From NCBI GenBank assembly GCA_947588605.1, contig CANPYK010000022.1:1-35388 (forward strand): a stretch of 35,388 nt of DNA, written 5' to 3'. Below, in pieces: positions 1 to 35,388 of the stretch. The position numbers were made by a program, and so were the translations under genes. Source of the stretch: an uncultured Oscillospiraceae bacterium. Lineage in GTDB: Bacteria; Bacillota; Clostridia; Oscillospirales; Oscillospiraceae. Below the pieces are notes generated by a model. The model made no database searches. It was not told the origin of the DNA and saw only the letters and a program-made list of their open reading frames with translations. Numbering within the stretch: the stretch's first letter is position 1; the number at the start of each line of letters is the position of its first letter.

Positions 1-53
1 GTTTTCTTCTTGCGGAAGCTGTATTCGATATCGGTAAATGTTTCCTGTTTCAT
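1..53 (-). CDS. IS5-type transposase, N-terminal fragment cut by window edge
   Basis: Read on the minus strand, the first 17 codons give M-K-Q-E-T-F-T-D-I-E-Y-S-F-R-K-K-K. This resembles the usual start of a large group of IS5-family transposases in Clostridia (a TFxDIEYS motif followed by basic residues). The ATG at 53 is preferred because a GGTGG lies about 8 bases before it; an in-frame ATG at 68 lacks a ribosome binding site. The rest of the gene lies outside the window, so whether the element is intact cannot be judged. Recognition rests on one short motif. Confidence 0.5.
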   Translation of the reverse strand, partial: MKQETFTDIEYSFRKKK

Positions 54-156
54 TTTCTGCACCACCATTTCTTTGATAATCTTATTTTACCATTTTTGAT
101 CCCGTTATGGTAGTGTTGATTTATTCAGAGGTTACTGAGATATGAGACGTAGATTT

Positions 157-236
157 TGGAACGGGTTTTGAGACGAAAATCCCCTTGAAGTCAGTGATTT
201 CGAGGGGATTTTTCATCACTGAAAAACCGTTCCGCA
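157..236. repeat. Nested inverted repeats between the IS gene and the resolvase
   Basis: An inner hairpin (about 177-212; arms AAATCCCCTTGAA and TTCGAGGGGATTT with one mismatch) is enclosed by an outer inverted repeat (GGAACGGGTTTT at 157-168; AAAAACCGTTCC at 223-234, one mismatch). The inner hairpin ends in a T-rich run and could terminate transcription rightward. The whole structure could also be an IS end or a resolvase (res) site. The sequence does not decide between these. Confidence 0.45.
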
Positions 237-264
237 AACGTTCGTTTATGAAACAGGAGGGACC

Positions 265-837
265 ATGAAGAACTACATCTTTGGCTATGCCCGCGTCAGC
301 ACTGAGCAGCAGAACCTGGACCGACAGCTGGACGCGCTCAAAAAGTATGGGTGTGACCTTATATACAACGAGAAGATGACCGGCACAAGACGGGACCGGC
401 CTGAACTCACAAAGCTCCTGGACCGCGTGACCGAGGGTGACACCGTGGTGATCGAAAGCCTGTCAAGACTTGGCCGCAGTACAAAAGACCTCATCGAGCT
501 CACCGAGATTTTTGAGAAAAAGGGCGTCCACCTTGTCAGCCTCAAGGAGTCTATCGACACAAGCACCAGCACGGGCAAGCTCCTGTTCACGCTGATGTCC
601 GCCATCGCCCAGTTTGAACGTGACGTGATCGCTGACCGCACCAGAGAGGGCCTTCGCTCCGCCAGAGCAAGAGGCAGAACCGGCGGCCGGCCCAGGACGG
701 ACCCGGAGAAAGTGAAAAAGGCTGTGAAGCTCTACAACACCGGGCAGTACTCCGTCAGGGAGATCGAGGAGCTGACGGGGGTGAAGAAAGCGACGCTTTA
801 CAGAGCGTTGGAAGGCAAAAACCAGAACAGCAGGTAA
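265..837 (+). CDS. Serine recombinase, resolvase/invertase family
   Basis: A 190-residue site-specific serine recombinase, the usual length for small resolvases and invertases such as TnpR and Hin. The N-terminal catalytic domain begins with the family motif Y8-A-R-V-S12, Ser12 being the expected nucleophile. It is followed by the conserved R-x-x-L region (SLSRLGRS) and the dimer-helix segment with AQFERDVIADRT. The last 50 residues form a helix-turn-helix DNA-binding domain (GGRPRTDP, then SVREIEELTGVKKATLYRAL). An AGGAGG ribosome binding site lies just before the ATG. It probably resolves plasmid or transposon cointegrates, or inverts a local segment. Beside an IS remnant and a rep-like gene it fits a plasmid- or transposon-derived block. 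Its DNA is more GC-rich than the rep block that follows. Confidence 0.93.
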   Translation: MKNYIFGYARVSTEQQNLDRQLDALKKYGCDLIYNEKMTGTRRDRPELTKLLDRVTEGDTVVIESLSRLGRSTKDLIELTEIFEKKGVHLVSLKESIDTSTSTGKLLFTLMSAIAQFERDVIADRTREGLRSARARGRTGGRPRTDPEKVKKAVKLYNTGQYSVREIEELTGVKKATLYRALEGKNQNSR

Positions 838-847
838 CAGAAGAATA

Positions 848-879
848 CCGCTCGGGTGGATAAAACTCCATCCGGGCGG
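848..879 (+). other. Stem-loop after the resolvase, and otherwise empty gap to 1126
   Basis: A 13-bp stem (848-860 with 867-879, two G-U or mismatched positions) closes a 6-base loop a few bases after the resolvase stop. No T-run follows, so it is not a classical terminator. It may be part of a recombination site or protect the 3' end. The remaining DNA to 1126 holds a smaller imperfect hairpin (CTGGTG/CACCGG near 899-913) and an AT-rich stretch before the next gene. I see no gene in it. Confidence 0.4.
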
Positions 880-1126
880 GCAGGACTGCTTTATGACACT
901 GGTGATACACCGGATAATCATGATAATGCTGGAAAAGGCTGTAGTCAATGCGAGACTTCTGAGGCATGACTTTAATTTCGACAACCTGTGAACTTTGTTT
1001 TTTTCATATCTCCCACTGGATTTAAGAGGAAACCATATTAGCAGCAGCACCTCTGGATTATGGCAATATAGTTATCTGAAGGAACAACAATATTGTAAAA
1101 TAATTTGGCAAAAGGAGAAATTTTAC

Positions 1127-2101
1127 ATGTACATAAATCAAGTTTTCAAACTGACAATGGTACTTGACGCCGACAAATTTGACCGAATTTTCAGAAAACG
1201 CGATCTTTTGGAGGTTGACAAAGACAAGTACATAGATGTCTCAATGGCTCACAAAGGAATTACAGTTCTATATCGAGACAGTCGGTACAAAAAGAAAGTG
1301 AGCCTGGTCGTAGATTCTACCGTTGCGCTGAAGGGGAAAGGGCCGGATGCACACAAGCTCATTCACAAGCTGGAGAAACGGATCGGCGAATACTTTGGAG
1401 GCAGGTACAGTTTAGAGGACTTCACATTGACCGAGCTGACATTGACAGCGGACATCAACGTTGGCAGTCAGGATACGGTTGCCTCCTATATCAGGGTCAT
1501 ACGTCGGGTTGGAAAAGTCAAAGGATTCTCGCCGGTCCGCTATGAAGGGCTTGATGAGGGCAAGAGCTTTTGCCTGGAGGGGAACAGCAACGGAATCAGC
1601 TTTCTCCTTTACGATCTTCACGCGGCGTTGGCAAACAGGTCAGGCGGTGGGGGCCTTCGCCAGGCGATTCTCAGAGATACAAAGGGTATTCTTCGCGCGG
1701 AGGTGCGTTTGACATCATCAAAAGCAATTCGTAATCACAGCAACAGGGATGACATTACAGGGCAAATCCTTGGATTGTCCGAGAGAAGCGAAAAGATCTT
1801 TATGGGCACATTTTCTCAAATTATTCCAAACGGTGGTTTCTACAAAAAAGGTGAGGCCGTCAATATAGTTCGACAAAAGATCAGGGATTTGCGGCTGCAA
1901 AGAAAGATGCTGCGGTTGATCGAGCTGATATCAGAGAAAAAATCCGTGCTTCTCGCACAGAAAGCAATGAGTTACCGGGAGCCAGACCGGTTGTTGGCGG
2001 CTTTCACCGACATCGGCCTTTCTCCCGTTACGATCAGTAAGAGGATGGATGTAAACAGTCTGCCCTCCTTGTATTCTTACTTGGACCGCGATGCCGCATG
2101 A
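1127..2101 (+). CDS. Probable replication initiation protein (plasmid/phage Rep-like)
   Basis: A 324-residue protein. I place the start at the ATG at 1127 because AAAGGAG precedes it at the right distance; the frame is open further upstream but with no good start. The middle has L-R-A-E-V-R-L followed by a basic segment, like the (F/A)E-x-R-(L/F) motif in the replication-initiator proteins of rolling-circle plasmids and filamentous-type phages. The N-terminal part has alternating strands and charged turns (VLDADKF, LTELTLTADINVG), consistent with a HUH-like Rep fold. I cannot see an unmistakable HUH motif or catalytic tyrosine, so the assignment rests on overall resemblance and context: a resolvase upstream and two small uncharacterised genes downstream in the same direction. 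It could instead be a relaxase-like or phage protein. Confidence 0.5.
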   Translation: MYINQVFKLTMVLDADKFDRIFRKRDLLEVDKDKYIDVSMAHKGITVLYRDSRYKKKVSLVVDSTVALKGKGPDAHKLIHKLEKRIGEYFGGRYSLEDFTLTELTLTADINVGSQDTVASYIRVIRRVGKVKGFSPVRYEGLDEGKSFCLEGNSNGISFLLYDLHAALANRSGGGGLRQAILRDTKGILRAEVRLTSSKAIRNHSNRDDITGQILGLSERSEKIFMGTFSQIIPNGGFYKKGEAVNIVRQKIRDLRLQRKMLRLIELISEKKSVLLAQKAMSYREPDRLLAAFTDIGLSPVTISKRMDVNSLPSLYSYLDRDAA

Positions 2102-2117
2102 CCGGGAGGGAAGAAAA

Positions 2118-2792
2118 ATGTTTGATGAGATAAATAATACGGCTGACTCTGTGAATGCTTTTGAAGAACGGAGACTTTTGCGGCAGATCATATCAACAGG
2201 TGTAGGATATCCTTTCGATAGACCATATTGCAGCAAAGCGGCCATTGTAAATGAAAACTGGCTTCATCCGCATATTTCCAGGATAGTGGGTTCCGAGAGA
2301 TATTCGGATCAAGATAGTAAAATCAGGGAAATCAACGAGCATATCCAACGTGGAGATGACGGATATTATCTGCTTGATTTATATAAAGGACGCATACTTG
2401 CTAAAAAGAGGCTTTCAATAGAGGATATTTTAATTGACTTTAAAATGTCTGAATCAAACAACAACGTTCTGCTCAGAAGGCGAAAATGTGATTACTTACG
2501 CGGTACTGCATTTTTGGTTGCCACGGATGCAGTATATTTCCTGTGGATGGACAAATTTTACATTCCGCTGGGCGAGTTTCATATGCTGTCATTTATACGT
2601 ACGGATGACGGTTCAAGAGCCGGGCTTGTGATGGATTACGACGCGGCACAAAACAACAGGCCGATGGTGCTTTTCCCGTGTGAGGAAAACCATGACATTA
2701 TAGAATCACAGTTAGAGAACGAAGACCGTCTGTGGGCGGAGGAATATAATTTGCTTTTTGGAGACATTGATTTTAAACGGAAGAAGAAATAG
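2118..2792 (+). CDS. Uncharacterised protein, first of a diverged paralogous pair
   Basis: A 224-residue protein that I do not recognise. The start at 2118 is chosen for the GGGAGGGAAG ribosome binding site; an earlier in-frame ATG at 2091 would overlap the rep-like gene. No signal peptide or clear membrane segment is visible. Residues 147-159 read F-Y-I-P-L-G-E-F-H-M-L-S-F. The next gene has F-F-I-Q-L-Q-E-L-H-F-L-S-L at residues 171-183, and a GDDGYYLLD/DDNGYFIDY segment also aligns in the same order, so the two are probably homologous. The C-terminus is basic (FKRKKK). It lies 16 bases after the rep-like gene and is likely co-transcribed. A role in plasmid maintenance or copy control is possible, but nothing in the sequence shows it. 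Confidence 0.8.
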   Translation: MFDEINNTADSVNAFEERRLLRQIISTGVGYPFDRPYCSKAAIVNENWLHPHISRIVGSERYSDQDSKIREINEHIQRGDDGYYLLDLYKGRILAKKRLSIEDILIDFKMSESNNNVLLRRRKCDYLRGTAFLVATDAVYFLWMDKFYIPLGEFHMLSFIRTDDGSRAGLVMDYDAAQNNRPMVLFPCEENHDIIESQLENEDRLWAEEYNLLFGDIDFKRKKK

Positions 2793-2804
2793 GAGGGCTG
2801 ACAT

Positions 2805-3572
2805 ATGCAATTCAACAATTTTCCCCGTAAAGAAATCAGCTATGAAAAGAAAATGCAAATTGAAGAGAATAAAGAAAAAGTAGAAATGACTCTTGAATGT
2901 ATACGGGTACAACTCCCGTATGCTGTATTCTATAACTCAGAAACCGACAGTCTGCGTGAGCTGATAGCTTCTGTTGCTGACCGTTCTGATGATAACGGCT
3001 ATTTCATTGACTACCGAATAGGCCCACAGACGAAAGAACAGAGGAAAATGATGTTTAACATTGAGCACATAAGCGATCTTGCCCAGGAAGGGATCAAAAT
3101 GAATTTTATCGTGGATATGGAGAACCGGAGATACGTGTCGGCCTGTAAGGACGAAGATATCGGAACGTGCCTTTGCTCCCTTTACCCGGTCAATGCCACC
3201 AAACCCGTCATGCTGATGTCAGAAGAAAACCAGCGTCAGGGATTGTATGTGTACGTTGGCAAACCGTCTCAGGACGGCAAGGCTTACCTGTTTGCGAAAG
3301 ATAAAAAAGCACCGTTCTTTATCCAATTGCAGGAGCTTCACTTCCTGTCCTTACGAAAAGACGCAGAGCGAAACTACTATCACGGACTGCTTCTCAGCTA
3401 TAATGTGGCGTGGGGGTGGCGGAATATCTCGTTCTCAATCATACTGAAAGAAAACCAGGAGGCGGTCTGGCAGATGTTTGATTCTGTCAGGAGCGCCATG
3501 CAACCCGTGGGGCAAACGAACAGTGCCGGATCGGGCATGGGAGATAGAAGTTATTCGTACCCGTGGCAGTGA
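2805..3572 (+). CDS. Uncharacterised protein, second of a diverged paralogous pair
   Basis: A 255-residue protein of unknown function, 12 bases after its neighbour and preceded by AGGAGG, so almost certainly the third gene of the rep-like operon. The N-terminus is charged and probably helical (EKKMQIEENKEKVEMTLECI). The central and C-terminal part matches the preceding protein in order: DDNGYFIDY, a short gap, FNIEHISDLAQEGIKM, then FFIQLQELHFLSL at 171-183 and the following beta-rich stretch. The last 20 residues are rich in glycine, serine and glutamine (a flexible tail). No catalytic motif is evident. The pattern of short beta strands and turns would suit a small beta-barrel or PH-like domain, but that is only a guess from the sequence. 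Confidence 0.8.
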   Translation: MQFNNFPRKEISYEKKMQIEENKEKVEMTLECIRVQLPYAVFYNSETDSLRELIASVADRSDDNGYFIDYRIGPQTKEQRKMMFNIEHISDLAQEGIKMNFIVDMENRRYVSACKDEDIGTCLCSLYPVNATKPVMLMSEENQRQGLYVYVGKPSQDGKAYLFAKDKKAPFFIQLQELHFLSLRKDAERNYYHGLLLSYNVAWGWRNISFSIILKENQEAVWQMFDSVRSAMQPVGQTNSAGSGMGDRSYSYPWQ

Positions 3573-3610
3573 TGATGTCCCACTTTATGTGATATAACGC
3601 CGAAGAAACG

Positions 3611-3642
3611 GGAGACGGTGCAGCCGCAGCCACATCGTCTCC
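3611..3642. terminator. Possible bidirectional terminator between convergent genes
   Basis: GGAGACG (from 3611) pairs with CGTCTCC (ending 3642) across a loop of about 18 bases, in the gap between the rep-like operon and the convergent ATPase gene. The position suits a terminator, but there is no good T-run on either strand. Confidence 0.3.
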
Positions 3643-3690
3643 TTGAAATGTCATATCATCAGCTATTAAAGAACGAATGAATGAACGCCG

Positions 3691-4968
3691 TCAATCCTTC
3701 AGAGCCGTTATCGGCACCACGAAAACACCGTCCGGCCTTCGGTAGGCCGCGTTTGTCAGACCGCACAGCACGCAGAGGACTGCCGGGGGCCTGCCCCTGG
3801 GGTCCTCTTCAAATTTTCTCTTTATAGTTAAAAGGTTCTCTGCCGCGGCATCGATCTGGTTCACGCCCAGCTTGATCTCAAAGGCGCACCAGCTGCCGTC
3901 GGTAAGCTCGATAACGGCGTCGATCTCCCTGTTGCTGTAATCCTGATAGTGGTAAAGCCCCGCGCCAAAGGAGTCGGCGTAGATACGAAGGTCCCGCTCG
4001 CAAAGAGCCTCGAACAAAAAACCCAGTGTCTCCAAGTCCCCCAGCAGCCCGGAGGTGGTCGCCTTCAACAGGGCGCAGGCCAGGGAGGGATCGGCAAAAT
4101 GCCGTTTCTCCGCTTGCTTGACCCGCACGGAGGACTGCATCCCCGTGGAAAAGGGCGGCTGGTTGTCCGTGATAAAAAGACGTTTGAAGATGTCCAGATA
4201 CGCCGACAGCGTGTCGGCGTCGATATCCTCGTCATCCACATCCCTGATATCCCGCATCAGCGTCCGATTGGTGGCGGTGGTGCTCTCGTTCCGGGCCAGA
4301 GAGCGCAGCAGCAGACGCATCTTCTGCGTGTCCCGTCTCACTCCGTCCATGCGGAAAACGTCGTCGTCAATGACCGCGTTCAGATATTCCGCTGGCAGCA
4401 GACTGGCCCTGTCAAGAGGCAGACCCAGACTTCCGGGCCAGCCTCCCCGGACGATGAGCTCAATCAGCCGCCGCAGGTCCACCTCCCCGGTGAGGCGGGG
4501 CGTCAGCTCCCCGTAGCAGAGTTTCTTTAAGGAGACCTTGCCGCTGGAGTCGCCGGACTCATACAGGGACATGGGCCGCATACGAAGCCGCCCGATCCGT
4601 CCGGCTCCGCTGTGGAGGATGCCCTTGTGGTTTGGCGTTGCGGACCCGGTGAGGATAAACTGGCCCTTTTGAGGCTTCTCATCCACCTTATACCGCACGG
4701 CGTCCCAAAGCGGCGGCACCTCCTGCCACTCGTCGATGAGCCTGGGCGTCTCTCCCTCCAGCACCAAAGCGGGGGAGAGCTGGGCCAGCTGCCGGTTCTG
4801 GAAGTTCCCCGCCGGGTCTCCGATGTAGATCTCACTGTTGCTGTGGTACGCCGAGGTCCAGGTCTTCCCGCACCACTTCGGACCCTCAATACAGACGGCG
4901 CCAAAGGCGGCCAGATATTCCTCCACCTTCCGATCAATGATCCTCGGCCTGTAGCTCTGCTTGTCCAT
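3691..4968 (-). CDS. AAA family ATPase with DUF4143 (PD-(D/E)XK-like) C-terminus
   Basis: A 425-residue protein of the widespread AAA_14/DUF4143 family. The Walker A motif is G29-P-K-W-C-G-K-T36 and Walker B is L-I-D79-E80-W, followed by the sensor-like ILTGSATP. The C-terminal domain has R-E-I-D350-A-V and, 14 residues on, F-E364-I-K366, the spacing expected of a PD-(D/E)XK nuclease-like core. Whether it cuts DNA is unknown; family members often look like regulators or accessory factors, and their function is poorly understood. GGGAGG lies before the ATG at 4968. The gene is more GC-rich than the divergent gene next to it, so the two probably have different origins. The promoter region carries a direct repeat that may be an operator. 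Confidence 0.9.
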   Translation of the reverse strand: MDKQSYRPRIIDRKVEEYLAAFGAVCIEGPKWCGKTWTSAYHSNSEIYIGDPAGNFQNRQLAQLSPALVLEGETPRLIDEWQEVPPLWDAVRYKVDEKPQKGQFILTGSATPNHKGILHSGAGRIGRLRMRPMSLYESGDSSGKVSLKKLCYGELTPRLTGEVDLRRLIELIVRGGWPGSLGLPLDRASLLPAEYLNAVIDDDVFRMDGVRRDTQKMRLLLRSLARNESTTATNRTLMRDIRDVDDEDIDADTLSAYLDIFKRLFITDNQPPFSTGMQSSVRVKQAEKRHFADPSLACALLKATTSGLLGDLETLGFLFEALCERDLRIYADSFGAGLYHYQDYSNREIDAVIELTDGSWCAFEIKLGVNQIDAAAENLLTIKRKFEEDPRGRPPAVLCVLCGLTNAAYRRPDGVFVVPITALKD

Positions 4969-5000
4969 TCCTGAGCCCTCCCAAAATAGAGTATGGATTT

Positions 5001-5029
5001 ATTATACATCAATCGGTCATATTTTTCAA
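5001..5029 (-). promoter_or_regulatory. Promoter of the DUF4143 ATPase gene
   Basis: On the minus strand TTGAAA (5029-5024), a 17-base spacer and TATAAT (5006-5001) make a near-consensus sigma-A promoter about 32 bases before the start codon. Confidence 0.65.
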
Positions 5030-5042
5030 TCTAAATCGGTCA
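5011..5042 (-). promoter_or_regulatory. Direct repeat TGACCGATT around the -35 box, possible operator
   Basis: TGACCGATT occurs twice on the minus strand, at 5042-5034 and 5019-5011, 23 bases apart (about two helical turns). One copy lies upstream of the -35 and the other is inside the spacer of the ATPase promoter. This geometry suits a dimeric regulator binding one face of the DNA. The regulator is not identifiable here. Confidence 0.4.
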
Positions 5043-5138
5043 GATTCTACGAATCGAATGCGAGTTTTTTCATTAGCTTGTACCTGTCAAAGAATACAAG
5101 CAGCACTCTGTCAGGTGCGTTATCCGTTTGTCGTGTAA

Positions 5139-5167
5139 TTGACATTTTACCTTCAGTAAAATATAAT
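5139..5167 (+). promoter_or_regulatory. Consensus sigma-A promoter for the 565-residue protein
   Basis: TTGACA (5139-5144), a 17-base spacer and TATAAT (5162-5167) match the consensus exactly. The implied transcript start is about 50 bases before the ATG at 5223, which is served by AGAGGTGAT. Confidence 0.75.
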
Positions 5168-5222
5168 ATGATGGTCAATCTTAGAATTCTACGCGTTAAT
5201 AATATCTTAGAGGTGATATCTG

Positions 5223-6920
5223 ATGAAAGATAATGAAAATGAACTGAGCAAAGAAGGCGATACTTTCGATAGCATATACGATACGGGGAATCCTAACAAA
5301 TTAGATGCTGAAGAATGCACAAACTATGCAGTAGCTTGCGAAATCTGGAAAAAGCTTAGCGCGTTTTACGAAAACAGCTCTTGGATTGACCCCGCGATAG
5401 ACGGAAAGGAAGCAAAAGATGTTCTCAACGAATTAGAACGGAAAGATGGCCTTATTGAGCGTATAAAAAAATATTTGGGAGTTGACCTGAATAAATTAGA
5501 TAGAGATGATGATCGCGAAAAGCGTGAACGTAGCAAAATTCTCTACTTCTTCTATATGCTTGAGCACAGTCGTGATTATTGCAAAATAAAACCGCTTATG
5601 AGGCTTGGAAAGCCGTCGATGGAGAATATCGATAATACACCCTTGGGTTGGCAGACTCATAATGGGAAAATAATGAGAACCGTAAAAGAAGCCTTAGGGA
5701 AAGAGCTGACATTATATGAAAAAGATCGTATTAATTCAACCATCCGAAATATATCCCTTGAATGGGATGAAATCCTTCATAACACACAGTACCTTTTGGA
5801 CTTTTTATATGACTATGGATTTGACTACAGCTCAGTTGTGGCATTTCAATCGTCAGCGCCATTCTCCGCAAGCGGTAACTGTAATCAGGAAGATACCCTT
5901 CAATACCCTGTTGCAAAATTATATCTAACCTTATCCCAGAGGGAGTATTTGGGTAACTTGCTTGATATCATGTACATAAACAAAATTCAAAACGATAATA
6001 ACTACGATGTTCCACCAGAGTTTGTTGAGGAGATGAAAGCTCTATACAAAGCGTCTGTAAAGGTTAATAATGCCGAAGAGTACATCAAGGACAATGCTCT
6101 AAGGCTATCCCCCTATGTCTATCTTTGCAAAGATGCTGCTAAAGACAAAGAGAACGTTCGACGCATACGCAGTTTCGCACACAAGTTTCAAAAGTTCCAG
6201 GAGTTTTTTCGCCGAGCCAATTGCCAATTAAATATACAAGATATTTCGAATGAACTGATGATTGTATCCTTTTTGCAGGCACTGATATTGGACAACCAGA
6301 GCGAAGTGTTTGACTATATTTATCCGGGCTATCAAGATGAGTCCAAACATATGATGCGTGTTAATGCTGCCCTGAAAGGCGAAGCCAATAAACGCGTACC
6401 TGATGCACTACAGATCTATTGGGTCCGCAAGGTCATGGACCGATGGTACGCAAATGTTGGAAAATATGATGTCAGATTGAAAATGCGGCAAATCGAACAG
6501 GAATGTGACGAAATCAGGGAAAAAATACTGACTCAATCCACTTTAGACGAAATGATTGCCGTGCATAAATATTATTTGCAATATGTTGATCCTACTTGTT
6601 CTTTTGGTGATGTTAATCAAATCCAGGCAGTCATTTGTGTGCTCAAGTTTCTTCAAGATGCGGGCTTTGAGTACATAGATCCAATGTGCAAAATACGGTT
6701 TGCATTTTTAAATTCCAAGAATTGCAATAACAATTGCGAAAAAATTATAAGTAAAATCCAAGTCAAAATTCATAATCTCGACCAATCATGCCCAATAACT
6801 ATAGAGCCCACGGGTGATACTGTTAGAGATATAAGAAACATGGGATTTTTCTTGGAGTTAGAGTTTGATTACTTGAAGAAGACGTGCGTTTTGACGCAAT
6901 TCGAACCTCTATTATACTAA
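5223..6920 (+). CDS. Large uncharacterised protein, AT-rich solitary cargo gene
   Basis: A 565-residue protein that I do not recognise. It has its own consensus promoter and its own terminator, so it is a single-gene transcription unit. The composition is soluble, with many charged and aromatic residues and probably mostly helical; I see no signal peptide, membrane segment, Walker motif, nuclease motif or zinc ribbon. The N-terminal 60 residues are acidic. Cysteine is fairly common near the C-terminus (for example NSKNCNNNCEKI), without a clear metal-site spacing. The DNA is clearly more AT-rich than the neighbouring ATPase gene and the chromosome, pointing to recent transfer. A lone, strongly expressed cargo gene between a rep block and a mobilization module could be a defence, toxin or host-interaction gene, but the sequence does not show which. 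Confidence 0.85.
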   Translation: MKDNENELSKEGDTFDSIYDTGNPNKLDAEECTNYAVACEIWKKLSAFYENSSWIDPAIDGKEAKDVLNELERKDGLIERIKKYLGVDLNKLDRDDDREKRERSKILYFFYMLEHSRDYCKIKPLMRLGKPSMENIDNTPLGWQTHNGKIMRTVKEALGKELTLYEKDRINSTIRNISLEWDEILHNTQYLLDFLYDYGFDYSSVVAFQSSAPFSASGNCNQEDTLQYPVAKLYLTLSQREYLGNLLDIMYINKIQNDNNYDVPPEFVEEMKALYKASVKVNNAEEYIKDNALRLSPYVYLCKDAAKDKENVRRIRSFAHKFQKFQEFFRRANCQLNIQDISNELMIVSFLQALILDNQSEVFDYIYPGYQDESKHMMRVNAALKGEANKRVPDALQIYWVRKVMDRWYANVGKYDVRLKMRQIEQECDEIREKILTQSTLDEMIAVHKYYLQYVDPTCSFGDVNQIQAVICVLKFLQDAGFEYIDPMCKIRFAFLNSKNCNNNCEKIISKIQVKIHNLDQSCPITIEPTGDTVRDIRNMGFFLELEFDYLKKTCVLTQFEPLLY

Positions 6921-6942
6921 ACGAAGATGGTGTAAAAAATGG

Positions 6943-6974
6943 AGTGCTCCGCTTTTTGACGGGGCACTTTTTTT
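6943..6974 (+). terminator. Rho-independent terminator after the 565-residue protein
   Basis: AGTGCTCCG (6943-6951) pairs with CGGGGCACT (6960-6968) through one G-U pair across an 8-base loop. A run of seven T ends at 6974, 23 bases after the stop codon. Confidence 0.85.
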
Positions 6975-6993
6975 GTGGTACGCTGATATTACG

Positions 6994-7016
6994 CAAGGCC
7001 TAAAAAGCCTTGAAAA
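6994..7016. repeat. Candidate left attachment site (attL) of the mobilizable module
   Basis: A perfect 6-bp hairpin (CAAGGC/GCCTTG, loop CTAAAAA) is followed by GAAAA. The segment 6997-7018 matches 11916-11937, next to ychF, at 18 of 22 positions. One difference is a swapped base pair in the stem. The shared 9-mer CCTTGAAAA (7008-7016) could be the crossover core. This is inferred from similarity only. Confidence 0.35.
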
Positions 7017-7029
7017 TTGAAAGGTGAAA

Positions 7030-7575
7030 GGAGTTTGTATCCATTGAAACAAAAGATACATAGCGGGAAAGGCCCCTAAAGTAATGGGGGCAGCGGCTTA
7101 CTAAATTATGCTGCTACCCCAGCTGACAGCCGGGCTCTTGAAGGATACTTCAAAAGTCCCTGGTAGAATCAGAGCAGCGAAATCAAGCAAAGAATCAAGG
7201 AGGTGCAAAAAACGGCAATCTGTCGTCTTTATCCCACTCAAAACGTATTGGATGTGCCCAAATTATTACGCCGGGCGAAATAAGAAAATATAGGAAACAC
7301 GATAGCTTTTGAGTCATGAGCATGGCGAAATGATTCGGGCGCAGCCGATACGTTGCAGAGGGTACACTTAGCCCTATTAATCCAAATCGCACTAAGACGA
7401 AATAGTGAATGGGAATTAAGTACATATGTCTCCAAAAGGGATTTTTCGGTTGTGAGGAAACAGATACCTCCAATCAAACAGCCCAGCTTGTTTGGGCCGC
7501 TTATAAAAACAGGGCTTAAACCATAATTACTATGTCTCCGAGTGCAAGTCCCAAAGGAGGAACAATTATAATTAT
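7030..7575. other. Long non-coding stretch before the coupling-protein gene
   Basis: About 550 bases with no intact gene of convincing length. It contains a stem-loop at about 7086-7124 (GGGGCAGC with GCTG-bulge-CCCC) and a hairpin GCCCAG/TTGGGC near 7480-7497. TATGTCTCC occurs twice (about 7424 and 7530). A TTG-started 11-codon ORF sits near 7045 behind GAAAGGAG. A decayed coding relic is described separately. The region could carry the promoter and leader of the mobilization operon; I find no convincing -35/-10 pair. Confidence 0.4.
7108..7373 (+). pseudogene. Possible ParB/Noc-like gene remnant with stops and frameshifts
   Basis: In one frame the translation has V-V-F-I-P-L, ten residues later P-N-Y-Y-A-G-R-N, and after two stop codons an M-I-R-A-Q-P-I-R-C-R-G-Y stretch. 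ParB/Noc proteins show the same order (IPL, then PNxxQPR, then an HGLxQPIxVRR-like segment). ParB genes are common beside mobilization genes. The match is short and broken by stop codons, so chance resemblance is quite possible. Confidence 0.28.
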
Positions 7576-9066
7576 ATGGGGAAGGAGAAGGAAAACGAAA
7601 ATGACAGGATGTTATTATTTAACACCTTGTCAATGATGCCGATGCTGGCAGAAGTCTCAAGGCACAAAGAAACCAATAATCCCAAACTGATGCCAGGAAA
7701 GAATATTCCAGGCCGAATGATTCTGAGCTATAGCGAACCAGGTGTTTATATGGGAGCAGGAGGCAATAGGGATAATGGAGCCTATGTTGGAAGACGTTCA
7801 AAAGATGATGGGAACATTTTGCTCACAGGCATCAGCGGTTCAGGGAAAAGCCGAATTCTGGTGAAATCCTCACTTGAAACGTGGCGCAATCCTGCAGTGG
7901 TTCTTGATATAAAAGGCGAATTATCGGAACATATGGATTCGTTACAACGAGAAGGAATTGAAACAAGGCCGTTTATAGTATTTGACCCAATACAAGGGGG
8001 CAAACACTATGATGTATATGCAGTATTATATAATAACTATGATCGTCTTGCGCAGAATGTGCGAGAAATAGTCCATGCAATTATCCCTATGCCAGCAGAT
8101 GTGCAGGAACCGTACTGGATCAATATGGCTCGTGATTATCTTTCGGGGGTGATCGTTTACTACTTCGAACAAGGTTACAGTTTTATTGAAACTATACTGC
8201 TGATGCAAACAAAATCTGTGGACGCCTTATGCGAGGAAATCAACTATAGCAATTGTTATCTTGCCAAAATCTTTATAAGCGATATTTCCTCTTTGAAAAA
8301 GGAGCAAAAGGCCAGCATTGGTACAGAGGTCAAGCAGTACACCATGGTTTTCGCCACAGATTCTGATATTCAGAACGCTTTGTCAGAAGAAAAGGGCATC
8401 GAATCTTTTTCGTGGGACGACATAGTGATGAGCGAAGATGCGCCTTTCGTATTTCTACGTTTGGACCAGTCCCGGTTGGAGCAATGGAGCGTCGTTATTC
8501 GGCTAATGGTCACACAGCTAATCCGAGTGATTGAGCGTCGTCCAGACAAGTACAGCTCCTGTGGGAGAGAAACAAAGCCTCTCTTGATTCTGTTAGACGA
8601 GTTCCCCCTGCTGGGAAAAATGGACATTATTACAGACGCGATGACGACCTTGCGTTCAAAGAATGTCACTTTGTATCTTGTGATTCAAAGTATTGCACAG
8701 CTTGATGCGGTATACGGTCCTGATGTTCGCAAAATTCTAGTAGATAATTGCCAGTATAAGATGTTTTTGAATGTCACCGAACCTGAAACGCAAGAGTATC
8801 TGAGCAAAATGTTTGGTTCTATTCCGACCACATCGGTAAGTGTATTTCGAAATTATAATTGTATGTATAACATGGACCCAGCGGCTATTGGGTCCCAAGT
8901 TCAGGAAAGCCGTGAGCCTTTAATCTACCCACATGAGTTCGCTGCAAATAAGGATATCTGGCTTTTTACACCGTATGGATTTCTGAGCACATGTAAACTG
9001 CCATCCAAAGCGACGCGGCCGCGATCATATATGATTAATGATTGTTTAAGGAGGCTACAAGGATGA
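7576..9066 (+). CDS. VirD4/TraG-like type IV coupling protein ATPase
   Basis: A 496-residue member of the VirD4/TraG coupling-protein family, which docks a relaxase-DNA complex to a type IV secretion channel. Walker A is G85-I-S-G-S-G-K-S92, with the typical VVLDIKGEL shortly after. Walker B is L-L-I-L-L-D341-E342-F-P, followed by the characteristic LVIQSIAQLDAVYG segment. Unlike classical VirD4 it shows no N-terminal membrane helices, so it may be a soluble coupling protein that relies on a host channel. The ribosome binding site (AGGAGG, 7555-7560) is 15 bases from the ATG, unusually far, but no other start is available in frame. The stop overlaps the next gene's start (ATGA), indicating coupled translation. 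Confidence 0.9.
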   Translation: MGKEKENENDRMLLFNTLSMMPMLAEVSRHKETNNPKLMPGKNIPGRMILSYSEPGVYMGAGGNRDNGAYVGRRSKDDGNILLTGISGSGKSRILVKSSLETWRNPAVVLDIKGELSEHMDSLQREGIETRPFIVFDPIQGGKHYDVYAVLYNNYDRLAQNVREIVHAIIPMPADVQEPYWINMARDYLSGVIVYYFEQGYSFIETILLMQTKSVDALCEEINYSNCYLAKIFISDISSLKKEQKASIGTEVKQYTMVFATDSDIQNALSEEKGIESFSWDDIVMSEDAPFVFLRLDQSRLEQWSVVIRLMVTQLIRVIERRPDKYSSCGRETKPLLILLDEFPLLGKMDIITDAMTTLRSKNVTLYLVIQSIAQLDAVYGPDVRKILVDNCQYKMFLNVTEPETQEYLSKMFGSIPTTSVSVFRNYNCMYNMDPAAIGSQVQESREPLIYPHEFAANKDIWLFTPYGFLSTCKLPSKATRPRSYMINDCLRRLQG

Positions 9067-9362
9067 AAATGAATTATGAAGAGCGAATGGCTCAAACATT
9101 AAAAAAGGAACATAACCGCAGGCGGGAAATATTGTTAAAAGAAAACCGAGAAAGGAGTACAAAGGAAAAGTTAGAACTTCGACGTCTGTTTATCATTGGT
9201 GAGCTCTTTTGCAAACACTTTCCTATTGCCGTAAATATACCTCCGGGTAAATCTACCGAAGATGACGAGATCAACTTTAAACAACTTGATTTGTTTTTGG
9301 ACAAACTTGCAGACCTCGTACAATGTTATCAGGAGATGGAGGATACTCTACTGGAAGAATGA
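9063..9362 (+). CDS. Small mobilization accessory protein (TraD/DUF3847-like)
   Basis: A 99-residue protein whose ATG overlaps the stop of the coupling-protein gene; AAGGAGG lies just upstream. The first 50 residues are highly charged and probably coiled coil (EERMAQTLKKEHNRRREILLKENRER). They are followed by L-R-R-L-F-I-I-G-E-L-F and an acidic helical end. The layout of a basic helix followed by a conserved R-(R/K)-L-(F/I)-x-x-G-E/A is seen in small proteins encoded next to MobA/MobL relaxases (TraD C-terminal or DUF3847-like), thought to help relaxase bind oriT. Its place directly before the oriT-like site and relaxase supports this. The family assignment is tentative. Confidence 0.65.
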   Translation: MKMNYEERMAQTLKKEHNRRREILLKENRERSTKEKLELRRLFIIGELFCKHFPIAVNIPPGKSTEDDEINFKQLDLFLDKLADLVQCYQEMEDTLLEE

Positions 9363-9381
9363 TGTACCTGTGTTTATATGA

Positions 9382-9412
9382 GTAAGTATAAGCCATATGT
9401 GTGCGCACTTAC
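9382..9412 (-). other. Candidate oriT with IncQ/MobQ-like nick sequence
   Basis: On the minus strand 9412-9401 reads GTAAGTGCGCAC, close to the nick region known for RSF1010/IncQ and other MobQ relaxases (TAAGTGCGC). GTAAGT at 9382-9387 and ACTTAC at 9407-9412 form an inverted repeat around it, and GTGCGCAC (9401-9408) is itself palindromic. The site lies 27 bases before the relaxase start, a common place for oriT. Confidence 0.6.
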
Positions 9413-9438
9413 ATACCGTGCGATTAGGAAGGATAAAT

Positions 9439-10305
9439 ATGGAGGTAATATCACTTCATGTAGACACCATAAGTCGTGGAAAAGGCAGGTCATCTGTACA
9501 AATGGCGGCATATTGCTCCCGCAGCAAAATGTTCGATGAACAGACCGGCAAGACATACAATTATACCAAGCGTACAGACTTGGTTTATCATGAGGTTATG
9601 CTGCCAGACCACGCTCCTGTCGAGTTTCTCAATTCAGCGATTCTCTGGAACAATGTGGAGAATATTGAAAGAAGTCGAAATGCAAGGTTGGCACGGGCTA
9701 TTATTATTGCTTTGCCAAAAGAACTTGATACCCAAAGCCATATTACCATGGTCAAACAGTATGTGCAGGAGAATTTCATAAAATATGGAATGTGTGCTGA
9801 TGTCTCTATCCATGACAAAGGCAACGGAAACCCTCATGTCCACATTTTGCTTACGACTCGCCCATTGGATCCCGATGGAAAATGGATGGTCAAGCAGCAT
9901 AGGAACTACCTTATCGATGAAAATGGAAAACGAATTATTGATCCCTCTACGGGACGATATAAACTTGGCAGGAGCATCAAAACCTGCGATTGGGATGAAC
10001 CCAAACAAGTCCAGAAATGGCGGGAAGGTTGGGCAAAAGTCTGTAACTTACAGTTTCAACTGCATAATATCGATAAGGAAGTTACCTGTTTGAGCTACGC
10101 AAAGCAGGGAATAGACCGCGAGCCGACCAAGCATCTCGGCGCAAAAGTGAAGGCTATGGAGAGCCGAGGTATACATACCAATCGTGGAATCGACAACCGC
10201 AAAATCATGGTGGAACGCAAACGCAAAGATCGGCAACTCTTCCGCCAGCGCTTGAGCCAGAATCGCGCTATAAACATTGAAATGGATATGGAACGGGAGC
10301 GATGA
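9439..10305 (+). CDS. MobA/MobL-family relaxase, short form
   Basis: A 288-residue MobA/MobL (MOBQ-type) relaxase, which would nick oriT and stay covalently bound to the transferred strand. The start at 9439 is chosen for the family N-terminus (ISLHVDTISRGKGRSSVQMAAYCSRSK) and the AGGAAGG before it. Tyr25 in the AAYCS motif is the likely nucleophile. The metal-binding histidines lie in H125-D-K-G-N-G-N-P-H133-V-H135. The protein ends soon after the relaxase domain; many relatives are longer, with a helicase, primase or coiled-coil extension, so this is a minimal form. A basic tail (RKRKDRQLFRQRL) may bind DNA. It is 50 bases before the excisionase gene in the same direction. Confidence 0.92.
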   Translation: MEVISLHVDTISRGKGRSSVQMAAYCSRSKMFDEQTGKTYNYTKRTDLVYHEVMLPDHAPVEFLNSAILWNNVENIERSRNARLARAIIIALPKELDTQSHITMVKQYVQENFIKYGMCADVSIHDKGNGNPHVHILLTTRPLDPDGKWMVKQHRNYLIDENGKRIIDPSTGRYKLGRSIKTCDWDEPKQVQKWREGWAKVCNLQFQLHNIDKEVTCLSYAKQGIDREPTKHLGAKVKAMESRGIHTNRGIDNRKIMVERKRKDRQLFRQRLSQNRAINIEMDMERER

Positions 10306-10355
10306 TGAAAATTTTTGGTATTACGTAACTCTTTTACGAAAGAAGGCGATTCAAA

Positions 10356-10574
10356 ATGCAGGATACCCAAAAGCGTAATAACGAAGTTCCTATTGAACAG
10401 AAACTTGCCTTGACAAAATATGAGGCTGCCAAATACAGCAACATCGGTATCAACAAGATCGAGGCAATGCTTCGCAAGCCCAACTGCCCGTTTGTTCTGT
10501 ATGTTGGACAAAACAAGCGGCTTGTCAAACGTAAGGAATTTGAGGAGTTCATCAGTTCAAGTTTTATGATTTGA
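10356..10574 (+). CDS. xis: Excisionase (Tn916 Xis-like winged-helix protein)
   Basis: A 72-residue protein with a MerR/Xis-like DNA-binding fold: LTKYEAAKYSNIGINKIEAMLRKP (helix-turn-helix), then a short wing FVLYVGQNKRLVKRKEFEEFI. This matches Tn916-type excisionases in size and order, and it lies immediately before the integrase gene as in Tn916-like elements. It would bend the DNA at the element ends to direct the integrase toward excision. Start ATG 10356 is preceded by AGAAGG. Confidence 0.88.
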   Translation: MQDTQKRNNEVPIEQKLALTKYEAAKYSNIGINKIEAMLRKPNCPFVLYVGQNKRLVKRKEFEEFISSSFMI

Positions 10575-10588
10575 ACGTAACTTCATTC

Positions 10589-10617
10589 TTGCCTGACAGG
10601 AACCTCTGTGATACAAT
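10589..10617 (+). promoter_or_regulatory. Integrase promoter overlapping a stem-loop
   Basis: TTGCCT (10589-10594), a 17-base spacer and TACAAT (10612-10617) form a fair sigma-A promoter. The spacer and -10 sit inside a stem-loop (AGGAACCTCTG 10598-10608 with CAGGGGTTCCT 10628-10638, one G-U). The structure may attenuate read-through from xis, or bind a regulator. Confidence 0.5.
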
Positions 10618-10661
10618 GGTTGTGTTGCAGGGGTTCCTTCCGTTATAGAAAGGAGCTCCCC

Positions 10662-11873
10662 ATGGGAAAAAATATCAAGGGCAAAAAGCTGCCCAAGGGC
10701 ATTTCATGCAGGAAGGATGATGGAAAGTTTATCGCCGGCTTCGTCGATAAGGCCGGCAAACGGCATCAACGGCGGTTTGATACCATTGTTGAAGCCGACA
10801 GATGGTTATATGAAATGCGTCATCAGGACGAGCTCGGTGACGGTATAGACGCCGAGGATATAACTGTTGACGAGTGGTTCAAATTCTGGCATACAGAGCT
10901 TATCAAGGACCTGGCGGCAAATACCCGTAGGAACTATTCCGAGCGGTATGAGCATAACATCAAGCCTGTTATTGGCAGGATGAAGCTCAAAGATGTGAAG
11001 CCCATGCACTGCATCAAGATTCTGAACAACATGGATGACGAATATGCCGGTTCTACGATCTACCAAACGTACATCACACTTGGGACCATCTTCAAGTCCG
11101 CCAAATTGAATGGCAAGATCAAGACCCATCCGCTGGATGGCGTAAAGTTTTCCAAAAGTAAAAAAGCAGTGGATGATCTGAAGGTTCTTACCGTGGAGGA
11201 GCAACGGAAGTTCCTTGAAGCCGCAAAGAGGTCGCACAATTATTATCAGTACGCCTTTTTGCTGGAGACTGGCCTCAGAACGGGCGAGATGATCGCGCTG
11301 ACGTGGGACGATATTGACTGGGAGAAGCGGACGCTGACGATCCAGAAAACAATGGAGTTCCGCTATAAGCGACAGCAGTTTTGGGTCGCCGGACCGCCAA
11401 AGACGATGGCGGGCTACCGCACCATTCTGCTGACGGGCAGGGCTTATGAGATCTTGAAAGAGGTCTACGCTACAAAGGACACCCGCAAGCAGTCTCCCGA
11501 GTTGGACACCGTTTTGGAGTATGTGGATAAGCGGAAGGATCAGCAGCAGAAGAAGCGCTTCAATATGAAAGACCTTGTTTTTATCAACTTCCGCACGGGT
11601 ATGCCAAACAAGAACAGTTCCTATGACACCCATTTGTATAAGCTCTGTGATGAGGCAGGAATCAAGCGGTTCTGTATGCACGCCCTTCGCCACACTTATG
11701 CCACCCGCGCCATTGAGAGCGGGATGCCGCCCAAGACCTTACAAAAGCTCCTTGGCCATGCCAGTCTGAAAACGACAATGGACAGATATGTTCATGTGAC
11801 GGATGACAGTATGGAGGCGGGTATCCGGCTCTTTGAGCAGGGGCAGCTGAAAAACGGGCTGACGGCGGCATAA
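10662..11873 (+). CDS. int: Tyrosine integrase, Tn916/phage type
   Basis: A 403-residue tyrosine recombinase. The start at 10662 is chosen for the GAAAGGAGCTCCCC ribosome binding site. Domains in order: an N-terminal arm-type DNA-binding domain (SCRKDDGKFIAGFVDKAGKRHQRRF), a SAM-like core-binding domain (about 75-165) and the catalytic domain. Catalytic residues are visible: Arg206 in TGLRTGE, a lysine in PPKTMAGYR, His340 and Arg343 in HALRHTYAT, His366 in LLGHAS, and nucleophile Tyr376 in MDRYVHV. A charged insertion (KRKDQQQKKRFNMKD) lies before the HxxR motif. It should catalyse integration and, with Xis, excision. It is the last gene before ychF, so the right att junction should fall in the 82 bases that follow. 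Confidence 0.96.
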   Translation: MGKNIKGKKLPKGISCRKDDGKFIAGFVDKAGKRHQRRFDTIVEADRWLYEMRHQDELGDGIDAEDITVDEWFKFWHTELIKDLAANTRRNYSERYEHNIKPVIGRMKLKDVKPMHCIKILNNMDDEYAGSTIYQTYITLGTIFKSAKLNGKIKTHPLDGVKFSKSKKAVDDLKVLTVEEQRKFLEAAKRSHNYYQYAFLLETGLRTGEMIALTWDDIDWEKRTLTIQKTMEFRYKRQQFWVAGPPKTMAGYRTILLTGRAYEILKEVYATKDTRKQSPELDTVLEYVDKRKDQQQKKRFNMKDLVFINFRTGMPNKNSSYDTHLYKLCDEAGIKRFCMHALRHTYATRAIESGMPPKTLQKLLGHASLKTTMDRYVHVTDDSMEAGIRLFEQGQLKNGLTAA

Positions 11874-11880
11874 AAGCAAA

Positions 11881-11902
11881 AAATGTGGCGGAAATGTGGC
11901 GG
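11881..11902. repeat. Perfect tandem 11-bp repeat after the integrase
   Basis: AAATGTGGCGG occurs twice head to tail (11881-11891, 11892-11902), eight bases after the integrase stop. Short direct repeats at element ends are typical arm-type binding sites for the integrase N-terminal domain (as the DR2 repeats in Tn916). Confidence 0.5.
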
Positions 11903-11913
11903 GAGCCGCTCTG

Positions 11914-11935
11914 AAGGGCTGAAAACCCTTGAAAA
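11914..11935. repeat. Candidate right attachment site (attR) next to ychF
   Basis: A 5-bp hairpin (AAGGG/CCCTT, loop CTGAAAA) followed by GAAAA resembles the segment at 6997-7018, sharing the 9-mer CCTTGAAAA (11927-11935). It lies 20 bases before the ychF start codon, between the integrase and the first chromosomal gene. Confidence 0.35.
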
Positions 11936-11955
11936 ATCAGGAGGTAGAGAAAAAG

Positions 11956-13053
11956 ATGAAATTAGGCATCGTCGGCCTTCCCAACGTGGGGAAGTCCACC
12001 CTCTTTAACGCCATCACCAACGCCGGGGCGGAGGCGGCAAACTACCCCTTCTGCACCATCGAGCCCAACGTGGGCACCGTCACGGTGCCGGACAGGAGGC
12101 TCGAGTATCTCGCGAACATGTACAGCCCCAAAAAGGTCACCCCCGCCGTCATCGAGTTCGTGGACATCGCGGGGCTCGTGAAGGGCGCCTCCAAGGGGGA
12201 GGGCCTGGGCAACAAATTTTTGGAGAACATCCGCCGCACGGACGCCATTGTCCACGTGGTGCGGTGCTTTGACGACGAGAACGTCATCCACGTGGAGGGC
12301 GCCACCGACCCCTTGCGGGACATCGATATCATCGACCTGGAGCTGGTGATGGCGGACCTTGAGATGGTCACTCGGCGCCTGGACAAGGTCAAGCGCGGCG
12401 CCAACGGCGGGGACAAGAAGCTCCGCCATGAGGCGGAGGTCCTGGCGGCCCTGCGGGACCACCTGGACGCCGGCAAATCCGCCAGGAGCTTTGAGACGGA
12501 CAATGACGACGATGCCCGGCTCATCGCCGAGAGCGAGCTTTTGTCCCTGAAACCCGTCATTTATGCCGCCAACATGGACGAGGCGGGCATCGCGGACTTT
12601 GAAAGCAACGCCTACTACCAGGCCGTGAAGGCCCGCGCCGACGCCGAGGGGGCCCAGGTCCTGCCCATCTGCGCCAAGACCGAGCAGGAGCTCACGGAGC
12701 TTTCCGAGGAGGAGCGGGCGCTCTTTTTGGAGGAGCTGGGCCTTGCCGAGTCCGGCCTCGACCGGCTCATCAAGTGCTCCTACGCGCTCCTCGGCCTCAT
12801 CTCCTTCCTCACCGCCGGGGCGGACGAGTGCCGCGCCTGGACCATCACGAGGGGCACCCGCGCCCCCCAGGCCGCCGGGAAGATCCACTCCGACTTCGAG
12901 CGCGGCTTCATCCGGGCCGAGATCGTGGCCTTCGACGACCTGGAGGCCTGCGGCTCCATGGCGGCGGCCAAGGAAAAGGGCCTTGTGCGCAGCGAGGGCA
13001 AGGAGTACGTCATGCGCGACGGCGACGTGACGCTCTTCCGGTTCAACGTATGA
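11956..13053 (+). CDS. ychF: Ribosome-associated GTPase-like ATPase YchF
   Basis: A 365-residue Obg-family P-loop NTPase of the YchF/OLA1 branch. G1 is G7-L-P-N-V-G-K-S-T15 and G3 is D-I-A-G-L-V-K-G-A-S. The G4 position reads N206-M-D-E209 instead of NKxD, the hallmark that makes YchF prefer ATP over GTP. A coiled-coil insert and a C-terminal TGS domain (AWTITRGTRAPQAAGKIHSDFERGFIRAEIV) complete the usual layout. Start at 11956 after AGGAGG. YchF binds ribosomes and responds to oxidative stress in other bacteria. The mobilizable module ends about 20 bases upstream, so the original promoter may have been displaced. The stop overlaps the next gene by ATGA. Confidence 0.97.
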   Translation: MKLGIVGLPNVGKSTLFNAITNAGAEAANYPFCTIEPNVGTVTVPDRRLEYLANMYSPKKVTPAVIEFVDIAGLVKGASKGEGLGNKFLENIRRTDAIVHVVRCFDDENVIHVEGATDPLRDIDIIDLELVMADLEMVTRRLDKVKRGANGGDKKLRHEAEVLAALRDHLDAGKSARSFETDNDDDARLIAESELLSLKPVIYAANMDEAGIADFESNAYYQAVKARADAEGAQVLPICAKTEQELTELSEEERALFLEELGLAESGLDRLIKCSYALLGLISFLTAGADECRAWTITRGTRAPQAAGKIHSDFERGFIRAEIVAFDDLEACGSMAAAKEKGLVRSEGKEYVMRDGDVTLFRFNV

Positions 13054-13772
13054 CGGAGAAGAAAAAGCGCATCGACGCCATTGACGCCGCCAGGGGGCTG
13101 GCGCTGGTGCTCATGGTGATCCACCACACCCTCATCGATCTTGTGAAGCTGTGCGGCGCGCCCTGGTGGATCTTCTCCAATCCCGTTTTCGATGTGCTTC
13201 ACTACGTCTTCGCGGGGCTCTTCATTTTCCTCTCCGGCCTTTGCTGCCGCTTCTCCCACAGCAATTTAAAGCGCGGCCTCATCGCCTTCGCCATTGCCCT
13301 TGGTATGACGGCGGTGACGAGCCTGCCCATCATCAACGACCCCATCCTCTTCGGCGTCCTGCACCTGCTGGGCTTCTGTATGATCTTTTTCGCCCTGACG
13401 CGCAAGCTCTGGGACGCCATCCCCCGCAAGGCAGCGCCCGTGCTCTACGTGGCTCTCATCGTCTTCACCGCGTGGCTGGTGGAGCACACCTCGATCCCCA
13501 ACGCCGTCGCCCGTTGGATCTTCCCCCTGGGCTGGACGTATCAGGGCTTCTATACCGCCGACTGGTTCCCCCTCTTTCCCTGGCTCTTCGTCTTCCTTTT
13601 AGGCACCTGGGCGGGCCTTTACGTGGTAGAACACAAGCTCCCTGAGAAATTCTACACCTTCACCTGCCCCGTCCTCCCACAAATCGGCCGCAGGAGCCTC
13701 CTCATCTACGTCCTCCACCAGCCCATCCTCTACGGGCTCATCTACGGGATAAAATGGCTCTTCAAGCTCTGA
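13050..13772 (+). CDS. DUF1624-family membrane protein (heparan acetyltransferase-like)
   Basis: A 240-residue polytopic membrane protein of the DUF1624/heparan-alpha-glucosaminide N-acetyltransferase-like family. The N-terminus R-I-D-A-I-D-A-A-R-G-L-A-L-V-L-M-V-I-H-H carries the family D-x-x-R-G motif and histidine pair. About seven hydrophobic segments follow (for example YVFAGLFIFLSGLCC, LIAFAIALGMTAVTSL, FPWLFVFLLGTWAGLYV), and it ends with an SLLIYVLHQPILYGLIYGI helix like those of acyltransferase_3 proteins. It probably transfers an acyl group to a sugar or cell-wall component across the membrane; the substrate is unknown. Its ATG overlaps the ychF stop, implying translational coupling. 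Confidence 0.85.
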   Translation: MTEKKKRIDAIDAARGLALVLMVIHHTLIDLVKLCGAPWWIFSNPVFDVLHYVFAGLFIFLSGLCCRFSHSNLKRGLIAFAIALGMTAVTSLPIINDPILFGVLHLLGFCMIFFALTRKLWDAIPRKAAPVLYVALIVFTAWLVEHTSIPNAVARWIFPLGWTYQGFYTADWFPLFPWLFVFLLGTWAGLYVVEHKLPEKFYTFTCPVLPQIGRRSLLIYVLHQPILYGLIYGIKWLFKL

Positions 13773-13789
13773 GCCCACAGGGAAAGTGC

Positions 13790-13818
13790 TTGCAAGCGTG
13801 AACGGGATGTGGTATACT
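13790..13818 (+). promoter_or_regulatory. Sigma-A promoter for the NYN-domain gene
   Basis: TTGCAA (13790-13795), a 17-base spacer and TATACT (13813-13818) stand 38 bases before the ATG at 13857, in the short gap after the DUF1624 gene. Confidence 0.65.
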
Positions 13819-13856
13819 ATCTCTACTTGACCCTTTTTACCGAAAGGAGGCGCGTT

Positions 13857-14642
13857 ATGCCTATCGCGCCGGATCTTACAGGAAGCAAGCGCCTGGCGGT
13901 GCTCATTGACGCGGACAACGTCCCCCGGGGGACGCTGGCGGGCATCATGCAGGAGGTGGCCATTTACGGCACGCCTACCGTCAAGCGCATCTACGGGGAT
14001 TGGACAGGCCCCCATATCGCCGGGTGGAAGAATTCCCTTCTGGAAAACGCCGTGACGCCCATCCAGCAGTACAGCTACACCACCGGCAAAAACTCCACCG
14101 ACTCGGCCATGATCATCGACGCCATGGACATCCTCTACAACGAGCGGGTGGACGGCTTCGTGCTGGTCAGCTCCGATTCCGACTTCACGCGCCTCGCCAT
14201 CCGCCTCCGGGAGGCGGGGATGACCGTCTTCGGCATCGGGGAGCGCAAGACGCCGGGACCCTTCATCGCCGCCTGCGACAAGTTCATCTATATCGAGAAC
14301 ATCAAGCAGCCGGGAGAGCAAAATCCCCCGGAGGAGGCCCACCCGGCCAAGGACAAGCGCTCCAAGCCCGCCGCCTCCAATCAAAACGACAACCGCGTCC
14401 CCAAGTCTCTGGTGCGCCTCATCGCCCAGTCCGTGGCGGACCTCTCCGAGGGGGAGGACGGCGTCTACATGGGGGAGCTGGGGAACCTCATCATGAAGAA
14501 AAAGCCGGACTTCGACTGCCGCAACTACGGCTTCAAGTCCCTCTCCGCCCTCATCAAGTCCATCGACCGCTTCTCCGTGGAGTTCCGCCAGACCGCCGAC
14601 CCCAACGTGAAGCACCCCTACGTCCGGGACAAGGAGGCGTAG
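13857..14642 (+). CDS. NYN-domain (PIN-like) protein with OST-HTH/LOTUS domain
   Basis: A 261-residue LabA/DUF88-like protein. The NYN nuclease-like domain has V-L-I-D18-A-D20-N21 near the start, N-S-T-D-S-A-M-I-I-D-A in the middle and L-V-S-S-D-S-D-F-T, the acidic positions expected of a metal-dependent PIN-like fold. A low-complexity linker (PEEAHPAKDKRSKPAASNQ) leads to a C-terminal OST-HTH/LOTUS domain (LVRLIAQSVADLSEGEDGVYMGELGNLIMKKKPDF...YGFKSLSALIKS), which in other proteins binds RNA. The combination suggests an RNA-processing or RNA-decay enzyme; substrates are unknown. Start at 13857 follows AAAGGAGG. The metallophosphoesterase gene follows after 9 bases and uses a ribosome binding site inside this gene's last codons. 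Confidence 0.9.
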   Translation: MPIAPDLTGSKRLAVLIDADNVPRGTLAGIMQEVAIYGTPTVKRIYGDWTGPHIAGWKNSLLENAVTPIQQYSYTTGKNSTDSAMIIDAMDILYNERVDGFVLVSSDSDFTRLAIRLREAGMTVFGIGERKTPGPFIAACDKFIYIENIKQPGEQNPPEEAHPAKDKRSKPAASNQNDNRVPKSLVRLIAQSVADLSEGEDGVYMGELGNLIMKKKPDFDCRNYGFKSLSALIKSIDRFSVEFRQTADPNVKHPYVRDKEA

Positions 14643-14651
14643 CCGCCGGCC

Positions 14652-15488
14652 ATGAGAAAGCTCAGGAGATGTATTCTCGTTCTTCTCATCCTCGCCGTGC
14701 TTTTGTGCTTCGCTGTCTTTGACAGCCAGACGCGCCTTGTCACCGATGAATTTACCGTGGGCAATTCCCTTCTCCCGGACGCCTTCGAGGGGTTCCGGAT
14801 CGTGCACCTCTCGGACCTGCACGCCACCTCCTTCGGCGAGGGCAACGAAAAGCTCCTTTCCGCCGTGCGGGACGCCGAGCCCGACATCATCTGCGTCACC
14901 GGCGACATGGTGGACGGGCCCCGCTCAGAGCAGGAGGACTACGTCCGGACGTTGATGACCGGCCTTACCGCCATCGCGCCCGTCTATTTCGTCTCCGGCA
15001 ACCACGAGTGGGCCGCCGGCTGGGCGCGGGAGCTCTTCGACCTTTTGGAGGAGCTGGGCGTCACGGTCCTGCGCAACCGGTTCCTGACGCTGGAGCGTGA
15101 CGGGGCGCAAATCGTCCTGGCCGGCGTGGACGACCCCAACGGCCTCCGGGACCAGAAGACCCCGGAGGAGGTCATGGAGGACATCGGCGAGGCTTACCCC
15201 GGCGACTTTGTGGTGATGCTGGCCCACCGGGACACGGAGCTGGCCGCCTGGTCCCGGCTGGGCACGGACCTCGTCCTGTGCGGGCACGCCCACGGCGGGC
15301 TCATCCGCCTGCCCTTCACCGACGGGCTCATCGCCCCCGGACAGGGGTGGTTCCCCACCTGGACCGCCGGGGTCTATGAGGAGGGCGGCACGCAGATGCT
15401 GGTGTCCCGGGGCTTCGCCGGCTCCCACGGCTGTCCCCGGCTCTTCAACAACCCTGAGATCGTTGTAGCGGTTTTAGGGAAAGGGTAA
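14652..15488 (+). CDS. Membrane-anchored metallophosphoesterase (YkuE/YaeI-like)
   Basis: A 278-residue calcineurin-type phosphoesterase. Residues 5-23 form a hydrophobic N-terminal anchor (CILVLLILAVLLCFAVF), so the catalytic domain is probably outside the membrane. The metal-binding motifs are all present: D55-L-H57, G84-D85-M-V-D-G, G-N117-H118-E, a histidine in M-L-A-H-R and G-H212-A-H214-G-G. The order and spacing match the YkuE/YaeI group, which acts on lipid-linked or small phosphoesters such as UDP-diacylglucosamine-like lipids; the substrate here is not shown. The GGAGGCG used for translation lies within the end of the preceding NYN gene. Confidence 0.92.
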   Translation: MRKLRRCILVLLILAVLLCFAVFDSQTRLVTDEFTVGNSLLPDAFEGFRIVHLSDLHATSFGEGNEKLLSAVRDAEPDIICVTGDMVDGPRSEQEDYVRTLMTGLTAIAPVYFVSGNHEWAAGWARELFDLLEELGVTVLRNRFLTLERDGAQIVLAGVDDPNGLRDQKTPEEVMEDIGEAYPGDFVVMLAHRDTELAAWSRLGTDLVLCGHAHGGLIRLPFTDGLIAPGQGWFPTWTAGVYEEGGTQMLVSRGFAGSHGCPRLFNNPEIVVAVLGKG

Positions 15489-15498
15489 CGCGCATGTT

Positions 15499-15528
15499 TT
15501 GACCTCCCCGCGCATAGGATGGTACTGT
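15499..15528 (+). promoter_or_regulatory. Candidate promoter for the 29-codon ORF and prfB
   Basis: TTGACC (15499-15504), an 18-base spacer and TACTGT (15523-15528) lie 26 bases before the small ORF. The -10 is weak. A TATCAT at 15529 is an alternative with an over-long spacer. Confidence 0.4.
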
Positions 15529-15554
15529 TATCATTTTTAAACGGGGGTGGAAAG

Positions 15555-15644
15555 ATGGACAAAAAGAACGAAAAGCCTCGGCCCAAGCCGGATATTGACG
15601 AGCTCATCTTCGGTGAGCGTGAGGAAAAGCATTCGGAACGATAA
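15555..15644 (+). CDS. 29-residue ORF upstream of prfB
   Basis: A short ORF that begins M-D-K-K-N-E-K-P-R-P-K-P-D-I-D-E-L and continues through I-F-G-E-R to K-H-S-E-R. GGGGGTGG lies at normal distance before its ATG, and it ends 26 bases before the prfB start. It is very hydrophilic, lysine-, proline- and glutamate-rich, and has no membrane segment. It is not in frame with prfB and carries no frameshift signal, so it is not the first part of RF2. It may be a real small protein or a leader peptide; codon use is like neighbouring genes. I do not recognise it. Confidence 0.5.
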   Translation: MDKKNEKPRPKPDIDELIFGEREEKHSER

Positions 15645-15670
15645 TTTTTGACGTACAAGAGGAACACGCC

Positions 15671-16780
15671 ATGATAGTTGAATACGAGGATTATAAGACG
15701 AAGCTGGGGGCCATGCGGCCCCAGCTGGAGACTGTCCGCCGCGCCATGAAGCTGGACGAGGTCTCCGCCGAGATCGACCGGCTCCAACAAGAGTCCGAGG
15801 CCGACGGCTTCTGGAACGACCAGAAGAACTCCCAGAAGGTCCTCCAGCGCTTAAAGCAGCTGCGGGGCAAGCGGGAGGGCTTCGCGAAGCTTGAGTCCCG
15901 CTACGAGGACCTGGTGACGCTGTGCGACATGGCCATCGAGGAGGACGACATCTCCCTCCTGCCCGAGCTGGAGGCGGAGTTCAACGCCTTCTCGGGCGAC
16001 CTGGAGACGACGCGCCTTTCCACCATGCTCTCCGGCGAGTACGACAGCGCCAACGCCATTCTCAGCTTCCACCCCGGCGCCGGCGGCACCGAGGCCCAGG
16101 ACTGGGCCAGTATGCTCTACCGCATGTACACCCGCTGGGCCGAGCGCCACGGCTATAAGTACACCATCCTGGACTACCTGGACGGCGACGAGGCGGGCAT
16201 CAAGTCCGCCACCATCAAGATCGAGGGCGAGAACGCCTACGGCTTTTTGAAGAGCGAGAACGGCGTCCACCGCCTGGTGCGCATCTCCCCCTTCGACGCC
16301 TCCGGCCGCCGCCAGACCAGCTTCGCCGCCGTGGAGGTCATGCCGGAGATCACCGACACCAGCGAGATAGAGCTCCGGGACGAGGACATCGAGATGCAGG
16401 TCTACCGCTCCTCCGGCGCCGGCGGGCAGAAGGTCAACAAGACCTCCTCCGCCGTCCGGCTCATCCACAAGCCCACGGGCATCGTGGTGTCCAGCCAGGT
16501 GGAACGCAGCCACTTCCAGAACCTGGAGAACTGCAAGGAGATGCTCCGGGGCAAGCTTGCGGAGATCAAGGAGCGGGAGCACCTGGAGAAGATCAGCGAC
16601 ATCAAGGGCGTCCAGATGAAGATCGACTTCGGCTCCGCCATCCGCAGCTACGTCTTCATGCCCTACACCTTGGCCCGTGACGACCGGACGGACTTCAAGG
16701 ACGGCAATATCAACGCCGTCATGGACGGCGACATCGACGGGTTCATCAACGCCTATCTCGCCATGAAGGCCGAGACATAA
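15671..16780 (+). CDS. prfB: Peptide chain release factor 2
   Basis: A 369-residue class I release factor, full length for RF2. The stop-codon recognition tripeptide is S206-P207-F208, the RF2 signature (UGA/UAA), and the peptidyl-transferase motif is G251-G252-Q253 in S-G-A-G-G-Q-K-V-N-K. The family landmarks AGSGGTEAQDWASML-like and GVHRLVR are present. The start is the ATG at 15671 with AAGAGGA before it. Many bacteria make RF2 through an autoregulatory +1 frameshift near codon 25; here the corresponding region (RRAMKLDEV) is in one open frame without the CUUUGAC site, so that control is absent. Confidence 0.98.
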   Translation: MIVEYEDYKTKLGAMRPQLETVRRAMKLDEVSAEIDRLQQESEADGFWNDQKNSQKVLQRLKQLRGKREGFAKLESRYEDLVTLCDMAIEEDDISLLPELEAEFNAFSGDLETTRLSTMLSGEYDSANAILSFHPGAGGTEAQDWASMLYRMYTRWAERHGYKYTILDYLDGDEAGIKSATIKIEGENAYGFLKSENGVHRLVRISPFDASGRRQTSFAAVEVMPEITDTSEIELRDEDIEMQVYRSSGAGGQKVNKTSSAVRLIHKPTGIVVSSQVERSHFQNLENCKEMLRGKLAEIKEREHLEKISDIKGVQMKIDFGSAIRSYVFMPYTLARDDRTDFKDGNINAVMDGDIDGFINAYLAMKAET

Positions 16781-16815
16781 GAACAAATGACAGCCGCCGC
16801 GGCGGGGAGGAAATT

Positions 16816-17319
16816 ATGGAGCTGAAAGCCGAAAACGAATATACCGTCACCGAGGAGCTCTATCGGGAGGGCCTGGGGCAGATCATGAAGGATGAGTACA
16901 TGCCCTCCGCCAGGAAGCTGCTCATCGTCCTGGCCGTCATCTGGGCGGTTTTGGCGTATTTCACCTACTTCCGCTGGGGCGGCGGGCTGATCCTCGTCCT
17001 CACGGAGCTGGCCGTGGCCGTCTTCGTCGGCGTCTGGATGATGACCGTGACGCCGAAAAAGCGGGTCACCCAGGCGTGGGAGGCCGTCAAGCGCTCCTCC
17101 GACGGCCTGGAGCGCCACGCCATGTTCTACGAGGACCGCATGGAGGTGGACCCCGGCGGCCTCATCGTCAACTACGAGGACGTCCAGAAGACCCTGGAAA
17201 CAGAGCGTATGCTGGTCGTCATCTCCAACGAGGGCGTGGGCGTCATGCTCCTCAAGGACGCCTACAAAAAAGGCGACCAGTCTATTGTCGAAGCGCTTCT
17301 CAAGGAGTGGAAGCGGTAA
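16816..17319 (+). CDS. YcxB-like membrane protein
   Basis: A 167-residue protein resembling the YcxB family. It has a short N-terminal cytoplasmic part, two adjacent hydrophobic segments (LLIVLAVIWAVLAYFTYF and LILVLTELAVAVFVGVWMM), then a cytoplasmic beta-rich domain with H-A-M-F-Y-E-D-R-M-E-V and I-V-N-Y-E-D-V-Q-K. This is the family layout of strands after a TM hairpin, similar to bacterial PH-like domains. Its function is unknown in the family. A GGGGAGG ribosome binding site precedes the ATG, and a strong terminator follows, so it ends the prfB transcription unit. Confidence 0.8.
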   Translation: MELKAENEYTVTEELYREGLGQIMKDEYMPSARKLLIVLAVIWAVLAYFTYFRWGGGLILVLTELAVAVFVGVWMMTVTPKKRVTQAWEAVKRSSDGLERHAMFYEDRMEVDPGGLIVNYEDVQKTLETERMLVVISNEGVGVMLLKDAYKKGDQSIVEALLKEWKR

Positions 17320-17330
17320 GCCAAAAGATT

Positions 17331-17358
17331 CGCGCGGCCCGAAAAGGCCGCGCGTTTT
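17331..17358 (+). terminator. Rho-independent terminator ending the prfB unit
   Basis: CGCGCGGCC (17331-17339) pairs perfectly with GGCCGCGCG (17346-17354) across a CGAAAA loop, followed by TTTT. Confidence 0.9.
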
Positions 17359-17410
17359 GGTCCGCAGGGTTCCCGACTTAGGAGGGGCAAACATATCGAG
17401 GGCGGCGCCA

Positions 17411-17779
17411 TTTATCGGAACCGTTCTGTCATCCAACGCTCGCTGCCCCCCTCCCCCCCTCCTACGAGGAGGGGGCTCCGAGACGGGGGCGGGTGCGGGT
17501 TATCGGGACCGGTTCGATGAACGGGCCCACCTCATCCGGTGCCTGCGGGCGCCACCTTCCCCACTTTGTGGGGAAGGCTAGGACGGGGGCTCGAATACCC
17601 CGCCGCTGCGGCGGCACCCCTTTTTCCGAAAAAGGGGTCAAGGAGAATAAGGTTGCGGCGCTTCGCGCCGCGTTTATATTAAAATTGCGCCGCAAAGCGG
17701 CGCATCCTTTTTGAGCCCCCTCCTCGTAGGAGGGGGGTAGGGGGGAAGCGAGCGTGGGATGACAGGGCGGTTCGATGAC
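17411..17779. repeat. Composite intergenic element with ~65-bp inverted ends, copy 1
   Basis: The left end (17411-17477) and the inverted right end (17714-17778) match at roughly nine in ten positions and include the palindrome CTCCTACGAGGAG. Between them lie a CCTTCCCCACTTTGTGGGG module and a hairpin-rich block (17591-17713) with three stem-loops. The same ends and the same inner modules recur at about 25004-25657 in a longer arrangement. No ORF inside looks like a transposase, so it would be a non-autonomous element or an expanded structural repeat. Confidence 0.7.
17591..17713. repeat. Hairpin-rich repeat block, copy 1
   Basis: About 120 bases beginning TCGAATACCCCGCCG, with the palindrome CCCCTTTTTCCGAAAAAGGGG, then GCGGCGCTTCGCGCCGC and GCGCCGCAAAGCGGCGC, ending CATCCTTTTTG. 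Near-identical copies are at 25372-25490 and 31762-31882. The ORFs that cross it are repeat sequence, not genes. Confidence 0.8.
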
Positions 17780-18175
17780 CCGCAGGTTATAAACATGGGG
17801 CGGGTCGCCGTCCCCGGCGACCCGCCCCATGTTTATTGACACAATCCGAACACCGCCGTACGGGCCGCCGCCCACGGCGGCCCATGCCCCCGATAACCGA
17901 CATTTACCGTTTTATCGGACCCGTTCCCCGTCACGCCACGTGGGTACGGGCGGACACATGGGTCCGCCCCTACGAGGAATAGGGAATGTTATCCCATTTA
18001 ACCGACATTGGAGGTTATCGAAACGCGGGTCGCCGAGGACGGCGACCCCTACGGCGTTCATCGGGGGCAATCCGAACCCCGCAACCTGGGCCGCTGTGGG
18101 CAGCGGCCCGTACGGCGTTGATTGGAAACATTCCAAAAACTGTAGGGGCGGGTTCTAAACCCGCCCGTCCCCGCT
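17780..18175. repeat. Array of short stem-swapping hairpins in a gene-free gap
   Basis: This gap holds six hairpins. A perfect palindrome with 20-bp arms and a TCCC loop spans 17791-17834. Hairpins of about 22 bases with a GGG...CCC frame lie at 17862-17883, 18027-18048 and 18088-18109 (each 9+4+9). Longer relatives with TAC flanks lie at 17944-17973 and 18142-18168. Stem sequences differ (GGGCCGCCG, GGGTCGCCG, GGGCCGCTG, GGGCGGGTT) yet pair fully in each. Flanking text such as CGAAACGCGGG and CTACGGCG is shared with 34849-34936. Confidence 0.75.
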
Positions 18176-19765
18176 TCACCTCTCCCCCGCCTGTGCCACT
18201 ACCGCTTCGGCGGTGAGGATGCCGTCCAGGGCGGCGGAGGTGATGCCGCCGGCGTGGCCGGGGCCCTCGCCGCAGGGGTAGAGGCCGGGGAGGGCCTGAC
18301 GGGAGGCGTCGCGGGGGATGCGCAGAGGGGAGGAGCTGCGAGTCTCCGGGGCGGTGAGCACCGCGCCATAAGCGTCGAAGCCCGCAAGACGCCGGCCCAG
18401 CTCCGGGAGGGCCAGCCGCAGGGGCGCGGCGATTCGGTCCGGCAGGACCCGGCCCAGGTCCACCCAGACCACGCCGGGGCGGCAGGTGGGCGTCACCGAG
18501 GGGGCAAAGCGCGGCCCGCCGGGGGCGCTCAGGAAGTCCCCCACGGTCATGGCCGGGGCCAGATAGCCGCCTCCGGCGGCCTCGAAGGCCCGCCGCTCCA
18601 GCTCCCGCTGCCACTCCATCCCGCCCAGCGCCCCGGCGTAGGGGAAGTCGGCGGGGGCGAGGCCCGCGAGCAGCGCCGCGTTGGCGTTCCCGCCGCCGCG
18701 GCCGGAATAGCTCATGCCGTTGGTGACCACGCCTCCGGGTTCGGAGGCCGCGCCCACCACGTACCCGCCGGGGCACATGCAGAAGGTATACACATCCCCG
18801 GCGGCGGTGTGGACCGCCAGCTTATAGTCCGCCGCGCCGAGAGCCTTGAGGCCGGCGAAGGCGCCGTACTGGGCCCGGTCGATGTCCCTCTGCCGGTGCT
18901 CGATGCGCACGCCCATGGCGAAGGGCTTGGGCTCCATGGGGATCCGGAGGTCGTGAAGCCTTTGGAAGGTGTCCCGGGCGCTGTGGCCGGGGGCCAGGAT
19001 CACCGTGTCGCAGGCGACGGTTTCCCCGCCGTTCACCACGACCCCCGCCACCCGGCCCTGGCGGAGGATGAGGTCCGTGACGCGCGCGCCGAAGCGCACC
19101 TCGCCGCCCAGGGCGACGATACGCTCCCGGAGGTTTTTCACCACGACTCTCAGCCGGTCCGTGCCCACGTGGGGCTTGGCGTCATACGCCACGTTTTCCT
19201 TCGCCCCGAACTCCACGAACCGGTCCAGGATCCACTGGACGCGAGGATTTTTGACGCCGGTGTTGAGCTTGCCGTCGGAGAAGGCCCCCGCGCCGCCCTC
19301 GCCGAACTGGACGTTGGAGTCCGGATCCAGAAGGCCCGTCTCCCAGAAGCGCTCCACGCTCCGAGTCCGGTCCTCCACGGCCTGGCCCCGCTCCAGAATA
19401 AGCGGCGGGACGCCGGCCATGGCCAGAACAAGCCCCGCGAACATCCCCGCCGGCCCGAAGCCCACGATGACGGGGCGGCTGGCGGGCCTTTTCGCGGCCC
19501 TGGGCGGGGCGTAGCCCTCCGCCGGCACGGGGGCAATATGGCCGCCGGCGCGGCGCAACACGGCCTCCTCGCCGCCGTCCAGGGACACGTCCACGGTGTA
19601 GATGACCCGCACGTCCGTCTTTTTCCGGGCGTCCACGGACCGGCGGCGGACGGTCAAGGCGGTAAACGCCCCCGCGTCCACCCCCAGCGCCCTGGCGGCG
19701 GCGCGGCGCAGGGCCCGGGGCCCGTCCTCCCGGGCGGGGAGGGAGAGGTCGCGGATCCGGATCAT
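18176..19765 (-). CDS. FAD-dependent dehydrogenase-like protein (NAD(P)/FAD oxidoreductase)
   Basis: A 529-residue flavoprotein of the large uncharacterised FAD-dependent dehydrogenase family common in Firmicutes and Bacteroidetes. After an N-terminal domain of about 95 residues, the FAD-binding motif is V-G-F102-or-103-region G-F-G-P-A-G-M-F-A, then L-E-R-G. A second signature N-V-Q-F-G-E-G-G-A-G-A-F-S-D-G-K-L-N-T is diagnostic of this family, as is C-M-C-P-G-G-Y-V-V. The C-terminal part carries G-L-Y-P-C-G-E-G-P-G-H-A-G-G-I-T-S-A-A-L-D-G, a typical FAD contact. Substrate unknown. The start at 19765 (after GGGGGCGAGGTC) overlaps the stop of the upstream flavoprotein by ATGA, so the two are made together. 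Confidence 0.88.
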   Translation of the reverse strand: MIRIRDLSLPAREDGPRALRRAAARALGVDAGAFTALTVRRRSVDARKKTDVRVIYTVDVSLDGGEEAVLRRAGGHIAPVPAEGYAPPRAAKRPASRPVIVGFGPAGMFAGLVLAMAGVPPLILERGQAVEDRTRSVERFWETGLLDPDSNVQFGEGGAGAFSDGKLNTGVKNPRVQWILDRFVEFGAKENVAYDAKPHVGTDRLRVVVKNLRERIVALGGEVRFGARVTDLILRQGRVAGVVVNGGETVACDTVILAPGHSARDTFQRLHDLRIPMEPKPFAMGVRIEHRQRDIDRAQYGAFAGLKALGAADYKLAVHTAAGDVYTFCMCPGGYVVGAASEPGGVVTNGMSYSGRGGGNANAALLAGLAPADFPYAGALGGMEWQRELERRAFEAAGGGYLAPAMTVGDFLSAPGGPRFAPSVTPTCRPGVVWVDLGRVLPDRIAAPLRLALPELGRRLAGFDAYGAVLTAPETRSSSPLRIPRDASRQALPGLYPCGEGPGHAGGITSAALDGILTAEAVVAQAGER

Positions 19766-20958
19766 GACCTCGCCCCCAGTTGTCCCGCCAGACGGCCGCT
19801 GGACCAGGCCCACTGGAGGTTGTAGCCGCCGCAGTCGCCGTCCACGTCCAGCACCTCGCCGCAGGCGAAAAGGCCGGGGACCAGGCGGCTTTCCAGCGTC
19901 CGGGGGTCGAATTCCGCCGTCCGCACGCCCCCGGCGGTGACCTGGGCGCTCTCCATGCCCAACGTCCCGGTGACGGGCAGCTCCACGCCCTTGACGGCCC
20001 GTGCCACGCGCCCCAGGTCCCCGTCCGTGAGGGAGCTGACAGGGCGGTCCGGCTTATAGCCCAGGGACCCTACCAGCGTCCGGCCCAGCTTGTTGTGGAG
20101 GATGCCGGTGAGGAGATTTTCCACGGTGAGGCCGGCATCCCGGCGGGCAAGGAGCAGCGCCTCCAGCTCGGAAAGCGCCGCCTCCCGGAGGAGGTCCAGC
20201 CGGAGAACGCCCGCGTTTGCCCGCGCGGCCTCGCGGGAGACCTCAAAGATCGCGGGGCCGGAGAGGCCGTATTCGGTGAACTGCATCTCCCCGGCGCTCC
20301 GGCACAGCTCGCGGCCGCCGTCGAAAAGCGTCACGGCGGCGTCGGCCCGGACGCCCTTCAGGGGCCGGGTGAGGGCGTTGTCGGTCTTCAGCGGCACCAG
20401 GGAGGGCGTGCGCGCCGTGCAGGTGTGGCCCAGGGCCCGGAGGAGCCGGTATCCGTCAGAGCCGCCGCCGAACCGGGGCGACGCCTCGCCTCCGGCGGCC
20501 ACGATGAGCTTCTGGCAGAAGAGCGTGCCGGCGGTGGTGGCCACCTCGAAGGAATCGTCCACGCGCCGCACGCCGGTGACGGCGGTGTCACAGCGCACGT
20601 CGGCCACCCGAAGCGCGGCGAAGCGCAGCACGTCCACCACGCTCCCGGCCTGGTCGGAGTGGGGATACACCCGCCCGGAGCTCTCCGAGACGGTGAGAAG
20701 ACCCAGCTCCCGGAAAAACCGGAGGGTGTCCTCCGCCCCGAAGCGCGTCAGGGCCGGCAGGACGAAGTCCCCGTCCTCCCCGTGATAGTGGGCGGGGGAG
20801 AGGTCGAGGTTGGAGAGGTTGCACCGCCCGTTCCCCGTGACCGCCAGCTTCCGCCCCACCCGGGGACCCTTCTCCAGCACGGTCACCCGCCCGAACCTTG
20901 CGGCCTCGATGGCGGCCGCAAGCCCCGCCGCTCCGCCGCCGACGATCAGAATGTCCAT
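19762..20958 (-). CDS. BaiN/YhiN-family FAD-dependent oxidoreductase (HI0933-like)
   Basis: A 398-residue HI0933-like flavoprotein. The Rossmann motif is I-V-G7-G-G-A-A-G-L at the very start, followed by the family signature G-R-K-L-A-V-T-G-N-G-R-C-N-L-S-N. The C-terminal FAD contact is G-L-F-A-C-G-E-V-L-D-V-D-G-D-C-G-G-Y-N-L-Q-W-A-W-S-S-G. The start is set at 20958, where GGGGCGG gives a ribosome binding site; an in-frame ATG at 20979 has none. The family includes BaiN, reported in bile-acid 7-dehydroxylating Clostridium scindens, but most members have unknown substrates, so a bile-acid role should not be assumed. It is first of the two-gene flavoprotein unit and diverges from rpmH. Confidence 0.9.
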   Translation of the reverse strand: MDILIVGGGAAGLAAAIEAARFGRVTVLEKGPRVGRKLAVTGNGRCNLSNLDLSPAHYHGEDGDFVLPALTRFGAEDTLRFFRELGLLTVSESSGRVYPHSDQAGSVVDVLRFAALRVADVRCDTAVTGVRRVDDSFEVATTAGTLFCQKLIVAAGGEASPRFGGGSDGYRLLRALGHTCTARTPSLVPLKTDNALTRPLKGVRADAAVTLFDGGRELCRSAGEMQFTEYGLSGPAIFEVSREAARANAGVLRLDLLREAALSELEALLLARRDAGLTVENLLTGILHNKLGRTLVGSLGYKPDRPVSSLTDGDLGRVARAVKGVELPVTGTLGMESAQVTAGGVRTAEFDPRTLESRLVPGLFACGEVLDVDGDCGGYNLQWAWSSGRLAGQLGARS

Positions 20959-21039
20959 CCCGCCGCCCCTTTCATCCAATGATGGGGCATTATACCACGC
21001 CCGCGCCCGGATTGCAAGGGAGGCGGGGGAAATTCAAAA

Positions 21040-21055
21040 TGTTCCACGTGGAACA
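21040..21055. promoter_or_regulatory. parS-like site for ParB
   Basis: TGTTCCACGTGGAACA is a perfect 16-bp palindrome differing from the bacterial parS consensus (TGTTTCACGTGAAACA) only at a symmetric pair. It lies between the flavoprotein pair and rpmH, near the origin in many genomes, as expected for a ParB loading site. Confidence 0.8.
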
Positions 21056-21131
21056 TTTTAGTATAATAAAGTATCCGCGCGCTCATCTCCCGCTTACTTC
21101 CCCGATATTTTCCCCGTCTTCAAATTTTTTG

Positions 21132-21161
21132 TTGACAAACAGGGTCCGGGTACGGTAAAAT
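21132..21161 (+). promoter_or_regulatory. rpmH promoter and structured leader
   Basis: TTGACA (21132-21137), an 18-base spacer and TAAAAT (21156-21161) lie about 100 bases before rpmH. The leader contains GC-rich inverted repeats (CGCGGC...GCCGCG region near 21169-21187, and TCGGAC...GTCCGA near 21203-21218). No DnaA-box cluster is visible in this gap, so the replication origin itself is not shown here. Confidence 0.7.
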
Positions 21162-21261
21162 AGAATGCCCGCGGCTGTGCGCCGCGCGATGTGCTACTGC
21201 TTCGGACGTAAGTCCGATGTCGAGTATAAAACACTACTTTTATTAATGGAGGTGTCACCGC

Positions 21262-21396
21262 ATGAAGAGGACCTATCAGCCCAAGAAGCTCCACCGCTCC
21301 AAGGAGCACGGCTTCCGCAAGAGAATGGCCACCGCCAACGGCCGCAAGGTCTTGGCCCGCCGCCGCGCGAAGGGCCGCGCCAGACTGACCCACTGA
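21262..21396 (+). CDS. rpmH: Ribosomal protein bL34
   Basis: A 44-residue protein reading [20 protein letters not shown] at its start and ending A-R-L-T-H; it matches bL34 along its whole length, with the invariant K-R-T-(Y/F)-Q-P and H-G-F-R-x-R-M motifs and a strongly basic C-terminus. It is a component of the large ribosomal subunit. GGAGGTG precedes the ATG at 21262. It is normally followed within a few dozen bases by rnpA; here the gap is 254 bases because a MITE-like element lies between them. Confidence 0.97.
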
Positions 21397-21464
21397 TGGG
21401 GGCAGCCGCCCAATCGAATATTGCGGTTTAAAAAAGGGCGGGGCAACTCGCCCTACGGGAGTAT

Positions 21465-21626
21465 ATACTAATATCTAATTAAAACAAGCCATTCGCGACG
21501 GTCTTTTTTGCGTCATGCTGCGTCAGCCGCCTTGGAAATACCAATGGGTATTCCCTGCGGCGTCTTCCAAGCCTTACGCAAAAAATCCTCGCCGCTCGGT
21601 GTCTTCTTTTAAATAGATATTAGTAT
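21465..21626. mobile_element. MITE-like element, copy 1, inside the rpmH-rnpA gap
   Basis: About 162 bases bounded by inverted termini ATACTAATATCTAATTAAAA and, at the right end, the inverted near-match ending TATTAGTAT. The interior shows imperfect inverted symmetry (CATTCGCGACGGTC near one end; GCCGCTCGGTGTCTTC near the other). A second copy lies inverted at 31968-32128 with closely matching sequence. There is no coding capacity, so it would depend on a transposase elsewhere. The preceding bases hold a small hairpin (GGGCGGGGCAACTCGCCC). Confidence 0.75.
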
Positions 21627-21650
21627 ACGGACATTTGACGAGGTCACAGG

Positions 21651-21986
21651 ATGGAATTTTCCACATCGCTCAAGGAAAATTTTGAGTTTCGCCGCCTCTA
21701 CGCCAAGGGCAAAAGCGCGGCGGGGCGTCATCTTGTGCTCTACGTCCGCCTGCGCCGGCGGGAGGAAAACCGGGTGGGCATCACCGTGAGCGCGAAGCTC
21801 GCCCGCGCCGTGAAGCGCAACCGCGTCCGCCGGAGGCTCCGGGAGATCTACCGCCTCAACGAGGCGAAGTTCCGCCGGGGCGTGGACATGGTCATCGTCG
21901 TCCGGGGCCGGGGCGTGGAGGCGCCCTACCGGGTGCTGGAGGAGGAGCTTCTGGCGCTGGCGGGGAAGCTGGAGGCGCTCCAATGA
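21651..21986 (+). CDS. rnpA: Ribonuclease P protein component
   Basis: A 111-residue basic protein that assists the RNase P RNA in trimming tRNA 5' ends. The RNR signature is present as [15 protein letters not shown], and the N-terminal F-x-F-R-R-L-Y-x-x-G-K ([11 protein letters not shown]) is typical. Length is normal. The start follows GAGG at 21651. The gene overlaps yidD by ATGA. Because a repeat element separates it from rpmH, it may be expressed differently from the usual rpmH-rnpA pair. Confidence 0.96.
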
Positions 21987-22198
21987 AACGGCTCCTCATC
22001 TTCCTCATCCGCTTTTACCGGAAGAACATCTCCCCTCTCCGTCCGCCCTGCTGCCGCTTTACCCCCACCTGCTCGGCCTACGCGCTGGAGGCCATCGCCA
22101 AGTACGGCGCGCTGAAGGGCGGGTGGCTGGCGGTCAAGCGCGTGTGCCGGTGCAACCCCTTCAACCGCAATTACGACCCCTACGACCCCGTACCCTAA
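21983..22198 (+). CDS. yidD: Membrane protein insertion efficiency factor YidD
   Basis: A 71-residue member of the YidD family: N-terminal amphipathic helix, then [19 protein letters not shown] and [14 protein letters not shown], with the family's conserved cysteines. It acts at the inner face of the membrane beside YidC. The ATG overlaps the rnpA stop and the yidC gene follows after 24 bases, the standard arrangement. Confidence 0.95.
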
Positions 22199-22222
22199 AC
22201 ACATCAGAATTGGAGTGAACAC

Positions 22223-23578
22223 ATGTTAGACGCTATCGCAAGGCCCTTTGGCCTGCTGCTGATGTTCCTCTACAACATCACCCACAACTACCTCATCGCC
22301 ATCGTGCTCTTCACGGTCATCGTCAAGCTCCTGCTGATGCCCTTCCAGATGAAGAGCAAGAAGGGCATGATGCGCCAGCAGGTGCTCCAACCGGAGATCC
22401 GGGAGCTCCAGAAAAAGCACGCCGGCAACCAGCAAAAGCTCAACCAGGAGATGCAGCGCGTCTACCGGGAGGCCGGCGTCAGCCCCATGTCCGGGTGCCT
22501 CTGGTCGCTCCTGCCCCTCCCCATCCTCCTGGCCCTCTACCAGGCCATCCGCAAGCCCCTCACCGTGATGATGGGCGTGGCGGACAGCGCCATTGAAAAG
22601 GGCGGCGCCATCTACAACGCCCTGGAGGAGCTTAAGTTCTCCGGGCTCGCCAACATGCAGTACAACCAGATCCCCGCCGTCAAGTTCATCCACGAGCATT
22701 TCGAGGTCTTCAGCAAGCTGGGCGTGAAGGGCCTCCGGGACGTGGACTTCACCGTCCTGGGGCTGGACCTGTCGGCCATCCCCAACTGGCACATCTGGGA
22801 ATTTGACTGGTCCGCCGCCTCCAAGTGGTGGCCGGCGCTGGGGCTTTTCTTCATCCCCATCCTGGCGGCCCTCTTTATGTGGCTGTCCACCAAGATCAAC
22901 GTCTGGCTCCAGCGGGGCCTCCCCGGCGGCGTCTCCCCCGAGCAGGAGAAGGCCAACAATTCCCTGATGATGATCATCATCGGACCCGTGATGTCCCTGA
23001 TCTTCGCCTTCATGTGGCCCGCGGCCATGGGCGTGTACTGGATCGTGAACTCCGTGGTGAGTATCCTGGTGGACGTCTTCCTCACCAAGCTCTACGCCAA
23101 AACCATGCTGGTGGAGTTTGCCGAGGCCGAGGAAAAACGCAAGGCCCGCGAGGCGGAGCTGGAGGCCAAGCGCCAGGAGGCGGAACGCCGCCGCGCCGAG
23201 AACGCCGGCCGGGAGGCGGAGAACACCTCCAAGCGCAAGCAGCAGCAAAAGCGCAAGAACGAGGCCGCCGGCAAGGCGCTGGAGTGGCAGCGCGCCCAGA
23301 ACCCGGAGGAGCCGGCGTACGAGCCCTCCCGTGTAGGGACCCGCCGCTACGCCCGGGGCCGCGCCTACGACCCGGACCGCTATTCCAGAAACGGCGTGGA
23401 GGGCGCCACGGAGGATACCTCCCAGATCGACGAGTCCCTCTCCGAGGAGCTCCAGGAGAAGCTCTCCGCCGCCGCGCTTCCCACCGATACAAACACAACA
23501 CCTGACGAGACGCCCGCCCCGTCTCCGGAAGAGCCCGAGGACGCGGACGGCGAGGAAGAAGGAAAGGAAAGCTTATGA
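22223..23578 (+). CDS. yidC: Membrane protein insertase YidC/OxaA, long charged tail
   Basis: A 451-residue YidC-family insertase, Gram-positive type without the large N-terminal periplasmic domain. Five membrane segments are visible: YLIAIVLFTVIVKLLLMPF near the start, SLLPLPILLALYQAI, WWPALGLFFIPILAALFMWL, LMMIIIGPVMSLIFAFMW and MGVYWIVNSVVSILVDVFL. The hydrophilic loop with K-S-K-K-G-M-M-R-Q-Q and the coiled region match the family's cytoplasmic hairpin. From about residue 300 there is an unusually long charged, repetitive tail (EKRKAREAELEAKRQEAERR, then acidic), probably a ribosome- or RNA-binding extension. It overlaps jag by ATGA. Confidence 0.95.
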   Translation: MLDAIARPFGLLLMFLYNITHNYLIAIVLFTVIVKLLLMPFQMKSKKGMMRQQVLQPEIRELQKKHAGNQQKLNQEMQRVYREAGVSPMSGCLWSLLPLPILLALYQAIRKPLTVMMGVADSAIEKGGAIYNALEELKFSGLANMQYNQIPAVKFIHEHFEVFSKLGVKGLRDVDFTVLGLDLSAIPNWHIWEFDWSAASKWWPALGLFFIPILAALFMWLSTKINVWLQRGLPGGVSPEQEKANNSLMMIIIGPVMSLIFAFMWPAAMGVYWIVNSVVSILVDVFLTKLYAKTMLVEFAEAEEKRKAREAELEAKRQEAERRRAENAGREAENTSKRKQQQKRKNEAAGKALEWQRAQNPEEPAYEPSRVGTRRYARGRAYDPDRYSRNGVEGATEDTSQIDESLSEELQEKLSAAALPTDTNTTPDETPAPSPEEPEDADGEEEGKESL

Positions 23579-24519
23579 TCAGATCCATTGAGACCACCGG
23601 CAAGACCGAGGAGGACGCCCGCCGGGCCGCCCTGGAGCAGCTGGGGCTTACCGAGGACGCCGACGTGTCCGTCACCGTCCTGGAGCGGGCCAAGGCCGGC
23701 TTTCTCGGCATCATCGGCGGCTCGCCCGCCAAGGTCCGCGTGACCTACGAGGTCCCCGACGAGGAGCCGGCCCCCAAGGCCGCGCCCACGCCCAAGGCAG
23801 CTCCCAAGCCCGCGCCCGCCCCCAAGGCCGCCGAGAAGCCCGCCGCCCCCAAGCCCGCCGCGCCCAAGGCCATCCCCCAGGGGGACGAGGTGGAGCGCGT
23901 CCGCGTTTTCCTGCTGGGCCTTTTTGAGCGCATGGGCGTGGAGGCCCAGGTGGACGCCTCCTACAACGCCGAGGACAACACCGTGAACGTGGAGCTCTCC
24001 GGCGAGAAGGTGGGCGCCCTCATCGGCCGCCGGGGCGAGACGCTGGACGCCATCCAGCACCTGGCAAACTATATGCTCAACAACGGCTCCGACGAGCGCA
24101 CCCGCGTCAACGTGGACGCGGAGAACTACCGCGCCAAGCGGGCGGACACCCTCACCGCCGTGGCCAAAAAGACCGCCGCCAAGGTGGTCCGCTACCGCCG
24201 CAACCAGACCCTGGAGCCCATGAACGCCTACGAGCGCCACGTGATCCACACGGCGCTTCAGGATTACCCCGGCGTCACCACCTATTCCACCGGCACCGAG
24301 CCCAACCGCCGGGTGGTGGTGGCCTACGAGGCCTCTACGGCCCCCCGTGACGCCTACGAGCGGACGGATCCCCGCCCGCCCCGCCGGGACGACCGCCGGG
24401 ACAGCCGCCCCCGCCGCAGCTCCAACGGCGGCTACGCCAGCCGCGCCAACTTCGGATCCCCCGCCGCTCCCGCCCCCGAGAAGCCCCCGGTGGACAAGAC
24501 CGTCAAGGAGTGGTCGTAA
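23575..24519 (+). CDS. khpB: RNA-binding protein KhpB/Jag (SpoIIIJ-associated)
   Basis: A 314-residue protein with the three Jag parts in order: the N-terminal Jag-N domain (about 1-60: IRSIETTGKTEEDARRAALEQLG...FLGIIGG), a low-complexity Ala/Pro/Lys linker (about 63-100), then KH (GEKVGALIGRRGETLDAIQHL) and R3H (about 175-240, with ...MNAYERHVIHTALQDYPGVTT and NRRVVVAY) domains. The final 70 residues are a disordered, arginine-, glycine- and proline-rich tail. In Firmicutes KhpB pairs with KhpA to bind RNA and control cell division. Its ATG overlaps yidC. GC content of the linker is extreme. Confidence 0.95.
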   Translation: MIRSIETTGKTEEDARRAALEQLGLTEDADVSVTVLERAKAGFLGIIGGSPAKVRVTYEVPDEEPAPKAAPTPKAAPKPAPAPKAAEKPAAPKPAAPKAIPQGDEVERVRVFLLGLFERMGVEAQVDASYNAEDNTVNVELSGEKVGALIGRRGETLDAIQHLANYMLNNGSDERTRVNVDAENYRAKRADTLTAVAKKTAAKVVRYRRNQTLEPMNAYERHVIHTALQDYPGVTTYSTGTEPNRRVVVAYEASTAPRDAYERTDPRPPRRDDRRDSRPRRSSNGGYASRANFGSPAAPAPEKPPVDKTVKEWS

Positions 24520-24544
24520 ACTATTTTTTTAGGAGGTACGCACT

Positions 24545-24775
24545 ATGTTTGAAGAGATCCGTGACATCATGGTCAGCACCCTCGACCTGGACGAGGACGC
24601 CGTCACCCCCGAGACCAACCTTCGCACCGACCTGGACATCGACTCCCTGGACCTGGTGGAGTTCGTCTCCGAGGTGGAGGACCACTTCGGCGTCATGATC
24701 CCCCAGGACTCCCTGGAGAACATTCAGACCGTCGCCGACTTCGCCGCGCTGGTGGAGAAACTTAAACTGGCTTAA
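24545..24775 (+). CDS. acpP: Acyl carrier protein
   Basis: A 76-residue acidic carrier protein. The phosphopantetheine attachment serine lies in D-I-D-S-L-D-L-V-E-F, the standard ACP motif, and helix boundaries and length are typical. AGGAGGT precedes the ATG, 25 bases after jag in the same direction, so it may be transcribed with the rnpA-yidD-yidC-jag set. In many Firmicutes jag is followed by mnmE and mnmG instead. Whether this is the main fatty-acid ACP or a second one cannot be told here. Confidence 0.93.
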   Translation: MFEEIRDIMVSTLDLDEDAVTPETNLRTDLDIDSLDLVEFVSEVEDHFGVMIPQDSLENIQTVADFAALVEKLKLA

Positions 24776-24955
24776 CTGGCTTTGAAGGCCGCTCCAAATG
24801 CCAAGGGGAGCGTGCGAAAGCCCCTGCTCGAATTCCGCGGAATTCGAGCAGGGGCTTTCTGCTGTCACGCTCCGCGCGCCGCAAGCGGCACACTTGCGTG
24901 ACAAAAGGTATTTTTTCCGACGTACACGCCGCCGGAAAAAATGGCTCGATGGGGG
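24776..24955. repeat. Constant-frame/variable-palindrome repeat, copy 1 (after acpP)
   Basis: Begins CTGGCTTTGAAGGCCGC and contains a perfect 44-bp palindrome (24816-24859, 22-bp arms, centre TTCCGCGGAA) just after GCGTGCGAAA, then CTGCTGT...GCTCCGCGC and a second hairpin (CCGCAAGCGG). It ends in a block with CAAAAGGTATTTTTTCC, also found inverted at 35055-35113. The long palindrome could terminate acpP transcription. Near-identical flanks but different palindromes are at 34528 and 35223. Confidence 0.75.
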
Positions 24956-25003
24956 GGATTTGCCCCTCCAACGGAGGGGCTAACGTGACGTGGCTGATGC
25001 GAT

Positions 25004-25657
25004 TCATCGGGACCGCTCTATCGTCCAACGCTCGCTTCCCCCCTGCCCCCCTCCTACGAGGAGGGGGCCCGAAGACCGGGGGCGGGTGCGATTTATCGGA
25101 ACCGTTCCATAATCGCAACCTCTTTTGCCCCTCCTACGGAGGGGTGGCCGAGCGCAGCGAGGCCGGGGTGGTTCCGTCTATCCCACTGCCCAAATAATCG
25201 CACCCGCCCCGATTCAGAGCCCTCCCCGCAGGGCGGGGAGGGGGAGGGGTGAGGTGGGAGCCGAAGGGCTTTGAGCGGTTGCGATGAACGCACCCACCTC
25301 ATCCGGCGCCTGCGGGCGCCACCTTCCCCACTTTGTGGGGAAGGCTAAGACGGGGGACGGGGGACGAGGGCTCGAATACCCCGCCGCCGCGGCGGCACCC
25401 CTTTTTCCGAAAAAGGGGTAAAGGGGAATAAGGTTGCGGCGCTTCGCGCCGCGTTTAAAAAAATTGCGCCTCCGGCGCAAACCTTTTTGACCCCCTTTGG
25501 GGCAAAGGGGGCAGGGGGGATCCGAGCCCCCGTCCCCCGTCCCCGCCGCGCGGGCAAATCAAAATCCGCGGCGAAGCCGCAACCTTTTTCGCCCCCTCCT
25601 CGTAGGAGGGGGGCAGGGGGGGCAGCGAACGTTGGAGGACAGAGCAGCCGCGATAAA
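25004..25657. repeat. Composite intergenic element with ~65-bp inverted ends, copy 2
   Basis: The left end (25004-25070) and the inverted right end (25591-25657) match the ends of the element at 17411-17779. Inside are the CCTTCCCCACTTTGTGGGG module, the hairpin-rich block (25372-25490), a GCCCCTCCTACGGAGGGG module (about 25126-25175) also seen at 31673-31722, and CCGCCGCGCGGGCAAATC as at 34941-34958. It lies in the 930-base gene-free gap between acpP and the ATP-grasp gene; I see no gene in it. Confidence 0.7.
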
Positions 25658-25669
25658 CCGCCTGGGCGC

Positions 25670-25699
25670 AAAAAAACGCGGCCGCCGGAGGCGGCCGCG
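25670..25699 (-). terminator. Rho-independent terminator of the ATP-grasp gene
   Basis: Read leftward, CGCGGCCGCC (the complement of 25699-25690) pairs with GGCGGCCGCG (25686-25677) across a 3-base loop and is followed by seven T (25676-25670), just after the stop codon at 25708. Confidence 0.9.
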
Positions 25700-25707
25700 G
25701 TGGGGGG

Positions 25708-26670
25708 TCATTTCTGCTCCAGGGCCTTGTGCCAGGTGCGCTTGAGGCCCCTGGGGGCGGAGCCCTGCATGATCTGGGGGCCGGGGTGGGCGTTGCCCTC
25801 GACGATGATGGGGCCGTCGGCGGTGATGGCCACGTCCCAGCCGGCCAGGACCACCTCCGGGGACAGGGCGGTAACATCCGCCACCAGCTTTTTGACCTTG
25901 TCCCACTGAGGGATCTGGAAGCCGGGGATGACCACGCCGGTGGTGGGGTGGCGCAGGAAGCGCTGGCCGTTGGTGTTGGCGGCGCGGCCGGTGATGACGC
26001 CGGTCTCCGGGTCCACCTCAGCGAAGATGCCGCCGGCGTCGCCGTTGTCCACGAAGGCCCCGCCCACGCCCAGGCGCGTCACGGCGGAGACCAGCCTGCC
26101 GTGGATGGTGAAGGGCCGCACGGTGTTCACGGACCCCGGGTGGATGGCCGCCATCTCCGGGCACTGGACGATGAGCTCCTCGGCGATCTCGTCCTTCTCC
26201 GTCATCTCCCGCCACAGCGCCTCCCGGTCCGTGTCGGCCAGGGAGACCTTATGGACGCCGTCGCCGCTGTTGCCGCAGCGGGGCTTGACCACGAATTCGC
26301 TGTGCTTATCGCAGAAGGCGTCGAACTCCTCCCGGCTGCCCCGGCGGACACGGCCGATCCAGTCCCGGCGGACGAAGGCGTCGAACCGCTCCAGGAACAC
26401 GTCCTTGTCGTTGAAGGCCGGGTGGGCCTCCTTGGGGTTATGGCGGACGATGGGGAGCATACTCCGGAGGGTCACGAACTCCCGGCGCCCCCGGTGGTTG
26501 AGCTTGTAAAACTCGTAGAGGAAATAGTCGGTGATGGTGCTCCCGTGGACGATGTAGGCCCGCGCGAAGTCCGCCATCAGGTACGCTTTGGAGTACCCCT
26601 TCTCCCTGGCCGTGGCGCTGAGCGCGTCAAACCGCGCCATGTGCCGCCGGATCTTGTTTCCGATCCCCAT
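25708..26670 (-). CDS. Sugar-transfer-associated ATP-grasp protein
   Basis: A 320-residue ATP-grasp-fold protein of the type found beside sugar-transfer genes (ATPgrasp_ST-like). The central part has E-F-V-V-K-P-R-C-G-N-S-G-D-G-V, the nucleotide-binding lysine and glycine-rich loop, then A-E-E-L-I-V-Q-C-P-E and S-V-N-T-V-R-P-F-T. The C-terminus holds D-V-A-I-T-A-D-G-P-I-I-V-E-G-N-A-H-P-G-P, with the conserved acid and asparagine that bind magnesium in this fold. It should ligate a carboxylate and an amine with ATP; the substrate is unknown, and no glycosyltransferase genes sit beside it. GAAAGGAG precedes the ATG at 26670. Other ATP-grasp ligases remain possible. Confidence 0.82.
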   Translation of the reverse strand: MGIGNKIRRHMARFDALSATAREKGYSKAYLMADFARAYIVHGSTITDYFLYEFYKLNHRGRREFVTLRSMLPIVRHNPKEAHPAFNDKDVFLERFDAFVRRDWIGRVRRGSREEFDAFCDKHSEFVVKPRCGNSGDGVHKVSLADTDREALWREMTEKDEIAEELIVQCPEMAAIHPGSVNTVRPFTIHGRLVSAVTRLGVGGAFVDNGDAGGIFAEVDPETGVITGRAANTNGQRFLRHPTTGVVIPGFQIPQWDKVKKLVADVTALSPEVVLAGWDVAITADGPIIVEGNAHPGPQIMQGSAPRGLKRTWHKALEQK

Positions 26671-26689
26671 GCTGTTCTCCTTTCAAATT

Positions 26690-26715
26690 TATCCCCCACC
26701 GCACGGTGGGGGATA
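26690..26715. terminator. Symmetric hairpin between rny and the ATP-grasp gene
   Basis: TATCCCCCACC (26690-26700) and GGTGGGGGATA (26705-26715) form an 11-bp perfect stem with a GCAC loop, 22 bases past the rny stop codon at 26737 and about 20 before the ATP-grasp gene. On the minus strand it could end rny transcription (AAATTT follows), or act on the downstream gene. Confidence 0.6.
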
Positions 26716-26736
26716 ATATCGCTCAGGTGAGTCGTG

Positions 26737-28278
26737 TTATTTCGCGTACTCCACGGCCTTGGTCTCCCGAAAGAGGTTGACCTTGATCTGGCCGGGGTAC
26801 TCAAGCTCGGCCTCGATCTTCCTGGCGATCTCCCGGGCCAGGAGGACCATATCGTCCTCGGAGACCTCCTCGGGCTTGACCATGATGCGGATCTCGCGGC
26901 CGGCCTGGATGGCGTAGCTTGTCTCCACACCCTTGAAGGAGGAGGTGAGCTCCTCCAGCTTCTCCAGACGCTTGATGTAGTTTTCGATGTTCTCGCGCCG
27001 CGCGCCGGGGCGGGCGGCGGAGATGGTGTCCGCGGCCTGGACGAGGCAGGCGATGACGGTGTGGGGCTCCACGTCGCCGTGGTGGGCCTCGATGGCGTGG
27101 ATGACCTCGTCGCTCTCCCGATACCGGCGGGCCAGCTCCACGCCCAGCTGGACGTGGCTGCCCTCCATCTCGTGGTCAACAGATTTTCCAAGGTCGTGGA
27201 GAAGCCCGGCGCGCTTGGCGGTGGCCACGTCCACGCCCAGCTCCGAGGCCAGGAGCCCCGCGATGTAGGCGACCTCCTTGGAGTGGTTGAGCACGTTCTG
27301 GCCGTAGCTGGTGCGGTATTTCATGCGCCCTAAGAGCTTGATGAGCTCCGGGTGCAGGCCCCGGACGCCCGTCTCAAAGACGGCGCGCTCGCCCTCGGCC
27401 TTGATGGTGGCGTCCACCTCCCGGCGGGCCTTCTCCACCATCTCCTCGATGCGGGTGGGATGGATGCGGCCGTCCTGGATGAGCTTCTCCAGCGCCAGGC
27501 GGGCGATCTCCCGCCGGACGGGGTCAAAGCTGGAGACGGTGATGGCCTCCGGCGTGTCGTCGATGATGAGGTCCACGCCGGTGAGCGTCTCGATGGAGCG
27601 AATGTTGCGGCCCTCGCGGCCGATGATGCGGCCCTTCATCTCGTCATTGGGCAGGGGAACCACACTGACGGTAGCTTCGGCCACATGGTCGGCGGCGCAG
27701 CGCTGGATCGCCAGGGTGATGATCTCCCGCGCCTTCTCGTCGGCCTCCTCCTTGTATTTCGCCTCGATCTCCTTGACCTTCATGGCGGCCTCGTGGGTGC
27801 ACTCGGCCTCCACGTTGGCGATAAGGTAGCTCTTTGCCTCCTCCATGGTGTAGCCGGAGATGCGCTCCAGCATCTCCAGCTGTCCGCGCTTAATGGTGTT
27901 GACCTCCTCCTTCGCGGCGTCCAGATCGGCCAGCTTCTTCTGAACCTGCTCGTTCTTCTTCTCCACGGCCTCGGTCTTCTTGTCCAGAGTCTCTTCCTTC
28001 TGCTGTAAGCGGCGCTCCTGCTTGGAAAGCTCCGCGCGGCGCTCCTTGACCTCGCGCTCGTACTCGGCGCGGTCGCGGTGGATCTCCTCCTTGGCCTCCA
28101 GCATGGCCTCGCGCTTTTTGTTCTCAGCGTCCTTGTACGCCTTGTTGATGATATCCTTCGCCTGCTCCTCGGCGTCGGCGATGGTCTGCTCGTCCCGCTT
28201 GCGCTTGAGGACGTTGATGAGCAGCATAACGCCCACGCCCACGGCAAACGCGGCGATCGCGGTTATGACATACCACAT
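26737..28278 (-). CDS. rny: Ribonuclease Y
   Basis: A 513-residue RNase Y, the membrane-bound endonuclease that starts mRNA decay in many Firmicutes. Residues 4-24 form a single membrane anchor ([21 protein letters not shown]). A long coiled coil (about 30-160) follows, then a KH domain ([30 protein letters not shown]) and an HD domain (about 320-430) with the metal pair H-D in [13 protein letters not shown]. Length is normal. GGGAGGTG lies 11 bases before the start. A consensus promoter lies upstream on the minus strand. Confidence 0.97.
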
Positions 28279-28388
28279 GCGAGTGGATACACCTCCCTTT
28301 CTGAAAAATTGATTTTGTTTTGACTATGTTATGAACCTTGATACGATTCCGAAATGCCCCTAAATATTTCGAAAAAATACCACTCTTT

Positions 28389-28417
28389 ATTTTACCTCTA
28401 TTATCGCGCAATGTCAA
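28389..28417 (-). promoter_or_regulatory. rny promoter
   Basis: On the minus strand TTGACA (28417-28412), a 17-base spacer and TAAAAT (28394-28389) match the sigma-A consensus, giving an rny leader of about 100 bases. Confidence 0.7.
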
Positions 28418-28472
28418 GCTGTTTTGTTGTTATTTTAACGAAGGCCCCCGTCTCTTTTCCCCACACTCCATC

Positions 28473-28501
28473 TTGAAAAATCCTCGCATCTGTGGTATCC
28501 T
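28473..28501 (+). promoter_or_regulatory. Promoter of the ThrE-type exporter pair
   Basis: TTGAAA (28473-28478), a 17-base spacer and TATCCT (28496-28501) lie 34 bases before the first exporter gene, back to back with the rny promoter. Confidence 0.6.
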
Positions 28502-28535
28502 CTACCCAACGGCAAACAGCGCGGGAGGTGAGCAG

Positions 28536-29318
28536 ATGGGATATTCCACGGACGAGGTGCTGGAGACGGCCTTTGAGGCCGGGCATATCCTGCTGGAAAG
28601 CGGCGCGGAGATCTTCCGGGTCGAGGAGACTATGGAGCGCATCTCCCGGTATTTCGGGGTGGACGACGCCCACCGGGACTTCTTCGTCCTGGCCAACGGT
28701 CTTTTCGCCACGGGCCTTACGGACCGGGGGCACTATGCCCGCGTCCGGCAAAGCCGCGTAAGCTCCGCGCGCCTTGCCCGGGTGGTGGCCATCAACCAGC
28801 TCTCCCGGGAGATCGAGCAGGGCCGCCACACTCTGCCGGACGTGAAACGGGAGCTGGCCCGCATCCGCGCCCTGCCGGACCCGCCGGCGATCCTGCAAAT
28901 CCTCGCCTCCGGCTTCGGGTCCGCCGCCTTTTGCCTCATGTTCGGCGGGAGCTTCCCGGACGCGCTGGCAAGCTTCCTGGCGGGGCTGCTCCTCTACGTC
29001 TTCGTGGTGTTCGTCAGCGCCCCCCATATGTCCAAAATTTCCGGCAACCTCTTCGGCGGGGCCATCGTCACATTGACCTCCGTGGCGCTGTGGCACGCGG
29101 GGCTGGGCTCGTCGCTGGGCAACATCATCATCGGCGGCATCATCCCCCTGGTCCCCGGTCTTGCCTTCACCAACGGCATTCGGGACATCGCCGACGGGGA
29201 CTACATCTCCGGCGCGGTGCGGCTTCTCGACGCGCTTCTCGTCTTCGCGTCCATCGCCATCGGCGTGGGCCTCGTCTTCACCGTCTACCGCCACATCACG
29301 GGAGGTGTGCCGCTGTGA
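28536..29318 (+). CDS. Threonine/serine exporter, ThrE family large subunit (YjjP-like)
   Basis: A 260-residue protein matching the N-terminal ThrE half (YjjP-like). A cytoplasmic domain opens with A-G-H-I-L-L-E-S-G-A-E-I-F-R-V-E-E-T-M, the family signature. About five membrane segments follow (ILQILASGFGSAAFCLMF, ALASFLAGLLLYVFVVFV, IIIGGIIPLVPGLAFTNGIRD, ALLVFASIAIGVGLVF). The start at 28536 follows GGGAGGTG. Its pair, the small subunit, starts at GTG 29315 and overlaps this stop. Together they are expected to export threonine, serine or, by analogy to E. coli YjjPB, succinate; the substrate cannot be fixed from sequence. Confidence 0.9.
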   Translation: MGYSTDEVLETAFEAGHILLESGAEIFRVEETMERISRYFGVDDAHRDFFVLANGLFATGLTDRGHYARVRQSRVSSARLARVVAINQLSREIEQGRHTLPDVKRELARIRALPDPPAILQILASGFGSAAFCLMFGGSFPDALASFLAGLLLYVFVVFVSAPHMSKISGNLFGGAIVTLTSVALWHAGLGSSLGNIIIGGIIPLVPGLAFTNGIRDIADGDYISGAVRLLDALLVFASIAIGVGLVFTVYRHITGGVPL

Positions 29319-29767
29319 CCATGCTCGTCCATTTCCTGGCCGCCGCGGTGGGCACCGTGGCCTTCGCCCTCATCTTCGGCGTGCCGCCCCGGTATTACGC
29401 CCTGTGCGCCCTCATCGGGGGCCTCGGCTTCCTCGCGGTGGACGTGCTGGAGGCCCTGGGCCTCTCCGCCACGGAGGCGACGCTTTTCGCCGCCGCTTTG
29501 GTGACCCTGAGCTCCCGCGTCTGCGCCGTCTGGCGGCGGTGCCCCGTCACCGTCTTCCTCGTCTCCGGCATCATCCCCCTGGTCCCCGGCGCCGGCGTCT
29601 ACTGGACGGCCTACTACCTCGTCATGGGCAACACCTCCGAGGCCCTGACCCGGGGCTTCGCCGCCATCCGCGCCGCCGTGGCCATCGTCCTGGGCATCGT
29701 GCTCATTTTGGAGATCCCCAACCGGGTCTTCCATTTTCACCGTAAAAATCGTGAAAAACGCATATAA
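29315..29767 (+). CDS. Threonine/serine exporter, ThrE_2 small subunit (YjjB-like)
   Basis: A 150-residue membrane protein of the ThrE_2 (YjjB-like) family, with four membrane segments: VHFLAAAVGTVAFALIFGV, YALCALIGGLGFLAVDVL, TVFLVSGIIPLVPGAGVYWT (repeating the GIIPLVPG motif of its partner) and AAVAIVLGIVLILEI. I start it at GTG 29315, which overlaps the partner's TGA and lies 7 bases after GGAGGTG; an ATG at 29321 is possible but spaced further. The split of one fused transporter into two subunits is normal. Confidence 0.88.
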   Translation: MTMLVHFLAAAVGTVAFALIFGVPPRYYALCALIGGLGFLAVDVLEALGLSATEATLFAAALVTLSSRVCAVWRRCPVTVFLVSGIIPLVPGAGVYWTAYYLVMGNTSEALTRGFAAIRAAVAIVLGIVLILEIPNRVFHFHRKNREKRI

Positions 29768-29795
29768 TAGGAACAAATTCAAGGAGGTAACCACC

Positions 29796-30596
29796 ATGGG
29801 AGAGCTCACAGGCAAAACAGTCATCATCACCGGCGGCGGACGCGCCACCCTCAAGGACGGCTCCGCCGGCTCCATCGGCTACGGCATCGCCATCGCCTTC
29901 GCCAAGGAGGGCGCGAACCTGGTCATCACCGGCCGCAACGTGAAAAAGCTCACGGACGCAAAGGAGGAGCTGGAGCGCCTCTACGGCATCCGGGTCCTGC
30001 CCGTCCAGGCGGACATCAGCGCCGGCGCGGACAACGAGGCGACCGTGAAGCGGGTGGTGGACGAGACCGTGGCCGCCTTCGGCCACATCGACGTGCTCAT
30101 CAACAACGCCCAGGCGTCGGCCTCCGGCGTGACGCTGGCCGACCACACCACCGCGCAGTTCGATCTGGCCCTCTACTCCGGGCTCTACAGCGCCTTTTAC
30201 TACATGAAGGCGTGCTACCCCTACCTCAAGGAGACGAAGGGCAGCGTCATCAACTTCGCCTCCGGCGCGGGGCTCTTCGGCAACTTCGGCCAGTGCGCCT
30301 ACGCCGCCGCCAAGGAGGGCATCCGGGGCCTCAGCAGGGTCGCCGCCACCGAGTGGGGGCGGGACGGCATCAACGTCAACGTCATCTGTCCCCTGGCCTG
30401 GACCGCCCAGCTGGAGAACTTCCAGGACGCCTATCCCGACGCCTTCAAGGCCAACGTCCACATGCCCCCCATGGGCCACTACGGCGACCCGGAGCGCGAG
30501 ATCGGCCGCGTCTGCGTCCAACTCTCCACCAGCGATTTCAAGTACCTCTCCGGCGAGACGCTCACCCTGGAGGGCGGCATGGGCCTGAGGCCGTAA
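29796..30596 (+). CDS. Short-chain dehydrogenase/reductase
   Basis: A 266-residue classical SDR using NAD(P)H. The Rossmann motif begins T12-G-G-G, with an insertion (RATLKDGSAGS) before I-G-Y-G-I-A, so the usual TGxxxGIG is lengthened. Then comes the NNAQ motif (L-I-N-N-A-Q, in place of NNAG). The catalytic residues Ser156, Tyr169 and Lys173 have canonical spacing (S...YAAAK). The C-terminus ends in L-S-G-E-T-L-T-L-E-G-G-M, typical of the family (TGxxxxVDGG). The substrate is unknown. AAGGAGG precedes the ATG at 29796; TATAAT at 29763-29768 may be a -10 box without a clear -35. It is not obviously part of an operon. Confidence 0.9.
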   Translation: MGELTGKTVIITGGGRATLKDGSAGSIGYGIAIAFAKEGANLVITGRNVKKLTDAKEELERLYGIRVLPVQADISAGADNEATVKRVVDETVAAFGHIDVLINNAQASASGVTLADHTTAQFDLALYSGLYSAFYYMKACYPYLKETKGSVINFASGAGLFGNFGQCAYAAAKEGIRGLSRVAATEWGRDGINVNVICPLAWTAQLENFQDAYPDAFKANVHMPPMGHYGDPEREIGRVCVQLSTSDFKYLSGETLTLEGGMGLRP

Positions 30597-30601
30597 GATC
30601 A

Positions 30602-30636
30602 CAAAAAATTTTGGGGAAGGCCGCGCCTTCCCCAAA
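30602..30636 (-). terminator. Terminator of the CBS-domain gene (between convergent genes)
   Basis: TTTGGGGAAGGC (30610-30621) and GCCTTCCCCAAA (30625-30636) form a perfect 12-bp stem with a 3-base loop. The minus strand runs into T-rich sequence (complement of AAAAAATT), suiting the leftward gene. The SDR on the plus strand may share it. Confidence 0.85.
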
Positions 30637-30641
30637 TCCCT

Positions 30642-31070
30642 TTAAAGCTGTCTCAAATTGGACGATATCTTCGTCAGCGCCCGGCCGGACTCGTCGTTGA
30701 GCATGGTGACCCGGGCCATGTCCCCCAGGCTCACGATGCCCACCAGCCTCCCCTCCTGGGTCACCGGGAGACGGCGGACCTGGGCCGTGCCCATGAGCTC
30801 CCCGGCTCGGGCGGCCTCGTCGCCGGGGTTCACCGTCACGAGACTGCGGGACATGATCTCCCCCACGCTTGTTTCCCGGGGGCTTCGGCCCGTGGCCACG
30901 CACCGGAGGACGATGTCCCGGTCCGTCACCATCCCCCGCAGCGCCCCGCCGCCGTCCACCACCGGCAGGGACCCCACGTTGTGGCGGCTCAAAAGCCGCG
31001 AGGCCAGCGCCACCGTCTCGTCCTCGGAGATGGACACCACGGAATCGTTCATAATGTCGGCAACCTTCAT
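30642..31070 (-). CDS. Two-CBS-domain protein
   Basis: A 142-residue protein made of a tandem pair of CBS domains and nothing else: V-A-D-I-M-N-D-S...G-S-L-P-V-V-D-G...G-M-V-T-D-R-D-I-V (first) and V-G-E-I-M-S...R-R-L-P-V-T...L-V-G-I-V-S-L-G-D-M-A (second). Such pairs sense adenine nucleotides or S-adenosylmethionine and regulate partner proteins. No partner is evident next door. It converges on the SDR gene across a shared terminator. Confidence 0.92.
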   Translation of the reverse strand: MKVADIMNDSVVSISEDETVALASRLLSRHNVGSLPVVDGGGALRGMVTDRDIVLRCVATGRSPRETSVGEIMSRSLVTVNPGDEAARAGELMGTAQVRRLPVTQEGRLVGIVSLGDMARVTMLNDESGRALTKISSNLRQL

Positions 31071-31141
31071 GTCAAGTCCTCCCAGCTTTGTTTGAAGCTA
31101 TTCTCGCCAAAACCGGGACTATTTATACAAGAGGAGGCATC

Positions 31142-31585
31142 ATGACGCCTGAATTTTATATGCGCGAGGCCCTGGCCCTGGCCCGTGAGGCCGCCGAGGC
31201 CGGCGAGGCCCCCGTGGGGGCCGTAGTCGTGGACCCGGAGGGCCGGATCGTCGGCCGGGGCCGCAACCGCACCGAGGAGCGCGACGCCACCGCCCACGCC
31301 GAGCTGGAGGCCATCCGCGACGCCAGCCGCACTTTGGGCCGCTGGCGGCTGGACGGCTGCGCCCTCTACGTCACCCTGGAGCCCTGCCCCATGTGCGCCG
31401 GCGCCGTCTACAACGCCCGCCTTGCCGAGCTGCGCTACGGCGCCCGCGACCCCCGCGCCGGCGCCTGCGGCGGCCTCTTCAACCTCTTCCTGGAGCCCCT
31501 GGACCGCAAGATCAAGGTCTACGGCGGCGTCCTGGCGCCCGAGTGCCGGGAGGTGCTGACGGAGTTTTTCCGGGGGAGGAGATGA
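31142..31585 (+). CDS. tadA: tRNA-specific adenosine deaminase TadA
   Basis: A 147-residue cytidine-deaminase-fold enzyme that makes inosine at the wobble position of tRNA-Arg(ACG). The zinc and proton-shuttle residues are H52-A-E54 and P-C82-P-M-C85. The sequence A-P-V-G-A-V-V-V and Y-N-A-R-L matches TadA rather than guanine or cytidine deaminases. Start ATG 31142 follows AGAGGAGG. Length is normal. A repeat-rich gap begins directly after the stop codon. Confidence 0.94.
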   Translation: MTPEFYMREALALAREAAEAGEAPVGAVVVDPEGRIVGRGRNRTEERDATAHAELEAIRDASRTLGRWRLDGCALYVTLEPCPMCAGAVYNARLAELRYGARDPRAGACGGLFNLFLEPLDRKIKVYGGVLAPECREVLTEFFRGRR

Positions 31586-31960
31586 GGGCGGGAGCGCCGC
31601 CACGGAACCACCCCTGCCGCTTCGCGGCTGTCCCCGACCTAGGAGGGGCTAAAAGGGGCGCGCAGGTAGTCTCGCCCCTCCTATGGAGGGGTGGCCGAGC
31701 GAAGCGAGGCCGGGGTGGTTCCGAAATGCGCCTCCCGAAACCCCCAGCGACGCTCCACGGGTTCGAATACCCCGCCACCGCGGCGGCACCCCTTTTTCCG
31801 AAAAAGGGGTCGGGGGAATAAGGTTGCGGCGCTTCGCGCCGCTTTTAAAAAAATTGCGCCGCAAAGCGGCGCATCCTTTTTGGTAGGGGCGGGTTCCAAA
31901 CCCGCCCGCCGATGATCGGACGGGAACGAAATATGCGGGCGGGTTTGGAACCCGCCCCTA
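31586..31960. repeat. Repeat mosaic after tadA
   Basis: This gene-free gap carries the GCCCCTCCTATGGAGGGG module (31673-31722, as at 25126-25175), the hairpin-rich block (31762-31882) and two stem-swapping hairpins in opposite orientation (31887-31907, 31937-31957; both GGGCGGGTT/AACCCGCCC). The GGTTCGAATACCC at 31760-31772 resembles a tRNA T-loop but belongs to the repeat. Confidence 0.75.
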
Positions 31961-31967
31961 CAGTGTG

Positions 31968-32128
31968 ATACTAATATCTATTTAAAAGAAGACACCGAGC
32001 GGCGAGGATTTTTCGTGTCAGGCAAGGAAGACGCCGCAGGGAATACTGTATGTATTCCCAAGGCGGCTGACGCCGCTTGACGCGAAAAAGACCGTCGCGA
32101 ATGTCTCCTTTTAATTAGATATTAGTAT
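31968..32128. mobile_element. MITE-like element, copy 2 (inverted relative to copy 1)
   Basis: About 161 bases with inverted termini (ATACTAATATCTATTTAAAA at the left; the inverted match ending ATTAGTAT at the right). The interior matches the reverse complement of 21465-21626: GAGCGGCGAGGATTTTT on the left, GACCGTCGCGAATG on the right, and GGCGGCTGACGC in the middle. It is followed by another small hairpin (32158-32179, GGGCGGAC/GTCCGCCC) and an 8-bp stem at 32185-32203. No coding capacity is seen. Confidence 0.8.
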
Positions 32129-32223
32129 GAATTGCAACATCTTCCAATTCGCCGTAGGGGCGGACCCATGTGTCCGCCCATTAGCCTCCCCCCACGGGGG
32201 AGGTTAAAAAGGTTTCCTCAGCC

Positions 32224-33069
32224 CTATTTCTGCTCCGCCACCGGCGGGACGAAGAGCGAATAGGTGTTGAGCATGGCCTGGGTGGTGAAGGAGTAGGAGT
32301 AGCCCCGGTCCAGGGCGGCGATCTCGGCAAGCTCGTCCTCGGTGAGGGAGAAGTCCAGGATGTCCAGGTCCTCCCTGAGGTGCGCCCGGTCCCTGGAGCC
32401 CACCACGAAGCCGTGGCCGGCGTCCAGATGCCAGCGCAGGATCACCTGCGCCGGGGTCTTCCCGTATTTTTCCGCAAGGCGCGTGAAGACCGGCTCCTTC
32501 AGGAGCTTCCCGTCCCCGTGGCCCAGGGGATACCACGCCTGAAGGGCGATGCCCTCCCGCTTTAAAAAGGCCGCCAGCTCCCGCTGCTGCATATAGGGGT
32601 GGAGCTGTACCTGCACGACCTCCGGCCGGACGCGGCACCGGCGCAGAACGTACTCCAGCTGGGACACGGAGAAGTTGGAAAGTCCGATGGCCCGGATATG
32701 TCCGGCCCGCAGGGCCTCCTCCAGCTGGGTGTAGCCCGTCATGTAGTTGCGGGTGGGGTGGTGGAGGAGCATCAGGTCCAGCGTGTCCACCCCCAGCCGC
32801 GCCATGGCGCGCTCCACGCCGTCGGGCTGTTCGTAGAAGGCCGGCCAGAGCTTGGACTCCAGAAAGACCTCCTCCCGGTCAAGGCCGGAGGCCCGCAGGG
32901 CGCGGCCCACGGCTTTTTCGTTCATGTAGGCGTTGGCGGTGTCCACCAGGCGGTATCCCGCCCGGAGGGCTTCGCCGACGGAGGCCTGCGCGTCGTCAGG
33001 TGAGAGCAGGAAGGTGCCCACGCCAACAAGGGGCATCTCGAGCCCGCCGGAAAGCGTCACATTTCTCAC
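32224..33069 (-). CDS. Aldo/keto reductase
   Basis: A 281-residue aldo/keto reductase (NADPH-dependent carbonyl reductase), similar to the AKR5-like bacterial group. The tetrad is visible as D-T-A-N-A-Y (Asp, Tyr), S-K-L-W (Lys) and L-H-H-P (His), with C-terminal cofactor-binding V-G-S-R-D. I set the start at GTG 33069, which lies 8 bases after GGAGG; this GGAGG follows the in-frame ATG at 33084, which has a poorer ribosome binding site. The substrate is unknown. It has its own promoter and faces the rpsF operon. Confidence 0.9.
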   Translation of the reverse strand: MRNVTLSGGLEMPLVGVGTFLLSPDDAQASVGEALRAGYRLVDTANAYMNEKAVGRALRASGLDREEVFLESKLWPAFYEQPDGVERAMARLGVDTLDLMLLHHPTRNYMTGYTQLEEALRAGHIRAIGLSNFSVSQLEYVLRRCRVRPEVVQVQLHPYMQQRELAAFLKREGIALQAWYPLGHGDGKLLKEPVFTRLAEKYGKTPAQVILRWHLDAGHGFVVGSRDRAHLREDLDILDFSLTEDELAEIAALDRGYSYSFTTQAMLNTYSLFVPPVAEQK

Positions 33070-33159
33070 GACTTGAACCTCCATAGCGCGGGGACCCCCG
33101 CGGCACAGCTGGACCGGGCCCAAGGGCTCCGGTCGATGTCGACTTTTTGCGCAAAATAC

Positions 33160-33188
33160 AGTATACTCCAAACGCGTCTTCCAGTCAA
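33160..33188 (-). promoter_or_regulatory. Promoter of the aldo/keto reductase gene
   Basis: On the minus strand TTGACT (33188-33183), a 17-base spacer and TATACT (33165-33160) form a good sigma-A promoter about 90 bases before the start codon, back to back with the rpsF promoter. Confidence 0.65.
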
Positions 33189-33240
33189 TACCTTTTTGCG
33201 GAAAAAACTGTCATCTTCGGAGAAGTTTTTGAAAAAATCC

Positions 33241-33268
33241 TTGACATTTCCGGGTTTTCGGGTATAAT
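33241..33268 (+). promoter_or_regulatory. rpsF operon promoter
   Basis: TTGACA (33241-33246), a 16-base spacer and TATAAT (33263-33268) match the consensus, with a leader of about 70 bases before rpsF. Confidence 0.8.
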
Positions 33269-33273
33269 TTATA

Positions 33274-33317
33274 AGCCCGTAGTCACGGGCAGCCTTGCCT
33301 TCGTTCGCCGCGAAGGC
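33274..33317 (+). promoter_or_regulatory. Possible S6:S18 autoregulatory leader structure
   Basis: The rpsF leader holds a CCGT/ACGG hairpin followed by GCCTTCG (33297-33303) paired with CGAAGGC (33311-33317), loop TTCGCCG. A CCG in a leader hairpin loop is a feature of the S6:S18-binding leader described in many bacteria, which represses the operon. The match is by position and loop content only. Confidence 0.4.
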
Positions 33318-33344
33318 CATAAGTCCAAAAGGAGGTGCAAAAAT

Positions 33345-33641
33345 ATGGCAAAGACAGCGGAAAAGTATGAGCTTCTGTACATCATCGACCCGGACCTCAA
33401 CGAGGAGGAGACCGCCGCCATCGTGGAGAAGTTCAAGAGCCTCATCGAAGCCAACGGCACCCTGGGCGAAATTGAGGAGTGGGGCAAGCGGAAGCTCGCC
33501 TATCTCATCAACGACAAGCCCGAGGGGTACTATGTGCTGGTGAAGTTCCAGTCCGCCCCGGAGTTCCCCGCGGAGCTCTACCGCGTTCTCGGCATCACCG
33601 AGGGCGTCATGCGTGCCCTTGTCACCGTTCAGCCGGAATAA
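33345..33641 (+). CDS. rpsF: Ribosomal protein bS6
   Basis: A 98-residue bS6. The family features Y-E-L-L-Y-I-I-D-P (usually YE-x-x-x-I-x-P), G-K-R-K-L-A-Y-x-I and G-Y-Y-V-L-V-K-F are present, and the acidic helix [12 protein letters not shown] is typical. It belongs to the small-subunit platform beside S18. The start at 33345 follows AAGGAGGTG. It begins the rpsF-ssb-rpsR operon. Confidence 0.96.
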
Positions 33642-33653
33642 GGAGGACGCGAC

Positions 33654-34214
33654 ATGCTCAACCACATCGTGATCATGGGCCGCCTCACCCGCGACCCGGA
33701 GCTCAGACGGACCCAGGCCGGGATCCCCGTGGCGTCCTTCCGCGTCGCCGTTGACCGGGACTTCGCGCCCAGGGACGGCGGAGAGCGGCAGGCCGACTTC
33801 ATCGACGTCGTGGCCTGGCGCGCCACCGCTGAGTTCGTCAGCAAGTATTTCAGCAAAGGCCGTATGGCCGTCGTCTCCGGCCGCCTTCAGATGCGCGACT
33901 GGACCGACAAGGAGGGCAACAAGCGCACCAGCGCCGAGATCGTCGCCGACAACATCTACTTTGGCGAATCCAAGCGCGACGGCGACAGCCAGGGAAGCTA
34001 CAATCAGGGCGGCTATAACCAGGGCGGCTACAATCAGAACCGCTCTTACTCCGACGCCCCCCAGTCCGGCAGCTACGGCTCCGGCTCCTACGGCGGGAGC
34101 TACGGCGGCGGCAGCGCCCCCGCGCCCTCCAATTACGGCAGCGCCGGAAGCTATTCCCCTCCCGGCTCGGATTTCGCCGACCTCACCGACGACGACGGCG
34201 ATTTGCCGTTCTGA
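33654..34214 (+). CDS. ssb: Single-stranded DNA-binding protein
   Basis: A 186-residue SSB, slightly long. The OB-fold (1-110) starts M-L-N-H-I-V-I-M-G-R-L-T-R-D-P-E-L-R and includes F-R-V-A-V-D-R and F-I-D-V-V-A-W-R-A-T-A-E-F. A flexible linker rich in glycine, tyrosine, serine, asparagine and glutamine follows, and the acidic tip D-D-D-G-D-L-P-F binds partner proteins. The middle position in the rpsF operon is the standard one. AAGGAGGA precedes the ATG at 33654. Confidence 0.97.
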   Translation: MLNHIVIMGRLTRDPELRRTQAGIPVASFRVAVDRDFAPRDGGERQADFIDVVAWRATAEFVSKYFSKGRMAVVSGRLQMRDWTDKEGNKRTSAEIVADNIYFGESKRDGDSQGSYNQGGYNQGGYNQNRSYSDAPQSGSYGSGSYGGSYGGGSAPAPSNYGSAGSYSPPGSDFADLTDDDGDLPF

Positions 34215-34264
34215 CCCGAACCATTTATCCCTTCATATAACCTGAAAAAAGGAGGTTAACGTCA

Positions 34265-34519
34265 ATGACCAACGAGAGAGAAGCCCGTCCGGCCCGTCCC
34301 GCCCAGGCCCGCAAGCGCCGCAAGGTCTGCCAGTTCTGCGTGGACAAGTGCCAGCACATCGACTATAAGGACACCGCCAAGCTCCGCCGGTACCTCTCCG
34401 AGCGCAGCAAGATCCTTCCCCGCCGCGCCACCGGTACCTGCGCCATGCACCAGCGCCAGCTCACCACCGCCATCAAGCAGGCAAGGCAGATCGCCCTCCT
34501 GCCCTACGTCACGGACTGA
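34265..34519 (+). CDS. rpsR: Ribosomal protein bS18, zinc-binding form
   Basis: An 84-residue bS18 with [11 protein letters not shown] near the start and T-G-T-C-A in the second half. These four cysteines make it a zinc-binding (C+) form. Family motifs [21 protein letters not shown] and A-R-Q-I-A-L-L-P-Y are all there. AAAGGAGG precedes the ATG at 34265. It ends the operon, directly followed by a variable-palindrome terminator repeat. Confidence 0.96.
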
Positions 34520-34690
34520 GCTGGCTTTGAAGGCCGCTTTGCGGCCTTCAAATGCCAAGGGGAAACGTGCGAAAAAAGATTTCGGAAATGTCTGCGGACA
34601 TTTCCGAAATTTTTTTCTGCTGTTTTGCTCCGCGCATTGCGACTCGCTAAGAGCCGCCGCTTCGCGGCGGTTGCGCTCCGAAACGCGCCT
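34520..34690. repeat. Constant-frame/variable-palindrome repeat, copy 2 (rpsR terminator)
   Basis: Begins CTGGCTTTGAAGGCCGC as after acpP. After ACGTGCGAAAA the hairpin ATTTCGGAAATGTC/GACATTTCCGAAAT (34579-34592 with 34597-34610, TGCG loop) is flanked by A-run and T-run, a strong rho-independent terminator for rpsR. Then CTGCTGTTTTGCTCCGCGC and GCGACTCGCTAAGAGCCGCC follow, shared with the inverted copy near 35165-35216. Confidence 0.8.
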
Positions 34691-34739
34691 GCGGGCGCAG
34701 GCCCACAGCGGCCCTCACCTCCGATAACCGGCATTTTCC

Positions 34740-35040
34740 GTTACATCGGAACCGTTCCTGTCCCGCCACGTGCCACGGGCGGGTTTAGAACCCGCCCCTA
34801 CGGGGGAAATGGAAGGCAATCCCATTCATCCGACGCCGGAGGTCATCGAAACGCGGGCCGCCAAGAGAGGCGGCCCCTACGGCGTGGATTGAAACGAACC
34901 CCAAAAACTGTAGGGGCGGGTTCCAAACCCGCCCGTCCCCGCCGCGCGGGCAAATCAAAACCGCGGCGAAGCCGCAACCTTTTAAGCCCCCTCCTCGTAG
35001 GAGAGGGGCAGGGGGAAGCGAGGGTTAAATGACAGAGCGC
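34740..35040. repeat. Mosaic of stem-swapping hairpins and element ends
   Basis: Three short hairpins lie here: 34777-34797 (GGGCGGGTT/AACCCGCCC), 34855-34876 (GGGCCGCC/GGCGGCCC) and 34914-34934 (GGGCGGGTT/AACCCGCCC). A lone end of the 65-bp-ended composite element (about 34984-35040) follows, with CCGCCGCGCGGGCAAATC shared with copy 2. Flanking phrases repeat those at 17985-18170. I see no gene. Confidence 0.75.
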
Positions 35041-35049
35041 CTTCTACTT

Positions 35050-35300
35050 TACTATCCCCCTCATCGAGCCTTTTTTCCGGCGACATGTACGTCGGAAAAA
35101 ATACCTTTTGTTTTGCGGAGTGGGAAGCGTTGCGATGAGCGCCCGCAGGCGCCATGCAAGCGAGCAACCGCCCGAAGGGCGGCTCTTAGCGAGTCGCAGT
35201 GCGCGGAGCAAAACGGCAGAACCACCCTCCCTGAATTCCGCGGAATTCAGGGAGGGTGTTTCGCACGTTCCCTTTTGTCGGAAAAGGCCAATGGCCTTTT
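35050..35300. repeat. Constant-frame/variable-palindrome repeat, copy 3 (inverted)
   Basis: Read leftward this repeats copies 1 and 2. It runs GGGAACGTGCGAAA, a perfect 36-bp palindrome (35223-35258, 18-bp arms, centre TTCCGCGGAA), then CTGCCGTTTTGCTCCGCGC, the CGCTAAGAGCCGCC block, and at 35055-35113 the ACAAAAGGTATTTTTTCC hairpin also seen at 24900-24955. With copy 2 it forms a large inverted pair around the mosaic. An imperfect palindrome (GGAAAAGGCC/GGCCTTTTTC) adjoins at about 35277-35306. Confidence 0.75.
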
Positions 35301-35312
35301 TCGACAGGCCGC

Positions 35313-35336
35313 GCCCCCCGGCTTTCGCCGGGGGGC
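35313..35336 (-). terminator. Hairpin ending the gene at the right edge
   Basis: GCCCCCCGGC (35313-35322) and GCCGGGGGGC (35327-35336) form a perfect 10-bp stem with a TTTC loop, 13 bases past the stop codon of the partial gene. There is no T-run, so strength is uncertain. Confidence 0.6.
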
Positions 35337-35349
35337 TAACGCTATTCCT

Positions 35350-35388
35350 TTACTTGATCACATTCCCGCAGAACCGCATGAAGATCGT
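35350..35388 (-). CDS. C-terminal end of an unidentified gene cut by window edge
   Basis: On the minus strand the last codons read T-I-F-M-R-F-C-G-N-V-I-K and a TAA stop at 35352-35350, with a GC-rich hairpin just after. Twelve residues are too few to identify the product. The frame is chosen only because it ends at a stop followed by a terminator-like structure. Confidence 0.4.
   Translation of the reverse strand, partial: TIFMRFCGNVIK

Follow-up and report, generated by a model that had tools for sequence, protein, structure and literature searches.

IS1272 and TnSha1, IS1182-family elements of staphylococci, are described in sections of two reports as inserting at hairpins, often terminators, with no sequence preference (PMC5678879, PMC4923244). 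The mechanism outlined there deletes or replaces the hairpin, with no duplication, and one of the same accounts draws whole-hairpin duplication as an alternative "pathway b" (PMC5678879). MITEPye1 of Paracoccus yeei is characterized, in excerpts of the source, as non-autonomous, intergenic, and foldable, with ends like those of IS1182-family elements and with 1-3 copies per chromosome (PMC11578231). Pneumococcal BOX, RUP, and SPRITE repeats, compared here by description only, appear in the portions consulted as numerous, intergenic, and stable-stemmed, nested within each other, and in some cases terminator-like (PMC10969869, PMC3049150). Finally, stems maintained by template switching in RNA genes are reported, as far as that account extends, to show two-sided changes and loop inversions (PMC8794818).

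Here we analyzed three palindromes in the window, meaning the whole stretch of 35,388 nucleotides of DNA under study, which the original prediction had interpreted as exchangeable inserts in a constant frame, suggestive of a mobile or rebuilt terminator cassette. We consider it likely that these palindromes are an internal hairpin, H2, of a MITE, with an IS1182-type transposase as the putative mover and with pairing presumably upheld at the DNA level. As described so far, IS1272 and TnSha1 would have in common with this element an IS1182-family transposase, hairpin targets (terminators among them) chosen with no sequence preference, and insertions behind genes, but here the whole hairpin is found on both sides. 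The element is likewise non-autonomous, intergenic, and foldable, with ends of the IS1182-family kind, yet its abundance (~58 frame copies in one genome) and its four hairpins with covarying stems and hairpin duplications set it apart from MITEPye1 as portrayed in those excerpts. Its many stable-stemmed copies also recall BOX, RUP, and SPRITE. Two-sided changes and loop inversions occur here as in the template-switched stems, but in a DNA repeat that shows no preference for G.T and whose most similar copies include one-sided intermediates. The whole-hairpin duplication drawn for IS1182-type transposition in PMC5678879 thus seems to have a natural example here, represented by dozens of copies. 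Each insertion would double a hairpin and give rise to a pair born identical, and 177 distinct versions of H2 lie in a fixed frame; stem upkeep during drift could therefore become countable in one bacterial genus.

The frame, its copies, and their place behind genes

All three palindromes were found where they had been predicted (24816-24859, 34579-34610, and 35223-35258). Their arm lengths of 22, 14, and 18 bp did not capture the full hairpins, which measure 42, 45, and 42 nt with A/T flanks. The frame pattern matched three times in the window and never in 100 dinucleotide shuffles, and the three H2 hairpins folded with z-scores of -8.6, -6.9, and -7.5 against shuffled sequence. The frame is shared but not strictly identical, as AAA rather than GNN precedes CGTGCG at 34566. 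Similarly, the outer arms do differ among copies, but inner cores such as GAATTCYGCGGAATTC or GGAAATGTCTGCGGACATTTCC recur in many H2 hairpins. One palindrome had been placed directly behind acpP, and H1 of copy 1 lies there. The gene before copy 1 encodes acyl carrier protein (PF00550), and copy 2 follows rpsR, encoding S18 (PF01084).

The features of each copy are listed in Table 1. Their H1-H4 anatomy is the ground for regarding the window copies as related to the mobile form. None of the three has both element ends together, and no H4 was found beyond the atypical H3 of copy 2. Two of them (copies 1 and 2) are TGGC type. The right terminal repeat was absent from all 30 own-genome rows sorted as TGGC-type, although the TGGC/TGTC sorting rests on a loose motif and includes some TGTC-type rows. 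The hairpin upstream of copy 3 is likely the terminator of the minus-strand gene before it. No tRNA genes were found in the window.

Table 1. Features of the three window copies, with strand and basis of assignment
Feature	Position	Strand	Basis or remark
Copy 1, H1, TGGC-type, one side shortened	24776..24803	+	Directly behind acpP stop codon (24773-24775)
Copy 1, left frame CGTGCG	24811..24816	+	Frame pattern
Copy 1, H2, 42 nt, predicted as 22-bp-arm palindrome	24817..24858	+	Frame pattern, folding
Copy 1, right frame CTGCTGT	24859..24865	+	Frame pattern
Copy 1, H3, outer stem GTCACGC/GCGTGAC	24864..24902	+	
Copy 1, H4, then GGCTCGATG; right terminal repeat absent	24910..24942	+	
Copy 2, H1, TGGC-type	34521..34557	+	1 base past rpsR stop codon (34517-34519)
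Copy 2, left frame CGTGCG	34566..34571	+	Frame pattern
Copy 2, H2, 45 nt; terminator-like, both strands	34572..34616	+	Frame pattern, folding, consensus scan
Copy 2, right frame CTGCTGT; H3 downstream atypical	34617..34623	+	Frame pattern
Hairpin GCCCCCCGGCGAAAGCCGGGGGGC upstream of copy 3, behind minus-strand gene end	35313..35336	-	Read by eye
Copy 3, H1 / left end, TGTC-type, CCTGTCGAAAAAGGCC...	35276..35308	-	
Copy 3, left frame CGTGCG	35262..35267	-	Frame pattern
Copy 3, H2, 42 nt	35220..35261	-	Frame pattern, folding
Copy 3, right frame CTGCCGT	35213..35219	-	Frame pattern
Copy 3, H3, long form, outer stem GTTTTGC/GCAAAAC	35110..35214	-	
Copy 3, H4, then GGCTCGATG; right terminal repeat absent	35071..35101	-	

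Searching the genome for the constant flanks showed that the frame recurs and that its contents are palindromic in 13 of 13 strict matches, while a reversed control pattern gave no matches in the same genome. The two outcomes named as refuting the original prediction, flanks confined to the window and enclosed sequences that do not form palindromes, were not observed. A covariance model recovered ~58 copies there, with 58 of 113 matches outranking the first antisense match; 150 candidates were scored per genome in these searches, so the true numbers may be higher and remote matches may have escaped. In an order-wide sample, the frame was seen in 2 of 295 genomes, in one genus only (a lower bound, from 17 candidates per genome under stricter filters), and carriage in viral contigs was set aside, as these held no exact match to one pattern. 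Across 257 loci, 183 of 189 frame sites passed a symmetric pairing test. By eye, four of the six failures are odd-length hairpins misaligned by the test (L010, L144, L169, and L191), and the other two, L171 and L194, look like chance sites.

The element mostly follows genes, with gene ends facing it at 29 of 38 scored own copies and at 67 of 82 within the MAG loci. Eight of 30 rpsR loci carry it (e.g., L103 and L105), two of these between duplicated terminators, and other rpsR genes have a plain terminator (e.g., L107 and L108). The palindrome behind rpsR had been called that gene's terminator; it scores as terminator-like on both strands in a consensus scan, but it belongs to the interior of the element, and the H2 hairpins of copies 1 (behind acpP) and 3 do not score in this way. 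An intrinsic terminator has a GC-rich stem with a T run behind it; in all, the terminator consensus scans gave 1 and 4 sites against 0.6 and 1.6 expected. The idea of a terminator cassette holds only in part, since the terminator that belongs to the gene either sits outside the element, in many full copies as a duplicated pair, or is absent.

Full copies, duplicated hairpins, and a probable partner insertion sequence

Full copies of ~200 bp run in the order left end/H1, AAGGGGAACGTGCG, H2, CTGCTGT, H3, AAAAGG, H4, and right end. They contain four hairpins and end in inverted repeats, CAGnnTGTCnAAAAA...TTTTTTGACAnnCTG, that are nearly invariant in an alignment of the 30 copies, out of 37, whose length is 190-206 bp. 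In this first set, direct repeats flanked 24 of 37 full copies compared with 2 of 358 shuffled flank pairs. In the larger count, for which the nearest left end was taken whether or not a repeat was present, a direct repeat of 17-37 nt that folds as a hairpin was present around 44 of the 68 elements (control, 3 of 1,332) and was not seen at the remaining 24. The repeat lay within 6 nt of both element ends in 43 of these 44 cases, and all 44 have at least six predicted pairs, a count made without a shuffle control. The own genome contributed only four of the full copies observed (L001, L045, L047, and L055), three of them with the repeat. Other copies of the element seem to serve as targets too, through their H1 or H2 (L175, L183, and L226). 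REP/RAYT systems and integron attC sites are defined by a nearby RAYT transposase or integron integrase; both were set aside because full copies show terminal repeats and hairpin duplications.

At ~200 bp, the MITE would be too short for a transposase gene of its own. An insertion sequence of ~1.5 kb with the MITE's ends occurs in the same genus, the own genome included. Both ends were present in 5 of 30 PF13751 loci (L276 in the own genome, L265, L267, L268, and L269), and all five have a duplicated hairpin on both sides. As the hairpin is present on both sides of these insertion sequences and of the 44 MITEs, the IS1272-type deletion is not matched in them. Three of the five transposases, the own-genome one included, were tested, and each scored 372-385 bits against the IS1182 model NF033551 (cut-off, 270) and contained PF13751, PF05598, and PF01609. 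Between MITE and insertion sequence, the alignment falls at the terminal repeats (~11-16 nt, among the 25 of 317 short matches listed), and ~15 nt of common end sequence is the sole link between MITE and transposase. Matching ends and hairpin duplications in both suggest, from sequence comparison, that the element is a MITE probably moved by the IS1182-family transposase. Such a transposase would join the MITE to both feet of a target hairpin, in many cases a terminator. Gap repair could then double that hairpin, so that the upstream gene would retain a terminator after insertion.

Mobility, one half of the original prediction, is supported by full copies elsewhere with terminal inverted repeats and long hairpin duplications, by rpsR loci with and without the element, and by the insertion sequence sharing the ends. 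The other half fared less well. A host-made frame receiving exchangeable terminator palindromes would explain the constant flanks, the unlike outer arms, and the place behind stop codons, but the same H2 type occurs at many sites, and L055, L103, and L105, among others, have the host terminator, a status judged by eye, beyond the element's limits. Moreover, single positions separate the most similar copies, and mismatched intermediates occur among them, which argues against exchange of whole palindromes and makes a cassette of this kind highly improbable. Rebuilding fits in the sense that the two arms change jointly.

Pairing and drift in H2

Covariation in H2 was assessed in 31 of 38 own copies, after removal of six near-repeats and a single copy of odd length. 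Pairing was retained in 97.7% of 597 cells, and 18 of 21 pairs showed two-sided changes. Changes in the arms were two-sided in 167 cells and one-sided in 1, with the partner base restored pair by pair, although the copies are related by descent and neither cells nor pairs are independent events. Across the full element, such two-sided changes were seen at 32 of 66 pairs.

Strong two-sided changes would also be expected of a structured RNA at the transcript 3' end (a terminator, stabilizer, or regulator) that is selected on RNA pairing and spreads with genes. The mostly sense orientation behind genes, the UGCG-type stable loops in many copies, and the terminator-like score of the rpsR copy are consistent with this, and upkeep of H2 in place would fit a benefit to the host. 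However, mismatches in H2 comprised 34 G.T, 53 A.C, and 32 other cells next to 3,129 paired cells (24 G.T and 28 A.C by distinct class), counted after sites pairing below 60% were dropped and over the 177 distinct hairpins less 7 whose length is odd. Because G.T is not favored over A.C, the data suggest that H2 is maintained for pairing in DNA and not in RNA. No Rfam model matched the window at its gathering score, and for one full copy all 17 matches fell below theirs. These results, the non-terminator-like H2 of copies 1 and 3, and the terminal repeats and hairpin duplications that argue for mobility leave the RNA explanation rather doubtful.

H2 of the MITE does not accumulate mismatches as the flanking duplications diverge. 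Sixteen copies with drifted duplications had 12 H2 mismatches versus 28.9 expected (rough Poisson test), and H2 was perfect in 9 of 18 copies whose duplications are identical, in 11 of 22 whose duplications have diverged, and in 10 of 19 that lack them. Movement does not strictly require a perfect H2, as copies with identical duplications were perfect in only those 9 of 18 cases, much like older ones. What is kept may be a hairpin or cruciform shape in DNA, upheld by correction inside the palindrome or by selection on both strands. A bolder version, which we regard as speculative and rather unlikely, is that hairpins are recognized by shape in both target and element, leaving stem letters free, and that DNA-level correction rather than RNA function keeps the pairing; if true, the family would be a natural record of perfect hairpins persisting while sequence turns over.

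Template switching, in which one arm is copied onto the other, could change both arms in one step. Distinct hairpins differing at one pair were two-sided in 53 cases and one-sided in 25, and transversions made up 20 of 52 Watson-Crick to Watson-Crick changes, as this process might produce. Among the closest copies, though, one-sided differences lead: at 8 or fewer flank differences, 3 pairs were two-sided and no fewer than 14 were one-sided, and median flank differences were 40.5 and 25, respectively. A stepwise series of C-G, T.G, and T-A was seen in L166, L161, and L209. The 44 pairs of duplicated host hairpins (19 identical, 9 loop-only, 8 one-sided, 1 two-sided, and 7 with indels) likewise changed mainly in the loop or on one side. 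Single-step switching was therefore rejected as a general rule and is an unlikely account of H2; correction may follow a first mutation. Loop inversions, which favor switching, were nevertheless found in one of the 44 duplicate pairs (L209), in one H2, and between the hairpins of L202 and L228, apparently one locus. L202 had also been considered as a 2-kb autonomous element, but it consists of two copies around an ordinary gene.

The framed palindrome and the larger element

The three palindromes and their constant flanks were all found in the window as originally described, and the frame (CGTGCG on the left, CTGCTGT or CTGCCGT on the right) gave 0 matches across 100 shuffles of the window. 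When the flanks were searched throughout the window's own genome (2.34 Mb in 68 contigs, of which the window is one), the strict frame occurred 13 times and enclosed a palindrome in 13/13, with 0 matches to a control pattern; relaxed searches with a single flank gave 20 and 31 sites. These sites yielded 38 copies in which the flanks enclose a hairpin, and their stem lengths are alike. In L049, the hairpin is interrupted internally by a different repeat, TACTAATATCTATTTAAAAGGAGACACCG..., which also surrounds an insertion sequence at locus L268.

The palindrome, hairpin H2, belongs to a larger unit that reads, along the direction of the upstream gene, H1, AAGGGGAACGTGCG, the variable H2, CTGCTGT, H3, AAAAGG, and H4. 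Pairing can extend to the bases flanking H2, where one base on the 3' side is bulged. H3 holds constant inner motifs inside a covarying outer stem (GTTTTGC/GCAAAAC, GTCACGC/GCGTGAC, GTCGCCC/GGGCGAC, or GTCAAATC/GATTTGAC). Full copies, about 200 bp long, terminate in inverted repeats and are referred to here as MITEs; the consensus fold of 30 of them has 66 pairs, 32 of which show at least one two-sided change. Searching the own genome with a covariance model built from H2 and its flanks gave 113 matches, of which the top 58 rank before any antisense match; those ranked later are mostly the same palindromes on the opposite strand.

Hairpin duplication and the probable IS1182-family partner

The sequences on either side of a full copy are in many cases direct repeats of one another and fold into a hairpin, which to the eye often looks like the upstream gene's terminator. 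Taking the nearest left end whether or not a repeat was present, we found the direct repeat in 44/68 unique full copies and none in 24/68, compared with 3/1332 shuffled flank pairs. In 43/44, no more than 6 nt separate the repeats from either element end; the median repeat length is 30 nt, and 44/44 have at least six predicted pairs (a raw count). The own genome yielded only four full copies (L001, L045, L047, and L055), three of them with the repeat. A MITE is inserted in an H2-like hairpin in L183 and in an H1 of another copy in L175. Given the stretch between identical hairpins in L332 (see table), a unit smaller than the MITE may also be mobile.

PF13751 transposases occur in 14/34 genus genomes, with six matches in the own genome. 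Among 30 fetched loci, an insertion sequence of about 1.5 kb, bounded on either side by CAGnnTGTCAAAAAA, is seen with both its ends at five, and a duplicated hairpin flanks it in 5/5; in L268 and L269, this hairpin is part of another repeat and not of a gene. At the remaining 25 loci that end pair was not seen, some being cut by contig ends and some having different ends. Three transposases, that of L276 from the own genome among them, score above the IS1182 cut-off. Among the short alignments listed between MITE and insertion sequence (25 of 317 matches), all lie in the terminal repeats. A second PF13751 insertion-sequence group (L258, L260, L262, L272, and others) has the ends GGGGCTGTGAAAA...TTTTTTCACAGCCCC, and one such end occupies the place of H1 in L039.

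Staphylococcal IS1182-family elements target hairpins and terminators, and their insertion removes the hairpin without duplication (PMC4923244, PMC5678879); here the hairpin stands on both sides of many full copies and of the five insertion sequences. PMC5678879 also depicts duplication of the whole hairpin as another possible route and refers to a review on palindrome targets in the IS1182 family, and PMC11578231 describes an IS1182-related MITE in Paracoccus. The present family was not found in the open-licence papers searched.

Features with coordinates and window copies
Feature	Location	Strand	Description
Copy 1	window		behind acpP; TGGC-type
Copy 2	window		behind rpsR; TGGC-type
Copy 3	window	minus	TGTC-type left end, after likely terminator
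Intergenic gaps	window 17381-18174, 24952-25700, 31458-32180, 34640-35070		packed with other repeat arrays
Other repeats	window		include GGGCGGGTT-AACCCGCCC and CCCCCTCCTACGAGGAGGGGG
Short stretch	L332, 148-231	plus	83 bp, both terminal motifs, between two identical 25-nt hairpins
IS-length stretch	L226, 2330-3902	plus	inserted in H2 core of another copy; 20-nt duplication

Upkeep of H2 pairing

In 31 own-genome copies, 97.7% of stem cells are paired, and changed cells are two-sided in 167 cases versus one-sided in 1. A larger set of 229 copies has 177 distinct H2 sequences, with 34 G.T, 53 A.C, and 32 other mismatches versus 3129 paired cells. Copies whose flanks differ at no more than 8 positions mostly have H2 changed on one side (at least 14 cases versus 3 two-sided), and a stepwise series of changes is visible. 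The share of perfect H2 is similar whether the flanking duplication is identical (9/18), diverged (11/22), or absent (10/19). The 16 copies with drifted duplications hold 12 H2 mismatches versus 28.9 expected under equal drift (a rough Poisson P of 3e-4, the copies being related). Pairing is thus lost and then regained stepwise, in place, and without strand preference. We infer that H2 is kept up at the DNA level, by correction within the palindrome or by selection on both strands; a role for H2 as RNA appears unlikely.

Genomic context and distribution

The upstream gene ends towards the element in 29/38 scored own-genome copies (excluding 4 at contig edges and 3 that lack a neighbour) and in 67/82 copies in the MAG loci (excluding 16 and 8, respectively). 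When 330 nt 3' of the rpsR stop codon were read at 30 genus loci, the element was present at 8. Two terminator copies flank it in L103 and L105, and in L111 it follows the terminator with an imperfect repeat. In L104, L106, L110 (own genome), L114, and L118, it directly follows the stop codon with no preceding terminator. Several other loci, e.g., L094, L107, L108, L112, and L120, have by eye a plain terminator. In L113, the terminator is followed by a solo perfect palindrome of the MITE end alone (CCTGTCGGAAAAGGCC-GAC-GGCCTTTTCCGACAGG), which may be a leftover of the element or the smallest unit able to move.

Not one of the three window copies carries both ends. The right terminal repeat was found in 0/30 own-genome rows loosely sorted as TGGC-type, one of two forms of H1 and left end. 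At such sites, our guess is that loss of the native terminator would fit hairpin replacement.

No viral contig matched the pattern exactly. An order-wide sample gave matches in 2/295 genomes, both of this genus. Named genome records hold at least 108 stretches with the element, and the 80 titles among the matches listed are all uncultured Oscillospiraceae of the "Lapin" series, taken to be from rabbit gut. In one sample, the model matched 9/13 genus genomes and gave one match outside the genus (E 7e-4). The genus genomes without a match (G003, G007, G008, and G009) are small assemblies of 1.4-1.7 Mb, and those rich in matches are mostly larger.
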